DNA from: Rhodoferax sp. | GTDB lineage: Bacteria; Pseudomonadota; Gammaproteobacteria; Burkholderiales; Burkholderiaceae_C | Assembly (NCBI RefSeq): GCF_030653815.1 | Contig: NZ_JAURYQ010000044.1 | Span: 1-64,000 of the forward strand | Length of the DNA: 64,000 bases | Direction: 5' to 3' | Shown: positions 1 through 64,000 of the stretch, one piece after another | How positions within the stretch are numbered: position 1 is the first letter of the stretch | Layout: each line of letters opens with the position of its first letter | The notes under the pieces: generated by a model | What the model was told of the DNA's origin: nothing | Database searches by the model: none | The model's input: only the letters and a program-made list of their open reading frames with translations | Program-made: the position numbers and the translations under genes

Positions 1-89
1 AGGGATGCATATTCGCCACGGTGGTCCTGCACCATGCGTACGGCGCGTTCGCGCACTTCAGGGGAAAAACGATTTGATTTCTTGCTCAT
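1..89 (-). CDS. IS3-family transposase OrfA, N-terminal fragment (partial)
   Basis: The reading frame starts with ATG at 89 and runs off the left edge after about 29 codons. Its first residues ([20 protein letters not shown]) match the usual start of IS3-group OrfA proteins, which carry an N-terminal helix-turn-helix that binds the element ends. In intact elements OrfA is fused to the DDE integrase OrfB by programmed frameshifting. OrfB is not in the window, so whether the element is active is unknown. Confidence 0.8.
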
Positions 90-139
90 GGCTCCATCTT
101 CTCAAAGTTTGGAGCCTCCTCAATTCCCGGGGCGATTCA
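1..139 (-). mobile_element. End of an IS3-family insertion sequence (left-truncated by window)
   Basis: The minus-strand sequence ending near 139 has the layout of an IS3-family terminus: a GC-rich end (beginning TGAATCGCCCCGGG on the minus strand), about 50 bp of leader, then the first transposase ORF. Only this end lies in the window, so the partner terminal repeat and target duplication cannot be checked. The exact boundary is inferred from the resemblance to IS3-family ends and could be off by a few bases. Confidence 0.7.
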
Positions 140-264
140 AACATCAGGCGCAGTCAATGCGCTAGTGGTGTTGGTCGTAGATGCAGTTTTGGTGGTGGTT
201 TTCATTTGATTCAATCTTCCAAGGTTAAGGTTGTGCCGGAATGGCGGTGTACTTCAGCGGATGT

Positions 265-456
265 GCTTTAGCGAGGATGGCGGTTTAGCCGCGTCCAAAA
301 GGAAAACCCCTGCCAAGACCTTGTGAGTCCCGACAGGGGTTTGGTTTTCTGCTTTAGCGAGAGGCAGGGTTTAGCGCCGTCTCTCAGCAGTTGCCACGAG
401 ACCTCGTGAGTTTCGATATTGGCAAATTGTGCTTAGGCGAAGGGCGGGTTTTAGGC
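265..456. repeat. Three degenerate tandem units (~80-86 bp) with stem-loops
   Basis: Near-identical openings GCTTTAGCGAG (265), GCTTTAGCGAG (351) and GCTTAGGCGA (431) recur at spacings of 86 and 80 bp. In the first two units a short GC stem with a GTTTAGC-containing loop is followed by a second hairpin around GACCTTGTGAGT / GACCTCGTGAGT, closed by AAACCCCTG..CAGGGGTTT in unit 1 and TTGCCA..TGGCAA in unit 2. Unit 3 is cut short. The arms differ in sequence but keep pairing, which suggests structure under selection. No ORF explains the stretch 140-548. It may be a small-RNA array; I do not recognise the family. Confidence 0.5.
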
Positions 457-548
457 AAAATTCCTCTGCAAAGCTCTCCATTTATAGACATGATGCTACC
501 ATTGTTATAGCGACCAACCACAACATTCCGACTACGTAATATCGAGTC

Positions 549-1133
549 CTACACAGTGGCCGCTGCATCCCTGATCCGCATGATGGTCTGGCGGCTGGTT
601 CCAAGGTCCCGGGCAATGGCCGCGATGGCATCCCCGCCATCAAGCCGCTGTTGGACCGCCTTGGCTTGCTCAGGGGTCAGGCTCATGGGCCTGCCCAGCG
701 TCTTGCCTTCAGCCTTGGCACGAGACAACCCGGCCTGAGTACGCTCAATCAACAAGTCCCGCTCAAATTCAGCCATCGCATTGATGACCCCCATAGTCAT
801 CTTGCCGGCAGGACTGGTCAAGTCCATGCCGCCCAATGCAAGACAGTGAACCCGCACACCCATACCTGCAAGGCCCTCGACCGTGGCACGGACATCCATC
901 GCATTGCGACCCAACCTGTCCAGCTTGGTGACTATGAGGACATCGCCATCCTCCAGCTTGTTCACCAGTCTGCCCCAGCCTTCACGCTCTGCAGCGGCCA
1001 GCGACCCCGATACGGTCTCCGTGATGGTGCGCTGTGGTGTGACCTTGTAGCCTGCAGCTGCTATCTCCTGTACTTGGTTATCGGTGGTTTGGTCGCTGGT
1101 GGAAACACGGCAGTAAGCAAAGACACGGGACAT
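549..1133 (-). CDS. Serine recombinase, resolvase/invertase family (Tn3 TnpR-like)
   Basis: A 194-residue small serine recombinase. The N-terminal catalytic domain opens [15 protein letters not shown], placing the catalytic serine of the YxRVS motif near residue 10. The conserved LDRLGR segment lies around residue 70, and a C-terminal Hin-type helix-turn-helix ([20 protein letters not shown]) binds the sub-sites. The start at 1133 is chosen because AGGAG lies six bases upstream and the catalytic domain begins there, although the frame is open further upstream. Such proteins resolve Tn3-type cointegrates or invert DNA. No Tn3 transposase is visible, so this is probably a transposon remnant or a solitary resolution module. 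Confidence 0.9.
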
Positions 1134-1164
1134 GGTGGACTCCTTTGGCATGTACGAATAAGGA

Positions 1165-1253
1165 GTCCGAATTGTGCAGCATGTCCGAAACAATGTCAAG
1201 CTATTTTATGGACATAGCTGGCGCGGCTGTCCGTAACCGGACGATTCTGGACA
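1165..1253. promoter_or_regulatory. Probable res (resolvase-binding) region
   Basis: Directly upstream of the resolvase gene lie two imperfect dyads: ATGTCC (1181) with GGACAT (1210-1215), and TGTCC (1228) with TGGACA (1248-1253). A further isolated GTCCG lies at 1165. Inverted sites of about 26-35 bp upstream of tnpR are typical of Tn3-family res regions, which would also overlap the resolvase promoter and allow autorepression. The crossover dinucleotide cannot be assigned from sequence alone. Confidence 0.5.
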
Positions 1254-1660
1254 TGGTGTGGGCGCAATACTTTAGGCACCTCGCCCAGTGCGGCGGCTTC
1301 AGGTCGGTCGTTGTGGCGCTTGTCGGGTACCAGAATCACGGGACGAACAGTAGGGCTGTCCTCACGTAACTGGCCGCATGAAGTATGCACCTTCGGCATC
1401 CCCACGATCCGCAACCTGTCGATAGAACTGAGGGGGCCACGGGGGAAAAGTCACACAGTTGATCGATGGATGTCACCTCGCATTTTTTCTCAGAATTTCG
1501 GCACTAGACCCAAAACAGCCCTTAAGGTTTTCGCCGCGACGGACAGGTTCCCCATTGCCGTCAGTCACCTTGCAAAATTCTTCGTTCCTTTGCCGTTGTT
1601 CAGTCTGTTGCTCATTGGTGGCGACCGGATGAACTGCTTCGCGCTTCGATGCCACAAGAA
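1254..1660. other. Non-coding stretch, no recognisable feature
   Basis: About 400 bp between the res-like region and the antiporter stop codon. Short open frames occur on both strands but none has a recognisable product or convincing ribosome site. It may be decayed mobile-element DNA. Confidence 0.4.
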
Positions 1661-2881
1661 CTACATGGCACCTGTTTCGCGGTAGCGCTCACGTTGCGCA
1701 CGTGATACCACCGCATTAAAGGCCATTGGTGTCACCAACGTGGTCACCACACCGACCAGCACCAGAACCGAGAACAGGTTGGCATCGATGAACCCACGCT
1801 CATAGGCAATGCCTGCCACCACCAGTTCCATCGCCCCGCGGCCATTGAGGATGAAGCCCAGGCCGACAGCCTCGCGGTGCGACATGCCAATCATGCGGCC
1901 ACCCCACCAACCAGCGGCCACCTTCGTGGCGATGGCGACGGCCAGAACAGCGACCACGAAAGCAACATCAGTTAGCGCGGCGAACTGGAATTCCAAACCC
2001 AGCGAGGCGAAAAACACCGGGGCCAGGAAGCCCCCGGTGATGGAATTGAGCGTCAGACGCAAGTCGTCATACCGTGAAGCAACAAAATGGCGCTGATCAA
2101 GCAGCAGTGCGCCAAAAAACGCACCAATCACAAAATGAAACCCCAGGCTCTCGCTCAGTGATCCGAAGACCAGAACAAACACCAGCACGATGCCAAACAG
2201 CGCCTCTGGACCGAAGAGTGCGACCAAGCGTTCAGGCCCGGCAGAAACATTGATACCGCGACGATCCAGCCAGGTCAGCAGTGCGTTCAATCCAATCACT
2301 GCGGCAGCCAAAGCCATCAGCTTGAGTGTCACGACCGAGCCGATGGTGAGCACCTCCTTTAAGCTGGTCTGTTCAGGTAGGGCCAGAAGCACACCAAGGA
2401 TGAAAAGCGCCGTGACATCGTTGATCACAGCCGTTGAAACCGCATAACGACCAATTGCTGTCGCCAGCAACCCCATGTCATCGAGCATCTTGACCGCGAC
2501 CGGCAAAGCTGTGATGGAAATGCACAAGCCGATGAACAAGGAACGCATGAGGTCCAGGTCAAATACCCACGCCACGCCCAGTCCGGCCGCAAACGGTAGT
2601 GCGAACGCGGCCAAAGCGATGATGAGTCCACGGCCACGCATGGCTCCAACGACATCGAGCAAGCTCATCTCCAGACCTGCGGCCAGAACCACCAAAAAGA
2701 TGGCCAACGACGCGATGCCCGAAAGTGCTGCGTCAGGCTGTATCAGCCCCAGAACACCAGGCCCGAGCAAAACCCCGGCGATCATTTCGCCAACGATGGC
2801 AGGCTGCCCCCATTTCACAAAGAGGTGGCCGAGAAGGCGTGCTGTAACGATCAGTGCAAGTAAGCTGGAGAGTAGGGGCAT
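1661..2881 (-). CDS. Cation:proton antiporter, CPA2 family (KefB/NapA-like membrane domain)
   Basis: A 406-residue, highly hydrophobic protein of about 12 membrane segments spanning the whole length, the Na_H_Exchanger fold. It begins MPLLSSLLALIVTARLLGHL and has the conserved GEMIAGVLLGPGVLG turn of the second segment. There is no C-terminal RCK/TrkA-N domain, so it lacks the nucleotide-sensing tail of true KefB/KefC. The likely role is exchange of Na+ or K+ for H+ across the inner membrane, helping pH and salt homeostasis. The frame is open to 3070 but homologous sequence begins at the ATG at 2881. Similar antiporters occur in stress-tolerance islands beside thioredoxin, Hsp20 and FtsH genes, all of which are found within 16 kb here. 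Ion specificity cannot be read from the sequence. Confidence 0.85.
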   Translation of the reverse strand: MPLLSSLLALIVTARLLGHLFVKWGQPAIVGEMIAGVLLGPGVLGLIQPDAALSGIASLAIFLVVLAAGLEMSLLDVVGAMRGRGLIIALAAFALPFAAGLGVAWVFDLDLMRSLFIGLCISITALPVAVKMLDDMGLLATAIGRYAVSTAVINDVTALFILGVLLALPEQTSLKEVLTIGSVVTLKLMALAAAVIGLNALLTWLDRRGINVSAGPERLVALFGPEALFGIVLVFVLVFGSLSESLGFHFVIGAFFGALLLDQRHFVASRYDDLRLTLNSITGGFLAPVFFASLGLEFQFAALTDVAFVVAVLAVAIATKVAAGWWGGRMIGMSHREAVGLGFILNGRGAMELVVAGIAYERGFIDANLFSVLVLVGVVTTLVTPMAFNAVVSRAQRERYRETGAM

Positions 2882-3523
2882 CGGATGGCTGCGGTTTCGT
2901 TTATTTGATGATGGTGAAATTTTGGCTTTGCGAAGGCTGCACGCCAAAAGCACGATAGACCCATGATAAGTCAGGCGATTCCCCGCCCTTTGTCCGTCGG
3001 TGACAGCCTCCCTTGATCGATAGTGTGGATCCAAGTGCCACTTCAGGCGTTGTTGAACAGCGCTCCTCAAGTAGCAAAGGAGGATGCCCGCCGTTCGTGA
3101 CCGTCAGCAACTGGTCCAAACCGGGTGTTTCCGATTTCGAGGTGACCGACTGTAATCGCTGAAGGGCCGGCATAGCCCAGACGCGGACTACATGCCCGAA
3201 AGTAAACGTGGTAAATTCCGTGGTAACTTCAACCCATACCGCTCTGGTAAGGCCTTGTGAATCAACAACTTAGGCGATGCAGTTTGGTGCATAAATGCAT
3301 CTCTCCGGCACCAATATTGATAAGGGTTCATTGCTGTTAAGTTAGCCATGAGCCCTTTCTCTTTGTGCTTCATGTAGCCACCATGTAGCCAGCAATACAC
3401 GTTTTTGGACCGCGTAGCCACCCAATCCAGCACCGGAAAAGCAAGCCAGCAGACGAAAAAAAATCCCAGCGAGTGCCCGCCTCGACCCTTAACTTGTGTA
3501 TTGCAAAAGGTCACAATCCGGAC
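2882..3523. other. Intergenic ~640 bp; short unrecognised ORFs and GTAGCCA repeats
   Basis: No gene is recognised. Minus-strand frames at 2901-3173 (90 codons) and 3188-3538 (116 codons) have no detectable family and no good ribosome site. The direct repeat CATGTAGCCA occurs at 3371 and 3382, and GTAGCCACC recurs at 3414, which could mark an old integration site. This is probably scarred DNA between a mobile region and the core chromosome. Confidence 0.4.
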
Positions 3524-3850
3524 ATGAACAAGCCGCAACCTTACCTCTCAGAAACCGAAGCCCCGACCCGTGCCGAGACCGATGCCCTTGTGGGCCTGAC
3601 CTTGCTCGAATTCGGCACCGACTGGTGCGGCCATTGCCGCGCCGCCCAACCTGCACTGGCAGAAGCGCTGTCAAAACACCCTCAGTGGCGCCACCTCAAG
3701 CTTGAAGATGGTCCAGGCCGCCCGCTTGGGCGCAGCTACCGCGTCAAGCTCTGGCCTACCTTGGTGCTGCTGCGTGACGGGCAGGAAGTGGCGCGCCTGG
3801 TGCGCCCAACGCAAGCCGCCGATATCACAGCCGCGCTGAACGCCGCATAA
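3524..3850 (+). CDS. Thioredoxin-fold protein with CGHC active site
   Basis: A 108-residue thioredoxin-like protein with the redox motif DWCGHCRAAQPAL at about residues 31-43 and the cis-proline segment LWPTLVLLRDG near residue 75. CGHC is the PDI-type dipeptide and gives a more oxidising potential than the CGPC of classical thioredoxin. There is no signal peptide, so it is probably cytoplasmic and used for disulfide reduction or repair of oxidised proteins. The ATG at 3524 is chosen because the fold starts soon after; an upstream in-frame ATG at 3473 would add 17 unconserved residues. The gene lies 31 bp upstream of the phosphatase gene and is probably cotranscribed with it. Confidence 0.85.
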   Translation: MNKPQPYLSETEAPTRAETDALVGLTLLEFGTDWCGHCRAAQPALAEALSKHPQWRHLKLEDGPGRPLGRSYRVKLWPTLVLLRDGQEVARLVRPTQAADITAALNAA

Positions 3851-3881
3851 CGGCGCCAGCCCTGCCTTCCGAGTTGCGCCT

Positions 3882-4361
3882 ATGAAACCCTTTTCGGTCC
3901 TGTTTGTGTGCATGGGCAATATCTGCCGAAGTCCCACTGCGCACGGCGTTTTTCGCCACAAGGCCAGCGAACTGGGCCTGGCCAACACACTGATGTTGGA
4001 CTCTGCCGGCACACACAACTACCACCCCAACAGCCCGCCGGACAATCGATCACAGGCCCATGCCGCGTTGCGTGGCTATGACTTGTCCGACTTGAGGGCA
4101 AGGCAAATTCAGGCCAGGGACTTTGAGACTTTCGACCTCGTTCTGGTCATGGACTGGGATAACCTGGCTTTGGTCCAGCTCGAATGCCCGCCCCAACATC
4201 AACACAAGGTGCGCCGCTTCACCGAGTTCTGCCTGAAGTTTGACAGTCCGGTGGTGCCAGACCCTTATTACGGTGGCAAGGAAGGTTTTGAGCAGGTGCT
4301 GGACCTGGTGGAGGACGCCAGCGAAGGTTTGCTGCGGCACGTCAGGGCGCAGCTGAGCTGA
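3882..4361 (+). CDS. Low-molecular-weight protein-tyrosine phosphatase
   Basis: A 159-residue protein, the usual LMW-PTP length. The phosphate-binding loop CMGNICRSP (C-x5-R-S) is at about residues 10-18, and the general-acid DPYYGG segment is near residue 129. It hydrolyses phosphotyrosine through a cysteinyl-phosphate intermediate. In Gram-negatives such enzymes often regulate polysaccharide export kinases, but no such kinase is nearby, and this one more resembles the housekeeping YwlE/YfkJ group found with unrelated neighbours. It follows the thioredoxin gene closely. Confidence 0.92.
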   Translation: MKPFSVLFVCMGNICRSPTAHGVFRHKASELGLANTLMLDSAGTHNYHPNSPPDNRSQAHAALRGYDLSDLRARQIQARDFETFDLVLVMDWDNLALVQLECPPQHQHKVRRFTEFCLKFDSPVVPDPYYGGKEGFEQVLDLVEDASEGLLRHVRAQLS

Positions 4362-4432
4362 TGAATAAACTCAGGCCCATCTTCTGTTTCCAATAAATTA
4401 GTGTTCAATTTACAGGAACACATGCCGCCGCC

Positions 4433-4679
4433 ATGAACCTCAAGTCCAGTCCGTCGGCACGCGCGTCCCTCTCGATCCTGGTGTCCAAGAGCGCAGCTGT
4501 TCTCGTGATGCTTGTCGGCGCAAGTGTGCTCGTCGGCTCCTTACCCGTTGTCGTTCAGCATTGGCACCGTCCGATGCCTGCCGCAGGAAGAAAAATCATT
4601 GCTTGAGCTTTTGGCCGATGCCGACGCATTGATGTACCAGCAAAAACGGGAGCACGGCGGAAGAACAGTGGTCGCTTGA
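4433..4679 (+). pseudogene. Diguanylate cyclase (GGDEF) remnant with internal deletion
   Basis: The first frame (4433-4606, 57 codons) encodes a short polar start and a hydrophobic segment (LSILVSKSAAVLVMLVGASV) like the membrane anchor of a sensor protein. In the +1 frame from about 4530 to the stop at 4677 the translation is the very end of a GGDEF domain: FSIGTV, then LLADADALMYQQKRE. That is the SIG strand and the last helix of diguanylate cyclases. The sensor region and the catalytic GGDEF motif between them are missing. I infer an internal deletion plus loss of frame, and it cannot make cyclic-di-GMP. The 57-codon ORF could still be translated as a membrane peptide. Confidence 0.75.
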
Positions 4680-5310
4680 AACCATTCAATCGCGAGGTTT
4701 CAGCCCTGGTAAAAACTCAATTCCCGCTCGATTCACCAGCGCGGCGCAGCGGACCGGCCCTGTGCCAGGGCAGTGTAGTCATGCAGATGTCAGCCAGCAG
4801 TTTTTAGCTATCACTCCGTCGTAAATTTATTAAAAAAATTTATTACTTATGCACAAAAACAGGCTAGGTTTCTGGAACCGATGAAACGCCTGGACCTTAT
4901 GCTATCGATCCATAGGAAAAATTTAAGTTATTGATTTTAAAAGCGTTTTTTCTTTGCTTTATTTTTAAGCAGTCTAAGGAAAGCCTTGATTTATAAGGCT
5001 TGGGGCACGCTATTGACGAGCTATCAACATAGTTATCCACAGAAAAACTGGATGAGTCAGAAAACCTCTGAAAATCAGGCACTTATGAGATTTTCATGAG
5101 GTGAATTCGGGTTTTTAACGGCATCAGGGCTTACTTTGATTGCTCGATCAAAACTGTTTTTTGGCCTTGCTTCTTGGCTTTAGCCTGCGCTGGGCGGGCA
5201 CCGACCCGATTCAGCGCAAGTTCTGAGCGCCATCGTCGTTATTACGATGCCACAATTCGCCAGACTTTTGAGACTCGACCTTGGCATGACCCCTTAGCAC
5301 TTCAACGACG
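4680..5310. other. AT-rich non-coding region (~630 bp)
   Basis: After the GGDEF remnant there is no credible gene up to the cytochrome c stop codon. From about 4800 to 5130 the sequence is clearly richer in A and T than its surroundings. It contains an inverted repeat AAGCCTT/AAGGCTT (4981-5001), a perfect DnaA-box word TTATCCACA (5033-5041) and a palindrome TTTGAT-N6-ATCAAA (5135-5152). The role is unknown. Confidence 0.5.
5033..5041 (+). promoter_or_regulatory. Isolated consensus DnaA-box word
   Basis: TTATCCACA is a perfect match to the strong DnaA-binding nonamer and lies in AT-rich non-coding DNA. Only one copy was noticed here and there are no replication genes nearby, so this is not an origin by itself. 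It could titrate DnaA, regulate transcription, or be chance. Confidence 0.3.
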
Positions 5311-5799
5311 CTACGGTGCCGGACGGCCTGGCCCCTGTGACCCGTCAGCACGGGCCGAAAGATAGGCATACAGGTCCATGATGTGGGCGTTCACACGCGG
5401 CTCGCCCTGCCAGGCGGGCATGGTGAGCGTGCCCTGCTTGCGCTGCATGACACCTTCGATCAGGGCGTCACGCGCGGCGCTGTCAGCACCGGACTGCCCT
5501 GCCGGAAGGCTCCAGTCGTAACGCATCAGCACCAGTCCGACAAAGCGGCGCGGACCCATGTTGCGCACGATGGGCAACAGGTCCGGAGCGGCCACGCTGC
5601 CGGTCGCCGGTGCGCCGTGGCAACCCGCGCAGCGATCCTGAAAAACACGCCAACCGGTGTAGACCGAACCCGGCGGCTGTGCGCGCTGCGCAAGCTCCTC
5701 GGCGGCCTTGGTGTTTTCGACCTCCAAGGCACATCCGCCCAGCATCAATGCCGATGCCAACGCAGCACCGCGCGCGAGATTGAAGGAAAAATTTTTCAT
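5311..5799 (-). CDS. Monohaem cytochrome c lipoprotein
   Basis: A 162-residue protein with a lipoprotein signal peptide ending LMLGGC (lipidated cysteine near residue 23), so it is exported and anchored in a membrane. A single haem site CAGCH follows at about residue 57, and the likely axial methionine is in TLTMPAW near residue 126. This is a class I cytochrome c that carries electrons in the periplasm. The ATG at 5799 is chosen because AGGTGG sits at proper spacing; a GTG three codons upstream is also in frame. It is divergent from the groEL paralogue with a 138 bp shared promoter region. The redox partner is not evident. Confidence 0.88.
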   Translation of the reverse strand: MKNFSFNLARGAALASALMLGGCALEVENTKAAEELAQRAQPPGSVYTGWRVFQDRCAGCHGAPATGSVAAPDLLPIVRNMGPRRFVGLVLMRYDWSLPAGQSGADSAARDALIEGVMQRKQGTLTMPAWQGEPRVNAHIMDLYAYLSARADGSQGPGRPAP

Positions 5800-5937
5800 G
5801 GTCGCCACCTGCTACTTTCTTGCTGAATTCATGGTCTCATTTTGAAAGCATTAACTTCTGCTGAATTGAGATTTCTCATTCGCGACGCAATCAACCGGAC
5901 CTAGCATAGTCCCAAGTCACACTTCAAGGCATGCACC

Positions 5938-7575
5938 ATGAACCCCAAAAAACTGCTGTTCCACGACGACGCCCGCGCCAAGATCCGCAGTGGGGTGGAC
6001 GCGTTGGCCGAGGCCGTCAAGGTCACGCTGGGGCCGCGCGGGCGCACCGTGATTCTGGAGCGCGACTTTGGTCCGCCGCAGATCGTGAACTCGGGTGTGC
6101 TGGTGGCCAAGTCGATCGAGCTCGAGGACCGCTTCGAGAACATGGGCGCACAGTTGCTGCGTGAGGTGGCGGCACGCACCAGTGAAATGGCCGGCGACGG
6201 CACCACCACCGCCACCGTGTTGGCCCACGGCATGATCCAGGAAGGCTTGCGCTACCTGGCTGGCGGCATGAACCCGATGGACCTCAAACGCGGCATCGAA
6301 CTGGCCATCACCACGCTGGTGGCAGAGCTCAAGAGCATGGCCAAGCCCTGCGCCACCTCGCAGGAAATTGCGCACGTGGCCGCCATCTCGGCCAACAACG
6401 ACCGCTCCATCGGCGACCTGCTCGCCAGCGCCATCGACAAGGTGGGGCGCGAGGGCGCGATCTCGATCGAGGACGGCTCCGGCCTGGAGAGCGTGCTGGA
6501 AGTCGTAGAAGGCATGCAGTTTGACCGTGGCTGTTTGTCGCCCTACTTCATCAACAACGCCGAGCGCCAAAGCGCTGTGCTGGAAGACGTGGCCATTCTG
6601 TTGTGCGAAGGCCGGCTGTCGTCACTGAAAGACCTGTTGCCCTTGCTCGAAGAAATTGTCAAGGCCGGACGGCCTATGCTCGTGATCGCCGAGGATCTCG
6701 ACAATGACTCGCTGGCCGCACTGGTCATCAACACCATCCGCGGCACCCTGCGCACCTGCGCTGTCAAAGCGCCCGGCTTTGGCGACCGGCGCAAGGCCAT
6801 GGTGCAGGACATTGCGGTGTTGACCGGCGGCAAGGTGGTGAGTGACGAGGTCGGGCTGACCCTGAGCAAGGTCAAGATGAGCGACCTCGGGCGTGCCACC
6901 CGCGCCGAGATCACCAAGGAGGCCACCACGCTGATTGGCGGCGCCGGCAACCCGCAGGCCATCAAGGACCGGATCGCCGTGATCCGCAAGGAGCGCGAAC
7001 TTGCCACCAGCGACTATGACCGCGAGAAGCTCGACGAGCGCGCCGCCAAGCTCTCGGGCGGTGTGGCGCTGATCAAGGTCGGCGCAGCCACCGAGACCGA
7101 ACTGAAGGAGCGCAAACTGCGCGTGGAAGATGCCCTGCACGCCACCCGCGCGGCGGTCGAGGAAGGCATTGTTCCGGGCGGCGGTGTGGCCCTGTTGCGG
7201 GCGCGCCGGGCGCTGGCCAATCTGACCGGCAGCACGCTGGACGAGACCTCGGGCATTCGCCTGGTGGCGCGCGCCGTCGAGGAACCCCTGCGGCGCATCG
7301 TGAGCAACGCGGGCGACGAGCCGTCCGTCATCCTGAACCGGGTGGACGAATCGCCCGACCCGGCCTTCGGCTACAACGCCGCCACGCGCACCTATGGCGA
7401 CCTGCTGCAGATGGGCGTGATCGACCCGGCCAAGGTCACGCGGCTGGCACTGCAAAACGCGGCGTCGATTGCCAGCCTGATCCTGACCACCGATTGCATG
7501 ATTGCCACGGCGCCCAAACCGTCTTCCGAGTCAGGGGCACAAATGCCGGAAGGCGGCATGGCCCCGATGTATTAA
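5938..7575 (+). CDS. groEL: 60-kDa chaperonin paralogue (GroEL), no groES beside it
   Basis: A 545-residue group I chaperonin with the ATPase motif [12 protein letters not shown] near residue 85 and the C-terminal GGGVAL segment, so it should hydrolyse ATP. It differs from the housekeeping form: it begins [15 protein letters not shown], has [16 protein letters not shown] where the canonical sequence is KDGV.VAKEIEL, and ends in a single EGGMAPMY rather than the repeated GGM tail that lines the cavity floor. No groES lies upstream and no CIRCE element was seen in the 138 bp before it. I infer an accessory chaperonin for stress or a limited client set, using GroES from elsewhere. It is followed 24 bp later by the host-attachment gene. 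Confidence 0.93.
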
Positions 7576-7599
7576 CCCAAACCCACCCAGAGGAGCATC

Positions 7600-8058
7600 A
7601 TGGAAAAGACCTGGATTTTGATCGCCAACAGTGAGCGGGCGCGTTGTTTCGAGCGGCAGCCGTCAGACCATTCGCTCACCGAGCTGACCGACTTTGTGTT
7701 TCCGCACGCCAGCCTTGGCGGCCAAGCCGGCGGCGGTGACCTGACCGGCGCGGCCGGCAAGGGCCATGGCCGCACCGGACACGCAGGCACGCAGTTTGAA
7801 CCCAAGACACAGGTCGATGACAAGGCGCGCACCAACTTTGCCCGGCAGTTGGCCGATTACCTCAACGACGCGGTGGCTGGCAAACGCTGCAGTTCGATCG
7901 TGCTGATCGCCAGCAGCAAGGTGCTGGGTGAAATCAAACCCCTGCTGAACCTGGCTGCCAGCAATGCACTGGCGCACAGCATTGCCAGCGATCTGACCCA
8001 ATTTGCCGGCCCCGAGCTGAGAAAGCATGTGGATCGGGCTTTGGAATTACCCGGCTAA
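7600..8058 (+). CDS. Host attachment protein family (Pfam Host_attach)
   Basis: A 152-residue soluble protein. Features typical of the family are the start MEKTWILIANSERARCFER, the central glycine-rich loop around residues 45-60, the FARQLADYLN helix and the IVLIASSKVLGEI strand. The family is named after a plant-attachment phenotype, but the fold resembles release-factor-like nucleases and the biochemical role is unknown. The ribosome site AGAGGAG precedes ATG, and the gene lies 24 bp after groEL, probably in one operon. It overlaps the convergent nrdJ stop by four bases. In other Betaproteobacteria it often sits among stress genes, as here. Confidence 0.85.
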   Translation: MEKTWILIANSERARCFERQPSDHSLTELTDFVFPHASLGGQAGGGDLTGAAGKGHGRTGHAGTQFEPKTQVDDKARTNFARQLADYLNDAVAGKRCSSIVLIASSKVLGEIKPLLNLAASNALAHSIASDLTQFAGPELRKHVDRALELPG

Positions 8059-9689
8059 ACGGCCTCACCCTCCCGGCGGCCCTCGCGGTACACCGCGCAG
8101 CCTTTGAGCCCCAACTCCCAGGCTTGCAGCAGCACCAGTTCCAGTTCCTGGGGCCGTATGCCTTGCGGCAAGTGCACGGTTTTGCTGATGGCGCTGTCCA
8201 CGCAGGACTGCACCACCGACATCATGCGCAACTGCGCTTCGGGGCTGATGTCGGCCGCAGTGGACTCGATGCCGCTCGACACCTTGTTGGCCAGCAAACT
8301 GATGGCCTTGGCCGGCGCCACCGCCAGCAAGTGGCTGTTGCGAATGCCGTGCTCGGCAATCGCGTCCTGAAGCTCGTGCGACAAGCCCAATACGAACGGG
8401 CTGGCGCCGTATTTGATTTTGTCGAACTCGGGGAAGGCACCCTTCTCCCTGGCGATCTCGACGGAGGTGCTGTAGGCAGTGTCGCGAATCGCGCCCATGA
8501 GGGCGCGTGTCAGGTCAAGACTTGCCTCGGAGCCATAGCGCAGGCCCAGCATCGCCAACATGTCGGCCAGGCCGGTCACACCCAGCCCGATCCTTCGACT
8601 GGCGCGCACCGTTTTCTCCTGCGCCTTGAGCGGCAGCAGGGAAATGTCGTGCACATCGTCGAGAAAGCGCGTGGCAATGCCGGCCACCGCCTTCAGGCCG
8701 ACCCAATCCACCTGAGGGTGCGCGGCGAAGGGGTCCTGCACAAAGCGCGTCAGGTTGATGGACCCCAGATTGCAGCCACCATGGGGCGGCAAGGGCACTT
8801 CGCCACCAGGGCTGGTGGTGGCTATTTGTTCGCTGTACCAGAGGTTGTTGTCGCGGTTGATGCGGTCAATGAACAGCACGCCAGGCTCGGCGCAGGCCAG
8901 TTGCGCGGCCAGCAACTTGTCCCAAATGAGGCGGGCCGGAACGCGACGGTGCACCAGGCAAAGCCTGGGGGTGGTGTCGCCGGACCAGATGCGCTCGCAC
9001 ACCTCCACACCCACCGGAACCGGGCGCTGGCCCAGCGGAAAGACCAGCGGCCAGGGGCCGTCGGTTTCGACAGCGCGCATGAAGTCGTCGCTGATGGCCA
9101 CCGACAGGTTGAAGTGCGCCAAGGCTGCACCCGCCATTTTTGCATCAATGAAGGCTTCGATGTCGGGGTGGTCACAGCGCAGCGTGGCCATCATGGCGCC
9201 CCGGCGCACATTGTGCGACGCCAGCACGGTGTTGGCGGCTTCCCACACGTCCATGAACGAGACCGGGCCCGAAGCCACCCCCGCGCTGGCCACCGCCGGT
9301 GACCCCGCTGGGCGCAAGGTGGAAAAGTCAACCCCGACCCCGCCACCGGCTTGCAGCGTCACCATGGCTTCGCGCAAGGCGTTGAAGATGCCCTGGATCG
9401 AATCTTCCAGCGGCCCGGCCACAAAACAGTTGAACAAGGTGCTGTGGTGCCCTGTGCCGGCACTGGCCAGAATGCGCCCGCCCGGCAAAAAGCGGAAGTC
9501 GTGCAGGATGGTGCAAAAGCGCTCGCGCCATTCATCGCGGTGATGTGTCTCTGCCGCCGAGACCGCCAACGCCACCCGGTCCCAGGTGACTTCGATCGAG
9601 GGCTCGGGTAGCCGGCCAGGCTCCAGCCAACAGTACCGGGTGCGCCAGACATGGTCCGAAATGGGCTCAAGGATGTGGGTGCTCTGCAT
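8055..9689 (-). CDS. nrdJ: Adenosylcobalamin-dependent ribonucleotide reductase (class II), short form
   Basis: A 544-residue class II ribonucleotide reductase that reduces ribonucleotides to deoxyribonucleotides using vitamin B12 and needs no oxygen. Visible landmarks are the FLPGGRILASAGT entry, NCFVAGPLEDS (redox-active cysteine), HNVRRGAMMATL, and GGCNLGSINLTRF. The protein stops at LKGCAVYREGRREGEAV, just where longer NrdJ proteins continue into the C-terminal cysteine-rich tail that re-reduces the active site, so that tail is absent. The catalytic barrel seems complete. An FNR-like motif lies 64 bp upstream of the start. It probably supplies dNTPs at low oxygen. Confidence 0.9.
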   Translation of the reverse strand: MQSTHILEPISDHVWRTRYCWLEPGRLPEPSIEVTWDRVALAVSAAETHHRDEWRERFCTILHDFRFLPGGRILASAGTGHHSTLFNCFVAGPLEDSIQGIFNALREAMVTLQAGGGVGVDFSTLRPAGSPAVASAGVASGPVSFMDVWEAANTVLASHNVRRGAMMATLRCDHPDIEAFIDAKMAGAALAHFNLSVAISDDFMRAVETDGPWPLVFPLGQRPVPVGVEVCERIWSGDTTPRLCLVHRRVPARLIWDKLLAAQLACAEPGVLFIDRINRDNNLWYSEQIATTSPGGEVPLPPHGGCNLGSINLTRFVQDPFAAHPQVDWVGLKAVAGIATRFLDDVHDISLLPLKAQEKTVRASRRIGLGVTGLADMLAMLGLRYGSEASLDLTRALMGAIRDTAYSTSVEIAREKGAFPEFDKIKYGASPFVLGLSHELQDAIAEHGIRNSHLLAVAPAKAISLLANKVSSGIESTAADISPEAQLRMMSVVQSCVDSAISKTVHLPQGIRPQELELVLLQAWELGLKGCAVYREGRREGEAV

Positions 9690-9746
9690 GATGCGCCTTC
9701 AGGATTTTGCGTAGCCTTCAGGGTAACTTTTGTGGCCTGCCGAGCC

Positions 9747-9760
9747 TTGATAAATCGCAT
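9747..9760 (-). promoter_or_regulatory. FNR-like site upstream of nrdJ
   Basis: The motif is TTGAT-AAAT-CGCAT on the plus strand; read toward the gene it is ATGCG-N4-ATCAA. One half matches the FNR consensus perfectly and the other weakly. The centre is 64 bp from the nrdJ ATG, and a weak -10-like TACCCT lies about 28 bp downstream of the centre. A near-identical site lies 67 bp before hsp20. Binding is inferred, not shown. Confidence 0.4.
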
Positions 9761-9798
9761 TCCTGGCGCGTGATGCCCTGGAAACCACTGCGACAACT

Positions 9799-11367
9799 TC
9801 ACAAGTGGTCGATTCGCGCGCGCAAGGCGAGTGCCTGAGCACGGATCGCTTCCCGCTCGGACGCGGGCATTTTTTCGAGCTGACGGTAGGCCATGCCGAT
9901 GCGCGGATTGTGTTGAAAGCGAGTCCCGTGGCGGTCGAAGAAGTCCCAGTAGAGCGCGTTGAACGGGCAGGCCTGTTCACCCAGGCGCTGCTTTTTGTCA
10001 TACGCGCAACCCTTGCAATAGTCGCTCATGCGGTCGATGTAAGCCGCGCTGCTCACATAGGGCTTGGTGGCCAGCAAGCCACCGTCGGCAAACTGGCTCA
10101 TGCCAAGGGTGTTGGGCAACTCCACCCACTCAAAGGCATCGATGTGGACGCCCAGGTACCAGTGGTGCAGCGCCTGCGGCTCCAGCCCCATCAGCAGCGC
10201 AAAGTTGCCGATCACCATCAGGCGCTGGATGTGGTGCGCATGGGCGTGTTCCAGCGACTGGCCGATGGCATGCTGCAGGCAGCGCATGCGGGTCTGGCCG
10301 GTCCAGAACCAGGGCGGCAAGGGCAAGTCGTGACCCAGCGCGTTGTGCTGGTCATAACCTGGCATTTGCGCCCAGTAAATGCCGCGCACATACTCGCGCC
10401 AGCCCAAAATCTGCCGAATGAAGCCTTCCACCGCGCCCAGTGGTGCGCCACCGCTGCGGTAGGCGGCCTCGGCAAGGGCCACCACCTCGCGCGGGTTGAG
10501 CATTTTGGTGTTCAGCGCAAATGACAACATCGAATGGAACAGCCGCCAGTGGCCCGCGCTCATGGCGTCCTGGTGGTCGCCAAAGTGGGGCAGCACATGA
10601 TGAATGAATGTGTCGAGCTGGTGCAGCGCTTCAGGCCGGTTCAGGGGCCAGCGAAACTGCGCCGCCTGCGGCTTGCCAAAGCTTTTGACGCCTGCCGCCT
10701 CAATCGTTTGCCAAAGGGCGCTGTGGTCGTGCAAGGGGCGGGTGTCAGGCGGCTCGGGCGGCGTGCCTTTCCAGGGTTTGCGGTTGTCGGCGTCCAGGTT
10801 CCACTGGCCACCGGCGGGCTTGTCCTGGCCGTCGATCAGCACCCGGTGGCGCACACGCATGTGGCGGTAAAAAGATTCCATCAGCCACTGTTTGCGGCTG
10901 GCGAACAGAGTGGCAGCCTCATGGCGATGGGTGTAGAAATGGTCGCTGTCGGCCTCCGTGCTGCTTAGCCCCAAGCCCGCCAGATCAACGGCACAAAAGC
11001 TTTGCAATTGCTGGCTCAGCCGGTATTCGTCCGGCGACTGGTACTCAAAGTTTTTGCAGTCGTGGTGCAACAGCAGCGCGGTCAGGTTGCCGGGCAAGGT
11101 CTGGGTGTTACCGGGGTCATCAATCGCCAAGTAAAACACCCGGTGCCCGGCTTGCTTCAGCACACGCGCCAGATCGCGCATGGCGGCAAAAATGGCCAAT
11201 ATTTTCTGCGCGTGGTGCAACACGTAGTCGGTTTCCTGGCGCATCTCCATCAGCACATAGACCACGCCGGGGTCCACACTGGCAAACCAGGTGTGCTGCG
11301 GGTTGAGCTGGTCGCCCAGGATCAGGCGCAGAGTGTGGGCCGGGCTTGCGTTAACGGTTATGCTCAT
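9799..11367 (-). CDS. FeS-type cryptochrome/(6-4) photolyase-related protein
   Basis: A 522-residue protein of the prokaryotic FeS-BCP/PhrB photolyase group. The N-terminal antenna-binding domain starts TLRLILGDQLNPQH near residue 9, and the C-terminal FAD domain carries the four cysteines expected for a [4Fe-4S] cluster: RMRC, DYCKGC (two) and EQACPFN. Characterised members repair (6-4) photoproducts with light; others are photoreceptors. The ATG at 11367 follows the DUF2256 gene by 46 bp. The upstream-extended frame (to 11511) is rejected because it overlaps that gene and is not conserved. It is third in an operon with a classical photolyase. Confidence 0.92.
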   Translation of the reverse strand: MSITVNASPAHTLRLILGDQLNPQHTWFASVDPGVVYVLMEMRQETDYVLHHAQKILAIFAAMRDLARVLKQAGHRVFYLAIDDPGNTQTLPGNLTALLLHHDCKNFEYQSPDEYRLSQQLQSFCAVDLAGLGLSSTEADSDHFYTHRHEAATLFASRKQWLMESFYRHMRVRHRVLIDGQDKPAGGQWNLDADNRKPWKGTPPEPPDTRPLHDHSALWQTIEAAGVKSFGKPQAAQFRWPLNRPEALHQLDTFIHHVLPHFGDHQDAMSAGHWRLFHSMLSFALNTKMLNPREVVALAEAAYRSGGAPLGAVEGFIRQILGWREYVRGIYWAQMPGYDQHNALGHDLPLPPWFWTGQTRMRCLQHAIGQSLEHAHAHHIQRLMVIGNFALLMGLEPQALHHWYLGVHIDAFEWVELPNTLGMSQFADGGLLATKPYVSSAAYIDRMSDYCKGCAYDKKQRLGEQACPFNALYWDFFDRHGTRFQHNPRIGMAYRQLEKMPASEREAIRAQALALRARIDHL

Positions 11368-11413
11368 TGGCTTGTATTTACAGCTTGAAGCGACAGGCAC
11401 CCTGTGCAGGTGC

Positions 11414-11572
11414 TCATGCGCCGCCCTCGGGCTTTGCAGGCGCTCGGCGACAACGCTCCGAGCAGAACTTGACGTTCTCCCAGTCACGTTCCCATTTTTT
11501 GCGCCAGGCAAACGGGCGTTGGCACACCGGGCAAATCTTGCTCGGCAAATCGACTTTGCGGCGCATGCTCAT
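11414..11572 (-). CDS. DUF2256 zinc-ribbon-like small protein
   Basis: A 52-residue protein with paired cysteines: ICPVC near residues 14-17 and FCSERC near residues 37-41, separated by a basic tryptophan-rich stretch ([11 protein letters not shown]). This is the DUF2256 pattern, a likely zinc-binding knuckle of unknown function that commonly accompanies photolyase genes. Its ATG overlaps the photolyase stop (ATGA at 11569-11572), indicating translational coupling; a second in-frame ATG is two codons further in. I infer an accessory role in photolyase/cryptochrome function. Confidence 0.8.
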
Positions 11573-13140
11573 GACAAGTCCAGGCTGAGTTGGGCGCTGG
11601 GCGCAGTTGCCGGCTTGCGGCGTACTGTGCGGCCCTGGCGGGAGGCGTGTTTTTCGACAATGGCGGCTTTGGCGGCGCGCACCTCGGGCTGTGCACGGCG
11701 CGCATGCAAGCGCGTTTTGGCCTCGCGGGTCGCGCCAGCCAGGTCCACCCGCGGCAGCGGCCAGGCATCCGGCGCGCCAGCGGGCGCATCAACGCTCACC
11801 CGCACACCGCAGGCCAGTTGCACACTCTCGGGCATGCGCCAAGGCTCGAACAGCCAGGTATCGGGCACCCGGCGCAGGGCCGGCAACCAGCGCCGCACAA
11901 ACACGCCATGGGGGTCGTGGTCTTGCGCCTGTTTGACGGGGTTGTAGACCCGGGTGCTGTTGATGCCGGTGGTGCCCGACTGCATTTGCAGTTGGCTCCA
12001 GTGAATGCCGGGCTCGTAGTCGAGGAATTCTCGCGCCAGCCACAGGCCGACCTCGCGCCAGTGCAACCACAGCGGGTAGGCCGCCACCGACACCAGCATG
12101 GCGCGCATCCTGAAGTTAAGCCAGCCGGTCTCACGCAACATGGCCACGCAGGCATCGACCATCGGCCAGCCGGTGCGACCCTGGCCGAGGGCATCAAAGT
12201 GCGCCGAATTCCAGTCGGGCTCGCGCAGATCGTCGTAGCCACGGTGCACATTGCGCCACTCCAGTTCAGGTTCGCTTTCCAGCTTCTGGATGAAATGGCA
12301 ATGCCAGTGCAAGCGGCTTAAAAACGCGGTCAATCCTTGGGCCGCATAGGCGCCTTGCCCCCTGCCTTGGGCGTTCAAGTGGGCGATTTGGGCGCGCGTG
12401 GCCTGCACCACTTCGCGCTGGCTTAAATTCCCGTAGGCGAGGTGGGCTGACAGGCGCGAACACGCGGTGGGCGCCGACAGCGGCGACGAAATGCCGCCCC
12501 GGTATCCCCGGCAGCGGTCCAGCAAGAAATCTTCCAGCACCGCCTCGCCCTGGCTGCGCCCGCCACGCTGGCGCTGCGGTGGCACCCAGGCGTCCAGACC
12601 CAGCGCCTGCGCATCGGGCGCCGCCTGACGTGGCCCGGGGCCAGGCTGAAAGTGCGCGGCATTCAGGTCGGGCAGCGCATGGCAAGGCGCGCGCACATGG
12701 GTCTCCCAGTGCGACAGCCATTGGTCGCGGTTGCGCAGGCGACGCACCACACCAAACTGGGCCGACTCCTGCCAGCGCACCTGGTGCTGGCGACACCAGC
12801 AGGCCACCGCGCGGTCACGCGTGTAGCTGGCGGCATTGCCGGTCTCTTCGTGCGCATGCAAGCTGGCAAACGGCGCCAGCGCAAACAATTCGTCCAGCAC
12901 CGCCACCGCCTCACCGGTGCGCACATGCAGGCGCCCGCCGCGTTGCTTGAGTTCACCGGCCAGCTCGCGCAAGCTCTCCTTGATGAACGCGTAATGCTGC
13001 GCACTGGCATCGGGTTGCGCCCACAGGCTGGGCTCGATGAGGTACAGGCACAGCACCGGCCCGGTTGCCAGCGCATGGTTTAGCGCGGCGTGGTCGTGCA
13101 GTCGCAGGTCGCGCTTGAACCAGACCACGCCATAACTCAT
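11569..13140 (-). CDS. phr: Deoxyribodipyrimidine photolyase
   Basis: A 523-residue member of the photolyase/cryptochrome family. The N-terminal alpha/beta antenna domain starts [20 protein letters not shown]. The FAD-binding helical domain contains [31 protein letters not shown] and the [21 protein letters not shown] segment that contacts flavin and the DNA lesion. It splits pyrimidine dimers with blue light. The ATG at 13140 is where homology begins; the frame is open upstream. It is the first gene of the operon phr-DUF2256-PhrB-like, and its upstream neighbour DUF3429 ends only 4 bp away on the same strand, so the transcript may start further upstream. Confidence 0.92.
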
Positions 13141-13144
13141 GCGT

Positions 13145-13615
13145 TCAAGCCCCTTGCGGCAGGCCTGGCCCCAACACGTATACGCTGGCCAGACACAGAC
13201 AGGCCACCACCGTGAGCTGCAGGCGCAGCGGCAAGTACCACGCCGGCAAGACCAACACCCGGGCCAGCCGCAGGTCTTGCCGGTATTGCACCAAAAAGCC
13301 GGCAATCAGCAAGGTGGCACCCGCCGCCGGCTGCACCAGCAAAGCCACCCAGCCCAGCAGCGAGGGCATCACGCTCCAGGCATACATGCCGTTCATGGGG
13401 CGAGCCACCGTGGCCGGGTGCACCATGGCAAACCCCCAGTGCAGCGCGCCGACAAAACTCAAAATCACGGCGCCATACGTCAGCAGCATCTCAAGCCATC
13501 TGCTGTGCTGGCCGGGCGCCAGCCAGAGCAGCAGCGCGGTGCCCACGAACGGCAGCAGGCCGCCGTAGCCCAGCCAGGCCACGACCGCAGGGCGGGCGTT
13601 ATCAGAAGCATTCAT
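13145..13615 (-). CDS. DUF3429 family membrane protein
   Basis: A 156-residue protein with about four or five hydrophobic segments (for example LPFVGTALLLWLA, YGAVILSFVGALHWGFAM and LLGWVALLVQPAAGATLLIAGF). The GALHWG motif is typical of DUF3429. It is an inner-membrane protein of unknown function. It lies between the DUF2237 gene and the photolyase operon with 4-10 bp gaps, so it is likely cotranscribed. Linkage to photolyase genes is seen in several proteobacteria but no role is established. Confidence 0.8.
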   Translation of the reverse strand: MNASDNARPAVVAWLGYGGLLPFVGTALLLWLAPGQHSRWLEMLLTYGAVILSFVGALHWGFAMVHPATVARPMNGMYAWSVMPSLLGWVALLVQPAAGATLLIAGFLVQYRQDLRLARVLVLPAWYLPLRLQLTVVACLCLASVYVLGPGLPQGA

Positions 13616-13624
13616 GGTGTGGTC

Positions 13625-13987
13625 TCAAACTGCCGCATGGGCTTGAAGTTGGTCCAGGCTCACCTTTTGAAGCGCCTGGCTGTGGGTGCTGTTGAGGTAA
13701 ACCGGCGGCGCCGCACCCTCAGCCAGGGCCTCGCGCCAGCGCAGCACACACAGGCACCAGCGGTCGCCGGGCTTCAGCCCGGCAAAGCGGTATTCGGGCC
13801 GGGGGGTGATCAGGTCGTTGCCCTGCGCCAGCGAAAAATCCAGGAATTCACGCGTCATGCGGGCGCACACCACATGCGTGCCTGGGTCTTGTGCGTCGGT
13901 GTTGCAACAGCCGTCGCGGTAAAAGCCGGTGAGCGGATCGTAAGAACAGGGCAGCAGCTCGGTGCCCAACACATTGCGTGCGGTCAT
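13625..13987 (-). CDS. DUF2237 family protein
   Basis: A 120-residue soluble protein. The start MTARNVLGTELLPCSYDPLTG and the segments FYRDGCCNT, HVVCARMTREFLDFS, NDLITPRPEYRFAGLKPGDRWCLC and APPVYLNSTHSQAL are the family hallmarks, with several conserved cysteines. The function is unknown. The ATG at 13987 is chosen because the conserved region begins at residue 3; the open frame upstream to 14131 runs into the ftsH stop. It lies directly upstream of DUF3429 with a 9 bp gap. Confidence 0.88.
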   Translation of the reverse strand: MTARNVLGTELLPCSYDPLTGFYRDGCCNTDAQDPGTHVVCARMTREFLDFSLAQGNDLITPRPEYRFAGLKPGDRWCLCVLRWREALAEGAAPPVYLNSTHSQALQKVSLDQLQAHAAV

Positions 13988-14127
13988 GATGATTCTTTGG
14001 GTGGGTTCGGTGAAGCCGGTGGATTGTGTTCCAGGCACCTGCCACTCGCAGCCCTCGATTCGCCAAATACCCGCGCAGGCGGTGGTCTTTGGTGGTGAAT
14101 CAGGGCAGCCGCACACTGCGGCGCCGA

Positions 14128-15999
14128 TCAAGCTGGCCCTGATCGCGTCTCAGAAGCATCGATTTGCTTCAGCTCCAGCGCCAAGGCGCGAATGGCTGCC
14201 TCGTCGAGGGTTTCCTTTTCCAGCAGCGCGCGCGCACCGCGCTCCAGCACCGCCCGGTTGGCCTGCAGGATGGCACTGGCCTGAGCAAAGCCGGCCATCA
14301 CGATGCCGCGAATCGCGTCGTCGATGCATTGCTGGGTGTGCTCAGACACCGGGCTGGCCTGCGGCAGCACGCCCGCTGGCAGCTCGAGCATCTGCTGGCG
14401 CTTGGGCTCGTAGGCAACATACCCCAGGCCCTCGTCCATGCCGTAGCGCGTCACCATGTCGCGGGCCATGTCGGTGGCCTTGGCCAGGTCGTCCGCGGCA
14501 CCGGTGGACAGCACCTCGAACACCAGTTTTTCGGCGGCGCGGCCACCCATCAGCACGGCAATCTTTTTCTCGAGCTCGGGGCGCGTCATCAGGTAGCGGT
14601 CCTCGGTGGGGCGCTGGATGGTGTAACCCAATGCGCCAATACCGCGCGGAATGATCGACACCTTGTGCACCGGGTCCGTGCCCGGCTGGGCCAGCGCCAC
14701 CAGCGCGTGGCCCATCTCGTGAAACGCCACGGCCTCGCGCTCCTTCGGGTTGAGGACCCGGTTGCGGCGCTCCAGGCCGGCCACGATGCGCTCCACCGCG
14801 GCCGTGAAGTCGGGCAGCGTGACCTGGTCGGCCTTGCGCCGGGTGGCCACCAGCGTGGCCTCATTGACCAGGTTGGCCAGGTCGGCACCACTGAAGCCCG
14901 GCGTCAGCCCCGCGATGTCTTCAAGCCTGAGCGCGGCATCAAGCTTGACCTTGCGCACATGGACCTTGAGGATGTCGGTGCGGCCCTTGCGGTCGGGGCG
15001 GTCCACCAGCACCTGACGGTCAAAGCGTCCGGCGCGCAACAGCGCCGGGTCGAGGATTTCGGGCCGGTTGGTGGCCGACAGAATGATCAGCCCCACCGAC
15101 GCATCAAAGCCGTCCATTTCCGACAGCAACTGGTTCAGCGTCTGCTCTTTTTCGTCGTGCCCGCCCAGGCCTGGAAAAGCGCCGCGGGCGCGGCCCAGCG
15201 CGTCGAGCTCGTCGATGAAAATGATGGCCGGGGCCATTTTGCGCGCTTGGTCGAACAGGTCGCGCACGCGGGCGGCGCCCACGCCGACGAACATCTCGAC
15301 AAACTCGCTGCCCGAGATCGAAAAGAAGGGCACGCCGGCCTCCCCCGCCACGGCCTTGGCCAGCAGCGTCTTGCCGGTGCCGGGCGGCCCCACCAGCAAC
15401 ACACCTTTGGGAATGTGCGCACCCAGGCGGCCGTATTCCTGCGGATGCTTGAGGAAGTCCACCACCTCTTCGAGCTCGTGGCGCGCCTCATCAACCCCGG
15501 CCACGTCGGCAAAGGTGACGCCGGTGTTGGTCTGGACATAAATCTTGGCGCGGCTCTTGCCGATCGACAAAAAACCGCCCATGCCCTGCTTGTCGGCAAA
15601 ACTGCGAAACAGAAAAAACCACAGCCCGAAGAACACCAGCGACGGCACGATCCATGACGCCAGGTTTTTGAGCCAGGTGCTCTCGACCACGCGCGTGTAC
15701 GGCACGTTGTACTTGTCCAGGCGCGCCGCCAGGTCGGGTTCGATGCGCGCGGTCACGAGCACGCTCTTTTGCCCCTCGGTGGCCTTGAGGCGGCCGCTCA
15801 TGGTGAGGTCGGTCACCGTGACATCGACAATGCGGCCCTCGCTGAGCGCCTGCTCGAACGCGCTGTAGGGCACCACCTCGGACTGGCTGGCGCTTTGCCA
15901 GATGCCCTGCAGCCACAGCAACAGCACTGCGGCCAGCAGCCAATAGCCCACATTCCAGGTTTGTTTCTTGTCCAATTTGCGCCCTTCAAACGGCGGCAT
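14128..15999 (-). CDS. ftsH: FtsH-family ATP-dependent zinc metalloprotease, paralogue
   Basis: A 623-residue membrane-anchored AAA protease. There is one membrane helix near residues 18-35, a small periplasmic domain and a second helix ([17 protein letters not shown]) near residue 115. The AAA domain has Walker A GPPGTGKT and Walker [12 protein letters not shown], and the protease domain carries the zinc motif HEMGH. It degrades damaged or unassembled membrane and cytosolic proteins. Position and neighbours (Cfa, Hsp20, DNA-repair genes) suggest a stress-island paralogue rather than the housekeeping copy usually found with rrmJ. The start is uncertain: ATG at 15999, or a TTG at 16044 adding 15 residues. 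The 3' end lies 141 bp before DUF2237. Confidence 0.93.
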
Positions 16000-16128
16000 C
16001 TCAAATTCCAAGGATACGCCCGCCAGTTGCGGCGCCAATGACAATTCTCAATCGACGCGAATGCTGGCGCTCTAGCATCCTGACCCATGGCATGGGTAGC
16101 ACACCCTGCCGCAGCGCATGGAGCCATC

Positions 16129-16281
16129 ATGAATCGACACAAAATTATTCTGGCCTTGATCGCCGCCGCCCTGGTGGCGGCGGCCACCTCGGCTGCGTTC
16201 AGTCTGTTCTCGCCGCCCTCGCCTGCCTCGCCCTCCGGGCGAGGCGACAGTGTGGGGCTTGACACCGTGGAGCAGGTTTGA
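16129..16281 (+). CDS. Possible 50-residue membrane peptide / leader upstream of cfa
   Basis: A short frame starting MNRHKIILALIAAALVAAAT encodes a basic start, one hydrophobic segment and a polar tail. Its stop TGA overlaps the cfa ATG (TGATG), the arrangement used for translational coupling. The frame contains a perfect 8-bp GC hairpin (16226-16244) 37 nt before cfa. I recognise no family. It may be a genuine anchor peptide or only a leader whose translation modulates cfa. Confidence 0.4.
   Translation: MNRHKIILALIAAALVAAATSAAFSLFSPPSPASPSGRGDSVGLDTVEQV
16226..16244 (+). promoter_or_regulatory. GC hairpin upstream of cfa
   Basis: CCTCGCCC and GGGCGAGG pair perfectly around a TCC loop. It lies inside the small upstream frame and 37 nt before the cfa ATG, so it could slow ribosomes or restrict translation initiation. 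It lacks a T-run and is not a terminator. Similar CTCGCCC-type hairpins are common dispersed elements, so chance or repeat origin is possible. Confidence 0.35.
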
Positions 16282-17519
16282 TGGACGCCCGTGTTGCCCC
16301 GCTGGGCATCGCCCATCAAGGACTCACCCATTGCCTGACCCGCCTGGCGCCAGGATCGGACATTCCCTTGCGTCTGACACTCTGGAACGGCATGCAGCAT
16401 GATCTGGGGCCGCAGCCCAGCGTCACGGTCAACATCCTGAGTCCGGGCGCGCTCAGGTACTTTGTGCCGCCCAGCCTGGACAACCTGGCTGAAGGTTATG
16501 TCAACGGCCACTTCGACGTGCTCGGGCAGGCGGCTGATATTGTGGCAACCGCCGACAGACTGGCCCGGCACAGCGTGCCCATGCGCGGCCGGTTTGGTCG
16601 CCTGGTCAGTGCCCTGCGCCACGACCGCGGACGCGACGCGCACGCCATCGCGCACCACTACGATGTCTCCAACGATTTCTACCAGCTCTGGCTCGACGAG
16701 GCCATGGTGTACTCCTGCGCCTACTTTCCCAGCCGGGCCGAATCACTGGCAGCCGCACAAAGTGCCAAGCTCGACCACATCCTGGGCAAGCTCATGCTCC
16801 AGCCAGGTGAGCGCCTGCTGGACATCGGTTGCGGCTGGGGCGCGCTGGCGATTCGCGCGGCGCAAAAGTACGGTGCCCGGGTGCTGGGTGTGACCCTGTC
16901 CAAAAACCAGCACGCGCTGGCCTGCGAGCGGGTGGCGCAAGCCGGTATGGCGGGCCAGGTTGAAATTCGGCTGCAGGACTACCGCGACATTGAGCCGGGT
17001 GACGGACAGTTTGACAAGATCACCTCGATCGGCATGTTCGAGCATGTCGGGCTGAACCACTTGGCTTCCTATTTCGCCAAAATCCATGCTTTGCTCAAGG
17101 ACGGCGGCCTGGTACTGAACCACGGCATCACCTCGACCGATCCGGACAGCGGCACCACACCGCTGGGGGCAGCCAGTTTTATTGAAAAATACGTGTTCCC
17201 GAACGGTGAGCTGCCGCACATCAGCCTGGCGCTCAAGGACATGCAGAGCGCCGGGCTGGAGGCGCTCGATGTGGAATGCCTGCGCCGCCACTACATGCGC
17301 ACACTGGCCTGTTGGTCGGACAACTACGAGCACCAACAGGACGCCATTCGCGCCCTGGTCGACGAGACCACCTACCGGGTCTGGCGCATTTACCTGGCCG
17401 GTTGCGCCCATGCGTTTGCGCAGAACTGGGTGTCGATCTACCAGGTGCTGGCCTGCAAGGCGGGCACCCGCGAGTTGCTCAACCCAACGCCCTGGTCACG
17501 CGCCTACATGTACGCCTGA
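16281..17519 (+). CDS. cfa: Cyclopropane-fatty-acyl-phospholipid synthase
   Basis: A 412-residue S-adenosylmethionine methyltransferase that adds a methylene bridge to unsaturated acyl chains of membrane phospholipids, hardening the membrane against acid, heat and oxidants. The SAM-binding motif LLDIGCGWGALAIRAA is at about residues 178-193. The AHHYDVSNDFYQLWLDEAMVYSCAYF region (near residues 126-150) and the C-terminal catalytic tyrosine/histidine region are intact. The length is close to that of typical Cfa. The ATG overlaps the stop of the small upstream frame. It is divergent from the ftsH paralogue. Confidence 0.93.
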   Translation: MDARVAPLGIAHQGLTHCLTRLAPGSDIPLRLTLWNGMQHDLGPQPSVTVNILSPGALRYFVPPSLDNLAEGYVNGHFDVLGQAADIVATADRLARHSVPMRGRFGRLVSALRHDRGRDAHAIAHHYDVSNDFYQLWLDEAMVYSCAYFPSRAESLAAAQSAKLDHILGKLMLQPGERLLDIGCGWGALAIRAAQKYGARVLGVTLSKNQHALACERVAQAGMAGQVEIRLQDYRDIEPGDGQFDKITSIGMFEHVGLNHLASYFAKIHALLKDGGLVLNHGITSTDPDSGTTPLGAASFIEKYVFPNGELPHISLALKDMQSAGLEALDVECLRRHYMRTLACWSDNYEHQQDAIRALVDETTYRVWRIYLAGCAHAFAQNWVSIYQVLACKAGTRELLNPTPWSRAYMYA

Positions 17520-17548
17520 AACCGGCGACCCCGTCAAAGCCCCAGGCG

Positions 17549-17919
17549 TCAAAATCGGCGCGCTTTTGCACAGCCACGGGCGCTCACTTGCTGCGGTTTT
17601 TTTTTCTTGTCTTCAGGCGGCTTGGCAAACACCTTGCGCAGCGCGCCCAGCTCGGCCACCCGCGTTGCCACCCTTTTGTTGATGCTGTCCGTCGGGTACT
17701 GCCCGCCAGCGCCAGCTGTTGTTGCAAAATGTTGAAGCCGTCGTGGCGGATGCCGGCACCAAAACGCACGGCATCAAAAGCGCGCATCTGACCGATCAAC
17801 TCGCCCAGCGGTTCCAGTTCGGCTGTGGTCTGAAAGCCAAACTGCGCCGGGTCGCAGGCCCGGTGCTACGGCTGAGGCGCGAGCCGCAGGGACGGCAGAA
17901 GCGGTTCAGCAGGAGCCAT
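17549..17919 (-). pseudogene. Lon-like ATP-dependent protease (AAA_32 type) remnant, internally deleted
   Basis: Reading the minus strand from ATG at 17919, a 17-codon start ends at an in-frame TAG (17866-17868). The same frame then gives CDPAQFGFQTTAELEPLGELIGQMRAFDAVRFGAGIRHDGFN, which is the characteristic N-terminus of LonC/AAA_32 proteases (CDP..F.F.TTAELE.L...IGQ.RA..A..FG). Shortly after, a different frame gives QYPTDSINKRVATRVAEL and a lysine-rich end, resembling the C-terminal tail of the same family (YP..SIN.RV..RL). The roughly 700 residues between, including both Walker motifs and the Ser-Lys protease site, are gone. It is a dead gene with both ends preserved. Confidence 0.75.
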
Positions 17920-17922
17920 GGC

Positions 17923-18432
17923 TCAGGAAACCGCGATCGACTTGCCCTTGTCCCCGCCTTCCTTGGGCAGCCGCACGGTCAGCACGCCATTCTTGAAAGT
18001 GGCCTCGGCCTGGTCGATGGCCACGTTGCGCGGCAGCGGAATCGCGCGCTGAAAGGCGCCATAGGCCCGCTCCATGACGTGATAGGTGCTGTCGTCGGTG
18101 TCGCGCTCGAAGCGCTTTTCGCCGCTCAGGTAGAGCACGTTGCCCTCGATGCGGATCTGGCAGTCGTCCTTGTCCAGGCCGGGCAGCTCAACGCGCACCA
18201 CCATGTCTTTGGCGGTTTCCTCGAGCTCGCCGGCCAGCAGGCTCCAGCTGGGAAAAGCGGCCAACGCGCCACCGGATTCCGCGGTTCCAGTTTTGTTGCG
18301 CTTGAAATGGGTCAGGGCATTGCTGCTGCGGCTCAGCAGCTCGTGCCAGCCCTCTGAGAGCGACTCCCAGGCGCGGGTAATTTCGCGGCCCAGAGTCTGG
18401 CCGGTTTGTTTGAGGGAATCGAGCATGTTCAT
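17923..18432 (-). CDS. Hsp20/alpha-crystallin small heat shock protein
   Basis: A 169-residue small heat shock protein. The N-terminal ~65 residues are variable; the alpha-crystallin domain runs from about 72 to 165 (DMVVRVELPGLDKDDCQIRIEGNVL to FKNGVLTVRLPK, the last being the conserved GVL strand). There is no IXI-type C-terminal anchor beyond GKSIAVS. It holds unfolding proteins in a refoldable state without ATP. The gene begins 3 bp from the end of the Lon-like remnant. An FNR-like site and a -10-like TAGAGT (18466-18471, minus strand) lie upstream, suggesting low-oxygen control. Confidence 0.92.
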   Translation of the reverse strand: MNMLDSLKQTGQTLGREITRAWESLSEGWHELLSRSSNALTHFKRNKTGTAESGGALAAFPSWSLLAGELEETAKDMVVRVELPGLDKDDCQIRIEGNVLYLSGEKRFERDTDDSTYHVMERAYGAFQRAIPLPRNVAIDQAEATFKNGVLTVRLPKEGGDKGKSIAVS

Positions 18433-18492
18433 GGTGTTTCAGGGGTGATGTGAAGAGGTGACACCACTCTAGGCCGCGCGCCGCAGAGGCGC

Positions 18493-18506
18493 TTGATATT
18501 TCGCAT
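18493..18506 (-). promoter_or_regulatory. FNR-like site upstream of hsp20
   Basis: The motif is TTGAT-ATTT-CGCAT, nearly the same as the nrdJ site. The centre is 67 bp before the hsp20 ATG and about 28 bp upstream of a -10-like TAGAGT, the geometry of a class II FNR/Crp-activated promoter (site near -41.5). The second half-site is poor, so binding is only inferred. Confidence 0.45.
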
Positions 18507-18524
18507 GGGTGATGGCTGCGCATG

Positions 18525-19064
18525 TCATCGACCCTGACGATATTGCCCAAGGACCCGGTAACGCGGCGCCTTGAGCCCGGTTGTCAGCACCAGCGCAAAG
18601 CCCGACACCGGCCACCTCACAGGTGCAAAGGCCGCTGGCGCAATCGCTGCCCCGGCATGGCGCGCCAGCGTGACATGAGGCACATAGGGCCGGGGATCCA
18701 GCGCAACATCCAGCGCGCTCAACGCGTGCCCAAGCTGCGCGTGCAGGCGCATCAGCGCCGATGGCACCTCCGACGCACACAGCACCACGAGGCCACGGGG
18801 CCAAAGCCCGGACTGATCCAGCACCAGCTCAAACGGCTGGAACGGCACCTCTGCGCAATTGGCAATCAGGTCGACCTTTTCGCTCGCCACATCACCCATG
18901 AAATGCAGGGTGACATGCCAGTCGGCTGGTGCGTAACGCGCGCAACCCGCAGGCCATTGCCATTGGCCGGCATGGGCGGCCAATTGCGCGCGGACAGCCT
19001 CGTCAGGCCAAAGCGCCAGGAAAAGACGCTGCGTTCCTTTGGCAAGAGGTTTACCAGAGTCCAT
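18525..19064 (-). CDS. thpR: RNA 2',3'-cyclic phosphodiesterase (LigT-like 2H family)
   Basis: A 179-residue 2H phosphoesterase. The two catalytic HxT motifs are HVTLHF near residue 52 and HVTLAR near residue 131, in the duplicated fold of ThpR/LigT. It hydrolyses 2',3'-cyclic phosphate ends of RNA and was first noted for joining tRNA halves in vitro. The start is ambiguous: the ATG at 19064 (MDSGKPL) is preferred, with another in-frame ATG at 19082. The gene stands alone between hsp20 and a divergent methyltransferase gene. Confidence 0.88.
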   Translation of the reverse strand: MDSGKPLAKGTQRLFLALWPDEAVRAQLAAHAGQWQWPAGCARYAPADWHVTLHFMGDVASEKVDLIANCAEVPFQPFELVLDQSGLWPRGLVVLCASEVPSALMRLHAQLGHALSALDVALDPRPYVPHVTLARHAGAAIAPAAFAPVRWPVSGFALVLTTGLKAPRYRVLGQYRQGR

Positions 19065-19194
19065 TTTTTGCGATCCGTTCATTCATAGACACGCCAGTAT
19101 CGGGCCAGTTCCGCCAAGGGCAGCCGACCTGCAGGCAGACCCTACAATTTGGCGACATCCATGTCTTCCAACTTAGCCACCACAGCGCAGCCAC

Positions 19195-19647
19195 ATGAAA
19201 TCACACACCCTGGGTAGCCTGCTTGTCGCTGCGCAGTTCGGCACGCTCGGTGCCCTGCTGTTGCTGGCGGCGCCAGGCCTCATGCATACACCCCTTCCTG
19301 CCCTGGCCTGGCTGGCGATTGGCCTCAGCGGATGCGTTGGCCTGTGGGCGCTGCTGGCCAACCGGCCCGGCAATTTCAACATTCGCCCCACCCCGCACGC
19401 GCGCGGCCAACTCGTCGCCCATGGTCCCTACCGCTGGATTCGCCACCCCATGTACACGGCAGTGAGCCTGCTTGGCCTGGCCTGCGCGCTGGCGCTGGGC
19501 TCTGCTCTGGCCTGGCTGCTGTGGCTGGTGCTGTCGCTCGTCCTGCTCACCAAGGCTTTGCTGGAAGAACGCTGGATGACAACGATGCATCCGACTTATG
19601 CGCACTACCAGGCGCGTACCCGACGCTTCATTCCCTTCATTCTGTAA
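19195..19647 (+). CDS. Isoprenylcysteine carboxylmethyltransferase-like membrane protein
   Basis: A 150-residue membrane protein with four predicted hydrophobic segments. The SAM-binding signature GPYRWIRHPMYTA is at about residues 77-89 and is followed by LLEERWMTTMHPTYAHY, the conserved E-E/R region of the ICMT/PEMT superfamily. Bacteria lack prenylated CAAX proteins, so the natural acceptor is unknown and is probably a lipid or small molecule. It is 11 bp upstream of the YdcF-like gene and likely cotranscribed. Confidence 0.82.
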   Translation: MKSHTLGSLLVAAQFGTLGALLLLAAPGLMHTPLPALAWLAIGLSGCVGLWALLANRPGNFNIRPTPHARGQLVAHGPYRWIRHPMYTAVSLLGLACALALGSALAWLLWLVLSLVLLTKALLEERWMTTMHPTYAHYQARTRRFIPFIL

Positions 19648-19658
19648 GCTTTTCAGCC

Positions 19659-20429
19659 ATGTTCATCGCCGCCAAACTGCTGGCTTTCCTGACCCAGCCA
19701 CTGGCCTGGGTGGCATTGCTGATGCTGGTGGCCGTGCTGCTGGTGCGCCGTCGCCCCACAACCAGCCAGCGTGTGGGCGCAAGTGCCATCACCCTGCTGC
19801 TGTTGCTGGGCTGGGAGCCGCTGCCCGATGCACTGATCCGGCAACTCGAAACCCGGTACCCGGCCCTGCCTGCCTCTGCTGACTTGAACGGCTACGCGGG
19901 CGTGGTGGTGCTGGGCGGCGCGCTGGAATCGGCTTATGTCTGGACCCAGCCCGACCAAAGTGCGCTCAATGACGCCGCCGAGCGCATGACCGAGGTGCTG
20001 CCGCTGCTGCGCCGCCAGCCGGCATTGCGTGTGCTGTTTACCGGAGGCGAAGGTGAATGGTTCGGCGGCAGTCTGTCAGAAGCCCGGCGCGCCGAACGCT
20101 TTTTTAGTGCCCAGGGCATCGGGCCGAGTCAGGTGTTATACGAGTCGGCCTCGCGCACCACGTATGAAAATGCCCTGCTCAGCAAGGCGCTACCCGGCAT
20201 CGACCCGGCACAGCACTGGCTGCTGATGACCTCGGCCTGGCACATGCCACGCGCCATGGCCAGTTTTCAGAAAGCCGGCTGGAACGTGCAAGCCTTCCCG
20301 GTCGACTTTCGCGCCGGCTTGGCCACTCCGAGGACGCAATACAGCATGGTCCAGGGGGTTAAAAAATGGAAACTGGCGCTGCATGAAGTGCTCGGGCTGC
20401 TGGCTTATCGACTGAGCGGTCGTGCCTGA
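19659..20429 (+). CDS. YdcF/ElyC-family protein (DUF218)
   Basis: A 256-residue protein with two N-terminal membrane helices (residues about 8-25 and 38-55) followed by a periplasmic DUF218 domain: GVVVLGGALES, VLFTGGEGEWFGG, SRTTYENALLSK and MTSAWHMPRAMASFQKAGW. The last motif matches the SxxHMPRA signature. Family member ElyC acts on the lipid-carrier or envelope pathway at low temperature. The ATG at 19659 is 11 bp after the methyltransferase stop; the longer open frame upstream overlaps that gene. The exact reaction is unknown. Confidence 0.85.
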   Translation: MFIAAKLLAFLTQPLAWVALLMLVAVLLVRRRPTTSQRVGASAITLLLLLGWEPLPDALIRQLETRYPALPASADLNGYAGVVVLGGALESAYVWTQPDQSALNDAAERMTEVLPLLRRQPALRVLFTGGEGEWFGGSLSEARRAERFFSAQGIGPSQVLYESASRTTYENALLSKALPGIDPAQHWLLMTSAWHMPRAMASFQKAGWNVQAFPVDFRAGLATPRTQYSMVQGVKKWKLALHEVLGLLAYRLSGRA

Positions 20430-20440
20430 GGCCGCCATAG

Positions 20441-20468
20441 CCCAAAAACCATCGGCCCGGGGCGGGCC
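20441..20468 (-). terminator. Intrinsic terminator after the CorC/HlyC gene
   Basis: On the minus strand GGCCCG-CCC-CGGGCC forms a perfect 6-bp hairpin (20454-20468), followed after GATGG by TTTTT. It lies 3 bp past the stop of the minus-strand gene, between two convergent genes. Confidence 0.6.
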
Positions 20469-20470
20469 TC

Positions 20471-21766
20471 CTACGCAGATGGCATCTGGCTGGCCAGTAC
20501 CTTGTCGACCCGCTTTCCGTCCAGGTCCACCACCTCAAACAGCCAGTCTTCGCACTCGATCTTCTCGCCGGTCACCGGCATGTGGCCACTGACTGCCATC
20601 AGCAGGCCGGCCAGTGTGTTGTAGCGGCCGCGCTCCTCCAGCGGCAGTTCGTCCATGGCCAGGCGGGCCTTGAGTTCGCTCACCGGCATCATGCCGTCAA
20701 GCAGCCAGCTGCCATCCTCGCGCTGAACCGCCCAAGCCTCGGATTTGACGCTGGGCTGCAGTTCACCGGTGATGGCTTCCAGCAGGTCGTGCGGCGTCAG
20801 CAGGCCTTGCACCACACCGTATTCGTCCACCACCAGCACCAGGCGGCCGACCTTGGCGCGAAACTGCTCGAGCAGGGTCATGGCGCTGAGGGTTTCGGGC
20901 ACGAACACCGCCGTGGTCACATAGTCGGCCAGCGTGCCGGGCGCATGGCTGCCGAGCGCCAGCATGTGCGCCACACTCACCTTGCCGACCACGTCGTCCA
21001 TGGAACCCCGGCACACCGGGTACCAGGAATGAGCGCGCTCGGCGCCATCCGTTCCGACTTTCTGCAGCGCCTGCGCCACGCTGATGTCGGCATCGAGCCA
21101 GTCGACCTCGGCGCGCGGCACCATCAGCGAGGTGAGCTGCCGGTCATCAAGTCCGAACACGTTTTGCACCATCTGATGCTCATGTTCTTCGATCACGCCG
21201 GCGTCCACACCTTCTTCGAGACTGGCGGTGATTTCTTCTTCGGTCATGGCGCGCGCGGCGTTGGTATCGATGCGCAGCAGCCTGAGCATGGCGGCCGTGG
21301 AGCCTGACAGCAGCTTGACAAACGGACCCGCCGCACGGGCCAGCCACAGCATGGGGCGCGACACCCAGCGCGAGACTTGTTCGGGGTACAGCTGGCCGAT
21401 GCGCTTGGGCACCAGTTCGCCAAAAATGATGGTGGTGTACGTGATGATGGTCACCACCAGCGCCGTGGCCGTGATGGCCGCCGCCTTGTCCGACAGGCCC
21501 CAGCCCTGTAGCCAGGCCGCCAGGCCACCACTGAAAGCCGCCTCCCCCACGATGCCGTTGAGCACCCCGATGGACGTGATGCCAACCTGCACGGTGGATA
21601 AAAACTGATTCGGGTTGCCAAGCAGCGTGAGCGCGGCTTGTGCCCCCTTGTCGCCCTCGTCGGCCATGCCGTTGAGGCGCGACTTGCGGCTGGCGGCCAG
21701 CGCGAGTTCCGACATGGCAAAGACACCATTGAGCAGTGTTAAAAAGACAATCAGCAAAAATTCCAT
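20471..21766 (-). CDS. CorC/HlyC-family transporter-like protein (CNNM + CBS + CorC_HlyC)
   Basis: A 431-residue protein. An N-terminal DUF21/CNNM membrane domain of four segments (MEFLLIVFLTLLNGVFAMSE to about residue 190) is followed by two CBS domains (about 215-335) and a C-terminal CorC_HlyC domain (about 350-425). The family is linked to Mg2+/Co2+ efflux; the haemolysin name is historical. The ATG at 21766 matches the family start; the extension to 21820 overlaps the divergent apaH promoter and is not conserved. A hairpin terminator follows. Confidence 0.88.
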   Translation of the reverse strand: MEFLLIVFLTLLNGVFAMSELALAASRKSRLNGMADEGDKGAQAALTLLGNPNQFLSTVQVGITSIGVLNGIVGEAAFSGGLAAWLQGWGLSDKAAAITATALVVTIITYTTIIFGELVPKRIGQLYPEQVSRWVSRPMLWLARAAGPFVKLLSGSTAAMLRLLRIDTNAARAMTEEEITASLEEGVDAGVIEEHEHQMVQNVFGLDDRQLTSLMVPRAEVDWLDADISVAQALQKVGTDGAERAHSWYPVCRGSMDDVVGKVSVAHMLALGSHAPGTLADYVTTAVFVPETLSAMTLLEQFRAKVGRLVLVVDEYGVVQGLLTPHDLLEAITGELQPSVKSEAWAVQREDGSWLLDGMMPVSELKARLAMDELPLEERGRYNTLAGLLMAVSGHMPVTGEKIECEDWLFEVVDLDGKRVDKVLASQMPSA

Positions 21767-21790
21767 AGACCTCAGACGACAATAACGACC

Positions 21791-22633
21791 ATGGCACTTT
21801 ACCTGATTGGCGACGTGCAAGGCTGCGACAGCGCTTTGCAGGGTTTGTTGGACACCATTTCTTTCTCACCCAGCAGGGACACGCTTTACCTTTTGGGTGA
21901 TCTGGTCAACCGTGGGCCGGACTCGGCGGGCGTGCTGCGCCGCCTGATGGGCTTTGGCGCCTCAGCGAAATGCTTGCTGGGCAACCACGACCTGCACTTG
22001 CTCGCGGCCAGCGTGGGCGCGCGCCGACCCAGCCGCAAGGACACGCTGGCCAACGTGCTGCAGGCACCCGATCGCGAGGCCATGCTGGCCTGGCTGCGCC
22101 AGCAGCACATGGCCTTTCTGCTGGAACACCAGAACCGGCAGTACCTGATGGTGCATGCCGGCGTGCTGCCAAGCTGGACGGCCACGCAGACGCTGGCGCT
22201 GGCGGCCGAGTTTGAAGCGGTGTTGCGTGGCCCGAACCTGAGCGACTTTTTGCATCAGATGTATGGCAATACACCAGCCCAATGGCTCGATGGCCTGCAA
22301 GGCATGGACCGCCTGCGGATGATTGTGAACGCCCTGACCCGACTGCGTTTTTGTACTGCCCAGGGGGTGATGGAGTTCGACACCAGCGACGGCGCCCACG
22401 CCGCACCGCCGGGCTACCTGCCGTGGTTCGAGGTGCCCGGGCGCAAGACCGCCGGTGTCACGGTGGCGTTTGGCCACTGGTCCACGCTGGGTTGGCTGGG
22501 CCGGGACGACCTGTTCGCGCTGGACTCAGGCTGCGTTTGGGGTGGCTGCCTGAGCGCTCTGAAACTGGGCACCGGCACCGCCGCGCACGAACTGATTCAA
22601 GTCAGGTGCGAGCAGGCGCAAAAGCCGGGGTGA
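21791..22633 (+). CDS. apaH: Bis(5'-nucleosyl)-tetraphosphatase, symmetrical
   Basis: A 280-residue calcineurin-type phosphoesterase, the standard ApaH length. Metal-binding motifs are LIGDVQGC (residues 5-12), LLGDLVNRGPDS (about 34-45) and LLGNHDLHLLA (about 63-73), plus VHAGVLPSW and FGHWSTLG for the later histidines. It cleaves Ap4A to two ADP, limiting alarmone build-up under heat and oxidative stress. It is divergent from the CorC-like gene with only 24 bp between starts and convergent with the helicase gene. Confidence 0.95.
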   Translation: MALYLIGDVQGCDSALQGLLDTISFSPSRDTLYLLGDLVNRGPDSAGVLRRLMGFGASAKCLLGNHDLHLLAASVGARRPSRKDTLANVLQAPDREAMLAWLRQQHMAFLLEHQNRQYLMVHAGVLPSWTATQTLALAAEFEAVLRGPNLSDFLHQMYGNTPAQWLDGLQGMDRLRMIVNALTRLRFCTAQGVMEFDTSDGAHAAPPGYLPWFEVPGRKTAGVTVAFGHWSTLGWLGRDDLFALDSGCVWGGCLSALKLGTGTAAHELIQVRCEQAQKPG

Positions 22634-22716
22634 TATTTTTTGCACTGCCTGGCTTGCGTGGAGGCCTGGCTTTTGTAGGAGGCCCACCCTCGGGCCGATG
22701 GCTGCCGGGGCAAAAA

Positions 22717-24198
<1,482 letters not shown>

Positions 24199-24216
24199 TG
24201 AAGCTCAGGTTCAATT

Positions 24217-24233
24217 GCTATCAATCCGATAGC
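24217..24233. repeat. Inverted repeat GCTATC/GATAGC upstream of rhlE
   Basis: GCTATC-AATCC-GATAGC is a perfect 6-bp dyad 19 bp upstream of the helicase ATG, so it would lie in its 5' leader. It resembles short GCTAT..ATAGC intergenic repeats common in Comamonadaceae genomes. A regulatory role is possible but unsupported. Confidence 0.35.
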
Positions 24234-24293
24234 TGGTGGTGCCCGGGAATCGGGGCAGGTTTCTTGATAAGAAGCCGTATTATCCTACAACGC

Positions 24294-25166
24294 TCACAAT
24301 TGACGCGCGGCGAAGGTATCGCAACCCTTGACGCTGCCGTTTTTCAGGCCGTTGTCGAACCAGCGCTGGCGCTGCGCACTGGTGCCGTGGGTGAAACTGT
24401 CGGGCACCACCTGACCGTCGCGGGAGCGCTGCAGTGCGTCGTCGCCTATGCGGGCGGCGGCATTCATGGCTTCTTCCACATCGCCCTGCTCCAGCAACTG
24501 GCGTGCCGCCTGCGCATGGTTGGCCCAGACACCCGAAAAACAATCGGCCTGCAATTCCAGTCGCACGCTCAGGGCGTTGTAGTCGGTCTGGCTGACGCGG
24601 CCGCGCATTTGCTCCATTTTGGTGGTGATGCCCATGAGGTTTTGCACATGGTGACCCACCTCGTGGGCGATGACGTAGGCCTGGGCAAAATCGCCGGGCG
24701 CGCCCAGCTGGTTTTTCAGTGTCTCGTAAAAGTCAAGGTCGATGTACACCTTCTGGTCAGCCGGGCAATAAAACGGCCCCATGGCCGCCTGACCCTGGCC
24801 GCAGGCAGTGGACGTGGTGCCGCGAAACAGCACCAGCTTGGGCTCCTGGTACATGGACCCGCCCTGGACGAATACCGCTTTCCAAACGTCTTCAGTGTCG
24901 GCCAGCACGGTGGAAACAAAGGCCGCCATGGGGTCATCTGCCGGGGGTTTCTGCGCTGGTGCCGACTGGGTTTGCGATTCCGGACTGCCGCCGCTGAGAA
25001 TGTTCAGCACCGTCATCGGGTTGATCCCGAGGAAATACGACACCACCAGCGCGATGGCCACCGAGCCCAGGCCAATGCCGCGCCCGCCAAAGCCGCCACC
25101 GGATGATCCGCCACTGCCCCGACGATCTTCGACATTGTCAGATTGACGGTTGCCGCCCCATTTCAT
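24294..25166 (-). CDS. YpfJ-family neutral zinc metallopeptidase
   Basis: A 290-residue protein. A glycine-rich, charged N-terminal cytoplasmic stretch (to about residue 33) precedes a membrane helix (GSVAIALVVSYFLGI), then a peptidase-like domain with the zinc motif VIAHEVGHHVQNLMG near residue 166 and downstream ELQADCFSGVWA, which supplies the glutamate ligand. It is a predicted membrane-anchored zinc protease of unknown substrate. It lies 19 bp downstream of dcd on the same strand. Confidence 0.88.
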   Translation of the reverse strand: MKWGGNRQSDNVEDRRGSGGSSGGGFGGRGIGLGSVAIALVVSYFLGINPMTVLNILSGGSPESQTQSAPAQKPPADDPMAAFVSTVLADTEDVWKAVFVQGGSMYQEPKLVLFRGTTSTACGQGQAAMGPFYCPADQKVYIDLDFYETLKNQLGAPGDFAQAYVIAHEVGHHVQNLMGITTKMEQMRGRVSQTDYNALSVRLELQADCFSGVWANHAQAARQLLEQGDVEEAMNAAARIGDDALQRSRDGQVVPDSFTHGTSAQRQRWFDNGLKNGSVKGCDTFAARQL

Positions 25167-25185
25167 GGTGCTGCTCCCATGAGGG

Positions 25186-25755
25186 TCAGGCCTTGGGCAA
25201 GGTCACGCCGCGCTGGCCCTGGTACTTGCCGCCGCGGTCCTTGTAGCTGGTTTCGCAGACTTCGTCGCTCTCGAAAAACAGCACCTGGGCGCAACCTTCG
25301 CCAGCGTAGATCTTGGCGGGCAGCGGTGTGGTGTTGGAGAATTCAAGCGTGACATACCCTTCCCACTCGGGCTCGAAGGGCGTCACGTTGACGATGATGC
25401 CGCAGCGCGCATAGGTGCTTTTGCCCAGGCAGATGGTGAGCACATTGCGCGGGATGCGGAAGTACTCGACGGTGCGGGCCAGCGCAAAGCTGTTGGGCGG
25501 GATGATGCAAACGTCGCTGTTGAAGTCGACAAAGCTTTTTTCGTCGAAGTTCTTGGGGTCGACCACGGTGCTGTGGATGTTGGTGAAGACCTTGAATTCT
25601 GGCGCGCAGCGGATGTCGTAGCCGTAGCTGCTGGTGCCGTAGCTGACGATTTTCTTGCCATCCGCGTCCTGACGAATCTGGCCGGGCTCGAAGGGCTCGA
25701 TCATGCCGTGTTGCTCGGCCATGCGGCGGATCCATTTATCGCTTTTGATCGTCAT
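25186..25755 (-). CDS. dcd: dCTP deaminase
   Basis: A 189-residue trimeric enzyme of the dUTPase fold that deaminates dCTP to dUTP, feeding thymidylate synthesis. Key segments are [49 protein letters not shown] (with the catalytic glutamate region) and [19 protein letters not shown] at the end. The ATG at 25755 ([13 protein letters not shown]) is the family start; an in-frame ATG at 25821 adds unconserved residues. It precedes the YpfJ-like gene in a probable two-gene operon. Confidence 0.95.
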
Positions 25756-25904
25756 TGGGGTCAACTCCTGGGGTAGGCGCCGATTGTAAGCATCGGGGTC
25801 CATGACAAGTGGGGACTTCAAATGCCGTGAGAGATCGTCACTTGATATTTTTTTGCTGCGCGCGGCAGATCATGGCTTGGGGCGCAGCGAAAACTCAGAA
25901 TGAA

Positions 25905-27125
25905 TCAAGGTTGGCGCACCCGAACCGCCTGCCCATCAGCAACCATGCTGCCCGGGTACATCAGCACCGTTTCCCCGTCACGCAGGCCGTCTTTGAGCCA
26001 GGCCAGCTCAGAATTGCGATCCTGGAGCTGAACCGACCGGGCGCGGGCACGGCCGGCTTCGACCACAAAGACGCGCCACTTGTCACCGTCGCGCACCAAT
26101 GCCGCGGTGGGCACCAGCAGGGCATTGGCCTGTCGGAACAGGGTGATGCGGGCATCCACCCGAAAACCATCACCCAGGCGCTGCACCTCGGGGCTGCTCT
26201 GCACCAAATCCACGATCACATTGACGCGCTGCTCCTCGATGCCCAGCGCCGAGACCTTGGTGAAGGCCACCGGCTCGATGCGTGTGACCTGGCCGACCAT
26301 GGGCGCGGCGCCACTGCCCAGCGACAGTTGCACCGGGGCGCCGGGCTGAATCTGGCGCACCTCGCCTGACAGCACGTCGATGACCGCTTCCAAGCCCGCC
26401 GTGTTGCCGATGTCGAGTAGCGGCTGGCCCACGGTGACCGGGGCGGCGCTGTCCAGATGGAGCTTGAGCACCTGACCGTCGACCGGACTCCTGAGTTCCC
26501 AGCGGCCGGTGGGGCTACTCCCGCCTGAGGGCTCGGCGCGGGCCAGGGCGGCTCGGGCTTCGGCCAGAGAAAAATCGGCGACGCCCTGCCCGGCTTGTGC
26601 GGCGGTGAGCGCCTGTTGCGCGGCCTGGCGGGAAAGCGCGGCCTGGTCACGCGCGGCAGCAGAGATGAAATTGTCTTGCGCCAGTTTGCTTGCCCGCCCG
26701 GCTTCCAGGGTGGCCTGCGCCAGCGCGGTTTGCGCCTGCTGCACCTGCGCGCTGGCAGCACGGCGCGCGGCCTCGGCACTGCCCACGCGCTGCTGCAGCA
26801 CGCTGCGCGAGCGCGCATCGATCATTTGCGGCGCCACCGGCACCAGGGTGGCGACCACCTCGCCCGCGCGCACGGGGTCGCCCACCTTGAGCGTGGGGCG
26901 CAGCAATTCAGCCTGCGTGGGCGCGGTGATGACGTAACGGTTTTTCAGGCGCAATCGACCGTCTTCTTCGATGCTTTGTTCGAAGTTACCCAGACTGACC
27001 GGGGCCACTTCCACAAGCAGCGGGCGCGGCCGGTACACGGCCCAGACCAGCGCCGCGGCGGCGGCAAGCAGCAGCGCGCCGCCGAGCCAGCGCCGGTATT
27101 TTTTGGAGGGGCTTGTGTTGTTCAT
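25905..27125 (-). CDS. HlyD/MacA-family periplasmic adaptor of an ABC exporter
   Basis: A 406-residue membrane fusion protein. An N-terminal anchor (WLGGALLLAAAAALVWAVY, about 13-31) is followed by a biotinyl-lipoyl-like segment (ITAPTQAELLRPTLKVGDPVRAGEVVATL), a long alanine-rich coiled coil (about 105-190) and beta-barrel domains. It links an inner-membrane permease to an outer-membrane channel. Its ATG overlaps the permease stop (27122-27125), so the ATPase-permease-adaptor genes form one translationally coupled operon. No outer-membrane channel gene is adjacent. The substrate is unknown. Confidence 0.88.
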   Translation of the reverse strand: MNNTSPSKKYRRWLGGALLLAAAAALVWAVYRPRPLLVEVAPVSLGNFEQSIEEDGRLRLKNRYVITAPTQAELLRPTLKVGDPVRAGEVVATLVPVAPQMIDARSRSVLQQRVGSAEAARRAASAQVQQAQTALAQATLEAGRASKLAQDNFISAAARDQAALSRQAAQQALTAAQAGQGVADFSLAEARAALARAEPSGGSSPTGRWELRSPVDGQVLKLHLDSAAPVTVGQPLLDIGNTAGLEAVIDVLSGEVRQIQPGAPVQLSLGSGAAPMVGQVTRIEPVAFTKVSALGIEEQRVNVIVDLVQSSPEVQRLGDGFRVDARITLFRQANALLVPTAALVRDGDKWRVFVVEAGRARARSVQLQDRNSELAWLKDGLRDGETVLMYPGSMVADGQAVRVRQP

Positions 27126-29491
27126 TCGCGTACCTTTAAAACGGCCACCAGATCCAGCCGGTCAATTTTGCGGCGCACCAGCAGCCCACTGGCGACACCG
27201 GCGGCCAGCACAATGAGCGCGGCCGAGGCGTACGTGGCGGGCGCAATGATGACCGGAAAGTCGATGCTGTCCGACGACATGAGTTGCATCATCAGCGACG
27301 CCAGCCCCCAGCCCGCCAGCGCGCCGAGCGGCAATGCCAGCAGCAGTTCGGCGCCCAACTCGGCCAGCAGGAGCACCGAGACCTCGGCGCGCGTCATGCC
27401 GAGCACGCGCAGACTGGCGAGTTCCCAGGCACGCTCGGACAGCGCAATGCGCGCCGCGTTGTAGATGATGCCCACCGCCATGGCCACCGCAAACAGCGTC
27501 AGGATGCCGCTGAAGATACCCATGGTGCGCGAGGTGGTCTTGTTGAAGTTGGCCAGCGACCCGGCCTTGTCAAACACCGCGTTGATACTGGGGGCCGCCT
27601 TGACCGCCGCCCAGAATGCACCCATGGCCTGGGGGTCAACTTGCAGCACGGCGTCGGCCACACCGGCGCCGTCGCGGGCCAAGGCGTTCATGGCATCCAA
27701 ATTCATGTAGAGCAATTTGCCGAACAGGGTGTGCACAATGTCGGTGACCTCAACCTCGGTGTGCACCTGGTTCCACAAGCGGAATTCGAGCTGGAGGCGG
27801 TCACCCACACGGGCACCGAGTTCCTCCGCCAGTAGCGCCGACAGCACCACGCCGTGCGCCGGCATGGGCACGGCACCGCGCTGCTCGTCGACCACGCGCA
27901 TCAACTGCGCATCGGGGCGGTAACCGGTCAGCGCGGTGTCGACACTGCGGCCCTGCAGTCGCACACGCACGGCCTCGGTGCGATAAGGTTCGGCATTGAT
28001 CACACCGGGCAGGCGCTTGAGGTCTTGCACCACCGTCAGTGGCACCGGGTGCTGAAAATTGACCAGAACGTCGCCCTGCTGCACCTGGCGGAACTGCACG
28101 TCAATGATGTGGGCAATGCCGTCGACCCAGAAGGCGCCCGAGATTTGCAGCGCCACCGCCAGCGCAATGCCGGTCACGGTGAAGGCGGCGCGCAGCGGGC
28201 GGCGCTCGAAATTGCGGATCGCCATGAGGGCGCCGGTGCTGACAAAACGGCCCAGCCCCAGTTGTTCAAGCAACGTGGGCTTGAAGAGCGGTGGCGACGG
28301 TGGCTGCATGGCTTGCGCCGGGGGCAGGCGGACCACGGCGTGAATGGCCGTCCAGGTGCCCAAGGCGGCCGCTGTGGCGGCAATGAGCGCCGAGGTCACG
28401 ATGAGCCAGGCGTCGGTGACGTAGGCCAGGCCGTTGAAGCGAAAGACCTCGTCGTACAGGCTCAGCATGCCCCGGCCAATCCAGACGCTCAAGCCCAGCC
28501 CCGCCAGCACGCCCAGGCCGGCAATGAGCATGGCGAGCTGGAGGTAATGCCAAGCAATCGCCGCGTCGCTGTAACCCAGCGCCTTGAGGGTGGCGATCTG
28601 GCTGCGCTGGGTGGCCACCTGGCGGCTCAGCACCACGTTGAGAATGAACATGGCCACGGCCAGAAAGATGGACGGCAACACGGTGCCCATGACCTTGAGC
28701 TGCGACAGCTCGTCGGCCACGATCTTGGACGAGAGCTGCTTGTCGCGCCCGACCGCGCCGATGGCGCCATAGGGTTCCAGTAGCCGGTCAACCGCTTCCA
28801 ACACTGGCGTCTCTGCCCTGCCCGCGTCGAGCCGCAGGGACGCCTGATTGAACGCGCCCTGCATGTCAAAGGCGTCGGTCATGCGTACGCGCTCGATCCA
28901 CCAGATGCCAAACTGCTGGTCGTCGGGCGCGCCGCCCTGTGAGGCAAACACGTACTCGGGCGAGGCCGCCGTGCCCACCAGCAACACGCGTTCGCGTTTG
29001 CCGTTGAGGATGGCGTGCACGCTGTCGCCGGGGTTCAGGCTGCGCGCGGCGGCAAAACGGTCGCTGACCAGCGCCTCCAGGGTGGCGCCCGGCTCGGGCC
29101 AGCGCCCGCGCTTGAGTGTCAGCGCGTTGATCCCCTGGCGACTGGCGTGCACCCGCGCCAGGTCGAGCCCGATAAAGCGCCCGGTCACCGGCACCACCAC
29201 GCCGGGCAGGTCGACCTGCGCGTCGAACACCACATCGAGCTTGACTTCGGCCACGCCATCAAGCGCAGCCAGGCGCTCGCGCAGTTGTATCGGGGCGCGC
29301 TTGACGTTGGCAAACACGTCAGCCAGCCGGTTGTCGCGGTAGAAGGCGTCGCGCGAGCCCTTGAGCGATTCGTGCACCGAGAACATGCCCACGAACCCGG
29401 CCACACCGATCGCCACCACCAGCGCAATGGTGAACGCCTGCGCACGCAGCCTTGTCAAGTCGCGCCAGAGCTTGATGTGGAGGGCTTTCAC
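27122..29491 (-). CDS. FtsX/MacB-family ABC transporter permease
   Basis: A 789-residue membrane protein with two FtsX domains: an N-terminal helix (about 17-40), a large periplasmic region, a helix cluster near 265-400, a second periplasmic region and a final cluster near 665-780. This is the LolC/YbbP-like duplicated layout. It starts with GTG at 29491, 7 bp after the ATPase stop, preceded by GGTGA. Such permeases use mechanotransmission to drive export of lipids, peptides or small molecules through the adaptor next door. Confidence 0.88.
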
Positions 29492-29498
29492 GACAAGG

Positions 29499-30272
29499 TC
29501 ACCAGTTCAGGCTGGACGCCGCCACCTTGTGCGCGTTAACGCGGGTTTCCACAATACGGCCGTCGGCCAGGCGCAGCACGCGGTCGGCCATGTCGGCAAT
29601 GGGCGCGTTGTGGGTGATGACGATGGTGGTGGTGCCGAGCGTGCGGTTCACGTGCTCGATGGCTTGCAACACCATGACGCCAGTGGCGCAATCCAGCGCA
29701 CCGGTGGGTTCGTCGCACAGCAGGACTTCGGGTTGCTTGGCAATGGCACGGGCGATGGCCACACGCTGCTGCTCACCGCCCGAGAGCTGGGAGACAAAAT
29801 GGTCTTGACGCTCACCCAGGCCCACCAGCGCCAGCGCGTCCTCGGGTTTCATGGGGTGCTCGGCCAGGTCGGTGACCAAGGCCACGTTTTCACGCGCCGT
29901 CAGGCTGGGAATGAGGTTGTAAAACTGAAAGACAAAACCCACGTGCTCGCGCCGGTAACGCGTGAGTTCGGCATCACCCGCACCAATGAGCTCGTGGGTG
30001 TTGCCGCCATGCGTCCAACACGCCGAACCGCTGGTGGCCGAGTCCAGGCCGCCCAGAATGTTGAGCAGCGTGGACTTGCCGCTGCCCGAGGCGCCGAGCA
30101 GCACGACAAATTCGCCACGCACAATGTCCAGGTCGACACCGCGCAGGGCGTGCACGGCGGTGTCGCCCGCGCCATAGACCTTGGTCAGGCCACGCGCCGT
30201 GAAAACCAGTGGGGGGTCGGCAGTTGGGGTGTCCATCATGTCCAGTGCAGGGTGAAAATTCGCATGCGTCAT
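29499..30272 (-). CDS. ABC transporter ATP-binding protein (LolD/MacB-type)
   Basis: A 257-residue ATPase with Walker [13 protein letters not shown] near residue 58, the Q-loop [18 protein letters not shown], the signature [14 protein letters not shown], Walker [13 protein letters not shown] and the switch histidine in VITHNAP. It is the first gene of the three-gene export operon. The segment between Walker A and the Q-loop contains a short insertion ([14 protein letters not shown]). In-frame methionines at positions 12-13 are alternative starts. Confidence 0.92.
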
Positions 30273-30397
30273 ACAACACTCTTTGAATTTTCACCAAGAC
30301 ACCGCGGGCCAACATTGCGTTATGTCGACTTTTGGGAAAGTAAGTTTTAAATGGGCGAAAAAGTGAATTTCATACGCGTCAAGTACGCCAATGGCGG

Positions 30398-31720
30398 CTA
30401 AATCGCCTGAGAAATGATGGTCCTTTCAACCAGGCGGTCATCGCCCAGCACGATCATGGCGAACAGCAGTTCGTCCAGACTTTCTGCCAGGGCCGTCCTG
30501 CGCGCCAGCAAGGGCGTGGCCTGCGGGTTCAACACCACAAAATCAGCCTCGCAGCCCGGTTGCAGGTTGCCCACCACACCAGCCAGGCCAAGCGCCTGCG
30601 CTGCGCCGGCGGTGTGCTGCCACCACAGGTTCTGGGGACTCAAGCTCACGCCCGGTTTGGTCTGCCCTTCCCGGCCCACGGTGTAGGCCGCCAGCATGGT
30701 ATGAAACGGACTGAAGCTGGTGCCGCCGCCGACATCGCTGGCCAGCCCGTACTGAAACCCTACGCGGTCGGCGCCGGCATAGTCGAAGAAGCCACTGCCC
30801 AGAAACAGGTTGCTGGTGGGGCAAACAGCGCCAGCTGCGCCAGTGTCACGCATCAAGGCGCGGTCAGCATCGTCAAAATGGATGCAGTGGGCGTAGATGG
30901 CGCGTTCGCGCAGCAAACCAAAGTCAGCATACGTGGACAGATAACTGTCGGATGCCGGAAAAAGATCGCGCGCCCAGGCAATCTCTTCGTGGTTTTCTGC
31001 GACATGGGACTGAATCCAGACCTCCGGGTGGCGGGCGGCCAGCTCGCCCGCACCGCGCAACTGGGCATTGGAACTGGTGGGCGCAAAACGCGGTGTGATT
31101 GCGTAGCCCAAGCGGTCGACGCCATGCCACCGCTGAATCAGCGCCTCAGAGGCCAGCAGACTTTGCTCTGTGGCATCGGATGCGCCCCGCATGGAGGGCT
31201 GGTTGAGCAACTCGGCCGGCGCATGGCGGTCCATCAGGCACAAACCGGTGATCAGGCGCATGTGATGTTTTTGCGCCTCGGCAAAAAAGGCCTGCACCGA
31301 TGCCGGGTGCGAGGTGGCGAAGGTGAGCGCGGTGGTCACGCCCTGGCGCAGCAGCTCCGCAATGAAAAATTGCGCCGCCTCGGTGCTGTAGTCGGGCGAC
31401 GCAAAGCGCCTTTCTTCCGGGAAGGTGTAGTTTTCCAGCCAGGGCAGCAAGCCTTCGGCGGGTGAGCCGATCACATTGGTTTGCGGGTAGTGGCTGTGCA
31501 GGTCGACAAAACCTGGGGCAATGAGGCGACCGGGCCAATGCGTCACGTCCAAATCAGAAAACCGTGCGCGCAGTTCGTGCCAGGGTCCGACGGCCTGCAC
31601 CACCTCCCTGCCCTGCGCGTTGGCTCCAAGCACCAGCAAGCCGTCTGACTCGTAGATGGCAGACTGGCCAGGGTCACGGTCAGTGGCGAAGCGGAGGATG
31701 GCGGCGCGGTAGGCTTTCAT
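30398..31720 (-). CDS. guaD: Guanine deaminase
   Basis: A 440-residue amidohydrolase that converts guanine to xanthine and ammonia. Zinc ligands and active-site motifs are PGFVDLHSHYPQTNVIGS (near 70), GLCLMDRHAP, HVAENHEEI (near 238), AHCIHFDDADRALM and SDVGGGTSFSPFHTM (near 328), all as in GuaD. The position next to adenine/adenosine deaminase and xdhAB supports a role in purine breakdown, with xanthine passed to xanthine dehydrogenase. It is divergent from the VUT transporter gene, with 88 bp between starts. Confidence 0.93.
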   Translation of the reverse strand: MKAYRAAILRFATDRDPGQSAIYESDGLLVLGANAQGREVVQAVGPWHELRARFSDLDVTHWPGRLIAPGFVDLHSHYPQTNVIGSPAEGLLPWLENYTFPEERRFASPDYSTEAAQFFIAELLRQGVTTALTFATSHPASVQAFFAEAQKHHMRLITGLCLMDRHAPAELLNQPSMRGASDATEQSLLASEALIQRWHGVDRLGYAITPRFAPTSSNAQLRGAGELAARHPEVWIQSHVAENHEEIAWARDLFPASDSYLSTYADFGLLRERAIYAHCIHFDDADRALMRDTGAAGAVCPTSNLFLGSGFFDYAGADRVGFQYGLASDVGGGTSFSPFHTMLAAYTVGREGQTKPGVSLSPQNLWWQHTAGAAQALGLAGVVGNLQPGCEADFVVLNPQATPLLARRTALAESLDELLFAMIVLGDDRLVERTIISQAI

Positions 31721-31808
31721 GGGTGTAGAGCTTACCCAAATTGCGGGCTACGGTTATGAACCTTATTGGACTGTGCAGGCCACATTCGGCTGTTGCGATA
31801 ATTAAGGC

Positions 31809-32354
31809 ATGAAAAAATCCCTGCAAATCCCCCTCTTGACGCTCTGGCGGCCTATTTTGGCCATGTTGGTCGTGATTGTTGCGTCCAATTACCTGGTGCA
31901 ATTTCCCATCAACGACTGGCTGACCTGGGGCGCTTTCACCTTCCCGGTGGCCTTTTTGGTGACCGACCTGACCAACCGCGCGGTCGGCAGCCAGGCCGCC
32001 CGCCGCGTGGCCTGGACCGGTTTTTCCATTGCCGTTCTGGTGTCTTTGGCGCTGGCGCCCTGGCGCATTGCCGTGGCCTCGGGCATCGCGTTCATTGTCG
32101 GCCAGTTGCTTGACATTGCGGCGTTCAACAAGCTGCGCGCGATGTCCTGGTGGAAAGCACCGCTGATCGGCTCGGTGGTGGCTTCGGTGGTTGACACTGG
32201 CATCTTCTTTTACCTGGCTTTTGCCGGCTCCGACATGGACTGGCTGATGCTGGCCACGGGCGACCTGGGCATCAAATGGCTGATGGCCGCCGTGCTGCTG
32301 GCGCCCTACCGCGTGATGCTGCCGCGCCTGCAACTCTGGGTGCCGGTGCGTTGA
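31809..32354 (+). CDS. VUT-family (YhhQ-like) purine/queuosine-precursor transporter
   Basis: A 181-residue membrane protein with about six hydrophobic segments. The TFPVAFLVTDLTNRAVGSQAARR segment is the family signature. E. coli YhhQ imports the queuosine precursors preQ0/preQ1, which are guanine derivatives. In this purine locus it could carry preQ bases or another deazapurine/purine, but specificity cannot be read from the sequence. It is convergent with the deaminase gene. Confidence 0.85.
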   Translation: MKKSLQIPLLTLWRPILAMLVVIVASNYLVQFPINDWLTWGAFTFPVAFLVTDLTNRAVGSQAARRVAWTGFSIAVLVSLALAPWRIAVASGIAFIVGQLLDIAAFNKLRAMSWWKAPLIGSVVASVVDTGIFFYLAFAGSDMDWLMLATGDLGIKWLMAAVLLAPYRVMLPRLQLWVPVR

Positions 32355-32370
32355 TCAACCACCGCCTGGT

Positions 32371-33471
<1,101 letters not shown>

Positions 33472-33476
33472 TCAGT

Positions 33477-34637
33477 TTACTTGGCGCCCGGCACCTTGCC
33501 GTCCACGCCCTTGACGTAGAAGTTCAGGCCACCCAGGAACTTGTCGTCGGCCACCGTGTCTTTGGCCACCTGCACCTTGCCGGTGTTGTCGGTGATGGGG
33601 CCTTTCCAGATGGCAAAGCTGCCATCGGCCAGGCCTTTTTTGACCTCTTCGACTTTGGCCTTGGTTTCGGCGGGCACGTCTTCGGCGATCGACACGATGT
33701 CGATCGCGCCTTCCTTCACGCCCCACCAGGAGTGGGCACCCGCGCCAGCTTTCCAGCTGCCGTCGAGCGCTTCCTTGGTGGCCTTGATGTAGTACGGGCC
33801 CCAGTTAATCACCGCAGAGGCCAAGTGCGCTTTGGGACCATAGGCGGTCATGTCGGAGTCCCAACCAAAGGCGCGTTTGCCCTTGGCTTCGGCGGTCTTG
33901 AGCACGGCGGGGGAATCCGTGTTCTGGAACAGCACGTCAGCGCCACCATTGATCAGGCTGGTGGCGGCTTCGGTTTCTTTCGGTGGGTCGAACCAGCCGT
34001 TGACCCAGACCACCTTGGTCTTGACCTTGGGGTTGCTCGACTGTGCACCGAGCGTGAAGGCGTTGATGTTACGGATCACTTCAGGGATCGGGATGGAGCC
34101 GACCACACCCAGGGTGTTGGTTTTGGTCATCTTGCCGGCGATCACACCCGCCATGTACGCGCCTTCATAGGTGCGGCTGTCGTAGGTGCGCATGTTGTCG
34201 GCCTGCTTGTAGCCGGTGGCATGTTCGAACTTGACGCCCGCGTTGTCAGCCGCCACCTTGATCATGGGCTCCATGTAGCCAAAGGTGGTGCCAAAAATGA
34301 GCTTGTTACCCTGACCCGCCATGTCGCGCAGCACACGCTCGGCATCGGCCGATTCAGGCACGTTTTCGACAAAGGAAGTGACTATCCTGTCGCCAAACTC
34401 CGCCTCCAGCGCCTTGCGACCGTTGTCGTGGGCAAAGGTCCAACCGCCGTCGCCGACCGGGCCGACGTAGGCAAAGGCAATTTTGAGGGGCTCGGGCTTG
34501 GCCGGTTCCGCAGCCACCGGTGCAGCAGCCGGGGCAGGCGCGGGCTCTTCCTTCTTGCCGCAGCCCACCAGCGCGGCAACGGCCACAGCGGTGAGGGCTG
34601 CTACTTTGAGCAGCGAACGTTTTTGCAGATCAGTCAT
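33477..34637 (-). CDS. BMP-family ABC transporter substrate-binding lipoprotein
   Basis: A 386-residue lipoprotein with signal peptide ending AALVGCGKKEE (lipidated cysteine near residue 26) and an alanine/proline linker. The Bmp domain follows: KIAFAYVGPVGDGGWTFAHDNG, TSFVENVPESADAERVLRDMA, GVVGSIPIPEVIRNINAF, VNGWFDPPKETEAA. Members such as PnrA and BmpA bind nucleosides; here purine nucleosides or bases are likely from context. It is the last gene of the transporter operon (ATPase, two permeases, binding protein) and carries a strong terminator after it. Confidence 0.9.
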   Translation of the reverse strand: MTDLQKRSLLKVAALTAVAVAALVGCGKKEEPAPAPAAAPVAAEPAKPEPLKIAFAYVGPVGDGGWTFAHDNGRKALEAEFGDRIVTSFVENVPESADAERVLRDMAGQGNKLIFGTTFGYMEPMIKVAADNAGVKFEHATGYKQADNMRTYDSRTYEGAYMAGVIAGKMTKTNTLGVVGSIPIPEVIRNINAFTLGAQSSNPKVKTKVVWVNGWFDPPKETEAATSLINGGADVLFQNTDSPAVLKTAEAKGKRAFGWDSDMTAYGPKAHLASAVINWGPYYIKATKEALDGSWKAGAGAHSWWGVKEGAIDIVSIAEDVPAETKAKVEEVKKGLADGSFAIWKGPITDNTGKVQVAKDTVADDKFLGGLNFYVKGVDGKVPGAK

Positions 34638-34698
34638 GTCATTTCCTTATCAAGGGACGGGTTGGACAACGAGAAAAAAGCATTATGAACCTGAAAAT

Positions 34699-35619
34699 TC
34701 AGGCTCCTGGGTAAAACGGTTTACCCAGGCTGGTGGGCATGTTGATACGGATCCACTGCGGGTTGCGCGAGATCAGCGCCAGCACCACGATGGTGGCTAC
34801 ATAGGGCAACATCGTCAGGAACTGCGGCGGCACTTCAACGCCGATGCCCTGCAGGTGAAACTGCAGCATGGTGACCCCACCAAACAGATAGGCCCCCAGC
34901 AGCACGCGGGCCGGGCGCCAGGTGGCGAAGGTGGTGAGGGCCAGCGCAATCCAGCCTTTGCCGGCCACCATGCCCTCAACCCACAAGGGGGTGTAAACCA
35001 CAGACAGGTAAGCCCCGGCCAGGCCACACAGCGCGCCGCCGGTCACCACGGCCAGCAGCCGGATCAGGCGCACCGGGTAACCCAGCGCATGAGCTGATTC
35101 CGGGCTTTCACCGACACTGCGTAGCACCAGGCCGTTGCGGGTGCGGTACAAAAACCAGATCAGCAGCAGCGCCAGCACCACCGTCAGGTAGACCAGCGGG
35201 TGGTGGCGGAACAGGGCGGGGCCAAACCAGGGTATATCAGACAGGCCGGGAATGGCAAAGCTGGCGCGCTCGGGGATTCTGGCCTGCACAAAATTGGTGC
35301 CGACAAAGGCTGAAAACCCGGTGCCAAACAGGGTGAGGGCCAGGCCGGTGGCGTACTGGTTGGTGTTGAGCCAGATCACCAGCACACCAAAAATGGCCGC
35401 CAACAACGCGCCCACGGCCATGCCCGCAACAAAACCCGCCAGATCAGACCCGGTAGTGACCACGGTGGCAAAGCCGGCTATGGCCGCGCACAGCATCATG
35501 CCGTCGGCACCCAGGTTGACGATGCCCACCTTTTCATTGATCAACAGGCCTAAAGCGGCGATGGCCAGCACCGTGCCGGCGTTGAGCGTGGCGGCCAGCA
35601 GCAAGGCGTAGGATTCCAT
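34699..35619 (-). CDS. BMP-type ABC transporter permease (second)
   Basis: A 306-residue permease of the BPD_transp_2 family with about eight to ten hydrophobic segments, including NEKVGIVNLGADGMMLCAAIAGF near residue 29 and an FLYRTRNGLVLRSVGESPESAHALGY coupling loop near 170. Its ATG overlaps the TGA of the preceding permease (TGATG), indicating coupling; a GTG at 35631 is an alternative. With its partner it forms the channel of a nucleoside/purine importer. Confidence 0.9.
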   Translation of the reverse strand: MESYALLLAATLNAGTVLAIAALGLLINEKVGIVNLGADGMMLCAAIAGFATVVTTGSDLAGFVAGMAVGALLAAIFGVLVIWLNTNQYATGLALTLFGTGFSAFVGTNFVQARIPERASFAIPGLSDIPWFGPALFRHHPLVYLTVVLALLLIWFLYRTRNGLVLRSVGESPESAHALGYPVRLIRLLAVVTGGALCGLAGAYLSVVYTPLWVEGMVAGKGWIALALTTFATWRPARVLLGAYLFGGVTMLQFHLQGIGVEVPPQFLTMLPYVATIVVLALISRNPQWIRINMPTSLGKPFYPGA

Positions 35620-36674
35620 CACTTGCTCCACTTCATACGGTAATTGACCAGCGTGTCGCAGGCCAGCAGGCTGAACAGCAGCAGCCCTTGAAACACCCCG
35701 GTGAGCGACTTGGTCAGCCCCAGGCGCGACTGCGCGAGCTCACCACCAATGTAAAACATGCTCATCAGAAGGGCAGAAAACACCATGCCGACCGGGTGCA
35801 AACGGCCGACAAAAGCCACGATGATGGCGGCAAACCCGTAGCCGGCCGGCACATAGGGCGTGAGCTGCCCGATAGGGCCAGCCACTTCCAGGGCACCGGC
35901 CAGGCCGGCCGCGCCGCCCGACATCAGCAGCGCCGTCCACAGCGCCTTGCGCGAAGAAAAGCCGGCATAACGAGCCGCCGCCGGCGCCAGCCCGCCCACC
36001 TGCAAGGCCAGGCCAGCGCGGGTGCGAAACAAAAACACCCACAGCCCGGCCACGCTGAGCAGCGCCAGCAGCGCGCCAATACTCACACGCGAGCCCTCGA
36101 ACAAGCGTGGAATGCGCGTCACCGCCTCAAAGGTCTTGCTTTGCGGAAAATTGAAGCCCATCGGGTCTTTCCACGGCCCGCCGACCAGATAACTCAGCAA
36201 CTGCACCGCCACATAGACCAGCATCAGGCTGACCAGGATTTCATTGGCGTGAAAGCGGTCACGCAACAGCGCCGTGAGGCTGGCCCACAACATGCCGCCC
36301 AGTACGCCGGCGAGCAGAATGGGCAGCACGATCCAGCGGCTGCTGTCGGCATTGGCCAGCAACGCGATGCCGCCGGCAAAAATGGCACCGATGATGTACT
36401 GGCCTTCAGCGCCAATGTTCCACACATTCGACCTGAAACACACCGCCAGACCCAATGCAATGATGAGCAACGGCGTGGCCTTGACCAGCAATTCACCCAG
36501 GGCGTAGGCGTTGTGGATGGGCAGCCAGAAAAACATTTCCAGGCCCTTGAGCGGGTCCTTGCCGAGCATGGAGAACATCAGCGCCCCGATCAGCACCGTG
36601 AACAGCAGCGCCAGCAAAGGTGAGCCATAGGTCCAGAACCTGGAGGGCTCCGGGCGCGCTTCAAGCTTGAACAT
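35619..36674 (-). CDS. BMP-type ABC transporter permease (first)
   Basis: A 351-residue permease with many membrane segments and the conserved NIGAEGQYIIGAIFAGG element (near 87) and FRTRAGLALQVGGLAPAAARYAG coupling loop. The ATG at 36674 overlaps the end of the ATPase gene by 14 bp and is preceded by AGGAG; the open frame continues further upstream but is not conserved. The protein resembles NupP/YufP-type guanosine permeases. Confidence 0.9.
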   Translation of the reverse strand: MFKLEARPEPSRFWTYGSPLLALLFTVLIGALMFSMLGKDPLKGLEMFFWLPIHNAYALGELLVKATPLLIIALGLAVCFRSNVWNIGAEGQYIIGAIFAGGIALLANADSSRWIVLPILLAGVLGGMLWASLTALLRDRFHANEILVSLMLVYVAVQLLSYLVGGPWKDPMGFNFPQSKTFEAVTRIPRLFEGSRVSIGALLALLSVAGLWVFLFRTRAGLALQVGGLAPAAARYAGFSSRKALWTALLMSGGAAGLAGALEVAGPIGQLTPYVPAGYGFAAIIVAFVGRLHPVGMVFSALLMSMFYIGGELAQSRLGLTKSLTGVFQGLLLFSLLACDTLVNYRMKWSK

Positions 36675-38253
36675 GGTGCGCTCCTGGGGCAAGGGACAAG
36701 GCAGACTCGGTGGTCTCTTCAAGCTCGGCCAGATGGCGCTGCAGATCTTCGTCCCACAGCCCGCTCATCCAGACCCCGATGCGCTCAATGCTGGCCTCGG
36801 CCATGGGCACTGACGGCGACAACTGGCCCTTGGCAATCACATGCAGCCGGTCACTCACCTCAAACAATTCTTCGAGTTCCTCACTGACGACCAGCACCGC
36901 ACAACCGGCATCGCGCAGCGCCAGAATTTCACCCCGGATTTGTGCCGCCGCACCCACATCGACACCCCAGGTCGGCTGCGACACGATGAACAGCTTGGGC
37001 CGTGCGTCGATCTCACGGCCGACAATGTACTTTTGCAGATTGCCACCCGAGAGTGACCGCGCCAGCGCACGCGGGCCGCCGGCCTTGACGTTGAAGGTTT
37101 TGATGAGCTGCGCAGCGTGCTGCTCCAGCGCGCCCACCTTGATCCAGCCGCCGACAAATTTCGGCAGGGAAATGGCGCCGGTGCGTGTCAACAGCAGGTT
37201 GTGCGCCAGGCTCAGGTTGGGCACAGCGCCACGCCCGAGCCGCTCTTCGGGTACGAAGTGCAGGCCGAGTTTGCGGCGTTCACCCGGGTGCAGGGCCGAG
37301 ACATCGGTGTCGCCCATGCGAATGCTGCCTTTGGGCGCACGGCAGTCTTCGCCCGACAAGGCCAGCATGAGTTCCTTTTGGCCATTGCCCGAGACACCGG
37401 CAATACCCACCACCTCGCCGGCGCGCACCTGCAGATCAATACCTTCGAGGTCGATACCAAACTGGTCCTCGCGCGCCAGGCTGAGCCCCTTCACGTCGAG
37501 TACCACGGGGCCGGCTTTTTGCGGCCGGTGCTGCAATTGCGGTGGCTCAGCGCCGATCATCAGGCGTGACAGGGAAGCATTGGATTCCTCTGCGGGATTG
37601 CAGACGCCGGTCACCTTGCCACCCCGCAACACGGTGCAGGCGTTGCAGAGCTCGCGGATTTCATGCAATTTGTGGCTGATGTACAAAATGCTGCAGCCCT
37701 CGCTGGCCAGCTTTTTCAACACCACGAAAAGCTTGTCAACCGCCTGCGGCGTCAGAACTGAAGTGGGTTCATCCAGAATCAGCAACTCGGGGCGCGTCAG
37801 CAAGGCGCGAATGATTTCCACCCGCTGCATCTCACCCACACTGAGGGTGTGCACCGGGCGTTCGGGGTCGATGTCGAGTCCATACTCGGTGGCTTTGGCG
37901 ACGATGCTGGCGGTGACCTGGTCCAGGGAATTGCGTGCCAGGCCGAGCCAGACGTTTTCAGCCACGGTCAAGGTGTCGAACAAATTGAAGTGCTGAAACA
38001 CCATGCTGATACCGTTGGCGCGCGCGTCCTTGGGGTTGCGGATCTGCATGAGCTGACCGTTGATGCGGACCTCGCCGGCATCGGGCTTGACCGAGCCGTA
38101 AATGATTTTCATCAGGGTGGACTTGCCAGCGCCGTTTTCACCGAGCACCGCGTGGGTCTCGCCGGGCATCACCGTCAGGTTCACGTCACTGTTGGCGACC
38201 ACGCTGGGGTAGCGCTTGGTGATGCCTGTGAGCTGAAGACGGGGCGTGATCAT
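36661..38253 (-). CDS. BMP-type ABC transporter ATP-binding protein (two ATPase domains)
   Basis: A 530-residue protein with tandem ABC domains, as in sugar and nucleoside importers. The first has Walker A GENGAGKSTLMK near residue 37, signature LSVGEMQRVEI and Walker B LLILDEPTSVL. The second is less canonical, with GVSGNGQKELM in place of Walker A and LARSLSGGNLQKYIVGREI, and its Walker B region is RPKLFIVSQPTWGVD rather than the usual glutamate form. That asymmetry is normal for the RbsA/NupA-like class. It heads the importer operon and is divergent from xdhA. Confidence 0.92.
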   Translation of the reverse strand: MITPRLQLTGITKRYPSVVANSDVNLTVMPGETHAVLGENGAGKSTLMKIIYGSVKPDAGEVRINGQLMQIRNPKDARANGISMVFQHFNLFDTLTVAENVWLGLARNSLDQVTASIVAKATEYGLDIDPERPVHTLSVGEMQRVEIIRALLTRPELLILDEPTSVLTPQAVDKLFVVLKKLASEGCSILYISHKLHEIRELCNACTVLRGGKVTGVCNPAEESNASLSRLMIGAEPPQLQHRPQKAGPVVLDVKGLSLAREDQFGIDLEGIDLQVRAGEVVGIAGVSGNGQKELMLALSGEDCRAPKGSIRMGDTDVSALHPGERRKLGLHFVPEERLGRGAVPNLSLAHNLLLTRTGAISLPKFVGGWIKVGALEQHAAQLIKTFNVKAGGPRALARSLSGGNLQKYIVGREIDARPKLFIVSQPTWGVDVGAAAQIRGEILALRDAGCAVLVVSEELEELFEVSDRLHVIAKGQLSPSVPMAEASIERIGVWMSGLWDEDLQRHLAELEETTESALSLAPGAHHVQA

Positions 38254-38377
38254 GAACGGATTTGTCGATTAAATAAGGTGTCGTTTTTACCAGCAAAATG
38301 CCCTGAAATCTGCAATTTGGCGCTGACCGGGACGGGCTGCATCAGAAAAAAATACAGCAAGATCAATGCCAGTGCTT

Positions 38378-38404
38378 CCCGGATGGCGCTTCGCTGCATC
38401 CGGG
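38378..38404. repeat. REP-like palindrome in the importer-xdhA intergenic region
   Basis: CCCGGATG and CATCCGGG flank an 11-base GCGCTTCGCTG loop that itself can pair GCG/CGC. This looks like the dispersed CGGATGGCGCTTCGCTGCATCCGG palindromes of many proteobacterial genomes. It lies between two divergent promoters, about 125 bp from the ATPase gene start. Confidence 0.6.
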
Positions 38405-38487
38405 CTACAGACCACACCGAGACCGGGTACGACATTTGCTCTATGCTTGTGGCCGTGGTGCCACCGATCATCCTCCATCCCTAGCCA

Positions 38488-39966
38488 ATGAGTGCCTTCA
38501 TGAACCCACCTGTCCTTCAATTTGTCTGGCGCGGCGAGATTGTTACGCTGCAAAACGTCCCGCCGACCCGTACACTGCTGCAATTGCTGCGCGAAGACCT
38601 GGCCCACAGCGCCACCAAGGAAGGCTGCAATGAGGGCGACTGCGGTGCCTGCACTGTGGTGCTGGGCGAGTTGCAGGACGGGCAGATCCGCTACCGCGCC
38701 GTCAACAGCTGCATCAAAATGGCGCATGCCCTCAATGGCTTGGCGCTCTGGACTGCCGCTGATCTGGCCTCCTCGGAAGGCGCGGCACATCCGGTGCAGC
38801 AGGCGCTGCACCAGTGCCACGCCAGCCAGTGCGGCTTTTGCACCCCCGGCTTTGCCATGAGCCTGTTTGGCCTGTACCAGAACACGGTGCTGAAAGACTT
38901 GTCCGTCAGCCGCACCCAGGCGCAAGAGGCGCTGTCGGGCAACCTGTGCCGCTGCACGGGTTACCGACCCATTTTGGACGCGGCCGAGCAGATGACCACC
39001 CTGCCCCGCGTGAACCTGGACGAGACTCGCTTGCGCCAGCAGTTGGCGTCCATCGCGCCAGCGAACCGAACACAGGAAGCCGCCTGCTCCTACGACGCAC
39101 CAACCCGCCTCGACGCCCTGCTGGCGGCCCGCGCCGCCCGGCCGCAGGCCCAACTGGTGGCCGGTTGCACCGACGTGGGCTTGTGGGTCAACAAGCTGCA
39201 CATGGATTTTGCTCAGGTGCTTGACGTCACGCGGGTGGCGGAACTCAGGACCATCGAAGTGCAGGACGGTCATACCGTCATCGGCGCCGCCGTCAGCTTG
39301 CAGGACGCCTTTGCCGCGCTGGAAGCAGACCGACCGCAATTGCACGCGTTCTTCAACCGCTTTGCCGGTCTGCCGGTGCGCCATGCCGGCACCCTGGGCG
39401 GCAATATTGCCAACGGCTCGCCGATTGGCGACAGCATGCCGCTGCTGATCGCGCTGCGCGCCCGCGTGGTGCTGATGAGTCTGCGCGGCCAGCGTGAGCT
39501 GCCGCTGGAAGACCTTTACACCGGCTATCGCAAAAACGTCATGGCGGCCGACGAGGTGCTGGCCTTCATCCGTGTGCCGCTGCCAAAGCCCGATGCGCTG
39601 CTGCGCGTGTATAAAGTTTCCAAGCGTTGCGAAGACGACATTTCTGCGGTGTGTCTGGCCATCCAACTGCACATGCGGGACGGGCGCATCACCGAGGCTT
39701 CCATCGGCGCTGGGGGTGTGGCGGCCACACCGGTGCGCGCGGTGCAAACCGAGGCCGTGCTTACCGGACAGCCCTGGACGCACAACACCGTGGACCAAGC
39801 CAAGATGAGCCTGCGCAACGCGTTTCAGCCGATCTCGGACATGCGTGCCAGCGCTGCCTACCGCGAGCAGCTGCTGGACGGGCTGATGGAACGTTTCTGG
39901 CTGGAGAGACAGGGCGTGCCAAACACCAGCCTGACCAGCTTGTGCTTGGAAGGAGAGAACACATGA
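38488..39966 (+). CDS. xdhA: Xanthine dehydrogenase small subunit (FeS and FAD domains)
   Basis: A 492-residue protein. The N-terminal plant-type [2Fe-2S] domain has CNEGDCGACTVVLGE near residues 48-62; the second [2Fe-2S] domain has CGFCTPGFAMSLF near 115 and NLCRCTGYRPI near 152. The FAD-binding domain (about 195-480) has GGNIANGSPIGDSMP. It transfers electrons from the molybdenum centre to NAD+. It overlaps xdhB by ATGA. It oxidises hypoxanthine and xanthine to urate together with XdhB. Confidence 0.95.
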   Translation: MSAFMNPPVLQFVWRGEIVTLQNVPPTRTLLQLLREDLAHSATKEGCNEGDCGACTVVLGELQDGQIRYRAVNSCIKMAHALNGLALWTAADLASSEGAAHPVQQALHQCHASQCGFCTPGFAMSLFGLYQNTVLKDLSVSRTQAQEALSGNLCRCTGYRPILDAAEQMTTLPRVNLDETRLRQQLASIAPANRTQEAACSYDAPTRLDALLAARAARPQAQLVAGCTDVGLWVNKLHMDFAQVLDVTRVAELRTIEVQDGHTVIGAAVSLQDAFAALEADRPQLHAFFNRFAGLPVRHAGTLGGNIANGSPIGDSMPLLIALRARVVLMSLRGQRELPLEDLYTGYRKNVMAADEVLAFIRVPLPKPDALLRVYKVSKRCEDDISAVCLAIQLHMRDGRITEASIGAGGVAATPVRAVQTEAVLTGQPWTHNTVDQAKMSLRNAFQPISDMRASAAYREQLLDGLMERFWLERQGVPNTSLTSLCLEGENT

Positions 39967-42278
39967 ATGCAGCCCTGCCCGATCGCGCAGCCCCCCGCAT
40001 GGCCAGCGGCCAGTCCCACCCGCATGAGAGCGCTGCCGCCCAGATTGCCGGCGCCGCGACCTACATCGACGACATCCCGGAAGTGCGCGGCACGCTGTAT
40101 GCAGCGCCCGTGCTGTCCAGGGTGGCCCACGGCAAGTTGCTGGGGGTGGACACACAGGCTGCCCTGGCCCTGCCCGGTGTCCACGCCGTGCTGCTGGCGG
40201 CTGATGTGCCGGGCAGCAAGATGCTGGCCGCCTTTGCCGGTGATGAACCCGTGTTTGCAATAGACAGCGTGCAGCATGTGGGCCAGGTGATTGGCCTGGT
40301 GGTGGCCGACAGCGTGATGCTGGCACGCCGTGCGGCACGGCTGGTGGCACCGCAGATGGAGGTGCTGCCTGCCGTCCTGGACGTGCGCGCGGCCCGCCAG
40401 GCGCAAAGTTTTGTGCTGCCACCCGTGACGGTTCGCCGCGGTGATGCGGCCCAAGCCCTGGCCAGCGCGCCGCACACCCTGCACGGCACGCTGGAGGTTG
40501 GCGGCCAGGAACACTTTTACCTGGAAGGCCAGGTCGCTTATGCGCTGCCGCAGGAACAAAACCAGTGGCTGATTCACAGCAGCACCCAGCACCCCGGCGA
40601 GGTGCAGCACTGGGTGGCCCATGCCCTTGGTCTGGACAACCATGCGGTCACGGTGCAATGCCGGCGCATGGGCGGCGGCTTTGGCGGCAAGGAAACGCAG
40701 GCCGGTCATTTGGCGGTGTGGGCTGCGCTGGCAGCGCAGAAGGTGATGCGACCCGTCAAGCTACGGCTTGACCGCGATGATGACTTTCTCATCACCGGCA
40801 AGCGCCATCCGTTCAGCTATGACTACCGCGTGGGCTTTGACAACAGTGGCCGCTTGTGCGGGCTGCAGTTGCAGATGCTGGTGCACTGCGGTTTCAGCGC
40901 CGACTTGTCGGGCCCGGTGGCAGACCGCGCCATTTTTCATGCCGACAACGCCTACTTTTTGCGGGACGTGGAGATCACCTCGTACCGCTGCAAACTCAAC
41001 ACCCAAAGCCACACCGCGTTTCGCGGCTTTGGCGGGCCACAGGGCATGATCGTCACCGAGGCGATTCTGGGCGACATCGCGCGCCACTTGGGGCTGGATC
41101 CGCTCACAGTGCGACAACGCAACCTGTACAGCGATGAAATTGGTGAGGTCCAACGCAACACCACCCACTACGGCATGCAGGTCGAGGGCAACATCCTGCA
41201 GCCGCTGATTTCAAAACTGGCGCAGACTGCCAACTACAGCCAGCGCCGCGAAGCCATTGCCAGCTGGAACCAAAACAGCGCAGTCGTCAAGCGCGGCATT
41301 GCCCTGACGCCGGTCAAGTTCGGCATCAGCTTCACCGCCACCCTGTTCAATCAGGCTGGCGCGCTGGTGCATGTTTACCTGGACGGCAGCGTCACAGTCA
41401 ACCACGGCGGCACCGAAATGGGGCAAGGCCTGCACACCAAAGTGGCCCAAATCGTGGCCGACGAGCTGGGAGTGCCGCTTGCAAGCGTGCAGGTCAGCGC
41501 CAGCGACACCAGCAAGATTCCCAACGCCTCGGCCACTGCCGCGTCGGCGGGTACCGACCTGAATGGCCGCGCGGCCCAGTTTGCCGCACGCCATGTGCGC
41601 GATAACCTGGCGGCGTTTGTGGCTGGCCTGGACGGCGTGGGTGCTGGTGCGGTGGAATTTGCCGCCGGCCAGGTGATCACGCCCCAGGCCAGGCGCAGCT
41701 TTAAAGACGTGGTGGCGCTGGCCTATGCGAATCGCATTCAACTCTGGAGCGACGGCTTTTACCGCACGCCCAAAATCCACTACGACAAAACCACCCTGAC
41801 CGGGCGGCCGTTTTATTATTTTGCCTATGGCGCAGCCTGCACCGAAGTGGCCATCGACACTTTGACTGGCGAGAACCGTGTGTTGAGGGTGGACATCCTG
41901 CACGACGTGGGTCGCTCCATCAACCCGGCCATCAACATCGGCCAGATTGAAGGTGGTTTTGTGCAGGGCATGGGCTGGCTCACCTCCGAGGAACTGGTGT
42001 GGAACGAGCAGGGCCTGCTGACCACACACGCACCCAGCACCTACAAAATACCCACGGCCGGTGATGTGCCCGGTCATTTCAAGGTCGATTTGTGGCCGGA
42101 GGCCAACCCCGAGGACAACGTGTTTGGCTCCAAGGCGGTGGGCGAGCCGCCGTTCATGCTGGCCATCAGCGTGTTCGAGGCCTTGCGTGACGCGGTAGCC
42201 CAGGCGCGCGGTGACAAACAGGCCGTAAAACTGGATGCACCGGCCACGGCGGAACGGGTGTTGGCGGCGCTGTCTTAA
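39963..42278 (+). CDS. xdhB: Xanthine dehydrogenase large (molybdopterin) subunit
   Basis: A 771-residue molybdenum hydroxylase subunit. Visible motifs are GGGFGGKETQ near residue 237, AFRGFGGPQG near 352, SDKIPNASAT-like SDTSKIPNASATAAS and the C-terminal GEPPFMLAISVFEALRDA, which carries the catalytic glutamate of the GEPP motif. The ATG overlaps the xdhA stop. The maturation gene xdhC, often third in the operon, is not downstream here; the next gene is a convergent regulator. The start at 39963 is fixed by the overlap and by MNAALPDRAAP; the open frame upstream lies inside xdhA. Confidence 0.95.
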   Translation: MNAALPDRAAPRMASGQSHPHESAAAQIAGAATYIDDIPEVRGTLYAAPVLSRVAHGKLLGVDTQAALALPGVHAVLLAADVPGSKMLAAFAGDEPVFAIDSVQHVGQVIGLVVADSVMLARRAARLVAPQMEVLPAVLDVRAARQAQSFVLPPVTVRRGDAAQALASAPHTLHGTLEVGGQEHFYLEGQVAYALPQEQNQWLIHSSTQHPGEVQHWVAHALGLDNHAVTVQCRRMGGGFGGKETQAGHLAVWAALAAQKVMRPVKLRLDRDDDFLITGKRHPFSYDYRVGFDNSGRLCGLQLQMLVHCGFSADLSGPVADRAIFHADNAYFLRDVEITSYRCKLNTQSHTAFRGFGGPQGMIVTEAILGDIARHLGLDPLTVRQRNLYSDEIGEVQRNTTHYGMQVEGNILQPLISKLAQTANYSQRREAIASWNQNSAVVKRGIALTPVKFGISFTATLFNQAGALVHVYLDGSVTVNHGGTEMGQGLHTKVAQIVADELGVPLASVQVSASDTSKIPNASATAASAGTDLNGRAAQFAARHVRDNLAAFVAGLDGVGAGAVEFAAGQVITPQARRSFKDVVALAYANRIQLWSDGFYRTPKIHYDKTTLTGRPFYYFAYGAACTEVAIDTLTGENRVLRVDILHDVGRSINPAINIGQIEGGFVQGMGWLTSEELVWNEQGLLTTHAPSTYKIPTAGDVPGHFKVDLWPEANPEDNVFGSKAVGEPPFMLAISVFEALRDAVAQARGDKQAVKLDAPATAERVLAALS

Positions 42279-42285
42279 TCAGTTG

Positions 42286-42363
42286 GGGTCAGAGCACGTC
42301 GCTGCGCGAGTGGTCTGACCCACAAAGTTTCAAGTTTGGTCTGACCCGCAAGGTTTCAGGTTT
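42286..42363. repeat. GGGTCAGA inverted repeat and 26-bp tandem repeats
   Basis: GGGTCAGA (42286-42293) pairs with TCTGACCC (42314-42321). From 42312 a 26-bp unit (GGTCTGACCC, then A/G CAAAGTTTCAAGTTT-like) occurs twice in tandem (42312-42337 and 42338-42363), and a third CAGACCC follows. The second copy runs to the stop codon of the regulator gene. GGGGTCAGA/TCTGACCCC words are typical of REP sequences linked to RAYT transposases in Betaproteobacteria. Confidence 0.6.
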
Positions 42364-42986
42364 CAGACCCCGGCCAGCGAGCGCAAGGCGTTGGGGTTGA
42401 CCAGATTGAGCACGCGGCCGGAGCCGCTGATCAGGCTTTGCTCGCGCAGGTGACGCAGCACGCGCGAAAAGGTCTCGGGGGCAATGCCGAGTTGCGCCGC
42501 AATGCTGCGCTTGCGCTGGTGCAATTCCACCGCCATCTGACCTTGGGCACCGGACTGGGCGTGGCTCAACAACCACTCGGCGCAGCGTGCCTCGGCATCC
42601 TTGGCCAGTCGGCTCACAGCAAATTCGGTTTGTCGGCGGTGGGCCATCGCCACGTCCGTGAGCACGGCCTGGGCAGCTGCCGGCAGGTCAGAGATGCCTT
42701 TGCTGAAGTCGTCGATGCTGACCTGGCGTAACTGCACCGGGGTGTCGGCCAGAGCGTCAACCAGGTGCGGCAAATTAAGCACCGCGGAACTGGCGTCCAG
42801 CCAGCACGGACCTTCGAGCACGCCGATCTGATGCTCCATCAAGCCATCATCAAGCACACCCAGCGCCACGCGCCCGGATTCAATATAACTGACCCATACC
42901 GGCTTGCCACCGCGCTGCAGCAAGCGCTGTCCGCGGGCAATGTTCTGGGACTGGGCACGGGGATCAATGGTGTTGACGGTAAACAT
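42363..42986 (-). CDS. Crp/FNR-family transcriptional regulator
   Basis: A 207-residue regulator with an N-terminal effector domain (about 15-120) and a C-terminal winged helix (RSIAAQLGIAPETFSRVLRHLREQSLIS, about 162-189). The recognition helix has the E-x-x-S-R pattern of FNR-type proteins, which read TTGAT half-sites. The four N-terminal cysteines that bind the oxygen-sensing [4Fe-4S] cluster in FNR are absent; only two cysteines occur, in the middle. The signal is therefore unknown. A 9/10 FNR box lies 36 bp upstream of its ATG, suggesting autoregulation or control by another FNR. There is no clear ribosome site. Confidence 0.85.
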   Translation of the reverse strand: MFTVNTIDPRAQSQNIARGQRLLQRGGKPVWVSYIESGRVALGVLDDGLMEHQIGVLEGPCWLDASSAVLNLPHLVDALADTPVQLRQVSIDDFSKGISDLPAAAQAVLTDVAMAHRRQTEFAVSRLAKDAEARCAEWLLSHAQSGAQGQMAVELHQRKRSIAAQLGIAPETFSRVLRHLREQSLISGSGRVLNLVNPNALRSLAGV

Positions 42987-42987
42987 A

Positions 42988-43006
42988 GGCGCTACTTTGC
43001 AGCGCC
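42988..43006. promoter_or_regulatory. Perfect inverted repeat abutting the regulator start codon
   Basis: GGCGCT-ACTTTGC-AGCGCC is a perfect 6-bp dyad whose edge is one base from the regulator ATG. It occupies the place of a ribosome site, so it could be an operator near +1 or a structure affecting translation. Confidence 0.4.
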
Positions 43007-43021
43007 TGACCCCGGCAAAAC

Positions 43022-43035
43022 TTGAGGAAGATCAA
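43022..43035 (-). promoter_or_regulatory. Near-consensus FNR box upstream of the Crp/FNR gene
   Basis: TTGAG-GAAG-ATCAA matches TTGAT-N4-ATCAA at nine of ten positions. The centre (43028.5) is about 42 bp from the ATG at 42986. In a class II promoter the site sits at -41.5, which would put transcription start almost at the start codon. It lies in the 70 bp between the regulator and livF. Confidence 0.6.
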
Positions 43036-43056
43036 CGAAGATCAAAAAACCCGGAT

Positions 43057-43773
43057 TTACTCACCCAGGTAAGCCGCCCGCACTTTGGGGTCGTGCAACA
43101 TGGTTTTGGCGTCGCCGGTCATGGTGATCAACCCCGAGTCCATGACGTAGCCACGGTCGGCAATGCCCAGCGCGCGGCTGGCGTTTTGCTCGACCAGCAG
43201 GATCGTGACGCCCTGCGCATAAACCTCCCGCACCACATCAAAAATCTTGTCCACCATGATCGGCGACAAGCCCATGGACGGTTCATCCAGCAGCAGCACC
43301 TTGGGCCGGCTCATCAAGGCTCGGCCCATGGCCAGCATCTGCTGTTCGCCACCGCTCATGGTGCCAGCGAGCTGGTCCCGGCGCTCTTTCAGGCGAGGGA
43401 AAGTGGTGAACACACGGTCGATGTCTTGCAGAATGTCGGCCTGATCGCTGCGAATATAAGCGCCCATCTGCAGGTTCTCGATGATCGTCATGCGGGTGAA
43501 CACGCCGCGGCCCTCGGGCACCATGGCCAGGCCTTGCTTGACCAGGTCCCAGGGCCCTTGGCCGCGAATACTTTTGCCCAGGTACTCGATGTCGCCATCG
43601 TTGATGGGCAATGAGCCAGTGATGGCCTTCATGGTGGTCGTTTTGCCAGCCCCGTTGGAGCCGATGAGCGATACCAGTTCGCCCTCGCAGACTTCAAAAT
43701 CAACCCCTTTGACGGCCTGGATGCCGCCGTAAGCCACTTTAAGGCCTTTGACTTTCAATAAAACTTCGGCCAT
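43057..43773 (-). CDS. livF: Branched-chain amino acid ABC transporter ATP-binding protein LivF
   Basis: A 238-residue ATPase with Walker A GSNGAGKTTTMKA near residue 39, signature MSGGEQQMLAMGRAL and Walker B LLLDEPSMGLSP. The length and the LGKSI/GRGVF-type insertion are those of LivF. The ATG at 43773 directly follows the livG stop (1 bp gap). It is the last gene of livHMGF. It powers leucine/isoleucine/valine or related amino acid import. Confidence 0.92.
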   Translation of the reverse strand: MAEVLLKVKGLKVAYGGIQAVKGVDFEVCEGELVSLIGSNGAGKTTTMKAITGSLPINDGDIEYLGKSIRGQGPWDLVKQGLAMVPEGRGVFTRMTIIENLQMGAYIRSDQADILQDIDRVFTTFPRLKERRDQLAGTMSGGEQQMLAMGRALMSRPKVLLLDEPSMGLSPIMVDKIFDVVREVYAQGVTILLVEQNASRALGIADRGYVMDSGLITMTGDAKTMLHDPKVRAAYLGE

Positions 43774-43774
43774 G

Positions 43775-44545
43775 TCAGTGTCCTCCGGTGCCAAGGTAGG
43801 CTTCAATCACTTTTTCGTTGCGCTGCACATCGGCTGGCGTACCTTCAGCGATCTGCTTGCCATAGTCGAGCACGGTGACACGGTCACACAAGCCCATGAC
43901 CAGTTTCACGTCGTGCTCGATCAGCAAAATGGTGCGGTTGTCGTTGCGGATCTTGTCGATCAGCTCGCGCAACATCACTTTTTCTGTGCTGTTCATGCCC
44001 GCTGCCGGTTCATCCAGCGCAATCAGTTGCGGGTCGGTGGCCAGGGCGCGGGCAATCTCCAGCCGCCGCTGATCGCCGTAGCTGAGGGTGCGCGCCTTGA
44101 AGTCGGCCAGGTTGCCAATGCCCACGTAGTCCAGCAACTCGTGCGCACGCTGGGCAATAGCGGCTTCTTCCAACTTGAAACCGGCGGTGCGAAAAACAGC
44201 GCCGAGCAAGCCCGAATGGGTGCGCACATGGCGCCCCACCATGACGTTTTCGAGCGCCGTCATCTCGGCAAACAGCCGGATGTTCTGGAAAGTGCGGGCG
44301 ATACCGGCCTTGGCCACCTGGTGCACTGCCGTGGGCTGGTAGGGCTTTCCGGCCAGCTCGAAAGTACCGGTGTCGGGGGTGTACAAGCCGGTAAGCACAT
44401 TGAAGAAGGTGGTTTTGCCAGCGCCATTGGGGCCGATCAGGCCGTAGACCTGGCCGCGTTTGATGAGGATGCCCACATCGCTCAAAGCCTGCAAGCCGCC
44501 GAAACGCTTGGACACGCCGGCCACGTTGAGTACGTTGTCTGTCAT
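43775..44545 (-). CDS. livG: Branched-chain amino acid ABC transporter ATP-binding protein LivG
   Basis: A 256-residue ATPase with Walker A GPNGAGKTTFFNVLTG near residue 38, the LivG-type segment GIARTFQNIRLFAEMTALENVMVG, signature LSYGDQRRLEIARAL and Walker B LIALDEPAAGMN. The ATG at 44545 (MTDNVLNVAGVSKRFGG) is the family start; the upstream extension lies in the livM end. It is coupled to livF. Confidence 0.93.
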   Translation of the reverse strand: MTDNVLNVAGVSKRFGGLQALSDVGILIKRGQVYGLIGPNGAGKTTFFNVLTGLYTPDTGTFELAGKPYQPTAVHQVAKAGIARTFQNIRLFAEMTALENVMVGRHVRTHSGLLGAVFRTAGFKLEEAAIAQRAHELLDYVGIGNLADFKARTLSYGDQRRLEIARALATDPQLIALDEPAAGMNSTEKVMLRELIDKIRNDNRTILLIEHDVKLVMGLCDRVTVLDYGKQIAEGTPADVQRNEKVIEAYLGTGGH

Positions 44546-44571
44546 GTTGTTTCTTCTTGGGTAGGGCTGCG

Positions 44572-45657
44572 TCAGGGCTTGGTGGTTTGCAGGGACTTGC
44601 CATGTTCTGGCGATGGCCACAAGCCACGCGGGCGCCACAGCATCACGATGATCATGGCCAGCGCAATCAGCAATTGGCGCAGGATGGAGGCGTCGAGCCG
44701 TCCATCGGTCATGTTTTGCAGCGGGCCGGCCACATAGCGCAAGACTTCGGGCAAGGCGGACAAGGCCACCGCACCCAGAATCACACCCGGCAGGTGACCG
44801 ATGCCGCCCAGGACCACCATGGCCACGATCATGACGGACTCCATCAATGCGAACGACTCGGGCGAAATGAAGCCCTGAAACGACGCAAACATGGCGCCTG
44901 AAACACCACCAAACGTGGCGCCCATGCCAAACGCCAGCAGTTTCAGGTTACGCGTGTTGATGCCCATGGCCTTGGCGGCGATTTCGTCTTCGCGAATGGC
45001 CATCCAGGCGCGGCCCACGCGCGAGAGTTGGAGCCGGTGCGAAATAATCACGCAACCCACCACCAACGCCAAAAACAGGTAGTAGTACAGCGAGACCGAA
45101 GCCACCTCGAACCCGGCCACCTCCACTTTCTTGCCCAGGCTTACGCCAAAAAAGCTCAGCGAGTCAATTTGACCCAAGCCCTTGGGGCCGTTGGTGATGT
45201 TGATCGGGTGGTCCAGGTTGTTCAAGAAGATGCGAATGATTTCACCGAAACCCAGCGTCACAATGGCCAGGTAGTCGCCGCGCAGCCGCAAAGTGGGCGC
45301 GCCCAGCAAAACACCTAATAATCCAGCCAGGCCCGCCGCAGCCGGGATCACCAGCCAGATCGGCAAATGCAGGCCATTGGGAAACATGGCGGCAATGGCA
45401 GGGAAAGTATCACTGAGATGAGGTGAGGCCAGCAACGCGTACATGTAGGCCCCAATAGCGAAAAATGCCACGTAGCCCAAGTCGAGCAAGCCGGCGTAAC
45501 CCACCACGATGTTCAGGCCCAGCGCCAGCAGGACATACAGCAGCGCCATGTCGGCAATGCGCACCCAGGCGTTGCCAAAGCCCTGCAGCACCAGCGGCAG
45601 CACCAGCAAACCCAGTGCCGCCAGCAGGAAAACGATGATTTCTTTCTTTTTTTTCAT
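44572..45657 (-). CDS. livM: Branched-chain amino acid ABC transporter permease LivM
   Basis: A 361-residue permease with about eight to ten membrane segments, including LNIVVGYAGLLDLGYVAFFAIGAYMYALLA near residue 48 and the coupling loop SRVGRAWMAIREDEIAAKAMGI near 212, both typical of LivM. AAGGAGACACAGC precedes its ATG. It is the second gene of the operon, 11 bp after livH. Confidence 0.93.
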   Translation of the reverse strand: MKKKKEIIVFLLAALGLLVLPLVLQGFGNAWVRIADMALLYVLLALGLNIVVGYAGLLDLGYVAFFAIGAYMYALLASPHLSDTFPAIAAMFPNGLHLPIWLVIPAAAGLAGLLGVLLGAPTLRLRGDYLAIVTLGFGEIIRIFLNNLDHPINITNGPKGLGQIDSLSFFGVSLGKKVEVAGFEVASVSLYYYLFLALVVGCVIISHRLQLSRVGRAWMAIREDEIAAKAMGINTRNLKLLAFGMGATFGGVSGAMFASFQGFISPESFALMESVMIVAMVVLGGIGHLPGVILGAVALSALPEVLRYVAGPLQNMTDGRLDASILRQLLIALAMIIVMLWRPRGLWPSPEHGKSLQTTKP

Positions 45658-45668
45658 GCTGTGTCTCC

Positions 45669-46598
45669 TTAAGCCCTGTCCGCCACCCGCTCACCCAGCA
45701 GGCCCGAGGGCCGCAGCGTGAGCACAATGATCAGCACCACAAAGGCAAAAATATCCGAATAGTGGCTGCCCAGCACCCCGCCGGTGAGCTTGCCAATGTA
45801 GCCCGCCCCCAGCGCCTCGATCAGGCCCAGCAAAATGCCGCCGACCACGGCGCCGGACAGGTTGCCAATGCCGCCAAAGACGGCAGCGGTAAAGGCTTTC
45901 AGGCCCGGCAAAAAGCCCATGGTGTGTTGCACCGTGCCATAGTTGGCTGCCCACATGACACCGGCAATGGCCGCCAAAACAGCACCAATCACAAAGGTGG
46001 CCGAAATCACCAGGTCGGGCTTGACGCCCATGAGTGCCGCGACCCGGGGGTTTTCAGCGGTGGCGCGCATGGCACGCCCCAGTTTGGTGTAGTTAACCAG
46101 GTACATCAGGGTCGCCAGCGACAGCGCCGTGACGCCCAGAATCAGCACCTGAGTCACCGAAATCACCGCACCACCAATTTCATACGGGGTGCCGCCGATC
46201 AGGTTGGGATAAGGCTTGTAATTGGGTTTCCAGATGATCATGGCCATCGTTTGCAGAAAAATCGACATGCCAATGGCGGTGATCAGGGGTGCCAGCCGCG
46301 GGCTGTTGCGCAGCGGCCTGTAGGCGATTTTTTCGATACTGAAATTGAGCGTCGCGGCCACGACGCAGGCAATGACCACCGCAATCAGCAGAATGATCCA
46401 GCCCGGTGCACCCGGCATGGCCTCCTGCATCAAGCCAATGATGGTCCAACTGGTCAGGGCGCCCACCATCAACACCTCGCCGTGCGCGAAGTTGATCAGG
46501 CCAATGATGCCGTACACCATGGTGTAGCCCAACGCCACCAAGGCATACATGCTGCCCAACACCAGACCATTGATGATCTGCTGGATCAAGGTTTCCAT
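45669..46598 (-). CDS. livH: Branched-chain amino acid ABC transporter permease LivH
   Basis: A 309-residue permease with GLVLGSMYALVALGYTMVYGIIGLINFAHGE at the start, the hallmark of LivH, and the coupling loop TKLGRAMRATAENPRVAALMGV near residue 170. It is the first gene of livHMGF, with 213 bp of upstream non-coding DNA that should hold the promoter. No periplasmic binding protein (LivJ/K) is in the cluster; it must be elsewhere. Confidence 0.93.
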   Translation of the reverse strand: METLIQQIINGLVLGSMYALVALGYTMVYGIIGLINFAHGEVLMVGALTSWTIIGLMQEAMPGAPGWIILLIAVVIACVVAATLNFSIEKIAYRPLRNSPRLAPLITAIGMSIFLQTMAMIIWKPNYKPYPNLIGGTPYEIGGAVISVTQVLILGVTALSLATLMYLVNYTKLGRAMRATAENPRVAALMGVKPDLVISATFVIGAVLAAIAGVMWAANYGTVQHTMGFLPGLKAFTAAVFGGIGNLSGAVVGGILLGLIEALGAGYIGKLTGGVLGSHYSDIFAFVVLIIVLTLRPSGLLGERVADRA

Positions 46599-46811
46599 AC
46601 TTTAGTTTTCTCCGATTTTTGGCCGGTTGATGTGTCAACACTTTTGCTGACCCGCTATACAGCCTTGTGAGCTTTGCCCGTGAGTTGACGGCAAGCCTGT
46701 CAACGACGTGTTTGTTTCGAAAGATTGTAGCCACGAGGCCGCCTCAGGGATCTGCACCAAACGCGCGGGTTTACCCTTGCACAAGCGCATGCAAGCAAGA
46801 GCAATGCCACT

Positions 46812-48101
46812 TCAACGCGCTTGATCGTTGCGCGCCTTGAGCGCACGCAGCTTGTCACCGATCTTGATCTCCAAGCCGCGCGGCACCGGTCGGTAAAAAC
46901 CCGGCTCGGCCATGCCATCAGGCAGATAGTGCTCGCCCGCTGCAAAACCGTCAGGTTCATCATGCGCATAGCGGTAGGCTTTGCCGTAGTCCAGGTCTTT
47001 CATCAATTTCGTAGGCGCATTGCGCAGGTGCATCGGCACCGGCCGGGTACCATCCTGCTTGACAAAGGCTTTCGCTTCATTGAACGCCTTGTAGACGGCG
47101 TTGGATTTGGGTGCCACCGCCAGATACATCACACATTCCGCCAGGGCCAGTTCGCCCTCGGGGGTGCCCAGGCGCTCATAGACCTCGGCCGCATCGAGCG
47201 CCAAACGCAGCGCGCGCGGGTCGGCCAGGCCGATGTCTTCGCTGGCCATGCGGATCAGGCGCCGCGCCATATAGCGCGGATCCGCACCGCCATCGAGCAT
47301 GCGCACCAGCCAATACAGTGCGGCATCGGGGTCGGAGCCGCGCACACTTTTGTGCAGCGCCGAGATGGTGTCGTAGAACTGCTCGCCGCCCTTGTCATAG
47401 CGGCGCATGCGCTCACCCAGCACCTTGAGCAGCCACACGTCGGTGATCTCGGCGCGTTTTTCCTGGGTGGCAGACACGGCCAGCGTCTCCAGCGTGTTGA
47501 GCAGCCGGCGCGCGTCGCCATCGGCGTAGGCCACCAGGCGCTCGATCGCCTTGGGCTCGACCTCCGGCACCGCCTGCAGCGCCTGCGCCGACGCCACAAT
47601 CTGCTTCAGGTCGTCGGCTGTCAAAGGCTGCAACACATAGACCGCCGCACGAGACAACAGCGCCGAATTGACCTCGAACGACGGGTTCTCGGTGGTGGCG
47701 CCTATAAAGGTGAACAGGCCGCTTTCCACATGTGGCAAAAACGCGTCCTGCTGGCCCTTGTTGAAACGGTGCACCTCATCGACAAAAACCAGCGTGCGGC
47801 GCCCCTGTTGCTGGGCCAGTTGCGCTTTTTCAACGGCTTCACGAATGTCCTTGACGCCGCCCAGCACCGCGCTGATGGTAATGAACTGGGCATCGAAGGC
47901 GCTGGCCATGAGCCGGGCAATGGTGGTTTTGCCGGTGCCTGGCGGTCCCCAGAAAATACAACTGTGCGGCTGACCGGACTCGAACGCCAGGCGCAGCGCC
48001 ATACCCTCACCCAGCAAATGCTGCTGACCCACCACTTCGCCCAGGGTCTTGGGGCGCAGGCGCTCGGCCAGCGGCGAAAGAGGGGCGATGGAATGTTGCA
48101 T
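46812..48101 (-). CDS. rarA: Replication-associated recombination protein A
   Basis: A 429-residue AAA ATPase (MgsA/RarA). Near the N-terminus PLAERLRPKTLGEVVGQQHLLG is followed by Walker [14 protein letters not shown] (about 53-65), Walker B LVFVDEVHRFNKGQQD and sensor GATTENPSFEVNSALLSR. The C-terminal part tetramerises the protein. It acts at stalled replication forks and is related to clamp loaders. In many Betaproteobacteria it follows ftsK-lolA; here the nitrite reductase operon separates it from lolA. Confidence 0.95.
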   Translation of the reverse strand: MQHSIAPLSPLAERLRPKTLGEVVGQQHLLGEGMALRLAFESGQPHSCIFWGPPGTGKTTIARLMASAFDAQFITISAVLGGVKDIREAVEKAQLAQQQGRRTLVFVDEVHRFNKGQQDAFLPHVESGLFTFIGATTENPSFEVNSALLSRAAVYVLQPLTADDLKQIVASAQALQAVPEVEPKAIERLVAYADGDARRLLNTLETLAVSATQEKRAEITDVWLLKVLGERMRRYDKGGEQFYDTISALHKSVRGSDPDAALYWLVRMLDGGADPRYMARRLIRMASEDIGLADPRALRLALDAAEVYERLGTPEGELALAECVMYLAVAPKSNAVYKAFNEAKAFVKQDGTRPVPMHLRNAPTKLMKDLDYGKAYRYAHDEPDGFAAGEHYLPDGMAEPGFYRPVPRGLEIKIGDKLRALKARNDQAR

Positions 48102-48173
48102 ACAGCAATATTGTGACCGAGTCGACCCCTGAGATTAACTCTGCACAAAATGCAACGTCAGGCCGTGCTTTCT

Positions 48174-48187
48174 TTGACTTAACGCAA
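48174..48187 (+). promoter_or_regulatory. Possible FNR-like site upstream of the octaheme cytochrome gene
   Basis: TTGAC-TTAA-CGCAA resembles an FNR box in its first half (7 of 10 overall) and shares the TTGAY-N4-CGCA form with the nrdJ and hsp20 sites. The centre is about 133 bp before the ATG. No clear -10 was found at the expected distance, so this is tentative. Confidence 0.3.
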
Positions 48188-48313
48188 ATAGTTGCAAGAC
48201 TGCATTTGCAAAAAAACGCCATTTTTCAAAAAATGAAGAGGTCTTTACTGACTTCAAGCGCGAACCCGTTCGCTGCAAGTCTGCTGACAGCACAACTGAC
48301 ATACAGGTGATCC

Positions 48314-50047
48314 ATGAAAAAAGAATTGAAAACAATGGGCATCCGGGCCTGGGTGACCCTGGCAGCCACCTCGCTGCTGATGGCGTCTGCCGTGTTTGCC
48401 AAACAGCCCGACCCCGCCGTGGTCAAGCAACAGGAGCAGCGCGCGCAGGCCACGATTGACCAGATCCGCCTGGCCATCCCCACGCCAACGGCGGGCAAAT
48501 CACCCCCGACCGATGCGGCCACCTGTTATGCCTGCCACAAGGACATCAAGGAGTTTCACGCCAACAGCAAACATGCCAGCGTGAACTGTTCCCAGTGCCA
48601 CACCAAACCCGAAGAGCATCTGGCCAAAGACGGCAAGGCAGCGATTGGCACACGTACCGACCACGCGGCCTGCGGCAGCTGCCATCAGGCGCAGTACGAC
48701 TCGTTCCTGGCGATCAATTACGAATCCAAGGCCCGGGTCGAGAAGGGAACCTACAAGGGCCGCTCGCCGCTGTTTGACAAGCTCATGGCACCCCATGGCT
48801 TCACCAAGGAACACGCCGAGCCACGCAGCCATATCTTCATGCTGATGGACCAGCTGATCGTCGACCGTGGCTATGGCGGGCGCTTTCAGCTCAAGGACTG
48901 GACCTTCCTGACCGACGGCAAAGGCGCCGAAACACAACTGTGGAGTGTGCTGCTGAAAGATGCCGAACCCGGCACCAGCGACCAGAAGATCTTTCTTCCC
49001 CAAACCGCTGCGGCGTCGAACCCGGTGTGCCTGAACTGCAAAACGCAGGACCACATCCTGAAGTGGAAATACATGGGCGACCCCGATCCCAAAGCACAAT
49101 GGTCACGCACCTCCAAGGTGGTTGACTTTGTCCGTGACCTGAAGCACCCGATGAACTGCTACAGCTGCCATGACCCGCACTCCACGGCACCCCGCGTGGT
49201 GCGTGACGCACTGATCGAGGCGGTGGTAGATCGCGGCATGGGGACCTACCCCAACAACAAGGCCAAGAGCGAAAAGATCACCATGAAAAAAGTGAGCTTC
49301 CGCGACGGCTTCCGTTCCATCGGCATCCTGAGCAAGTCCGACTCCAACCTGATGTGCGCCCAATGCCACGTGGAATACAACTGCAATCCCGGCTTTGACA
49401 CCAGCACCGGCGAGTACAGCGTGACCATGGCCGACCGCCGAACCAACCATTTCTTCTGGGCCAACGTGTTTGACTACAAGGCTGCGGCAGAGAAAATCAA
49501 GTTCAAGGACTTCAAGCATGCCACCACGGGCGCCCTGCTGTCCAAACTGCAACACCCCGAGAGTGAAACCTTCTGGGGCAGCAAGCACGAAGGCGCCGGT
49601 GTCGAGTGCAAGGACTGCCACATGCCCAAGGTCATTGGTGATGGCAAGACCTACACCTCGCACCAGCAAAAGTCGCCGCGCTACAACGTGACCGACACCT
49701 GCGTGCGTTGCCATGGCGAAATGACCAAGGAACAGGCGCTGTACCAAATCGATTCGATCCAGAACTACACCCGCGGCAAACTGGCCAAGGCCGAGTACTG
49801 GCTGGCCCAGTTGATCGACACCTTTGCCAAGGCCAAGGCCGCCGGTGTACCGGATGAAGCCATCAAAAAAGCGCAAGCCCACCACGATCAAGCCCACATT
49901 TACTGGGAGTGGTGGACGGCAGAAAACTCGGATGGCTTCCATAATCCGGGTGCCGCCCGCGAGACCCTGACCCGCTCGGTCAACGAGTCCCAAGCCGGCA
50001 TCAAGGTGCTCAACGATGCCATGCAGGCCGTTGTTGCGAAAAAGTAG
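48314..50047 (+). CDS. Octaheme cytochrome c nitrite reductase (ONR/NrfA-type)
   Basis: A 577-residue periplasmic protein with a cleavable signal peptide ending ASAVFAK near residue 30. Eight haem sites are visible in order: CYACH (71), CSQCH (92), CGSCH (120), CLNCK (239), CYSCH (282), CAQCH (348), CKDCH (432), CVRCH (463). The single lysine-type site in fourth position is the catalytic haem layout of octaheme nitrite reductases (TvNiR), in which three extra haems precede an NrfA-like pentahaem core. NrfA active-site contexts are present: CAQCHVEYN with the tyrosine near 355, and LQHPESETF with the histidine near 414. The expected reaction is six-electron reduction of nitrite (or hydroxylamine) to ammonia. 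AGGTGATCC precedes ATG. Haem lyase genes follow. Confidence 0.92.
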
Positions 50048-50066
50048 GCACTGAACCTGGTTGAAC

Positions 50067-50099
50067 GGGGGGCGCGCTTCGGCGTGCCCCCATTTTTTT
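50067..50099 (+). terminator. Intrinsic terminator between the octaheme cytochrome and ccmF-like genes
   Basis: GGGGGCGCGC-TTCG-GCGTGCCCCC forms a strong stem with a stable TTCG loop, followed by ATTTTTTT. It lies 20 bp after the cytochrome stop and 15 bp before the ccmF-like ATG. It should end most transcripts and let a minority read through, keeping the haem lyase below its abundant substrate. Confidence 0.88.
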
Positions 50100-50113
50100 G
50101 GAACTTTTGACTC

Positions 50114-52021
50114 ATGATCCCAGAACTTGGCCATGTGGCCCTTATTCTTGCCCTGCAGTTGGCGCTGGTGCAAAGCGTGCTTTGCCTGGCCGGCGCTGCG
50201 CGCAACCAGGCGGGCTGGATGCGCGCGGGCAAAAGTGCCGCCAATGCGCAGTTGCTCTTTGTGCTGGCCAGCTTTGCCGCGCTGGCCTGGGCCTATTACG
50301 CCAACGATTTCAGCGTGCTGAATGTGGCCGAGCATTCCTCGCGCCAGTTGCCAACGCCTTACCGCCTGACCGCCACCTGGGGCTCCCACGAAGGCTCCAT
50401 GATGCTGTGGGTGCTGATCCTGTCTGGCTGGACCGTGGCACTCAACCTCGGGACCCGTCAGTTGCCACTCGAGCTCAAAGCACGCGTGCTGGGGGTGATC
50501 GGGGGGGTCAGCGCTGTCCTGCTGGCGTTTGTGCTGTTCACCTCGAATCCGTTTCTGCGGCTCGACCCGCCGCCCCCCGAAGGCATGGACCTCAACCCCT
50601 TGCTGCAGGACCCGGGCATGATCATTCATCCGCCACTGCTCTACATGGGCTATGTCGGCTTTGTCGTGGCTTTTGCCTTTGCCATAGCGACGATGCTGGG
50701 AAACACGACCAGCAACGACTGGGCGCGCTGGGCTCGGCCCTGGACCCAGGCGGCCTGGGGGTTTCTGACCCTTGGCATCACCGTGGGTTCATGGTGGGCC
50801 TATTACGAACTGGGCTGGGGCGGCTGGTGGTTTTGGGACCCTACCGAAAACGCCTCGCTGATGCCCTGGCTGGCGGGTACCGCACTGATGCACGCGCTGA
50901 CCGTGACCGAAAAACGCGGCAAGCTGCACCTGTGGAGTATTTTTCTGGCCATCACGGTGTTTTCACTTTGCCTGGTGGGCACTTTCCTGGTGCGTTCGGG
51001 CGTGTTGTCATCAGTCCATGCCTTCGCCCTGGATCCGGCGCGTGGTTTGTTCATCTTGCTGTTTCTGGTACTGGTCATTGGCGGCGCGCTGCTGCTGTTT
51101 GCGCTGCGGGCGTCCAGCCTGCTGCGCAACGCACAACAAGCCTTGGTGACACACGAGGTGCTGGTGCTGTCGGGCAACGTGCTGTTGTTGGTGGCCGCCG
51201 CGACCGTGCTGCTTGGCACGCTTTACCCATTGATACTGGACGCTCTGGACCTGGGAAAAGTTTCAGTCGGCCCGCCCTATTTCAATGCCGTTTTCGTCCC
51301 CTTGATGGTTCCGGTGCTGCTGCTGGTTGGTCTGGCCATGCACGCCCGCGGGCACGACACCCGCCTGCGTGCCATCGCTGCCCAACTCAAATGGCACGGC
51401 CTGGCGGCCCTGATGCTTGGCGCCGTCGTGCCCTTGCTTTACCGCGACTTGCGCTGGCCCGCCATGCTGGCCATCACCCTGGCGAGCTGGATCACGCTGG
51501 CCACGGTCCAGGGCCTGGTGCATCAGTACCAGGCACGCGGCAGGCAGGCTTTGTCGGTGCTGGGCATGAGCGTGGCCCACATCGGCCTGGCGATCAGCGT
51601 TGTCGGGGTAGGCTTTGTGAGTTCTTATGAGAGCGAGCAGGACCTGGCCATGCGCCCGGGCGATACCGCCAGCCTGGCGGGCTACACCCTGACTTTTCGC
51701 GGCGTGACCGAAGTCCCGGGCCCCAACTTCTCGGCGGTGGTCGCCGACCTGATCGTCAGCCGGGATGGCAACAACGTCGACAGGCTGAACCCGGAAAAGC
51801 GGGTTTACCATGCCTCCAGAAAACAGATGACAGAGTCTGCGATCCGTTACAGCATCACCGGCGATCTTTATGCCGCTTTAGGTGAGCCCCTGAAAGACGG
51901 CGCCTGGAGCGTGCGCCTGTACCACAAACCCCTGGTGATCTGGATCTGGCTCGGAGCCCTGGTCATGGCCAGCGGCGCTGCCATCGCCATTCTTGCCCGC
52001 CGCCTGAGGAGCATGACATGA
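50114..52021 (+). CDS. CcmF/NrfE-type cytochrome c haem lyase
   Basis: A 635-residue integral membrane protein with about 13-15 helices. The tryptophan-rich haem-handling WWD segment SWWAYYELGWGGWWFWDPTENASLMPW is at about residues 223-250, and the MIIHPPLLYMGYVGFVVAFAFAI segment near 175 carries a conserved histidine. CcmF ligates haem to CxxCH apocytochromes; NrfE does so for the CxxCK site of NrfA with NrfF and NrfG. Its place directly behind a CxxCK-containing cytochrome suggests the NrfE role. It overlaps the TPR gene by ATGA. Confidence 0.9.
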   Translation: MIPELGHVALILALQLALVQSVLCLAGAARNQAGWMRAGKSAANAQLLFVLASFAALAWAYYANDFSVLNVAEHSSRQLPTPYRLTATWGSHEGSMMLWVLILSGWTVALNLGTRQLPLELKARVLGVIGGVSAVLLAFVLFTSNPFLRLDPPPPEGMDLNPLLQDPGMIIHPPLLYMGYVGFVVAFAFAIATMLGNTTSNDWARWARPWTQAAWGFLTLGITVGSWWAYYELGWGGWWFWDPTENASLMPWLAGTALMHALTVTEKRGKLHLWSIFLAITVFSLCLVGTFLVRSGVLSSVHAFALDPARGLFILLFLVLVIGGALLLFALRASSLLRNAQQALVTHEVLVLSGNVLLLVAAATVLLGTLYPLILDALDLGKVSVGPPYFNAVFVPLMVPVLLLVGLAMHARGHDTRLRAIAAQLKWHGLAALMLGAVVPLLYRDLRWPAMLAITLASWITLATVQGLVHQYQARGRQALSVLGMSVAHIGLAISVVGVGFVSSYESEQDLAMRPGDTASLAGYTLTFRGVTEVPGPNFSAVVADLIVSRDGNNVDRLNPEKRVYHASRKQMTESAIRYSITGDLYAALGEPLKDGAWSVRLYHKPLVIWIWLGALVMASGAAIAILARRLRSMT

Positions 52022-52755
52022 ATTTCTGGTTCTTTGCCGCCGCTCTGGTGCTGCTGGCCCTGGCTTTTGTTTTGCTTCCGCTGCGCCGTGAGCCACTGCC
52101 CACCGCGACAGAAGCCGCAGTGCCCCCCGGCCGTGGCCATCGCGGGACTGCCGGTTTGCTGATCCTGTTGCTGCCGCTGGTCACTCTGGGACTGTACCTG
52201 CACCTGGGTGCACCCTCTGTAGTGGGCGCGCAGCAACTCCTGCAGGCACGCGGCCAGCATGACGTGGACAGCATGATGGCCGCCCTGGAAGCCAAACTCA
52301 AGACCAACCCCGACGACACCGAGACCCTGTATGTGCTGGGGCGGTCCTACCTGGCCTTGCAGCGCCATGCAGAAGCCGAAACCGCACTGGCCAAGGCGGC
52401 CAGGCTGGCGCCCAAGGAGGCGCGCATGCTGTCGCAATACGCGGAAGTGCTGGCCATGAACCACAACGGCAATTTGCAAGGCGAGGCAGCCCCCCTGATT
52501 GAGCAAGCCCTGGAACTGGACCCTGAAGACGAAAAAGCGCTGGAACTGGCTGGTCTGGCCGCCTTCCAGCGCGAAGAATGGGCACAAGCCGTGCACTTCT
52601 GGCGGCGCCTGCTTAAGCGGCTGCCATCCGACAGCGAGTTTCACCAGGACATGAGCCAGGCCATCGCGGAAGCTGAAGACAAATCAGCGCGGGCCTCCGG
52701 TTTGGGTGAGCGCGCCAAACTACAGCCTCCCGAAAAGAAGCAGACGCCCCATTAG
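52018..52755 (+). CDS. TPR protein of the NrfG/CcmH(CycH) type
   Basis: A 245-residue protein with two N-terminal membrane helices (NFWFFAAALVLLALAFVLLPL and GLLILLLPLVTLGLYLHLG) and a periplasmic TPR domain (about 85-220) with repeats around TLYVLGRSYLALQRHAEAETALAKAARLAP and AALELAGLAAFQREEWAQAVHFW-like segments. TPR proteins of this kind hold the C-terminus of apocytochrome for the haem lyase. The start overlaps the ccmF-like stop. There is no NrfF/CcmL (CxxC) gene in the operon. Confidence 0.85.
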   Translation: MNFWFFAAALVLLALAFVLLPLRREPLPTATEAAVPPGRGHRGTAGLLILLLPLVTLGLYLHLGAPSVVGAQQLLQARGQHDVDSMMAALEAKLKTNPDDTETLYVLGRSYLALQRHAEAETALAKAARLAPKEARMLSQYAEVLAMNHNGNLQGEAAPLIEQALELDPEDEKALELAGLAAFQREEWAQAVHFWRRLLKRLPSDSEFHQDMSQAIAEAEDKSARASGLGERAKLQPPEKKQTPH

Positions 52756-52774
52756 CCAACACTTTCAGCCAGCA

Positions 52775-53434
52775 TTACTGCCGAATCAAATCGGCGCCAA
52801 TGGGGGGCTTGAAGGCAAACGCCGTGACAGCAAGGGGCGGATTGAGTTTCATTTGCCTGAACGTCAAGACCGAACGCTGGCCAAAGCTGTCCAGGATTTC
52901 CAGCACCTCGAGCGTGCTGCTGGCGGCTGCCGCATCACCCGTTGCCCTGAAGCCCACCCGAACCGACTGCAATTGCCCGTCTTTTGATCTGGGCGTGGCC
53001 AGAACCCACTGCAAGCCGTCCTTTTCGGGCGCATCGGTCAGCACAAAATCAGCCTGCAGGGCCTGCACGTCGTCCGCCGACGCAATCAACGCTGCAGGTG
53101 TCGAGCCCAGCACGGCGGCCTGCTTGCGCGCCGTGACCTGGTTCAGATCCACATCATGCAGCCACAACGTCTGGCCGTCGGCCACAATGGTTTGCACAAA
53201 GGGTTTGACATAGTCGAAGCGGAACCGGTTGGGCCGGGAAAATTCAAACTGACCGCTGGAGGTCTTGACCTTGGGCACCTGCCCTTCGCGCGCTGGCGAG
53301 GTCACGACCTGGGTGAAATCTGCCTGGCCGGTTTTGACGGTCTTGACAAAACTCTCCAGGCTTTTCAGGCCGCTGGCGTTCACACCGCTAACGCAGGTAA
53401 GCGTTAAAAGTGCCGTTAATAAAAATTGTTTCAA
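52775..53434 (-). CDS. lolA: Outer-membrane lipoprotein carrier protein
   Basis: A 219-residue periplasmic carrier that ferries lipoproteins from LolCDE to LolB. It has a signal peptide (KQFLLTALLTLTCVSGVNA) and then the LolA fold: QADFTQVV, GQFEFSRPNRFRFDYVKPFVQTIVADGQTLWLHDVDLNQVT. The start is a TTG at 53434 with AAGGT at proper spacing; no in-frame ATG lies near, and the far upstream ATG would replace the signal peptide with an unrelated stretch that includes a dispersed repeat. It follows ftsK by 82 bp, a conserved pairing. Confidence 0.9.
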   Translation of the reverse strand: MKQFLLTALLTLTCVSGVNASGLKSLESFVKTVKTGQADFTQVVTSPAREGQVPKVKTSSGQFEFSRPNRFRFDYVKPFVQTIVADGQTLWLHDVDLNQVTARKQAAVLGSTPAALIASADDVQALQADFVLTDAPEKDGLQWVLATPRSKDGQLQSVRVGFRATGDAAAASSTLEVLEILDSFGQRSVLTFRQMKLNPPLAVTAFAFKPPIGADLIRQ

Positions 53435-53470
53435 GGCTGACCTTTTGCGTCGGAGTTGGATGAATGCAAA

Positions 53471-53503
53471 GGCATGGATAGCCACGCTTCGCTCGCGATG
53501 ACA
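53471..53503. repeat. Dispersed repeat of the GCGAGCGAAGCG type
   Basis: The stretch reads, on the minus strand, TGTCATCGCGAGCGAAGCG followed by TGGCTATCCATG. This closely resembles the TCATTGCGAGCGAAGCG..CAATCCATG element scattered through many bacterial genomes. It lies between ftsK and lolA. Confidence 0.5.
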
Positions 53504-53516
53504 GCTTTGTTGCCGC

Positions 53517-56874
<3,358 letters not shown>

Positions 56875-56975
56875 ACCCAGCCCGGCGCGGCGACCGGGCC
56901 ATGCGCATGCGGTTTTGGGGACAACGCTGCACCAATTTCCCCTGCTAGTCGACTCACCGGCGCCTGGAATCAGTC

Positions 56976-57049
56976 GGGTGATGCGCTTGGCGAAGGTCAA
57001 GGCGGAGTCCGCGCAGCGGACGGGGGACACGCAGCGAAGCGCATCGCCC
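56976..57049. repeat. Compound palindrome downstream of trxB
   Basis: Outer arms GGGTGATGCGCTTGGC and GC(A)GCGAAGCGCATCGCCC pair with few mismatches, and inside them GTCCGC-GCA-GCGGAC (57007-57021) is a perfect hairpin. The whole could fold into a branched structure. It lies about 100 bp past trxB and resembles REP/BIME-type elements. Confidence 0.5.
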
Positions 57050-57146
57050 GGCTGATTGGGCAAGCACCCTGATGCAGCCTTTGGACCGGCATCTCACCCC
57101 ACTCAGTTTGAATCGCAACCCAGCCCGGCCCCGGCTGAAGCCAGGC

Positions 57147-57152
57147 TATAAT
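57147..57152 (+). promoter_or_regulatory. -10 element of the rpmB-rpmG promoter
   Basis: A perfect TATAAT lies 123 bp upstream of the rpmB ATG. No good -35 hexamer is present 16-18 bp upstream. The GC-rich leader of about 115 nt between it and rpmB could hold a regulatory structure. Confidence 0.5.
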
Positions 57153-57275
57153 GCTGGGCTTTGTTGCCTTCCCCGTGAGGGTTTGGGCTGCAGAACGGGT
57201 TACCGCCACCCTTTTCTTGGCGAGGTGAGGCTCCTGGCGTCAGTCTGGGCCGTTTAATAGTATCGGAGTGTCCAC

Positions 57276-57509
57276 ATGGCACGCGTATGTGAAGTCACGG
57301 GCAAAGGCCCGATGGTCGGGAACAATGTTTCCCACGCCAACAACAAAACCAAGCGCCGGTTCCTGCCGAACCTGCAATACCGCCGTTTCTGGGTGGAGTC
57401 TGAAAACCGCTGGGTTCGCCTGCGGATCTCGAACGCCGGTCTGCGTTTGATCGACAAAAACGGTATCGACGCTGTGCTCGCAGATCTGCGCGCACGTGGT
57501 CAAGCCTAA
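57276..57509 (+). CDS. rpmB: 50S ribosomal protein L28
   Basis: A 77-residue basic protein beginning [20 protein letters not shown], with the [11 protein letters not shown] and [19 protein letters not shown] segments of L28. It is an early-assembling component of the large subunit. A ribosome site (GGAGTG) precedes the ATG. It is cotranscribed with rpmG, 22 bp downstream. Confidence 0.97.
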
Positions 57510-57531
57510 ACCCATTTACTGAAAGAGCACC

Positions 57532-57702
57532 ATGGCTACCAAAGGCGGACGCGAAAAAATCAAGCTGGAATCGACAGCCGGCACCGGTCACTTCTACACG
57601 ACCGACAAGAACAAGAAAACCACTCCCGAGAAATTGCTGATCAAGAAATTTGACCCCAAAGCTCGCAAGCACGTGGATTACAAGGAAATGAAACTGAAGT
57701 AA
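57532..57702 (+). CDS. rpmG: 50S ribosomal protein L33
   Basis: A 56-residue protein: [20 protein letters not shown], then [27 protein letters not shown]. It has the standard L33 length. The cysteines of the zinc-binding C+ form are missing, as is usual for proteobacterial L33. It lies 22 bp after rpmB and is followed by a strong terminator. Confidence 0.97.
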
Positions 57703-57719
57703 TTCGGTTTTCTTCCAAC

Positions 57720-57747
57720 AAAAAGCCCGCAGTCTGCGGGCTTTTTT
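57720..57747 (+). terminator. Intrinsic terminator after rpmG
   Basis: AAAAAGCCCGCAG and CTGCGGGCTTTTTT form a 7-bp GC stem with a short loop and a T-run. The flanking A-run and T-run let it act in both directions, so it may also stop the convergent desaturase transcript. Confidence 0.92.
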
Positions 57748-57767
57748 ACGTCTGCTGACCTGCCTGT

Positions 57768-58958
57768 TCAGGCACGGGCCGCGCGCAACCTCAAGGAAAA
57801 TTCCTGCAGTGCCGCAATGCCACTGGCTTCGGCGCGCTGGCACCAGGCCTGCAAATCTGCGGCGAGCTGCTCCCGGGTGTGCGAGCGGTTCAGCCACAGC
57901 TGGCGCAGTTCTTCGCGCATCAGCACCATTTTGTCGAGCACGGGTGACGCCGCACGCACGGCAGCCAATTGGGCCGCAGCACCCGGCGGGACTTTTTCAG
58001 CATCGCGGTGCAACCAGTTGCGGGCCGCCTTGAGCACAGTAGCGTCGGCACTGCGGGCTTTCAGGTCACTCAGTTCGCTATCCAGTGCCAGGCGCATGCT
58101 GCGCGCATAGGTCGCCATCAACTCAAACCTGTTTTGAATCAGCGCTTCCAGCGTGTGCTCGTCGGCGGTGGCGCGCACGGCCCCCAAAGCCAGGCGGGGT
58201 GGCGTCTTTTTGACCCGTGCCAACCCCACGCGCTGCAACAGGCTGATGTACATCCAGCCAATATCGAACTCATAGGGCTTGACCGACAGCTTGGCCGAGG
58301 TAGGGTAAGTGTGGTGGTTGTTGTGCAGCTCTTCGCCGGCGATCAGGATGCCCCAGGGCGAAATGTTGGTGCTGGCATCGGGCGCCTCAAAATTGCGATA
58401 GCCCCAAAAATGCGCTGCACCGTTCACAATGCCTGCCGCCATCACCGGGGTCCAGGCCATTTGCACCGCCCACACCGCCAGACCGGCGGCGCCAAACAGC
58501 GTCAGGTCAAGCAGCAGCATCAGCGCCACGCCGGCAAAGGAAAACCGGGTGTAGAGATGACGTTCGATCCAGTCATTGGGCGTGCCATGACCAAAACGCG
58601 CCAGGGTGTCCTTGTTTTGCGCTTCCTTGCGGTACAACTCATAGCCTTGCAACAGCACCGTCTTGATGCCGTACACGTGCGGGCTGTGCGGATCGTCGGG
58701 TTGCTCGCATTTGGCGTGGTGCTTGCGGTGAATGGCCGCCCATTCCTTGGTCACCTGGCCGGTGGTGAGCCACAGCCAGAAGCGGAAAAAATGCGAAGCC
58801 ATGGGGTGCAAATCCAGCGCCCGATGCGCCTGATGTCGGTGCAAAAAAATGGTGACGCTGAGCATGGTGACATGCGTCATGCCCAGGGTAAACAACACCA
58901 GCTGCCAAGCGCTCAGATTCCAGAATCCGTGCGCCGCCCATTCCAACAATGAAGCCAT
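57768..58958 (-). CDS. Acyl-CoA/acyl-lipid delta-9-type fatty acid desaturase
   Basis: A 396-residue membrane di-iron desaturase. The three histidine boxes are HRHQAHR near residue 41, HRKHH near 78 and HNNHH near 218, with four membrane helices around them. The last ~150 residues form a soluble, helix-rich extension found in proteobacterial acyl-CoA desaturases. It uses oxygen to introduce a double bond in saturated acyl chains, so it works only aerobically. The unsaturated lipids are the substrate of the Cfa encoded at 16.3 kb. Confidence 0.92.
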   Translation of the reverse strand: MASLLEWAAHGFWNLSAWQLVLFTLGMTHVTMLSVTIFLHRHQAHRALDLHPMASHFFRFWLWLTTGQVTKEWAAIHRKHHAKCEQPDDPHSPHVYGIKTVLLQGYELYRKEAQNKDTLARFGHGTPNDWIERHLYTRFSFAGVALMLLLDLTLFGAAGLAVWAVQMAWTPVMAAGIVNGAAHFWGYRNFEAPDASTNISPWGILIAGEELHNNHHTYPTSAKLSVKPYEFDIGWMYISLLQRVGLARVKKTPPRLALGAVRATADEHTLEALIQNRFELMATYARSMRLALDSELSDLKARSADATVLKAARNWLHRDAEKVPPGAAAQLAAVRAASPVLDKMVLMREELRQLWLNRSHTREQLAADLQAWCQRAEASGIAALQEFSLRLRAARA

Positions 58959-58979
58959 TGATTTATCTCTTGAATTGTT

Positions 58980-60251
58980 TTATTGACGCTGCCAAACCGC
59001 AGCAAAGAAACCATCGGTCTGATGCCGATGCGGCCACAGCCGTAAAAACCGTTGCTGATTATCACCACCGCTGCACAAGCTGGCAGCCTGCTCCACTTTA
59101 AGCCCTACCAGGACCTCGCCCACATCGAGCGGGACAAAGTCAGGGTTGGCTTCGGAAAACGCCAGCGCGATGGCTTCGTTTTCCTGTGGCAGCACGCTGC
59201 AAGTGGCATACACCAGACGTCCACCGGACTTGAGCAGACGCGCCGCACTTTGCAAAATGGCCGTTTGCTTGACCGTCATTTCATCGACTGCCGTCTGGTT
59301 TTGCCGCCATTTCAAATCGGGGTTGCGGCGCAGCGTGCCCATGCCGGTGCAGGGGGCGTCGACCAGCACACGGTCAATCTTGCCTGAGAGGCGCTTGACG
59401 CGCTCATCGCGCTCATGCGCAATGGCAGCTGGATGCACGTTGGACAAGCCGCTGCGCGCCAGCCGCGACTTGAACGCATCAAGGCGGCCCGCCGAGGTAT
59501 CGAAGGCATACAGGCGCCCGGTGCTGCGCATGGTGGCCCCGATGGCCAGCGTCTTGCCACCGGCCCCGGCACAAAAATCGACCACCATCTCACCGCGCTT
59601 GGCGTCGAGCAGCATGGCCAGCAGTTGCGAGCCTTCGTCCTGCACTTCGAAGTCGCCACGCTTGAAGGCTTCCATTTTGCTTAAAGCGGGCTTGCCGGCA
59701 ATGCGCAAACCCCAGGGTGAATAAGGCGTTGGCACGGCCTTGATGCCCAAGGCGGCCAGCTCCTTTTGCACGTCGGCGCGCTTGGCCTTGAAGTCGTTGA
59801 CGCGCAAGTCCAGCCCGGCGCCCTTGTTGAAACTCTCCACCAGCGGCCAGAAGCCGTCGCCCAACTGGTCCTTGAGCGGCTGCACCAGCCATTCTGGCAG
59901 GTTGTGGCGGTGGCGTTCCATCAAATCTTCGGGCTTGATCTTTTCGCACTGGTCAAGCCAGTTGATCTCCTGCTCGCTGAGGGCGCTGCGCAAAAAGTCG
60001 CCGGGGCCGTAAAAGCCCAGAATGGCCAAGCGGCGTTCTTTGGGGCCGCTGCCGGAAGGCGCAAAATGGTCAAACAACAATTTTTTGCGCAAGACGGTAT
60101 AAACCGTCTCGGCCAGAGTGGCGCGTTCACGCGGCCCAAGGCCACGGTGCTCACGAAAGAATCGCGACACAATGGCATCAGCCGGGTGGTCAAATTTGAG
60201 GGTCAGACGAACCAGTTCGGAACAGGCGTCAAGCAGGGCTTTTGGATGCAT
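58980..60251 (-). CDS. RsmB/NOP-family rRNA (cytosine-5-) methyltransferase
   Basis: A 423-residue SAM-dependent RNA methyltransferase. The N-terminal NusB-like/PUA-like region (about 1-150) is followed by the Rossmann domain with VVDFCAGAGGKTLAIGATM (motif I), DAPCTGMGTLRRNPDLKW (motif IV, releasing cysteine) and YATCSVLPQENE (motif VI, nucleophilic cysteine). The likely target is a cytosine in 16S rRNA, but the family is broad and RsmB itself is usually next to fmt/def. The ATG at 60251 is chosen over one at 60290, where the extension is unconserved. Confidence 0.88.
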   Translation of the reverse strand: MHPKALLDACSELVRLTLKFDHPADAIVSRFFREHRGLGPRERATLAETVYTVLRKKLLFDHFAPSGSGPKERRLAILGFYGPGDFLRSALSEQEINWLDQCEKIKPEDLMERHRHNLPEWLVQPLKDQLGDGFWPLVESFNKGAGLDLRVNDFKAKRADVQKELAALGIKAVPTPYSPWGLRIAGKPALSKMEAFKRGDFEVQDEGSQLLAMLLDAKRGEMVVDFCAGAGGKTLAIGATMRSTGRLYAFDTSAGRLDAFKSRLARSGLSNVHPAAIAHERDERVKRLSGKIDRVLVDAPCTGMGTLRRNPDLKWRQNQTAVDEMTVKQTAILQSAARLLKSGGRLVYATCSVLPQENEAIALAFSEANPDFVPLDVGEVLVGLKVEQAASLCSGGDNQQRFLRLWPHRHQTDGFFAAVWQRQ

Positions 60252-60398
60252 AGGTTCCGATTGTCCCACGGGAACTTTACCCAACTTCACAGCTCAGAGT
60301 TCGGGCTGGCAAAATCAAGTTGCACAATAGCCAAAACCCAAGATCGTCGTGAACCCCGATCACGCCAAACAAACGTCTTCAAAGCCCAAATACACCCG

Positions 60399-61787
60399 AT
60401 GCCCGCGCGCCCCCAACACCCCCTGCCCCACCCCGCCTTGGCCCGCGCCCTTCGGCCTCTGGCCTGCGTCGTGGCACTGTCGCTGGGCTTGGTGCTGGGC
60501 GGCTGTGCCAGTTTGAACCCCGATGAAACCCCGGACACCAACAGCGTAGAACTCACCCAGGCGGGCTGGTGGAAGGACTTTCGCGACCCCTTGCTGACCG
60601 AGCTGATTGCCCGGGCCATGCAGGCCAACCCCAACATCCTGTCGGCCCAGGCTGCCCTGCAGCAGGCGCGTGCGCTGCGTGATGTGAAACTGGCCGCCAA
60701 CCGCCCCAACCTCACGGTATCGGGTGCGGTGCAGCGCAACACCGCCGATGGCGGCGAGGCCAGCGTCAACTTCAGGGGAGGGCTGGACGCCAGCTGGGAA
60801 CTTGACATCTTTGGCGCCAACAAGAGTGCGGTGGCCAACAGCGAGGCCGACCTGCAGGCCGCCAGGGCCAGTTTGCGCGACATGCAACTGAGCATGACCG
60901 CCGAGGTCGCCCTGGCCTACATCCAGTTGCGTGGTTTGCAAGCGCAGCTGGGTATCTCCCGACACAACCTCAACACGCAGCAGGAAACCCTGCAGATCAC
61001 CCAATGGCGTGAACAAGCGGGTTTAGTGACCTCGCTCGAAGTGGCACAGGCCCAGACCGCGGCGGCTCAAACCGCAGCCCAACTGCCTGCCCTGCAAAAC
61101 AGCCTCGCCAAAACGCGTCACAGTCTGTCGGTCCTGACGGGCCAACACCCGCACGAGCTTGACGCCCTGTTGCTGACGATCCAACCCATCCCCCAGGTGG
61201 CCATGCAGCTGGCGGAGGTGATTCCAGCGGACAGCCTGCGCCAACGCGCCGATGTGCGGGCCGCCGAAGCCCGAATCATCGCTGCCTTGGCCTCCGTGGA
61301 TGCCGCCGAAGCGGCTCGTATGCCCAAATTCAAACTGGGCGGCTCGGTGGGTCTGACCGCGCTGACGCTGGCAGGTTTCAGCAATGGGGCTGCATTGGCC
61401 ACGCAGATATTGGGCAGTTTTTCCATGCCATTGCTCGACGGTGGTGCTGCCAAAGCCCAGGTAAGAGCCCAGCAGGCCGTGCTGGCGCAAACCCGGGCCA
61501 ATTACCAAGATACTTTGCTGACCGCACTCAAGGAAGTGGAAGACGCCCTGATCGCCCTGCAGCATGACCGTGAGCGACTGGACTACCTGCAACAGGCCGC
61601 CAGCGCTGCCAACAACGCCGCTCTGCTGGCACAAAACCGTTACAACAGTGGCCTGATTGACTTCCAGACCGTGCTGCAAACCCAGCGCACCCTGCTGGGC
61701 GCGCAAGACAGCGTGGCCAGTCTGCAAGCCGACCTCAGCAGCGGCCATGTGCGCCTGGTCAAGGCGATGGGCGGCGGCTGGCAATGA
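60399..61787 (+). CDS. TolC-like outer-membrane efflux lipoprotein (NodT family)
   Basis: A 462-residue protein with a lipoprotein signal peptide ending LGLVLGGCASLNP (cysteine near residue 36). Two repeated OEP domains carry long helices (about 75-250 and 280-455) that build the periplasmic tunnel, with alanine- and glutamine-rich coiled coils. It forms the outer-membrane exit of a tripartite pump with the adaptor and ABC transporter encoded next. The long open frame upstream lies antisense to the rRNA methyltransferase gene and is not part of it. Confidence 0.9.
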   Translation: MPARPQHPLPHPALARALRPLACVVALSLGLVLGGCASLNPDETPDTNSVELTQAGWWKDFRDPLLTELIARAMQANPNILSAQAALQQARALRDVKLAANRPNLTVSGAVQRNTADGGEASVNFRGGLDASWELDIFGANKSAVANSEADLQAARASLRDMQLSMTAEVALAYIQLRGLQAQLGISRHNLNTQQETLQITQWREQAGLVTSLEVAQAQTAAAQTAAQLPALQNSLAKTRHSLSVLTGQHPHELDALLLTIQPIPQVAMQLAEVIPADSLRQRADVRAAEARIIAALASVDAAEAARMPKFKLGGSVGLTALTLAGFSNGAALATQILGSFSMPLLDGGAAKAQVRAQQAVLAQTRANYQDTLLTALKEVEDALIALQHDRERLDYLQQAASAANNAALLAQNRYNSGLIDFQTVLQTQRTLLGAQDSVASLQADLSSGHVRLVKAMGGGWQ

Positions 61788-61806
61788 ACAAGAAAGAAAG
61801 TACCCG

Positions 61807-63120
61807 ATGACCGATGTCCCGCAACAAGCCCCCCAGGGCAACAGCCCTCAAGCCAGTGATTTGCAGAAACTTTTACAGGAACCTGGCAAACAAGTCTGGT
61901 GGCGCCGGCGCGCACTCTGGGCCACGCTGGTGCTGCTGCTGGCCGCGGGTGGCGGCTACTATTACTGGCAGCAAAGCCAGCAACGCAGTGCAGCGCCCAG
62001 CTTTGTCACCGAGCCTGCCAGCAAGGGTGACCTGACGTTGACTGTCACGGCCAATGGCACACTGCAACCGACCCGCTCGGTCAATATCGGCAGTGAGCTG
62101 TCGGGCACCGTACTGCGCGTGCTGGTGGACGTGAACGACCGGGTCAAGCGTGGCCAGGTCCTGGTCGAGCTCGACACCGCCAAACTCAATGATCAGGTGC
62201 TGCGTTCCAAAGCCGCCTTGGCCAGTGCCCAGGCGCAATTGGCACAGGCCAATGCCACCGTCAAGGAAAGCCGTGCCGGCCTGGCCCGACTGGAAGAGGT
62301 GGCCAAACTCTCGGGCGGCAAGGTGCCCTCCAAAACGGAGCTTGACAGCGCCCGCGCTGCGCATGAACGCGCCGTGGCGGCCGAGGCCAGCGCCAGCGCC
62401 AACGTCGACTCCGCGCGCGCCTCCTTGGCCACCGACGAAACCAACCGCGCCAAAGCCTCGATCCGTTCGCCCACCGACGGTGTGGTGTTGACGCGTTCAG
62501 TCGACCCTGGCAATGCCGTGGCCGCGTCGCTGCAGGCAGTGACACTGTTCACCGTGGCCGAAAACCTGAGCCAGATGCGCCTGCAGGTCAACGTGGACGA
62601 GGCCGATGTGGGCCGCGTCAAGGTTGGCCAACCGGCCAGCTTTACCGTGAGTGCCTTCCCGAGTCGACGCTTTCCGGCCAAGATCACCCGGGTGGCCTAT
62701 GGCTCGACCATCACCGACAACGTGGTCACTTACCAGACCCTGCTCGACGTCGACAACGAAGACCTGAGCCTGCGCCCCGGCATGACGGCCACCAGCACCA
62801 TCACCGCCGTGGAACGCAAGAATGTGCTGCTGGTACCCAACACCGCGCTGCGCTTTTCACCGCAAACCAGCGCGGCCCCGCAAGGCAACGGCGGCATCAT
62901 GGCCAGCGTGTTGCCGCGCATGCCCCGCAGCGGTGCCCGCAAGACCGCCACCGGCGGTGCCGCCAAACAAGTCTGGGTGCTGCGCGAGGGCGCACCGGTC
63001 GCGGTGAACGTCACCCCGGGCATCAGCGACGGTCGCATGACCGAGATCACCGGTGGCGACCTGCAGGAAGGTATGGCCGTGATCACCGACCAGCGCGCAG
63101 GTGGCGCCAGCAAGCCATGA
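61807..63120 (+). CDS. MacA-like periplasmic adaptor protein
   Basis: A 437-residue membrane fusion protein with an N-terminal anchor (WATLVLLLAAGGGYYYW, about 38-54), the lipoyl-like motif VNIGSELSGTVLRVLVDVNDRVKRGQVLVEL, a hairpin of coiled coils (about 125-225), a beta-barrel and a membrane-proximal domain. It links TolC-like and MacB-like components and in E. coli stimulates the MacB ATPase. It lies 19 bp after the outer-membrane gene, and its stop overlaps the ATPase start (ATGA). Confidence 0.92.
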   Translation: MTDVPQQAPQGNSPQASDLQKLLQEPGKQVWWRRRALWATLVLLLAAGGGYYYWQQSQQRSAAPSFVTEPASKGDLTLTVTANGTLQPTRSVNIGSELSGTVLRVLVDVNDRVKRGQVLVELDTAKLNDQVLRSKAALASAQAQLAQANATVKESRAGLARLEEVAKLSGGKVPSKTELDSARAAHERAVAAEASASANVDSARASLATDETNRAKASIRSPTDGVVLTRSVDPGNAVAASLQAVTLFTVAENLSQMRLQVNVDEADVGRVKVGQPASFTVSAFPSRRFPAKITRVAYGSTITDNVVTYQTLLDVDNEDLSLRPGMTATSTITAVERKNVLLVPNTALRFSPQTSAAPQGNGGIMASVLPRMPRSGARKTATGGAAKQVWVLREGAPVAVNVTPGISDGRMTEITGGDLQEGMAVITDQRAGGASKP

Positions 63121-63884
63121 GCACCCCGCCCCTGATTGAACTCATTGGCGTCACCAAAACCTACGGTCAGGGCGCCACGGCACTGCAGGCCCTCAACGGG
63201 GTTGACCTGCGCATTGAGGCCGGTGATTTTGTTGCCATCATGGGCCCCAGCGGCTCGGGCAAGTCAACTGCCATGAACACGCTGGGTTGCCTCGACACGC
63301 CCACCACGGGCCAGTATGTGTTCAACGGCGTCCATGTGGAAACTCTCAACCGCGACCAGCGCGCGCTGCTGCGCCGGCGTTACCTGGGGTTTGTGTTTCA
63401 GGGCTTCAACCTGCTGGCCCGCACCAGCGCCCAGGAAAATGTGGAACTGCCGCTGCTGTACCGCGGTGAGCCCGCCAAAATGCGCCATGCCGCGGCAAAA
63501 AAAGCGCTGGCCTCGGTCGGGCTGGCCGGCTGGGAACACCACACCCCGGCCGAGCTCTCGGGTGGCCAGCAGCAGCGTGTGGCCATTGCCCGCGCCCTCG
63601 TCACCGAACCCGCCGTATTGCTGGCGGATGAACCAACCGGCAACCTCGACACCCAACGCAGCCGCGAGATCATGCACCTGCTGTGGCAGCTCAATGTCGA
63701 CCACGGCATCACCGTGCTGATGGTCACCCATGAGGCCGACATGGCAGCCTATGCCAAACGCATCGTGCATTTTGTCGATGGCGTGGTCGACAACGACACC
63801 CGCAACCCGCAACCCACCGAGGCCCGTCCGGGCGGGCCTGCTGCGCAAGCCATGAGCGCTGCGACCAGCGCAGAGGCCCACTGA
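63117..63884 (+). CDS. MacB-like ABC transporter ATP-binding protein
   Basis: A 255-residue ATPase with Walker A GPSGSGKSTAMNTLG near residue 42, Q-loop LGFVFQGFNLLARTSAQENVELPLLY, signature [15 protein letters not shown], Walker B VLLADEPTGNLD and MVTHEADMAAYA with the switch histidine. In E. coli MacB this domain is fused to the permease; here it is a separate protein with the permease starting 2 bp later. It is likely an exporter of macrolide-like compounds, lipopeptides or siderophores, substrate unknown. Confidence 0.93.
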   Translation: MSTPPLIELIGVTKTYGQGATALQALNGVDLRIEAGDFVAIMGPSGSGKSTAMNTLGCLDTPTTGQYVFNGVHVETLNRDQRALLRRRYLGFVFQGFNLLARTSAQENVELPLLYRGEPAKMRHAAAKKALASVGLAGWEHHTPAELSGGQQQRVAIARALVTEPAVLLADEPTGNLDTQRSREIMHLLWQLNVDHGITVLMVTHEADMAAYAKRIVHFVDGVVDNDTRNPQPTEARPGGPAAQAMSAATSAEAH

Positions 63885-63885
63885 C

Positions 63886-64000
63886 ATGTGGCTCAGCACC
63901 CTGCTGCTCGCCCTGCGCTCGATCCGGCGCAACCTGCTGCGCTCGTTCCTGACCATTTTGGGCATCGTGATCGGTGTCAGCGCCGTCATCACCATGGTCA
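63886..64000 (+). CDS. MacB-like ABC transporter permease, N-terminal part (runs off window)
   Basis: The frame starts with ATG two bases after the ATPase stop and is open to the window edge (38 codons). The translation shows ALRSIRRNLLRSFLTILGIVIGVSAVITMV, the conserved first cytoplasmic helix and membrane segment of MacB/FtsX permeases. The rest lies outside. Confidence 0.85.
   Translation, partial: MWLSTLLLALRSIRRNLLRSFLTILGIVIGVSAVITMV

Follow-up and report, generated by a model that had tools for sequence, protein, structure and literature searches.

The onr locus and its neighbors

In the window, by which we mean the whole 64,000-nt stretch of Rhodoferax sp. DNA analyzed here, an octaheme cytochrome gene (onr) is directly followed by a gene for a second CcmF and a gene for a short TPR protein, the frames of the latter two overlapping by 4 bases (Table 1). 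The three genes (48314-52755) would form one cassette, made up of ONR plus machinery for its odd haem. The cassette lies between the host genes rarA and lolA, on the strand opposite to both. The first-pass annotation of this DNA had described onr and had not noted the lyase genes adjoining it.

Table 1. Features of the onr cassette and its flanks (window positions)
Feature	Position	Strand	Remarks
rarA	46812..48101	-	host gene, left flank of insertion site
TTGACTTAACGCAA block upstream of onr	48174..48187		resembles Crp/FNR-family half-sites, not a canonical FNR box
onr, TvNiR-type octaheme cytochrome c nitrite reductase	48314..50047	+	577 aa; PDB sequence match, fold match, motifs
CLNCK, catalytic haem 4 site	49028..49042	+	from sequence; K243 aligns with TvNiR K188
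GC-rich hairpin and T run	50068..50101	+	between onr and CcmF gene; terminator- or attenuator-like
Second CcmF (NrfE-like haem lyase subunit)	50114..52021	+	635 aa; proposed dedicated lyase for CXXCK haem
Short TPR protein resembling NrfG/CcmI	52018..52755	+	245 aa; proposed apocytochrome chaperone
lolA	52775..53557	-	host gene, right flank of insertion site

ONR is a TvNiR-type octaheme nitrite reductase

The N terminus of ONR, judged by eye, resembles a Sec-type signal. Eight haem sites follow (CYACH 71, CSQCH 92, CGSCH 120, CLNCK 239, CYSCH 282, CAQCH 348, CKDCH 432, and CVRCH 463, by residue), that is, three CXXCH, CLNCK, and four CXXCH, whereas 20000 shuffles of the same protein gave at most two such motifs. 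The first-pass annotation had counted these seven CXXCH sites and one CXXCK site exactly, with three haems before the lysine site, and the contexts CAQCHVEY and LQHPESETF are both present as it quoted them. Sixteen of the 17 cysteines lie inside haem motifs. The remaining one, C357, aligns in the PDB-search alignment with TvNiR C305, which we take to be the cysteine bonded to the active-site tyrosine. In the same alignment R185, K243, Y355, C357, and H414 correspond to TvNiR residues 131, 188, 303, 305, and 361, whose numbers are presumably those of the catalytic residues. All five, the lysine of CLNCK among them, are invariant in a 30-row ONR alignment (30/30) and are kept in 85/85 ONR rows, a set that includes the window's own row and three incomplete ones. 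H414 sits between haem sites six (348) and seven (432). Published marks of the ONR family are seven CXXCH and one CXXCK in the order 3-1-4 (PMC5433712, PMC10716430), an active-site Tyr, Arg, and Cys (PMC5433712), with the tyrosine linked to a cysteine (PMC12285233), and a His between haem sites six and seven (PMC10716430). The window ONR has the 3-1-4 order, the active-site Tyr, Arg, and Cys, and the inter-site His. Further features of the family are a hexameric assembly, a Ca site, and the reduction of nitrite to ammonium.

Searched against all PDB sequences, ONR matched Thioalkalivibrio TvNiR best (712 bits, E=3e-213), and the Trichlorobacter ammonificans ONR gave 535 bits (E=2e-159). NrfA was weaker (best E=2e-26, at most 96 bits), OcwA (6i5b) and MccA came at E=3e-7 and E=0.51, and neither HAO nor OTR was among the 28 sequences matched. 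A predicted ONR model (30-row alignment, mean pLDDT 78, pTM 0.72, no haems) was then compared with known folds by Foldseek. Octaheme nitrite reductases ranked first (TvNiR, E=3.4e-49, 58% identity), NrfA stood at about 1e-12 and MccA at 0.14, and the best 50 of 207 fold matches held no HAO or OTR. Because the overall rmsd is high (~19 Å to TvNiR), the fold evidence rests on ranking and not on geometry. Family members are expected to exceed 40% identity with known ONRs (PMC5433712), and in the fold alignment the window protein is 58% identical to TvNiR and 48% identical to 8rv0.

Distant homology to NrfA speaks for the alternative that the gene encodes a pentaheme NrfA with extra haems, an HAO-like protein, or an octaheme tetrathionate or sulfite reductase. 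A pentaheme NrfA is expected to have five sites with CXXCK first, whereas the window protein has eight with CXXCK fourth, and its TvNiR score lies far above that of NrfA. HAO has eight CXXCH sites. OTR also has eight CXXCH sites (PMC12285233), whereas one of the eight in the window is CXXCK, and neither HAO nor OTR appears among the sequence or fold matches listed. MccA is set aside by its E values (0.51 by sequence, 0.14 by fold). We therefore regard this alternative as extremely improbable, and we identify the 577-aa protein from these comparisons as an octaheme nitrite reductase. The family is small and already known, and the protein is unremarkable within it except for its unusual host. 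The same assignment, to the TvNiR plan and not to pentahaem NrfA or HAO, had been made in the first-pass annotation, and it is borne out by sequence, fold ranking, motif order, and active-site residues. The model matches known ONR structures first, and the two outcomes that had been set against the assignment did not occur: ONR was not placed with OTR or HAO in the sequence or fold rankings, and the catalytic Arg, Tyr, and His are kept in the aligned ONR rows.

The adjoining CcmF and the host ccm set

The genome also carries a ccm set on another contig (C31), apart from the cassette. Its C, E, and F genes were recognized by family search, I by NCBIfam, and B, H, and a redoxin in place of G by Pfam; A is an ABC ATPase by place. 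A fourth PF01578 match, on contig C18, was excluded as a CcmF by its length. An HMM named for NrfE (cut-off, 394) scores the cassette CcmF at 491 bits, but E. coli CcmF (495) and the housekeeping copy of this genome (504) pass as well, and the model was therefore rejected as proof of a dedicated lyase. The TPR protein scores 46 bits with the NrfG model, far below the cut-off of 306. By eye, the cassette holds no open reading frame of at least 80 aa of the NrfF (CcmH) type.

To place this arrangement among relatives, we took the best 80 of 276 stretches of GTDB contigs that encode ONR relatives as named loci. CcmF adjoins onr in 18 of them (type A) and lies 2 to 4.5 kb downstream in 22 (type B); 20 show no CcmF within at least 4.5 kb, and 20 were not readable over that distance. 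CcmA, B, C, E, G, and H are all recognized downstream of onr in 20/22 type-B loci, the exceptions being L039, which ends after ccmF, and L033, with none of the six; a CcmH query likewise found its target in 20/22. In the stretch covered, 15/18 type-A loci show none of these genes downstream of onr, and the CcmH query found nothing there in 16/18. The type-A exceptions are L040 (F-G-H-I), L034 (F and H in one frame, then TPR), and L080 (F-G, then the end), the CcmH matches being in L034 and L040. Relatives form a graded series: onr with a whole ccm operon, onr-FGHI, onr-FHI, and onr-F-TPR. In L034 (9601-12096), from an Ectothiorhodospiraceae MAG, CcmF and CcmH domains share one 832-aa frame beside onr, which we read as a fusion.

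CcmF copies were counted (E<=1e-60) in 27 of 28 chosen genomes of unstated completeness, L018 being left out. There were two in 14/14 type-A genomes, one in 8/8 type-B genomes, and none in 5/5 others. In a 34-row CcmF tree, 14 onr-linked CcmFs form one clade (support, 99/96), and the onr-linked Thioalkalivibrio CcmF falls with type B; forcing all 15, Thioalkalivibrio included, into one clade was weakly rejected (p=0.032). E. coli NrfE, a very long branch, is not joined to the onr-linked CcmFs in the best tree, but joining them was not rejected (AU p=0.106). Across the 9 genomes for which ONR, linked CcmF, and housekeeping CcmF were all at hand, ONR pairwise distances correlate with those of linked CcmF at r=0.87 (p=0.0002) and with those of housekeeping CcmF at r=0.59 (p=0.01).

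A variable insertion site and a patchy distribution

ONR is present in one copy in its own genome. Counting that genome each time, ONR was found in 2/399 genomes of the family, 3/369 of a class sample, and 5/89 of the genus (2/50 of good quality), one of the five genus matches being doubtful (G780 C108:7236-7955, L093; 49% over 240 residues). The doubtful match covers ONR residues 18-257 in a 262-aa frame and may be a truncated or a different multihaem protein. The nearest named relatives of the window ONR are in Rhodoferax MAGs (98% and 90% identity), in keeping with the Comamonadaceae-like host named in the first-pass annotation, and Propionivibrio dicarboxylicus follows at 78%. Further carriers among the best 80 of 276 loci are other Betaproteobacteria, Thioalkalivibrio, Nitrospirota, Thermodesulfobacteriota, and others. 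One MAG labelled Bordetella parapertussis (L057) carries an onr of the Burkholderiales type-B group, and the label looks doubtful. ONR is rare in the host group, a patchy trait of a few Rhodoferax genomes, and ammonification therefore cannot be read from genus names. The available parts of three papers (PMC11879220, PMC10734462, PMC10993476) contain nothing on ONR in Rhodoferax.

We matched rarA in 81/89 genus genomes and compared 30 rarA loci. lolA lies within ~0.7 kb of rarA in 11 (within ~110 nt in 8 of these), onr is beside rarA in 2 (the own genome and G806), and 17 have no lolA in the stretch covered, which is 1.5 kb or less where the contig ends. When 6 of those 17 were read further, lolA appeared at ~1.6 and ~2.4 kb in two and did not appear within 9 to 10 kb in four. 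The spacing thus differs across the genus, which makes this a variable site. The junction itself (window 48102-52774; L172-L177) is closed in some genus genomes, where the two genes adjoin, and spans 1.6 to more than 9 kb in others. It is empty in G769, the genome nearest by rarA (96% identical), which has no onr. Five other cassette loci (L010, L012, L013, L041, and L082) have neither rarA nor lolA in the stretch covered; insertion sites therefore differ.

The window ONR clusters with its Propionivibrio counterpart (support, 99), as does the cassette CcmF (99/92). Propionivibrio belongs to another family, and a second Rhodoferax ONR group (L041, L082) stands apart, so that at least two acquisitions of ONR in Rhodoferax are likely. 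In two genus genomes, G799 and G841, the ONR is identical to that of L041 and L013, respectively. Between the own genome and Propionivibrio, ONR is 78% and housekeeping CcmF 60% identical; between the own genome and L013, the values are 69% and 83%. The linked CcmFs of the own genome and Propionivibrio share only 57% identity, which does not exceed their identity to others (58 to 61%), and in the tree the Propionivibrio copy sits on a long branch; the case for joint transfer of the two genes therefore depends on the tree. onr and its haem-attachment genes appear to have been inserted as one cassette. The cassette does not stand out as foreign by base composition, no repeat pair of at least 16 nt was found bracketing it, and the 64,000-nt window contains no tRNA.

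Expression signals

Three Rhodoferax loci conserve the block TTGACTTAACGCAA upstream of onr, one of them with 2 differences, and the block may be bound by a regulator. No canonical FNR box was found upstream of the window onr at up to 2 mismatches, nor was one found upstream of onr in L010, L011, or L018. Among 12 onr upstream regions, perfect FNR boxes occur in 2, and 4 have a box at up to one mismatch. A hairpin similar to that at 50068-50091, between onr and the CcmF gene, follows onr in 16/19 type-A loci (window included), 13/22 type-B loci, and 4/16 others; mononucleotide shuffles gave 0/380, 3/440, and 0/320, respectively. The type-B and other counts rule out a hairpin special to the onr-CcmF arrangement. 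We read it as a putative partial terminator that would keep the lyase low relative to the enzyme, and it could equally protect the end of the onr mRNA.

Nitrite source, sinks, and electron donor

In the own genome NarG, NarH, NarI, and NarJ all score above their cut-offs, as does NirB, and an assimilatory-type nitrate reductase near by has NCBIfam scores below the cut-offs. We found no NrfA or NirS and no NirK over its cut-off; a weak NirK match (57 bits; cut-off, 296) was discarded as a multicopper-oxidase-like protein by eye. None of 10 molybdopterin matches passes the cut-off for NapA. Two further proteins of this genome (C14:151139-152380 and C15:74453-75277; L102, L103) resemble arsenate reductase ArrA (1033 bits against a curated cut-off of 1600) and tetrathionate reductase TtrA (1186 bits against 1750), each falling short of its cut-off. 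Given NarGHJI and no NrfA, NirS, or NirK found, ONR is likely the respiratory nitrite sink, which strengthens the case that it would carry out dissimilatory reduction of nitrite or hydroxylamine to ammonium. NarG reduces nitrate in the cytoplasm, and nitrite would therefore have to be exported to reach ONR. NirB could be another nitrite sink. A single NapC/NirT-like tetrahaem protein, the only PF03264 match in the genome, is encoded just upstream of the C31 ccm set; it scores below the subfamily cut-offs and is a possible electron donor for ONR.

Alternatively, ONR may mainly detoxify nitrite, NO, or hydroxylamine, or reduce sulfite, and have little part in nitrate respiration. Hydroxylamine, sulfite, and peroxide are all in vitro substrates of ONRs (PMC5433712), and the cassette has no quinol dehydrogenase gene. 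Against this stand the presence of NarGHJI, with no other respiratory nitrite reductase found, and the canonical FNR boxes upstream of onr in some relatives, though not in the window. On balance we consider a mainly detoxifying role unlikely.

In 28 of the best 80 loci, mostly of the Thiobacillus type, fccB (flavocytochrome c sulfide dehydrogenase flavoprotein) lies directly upstream of onr on the same strand (L017, L033, L039, L043-L045, L047-L052, L054, L056-L065, L070, L072, and L076-L078; for example, L044:5497-9602). An fccA-like cytochrome gene precedes fccB in 25/28, by similarity to the L044 copy, which itself matches no Pfam family at 1e-10. fccB adjoins onr in 21/21 readable type-B loci versus 0/12 readable type-A loci. 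The pairing suggests a periplasmic electron route from sulfide to nitrite in these relatives. Titles and abstract openings yielded no literature on such a link, and the available parts of PMC11879220, PMC10734462, and PMC10993476 contain nothing on it.

A candidate route to the CXXCK haem

We read the CcmF/TPR pair as a putative dedicated lyase for the CXXCK haem, a reading well supported by arrangement and copy number. Apo-ONR would be exported to the periplasm, where the cell's general Ccm system would attach seven haems to the CXXCH sites, and the cassette CcmF would attach haem 4 to CLNCK while the NrfG/CcmI-like TPR protein holds the apoprotein. Haem would be supplied by the host CcmABCDE, and since the cassette lacks NrfF, thiol reduction would presumably fall to the host CcmH. 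The mature enzyme is predicted to reduce nitrite to ammonium in a six-electron step at the lysine-ligated haem with R185, Y355, and H414, with Y355 cross-linked to C357, and it probably reduces hydroxylamine too. Nitrite would come from NarGHJI, giving nitrate ammonification. Overall, we think it probable that the cassette supplies a periplasmic ONR together with its own CXXCK haem installer and that the cell performs nitrate ammonification with nitrite from NarGHJI.

The pair could instead be a spare general System I synthase that adds capacity for a protein rich in haem, with the housekeeping CcmF also able to load CXXCK. All 8 type-B genomes in the copy count, in which onr stands ahead of ccm, have one CcmF and the same kind of ONR, and in Shewanella a CXXCK NrfA matures with no lyase of its own (PMC12285233, PMC6976685), the CcmF and CcmI apparently serving both motif types (PMC6976685); a private lyase is therefore not strictly necessary. 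What weighs against a spare synthase is that the 14 linked CcmFs form a separate clade, that their distances follow those of ONR, and that 15/18 type-A loci have no recognized CcmA, B, C, E, G, or H, so that the pair is no remnant of a general operon. These points leave the spare synthase fairly improbable, and a dedicated lyase remains our preferred reading. More tentatively, at rather less than an even chance, the unit may be a mobile enzyme-plus-installer, whose installer is a reduced synthase of two proteins, CcmF and a TPR chaperone, that lacks CcmH/NrfF, derives from ordinary CcmF by a route separate from that of enteric NrfE, and acts specifically on the Lys-ligated haem of ONR. If so, any host that has a Ccm system could gain nitrite ammonification in a single step.

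The available parts of a recent maturation review (PMC12285233) do not address CXXCK haem attachment in ONR. Judged by titles and abstract openings, with subscription literature mostly outside the scope, we found no description of an onr-CcmF-TPR unit. As a recurrent unit, it offers a direct, testable candidate for how ONR gets its CXXCK haem.

Comparison with known systems

Among characterized enzymes, TvNiR (PDB 2ot4, 2zo5, 3f29) shares with the window ONR the motif order and the active-site residues, including the Tyr-Cys pair, and aligns over residues 64-576; unlike it, the window ONR belongs to a Rhodoferax-type betaproteobacterium. T. ammonificans ONR (PDB 8rv0) is of the same family, at the 48% identity given above, but is more distant in sequence (535 versus 712 bits for TvNiR). 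A Thioalkalivibrio MAG locus (L040) reads onr-ccmF-ccmG-ccmH-ccmI, versus onr-ccmF-TPR in the window.

For the adjoining pair, the closest parallels are lyases tied to one reductase. Shewanella oneidensis SirEFG likewise has an additional CcmF-type lyase, encoded in the cluster of one unusual multihaem reductase, but its target is the CX12NKGCH site of a sulfite reductase, and SirF is part of the set (PMC6976685). In E. coli, NrfEFG is required for the CXXCK haem (PMC12285233), and there, as here, a second CcmF and a short TPR protein are encoded beside a CXXCK nitrite reductase gene; the window cassette differs in having no NrfF and in its proposed substrate, which would be an octaheme ONR instead of NrfA.
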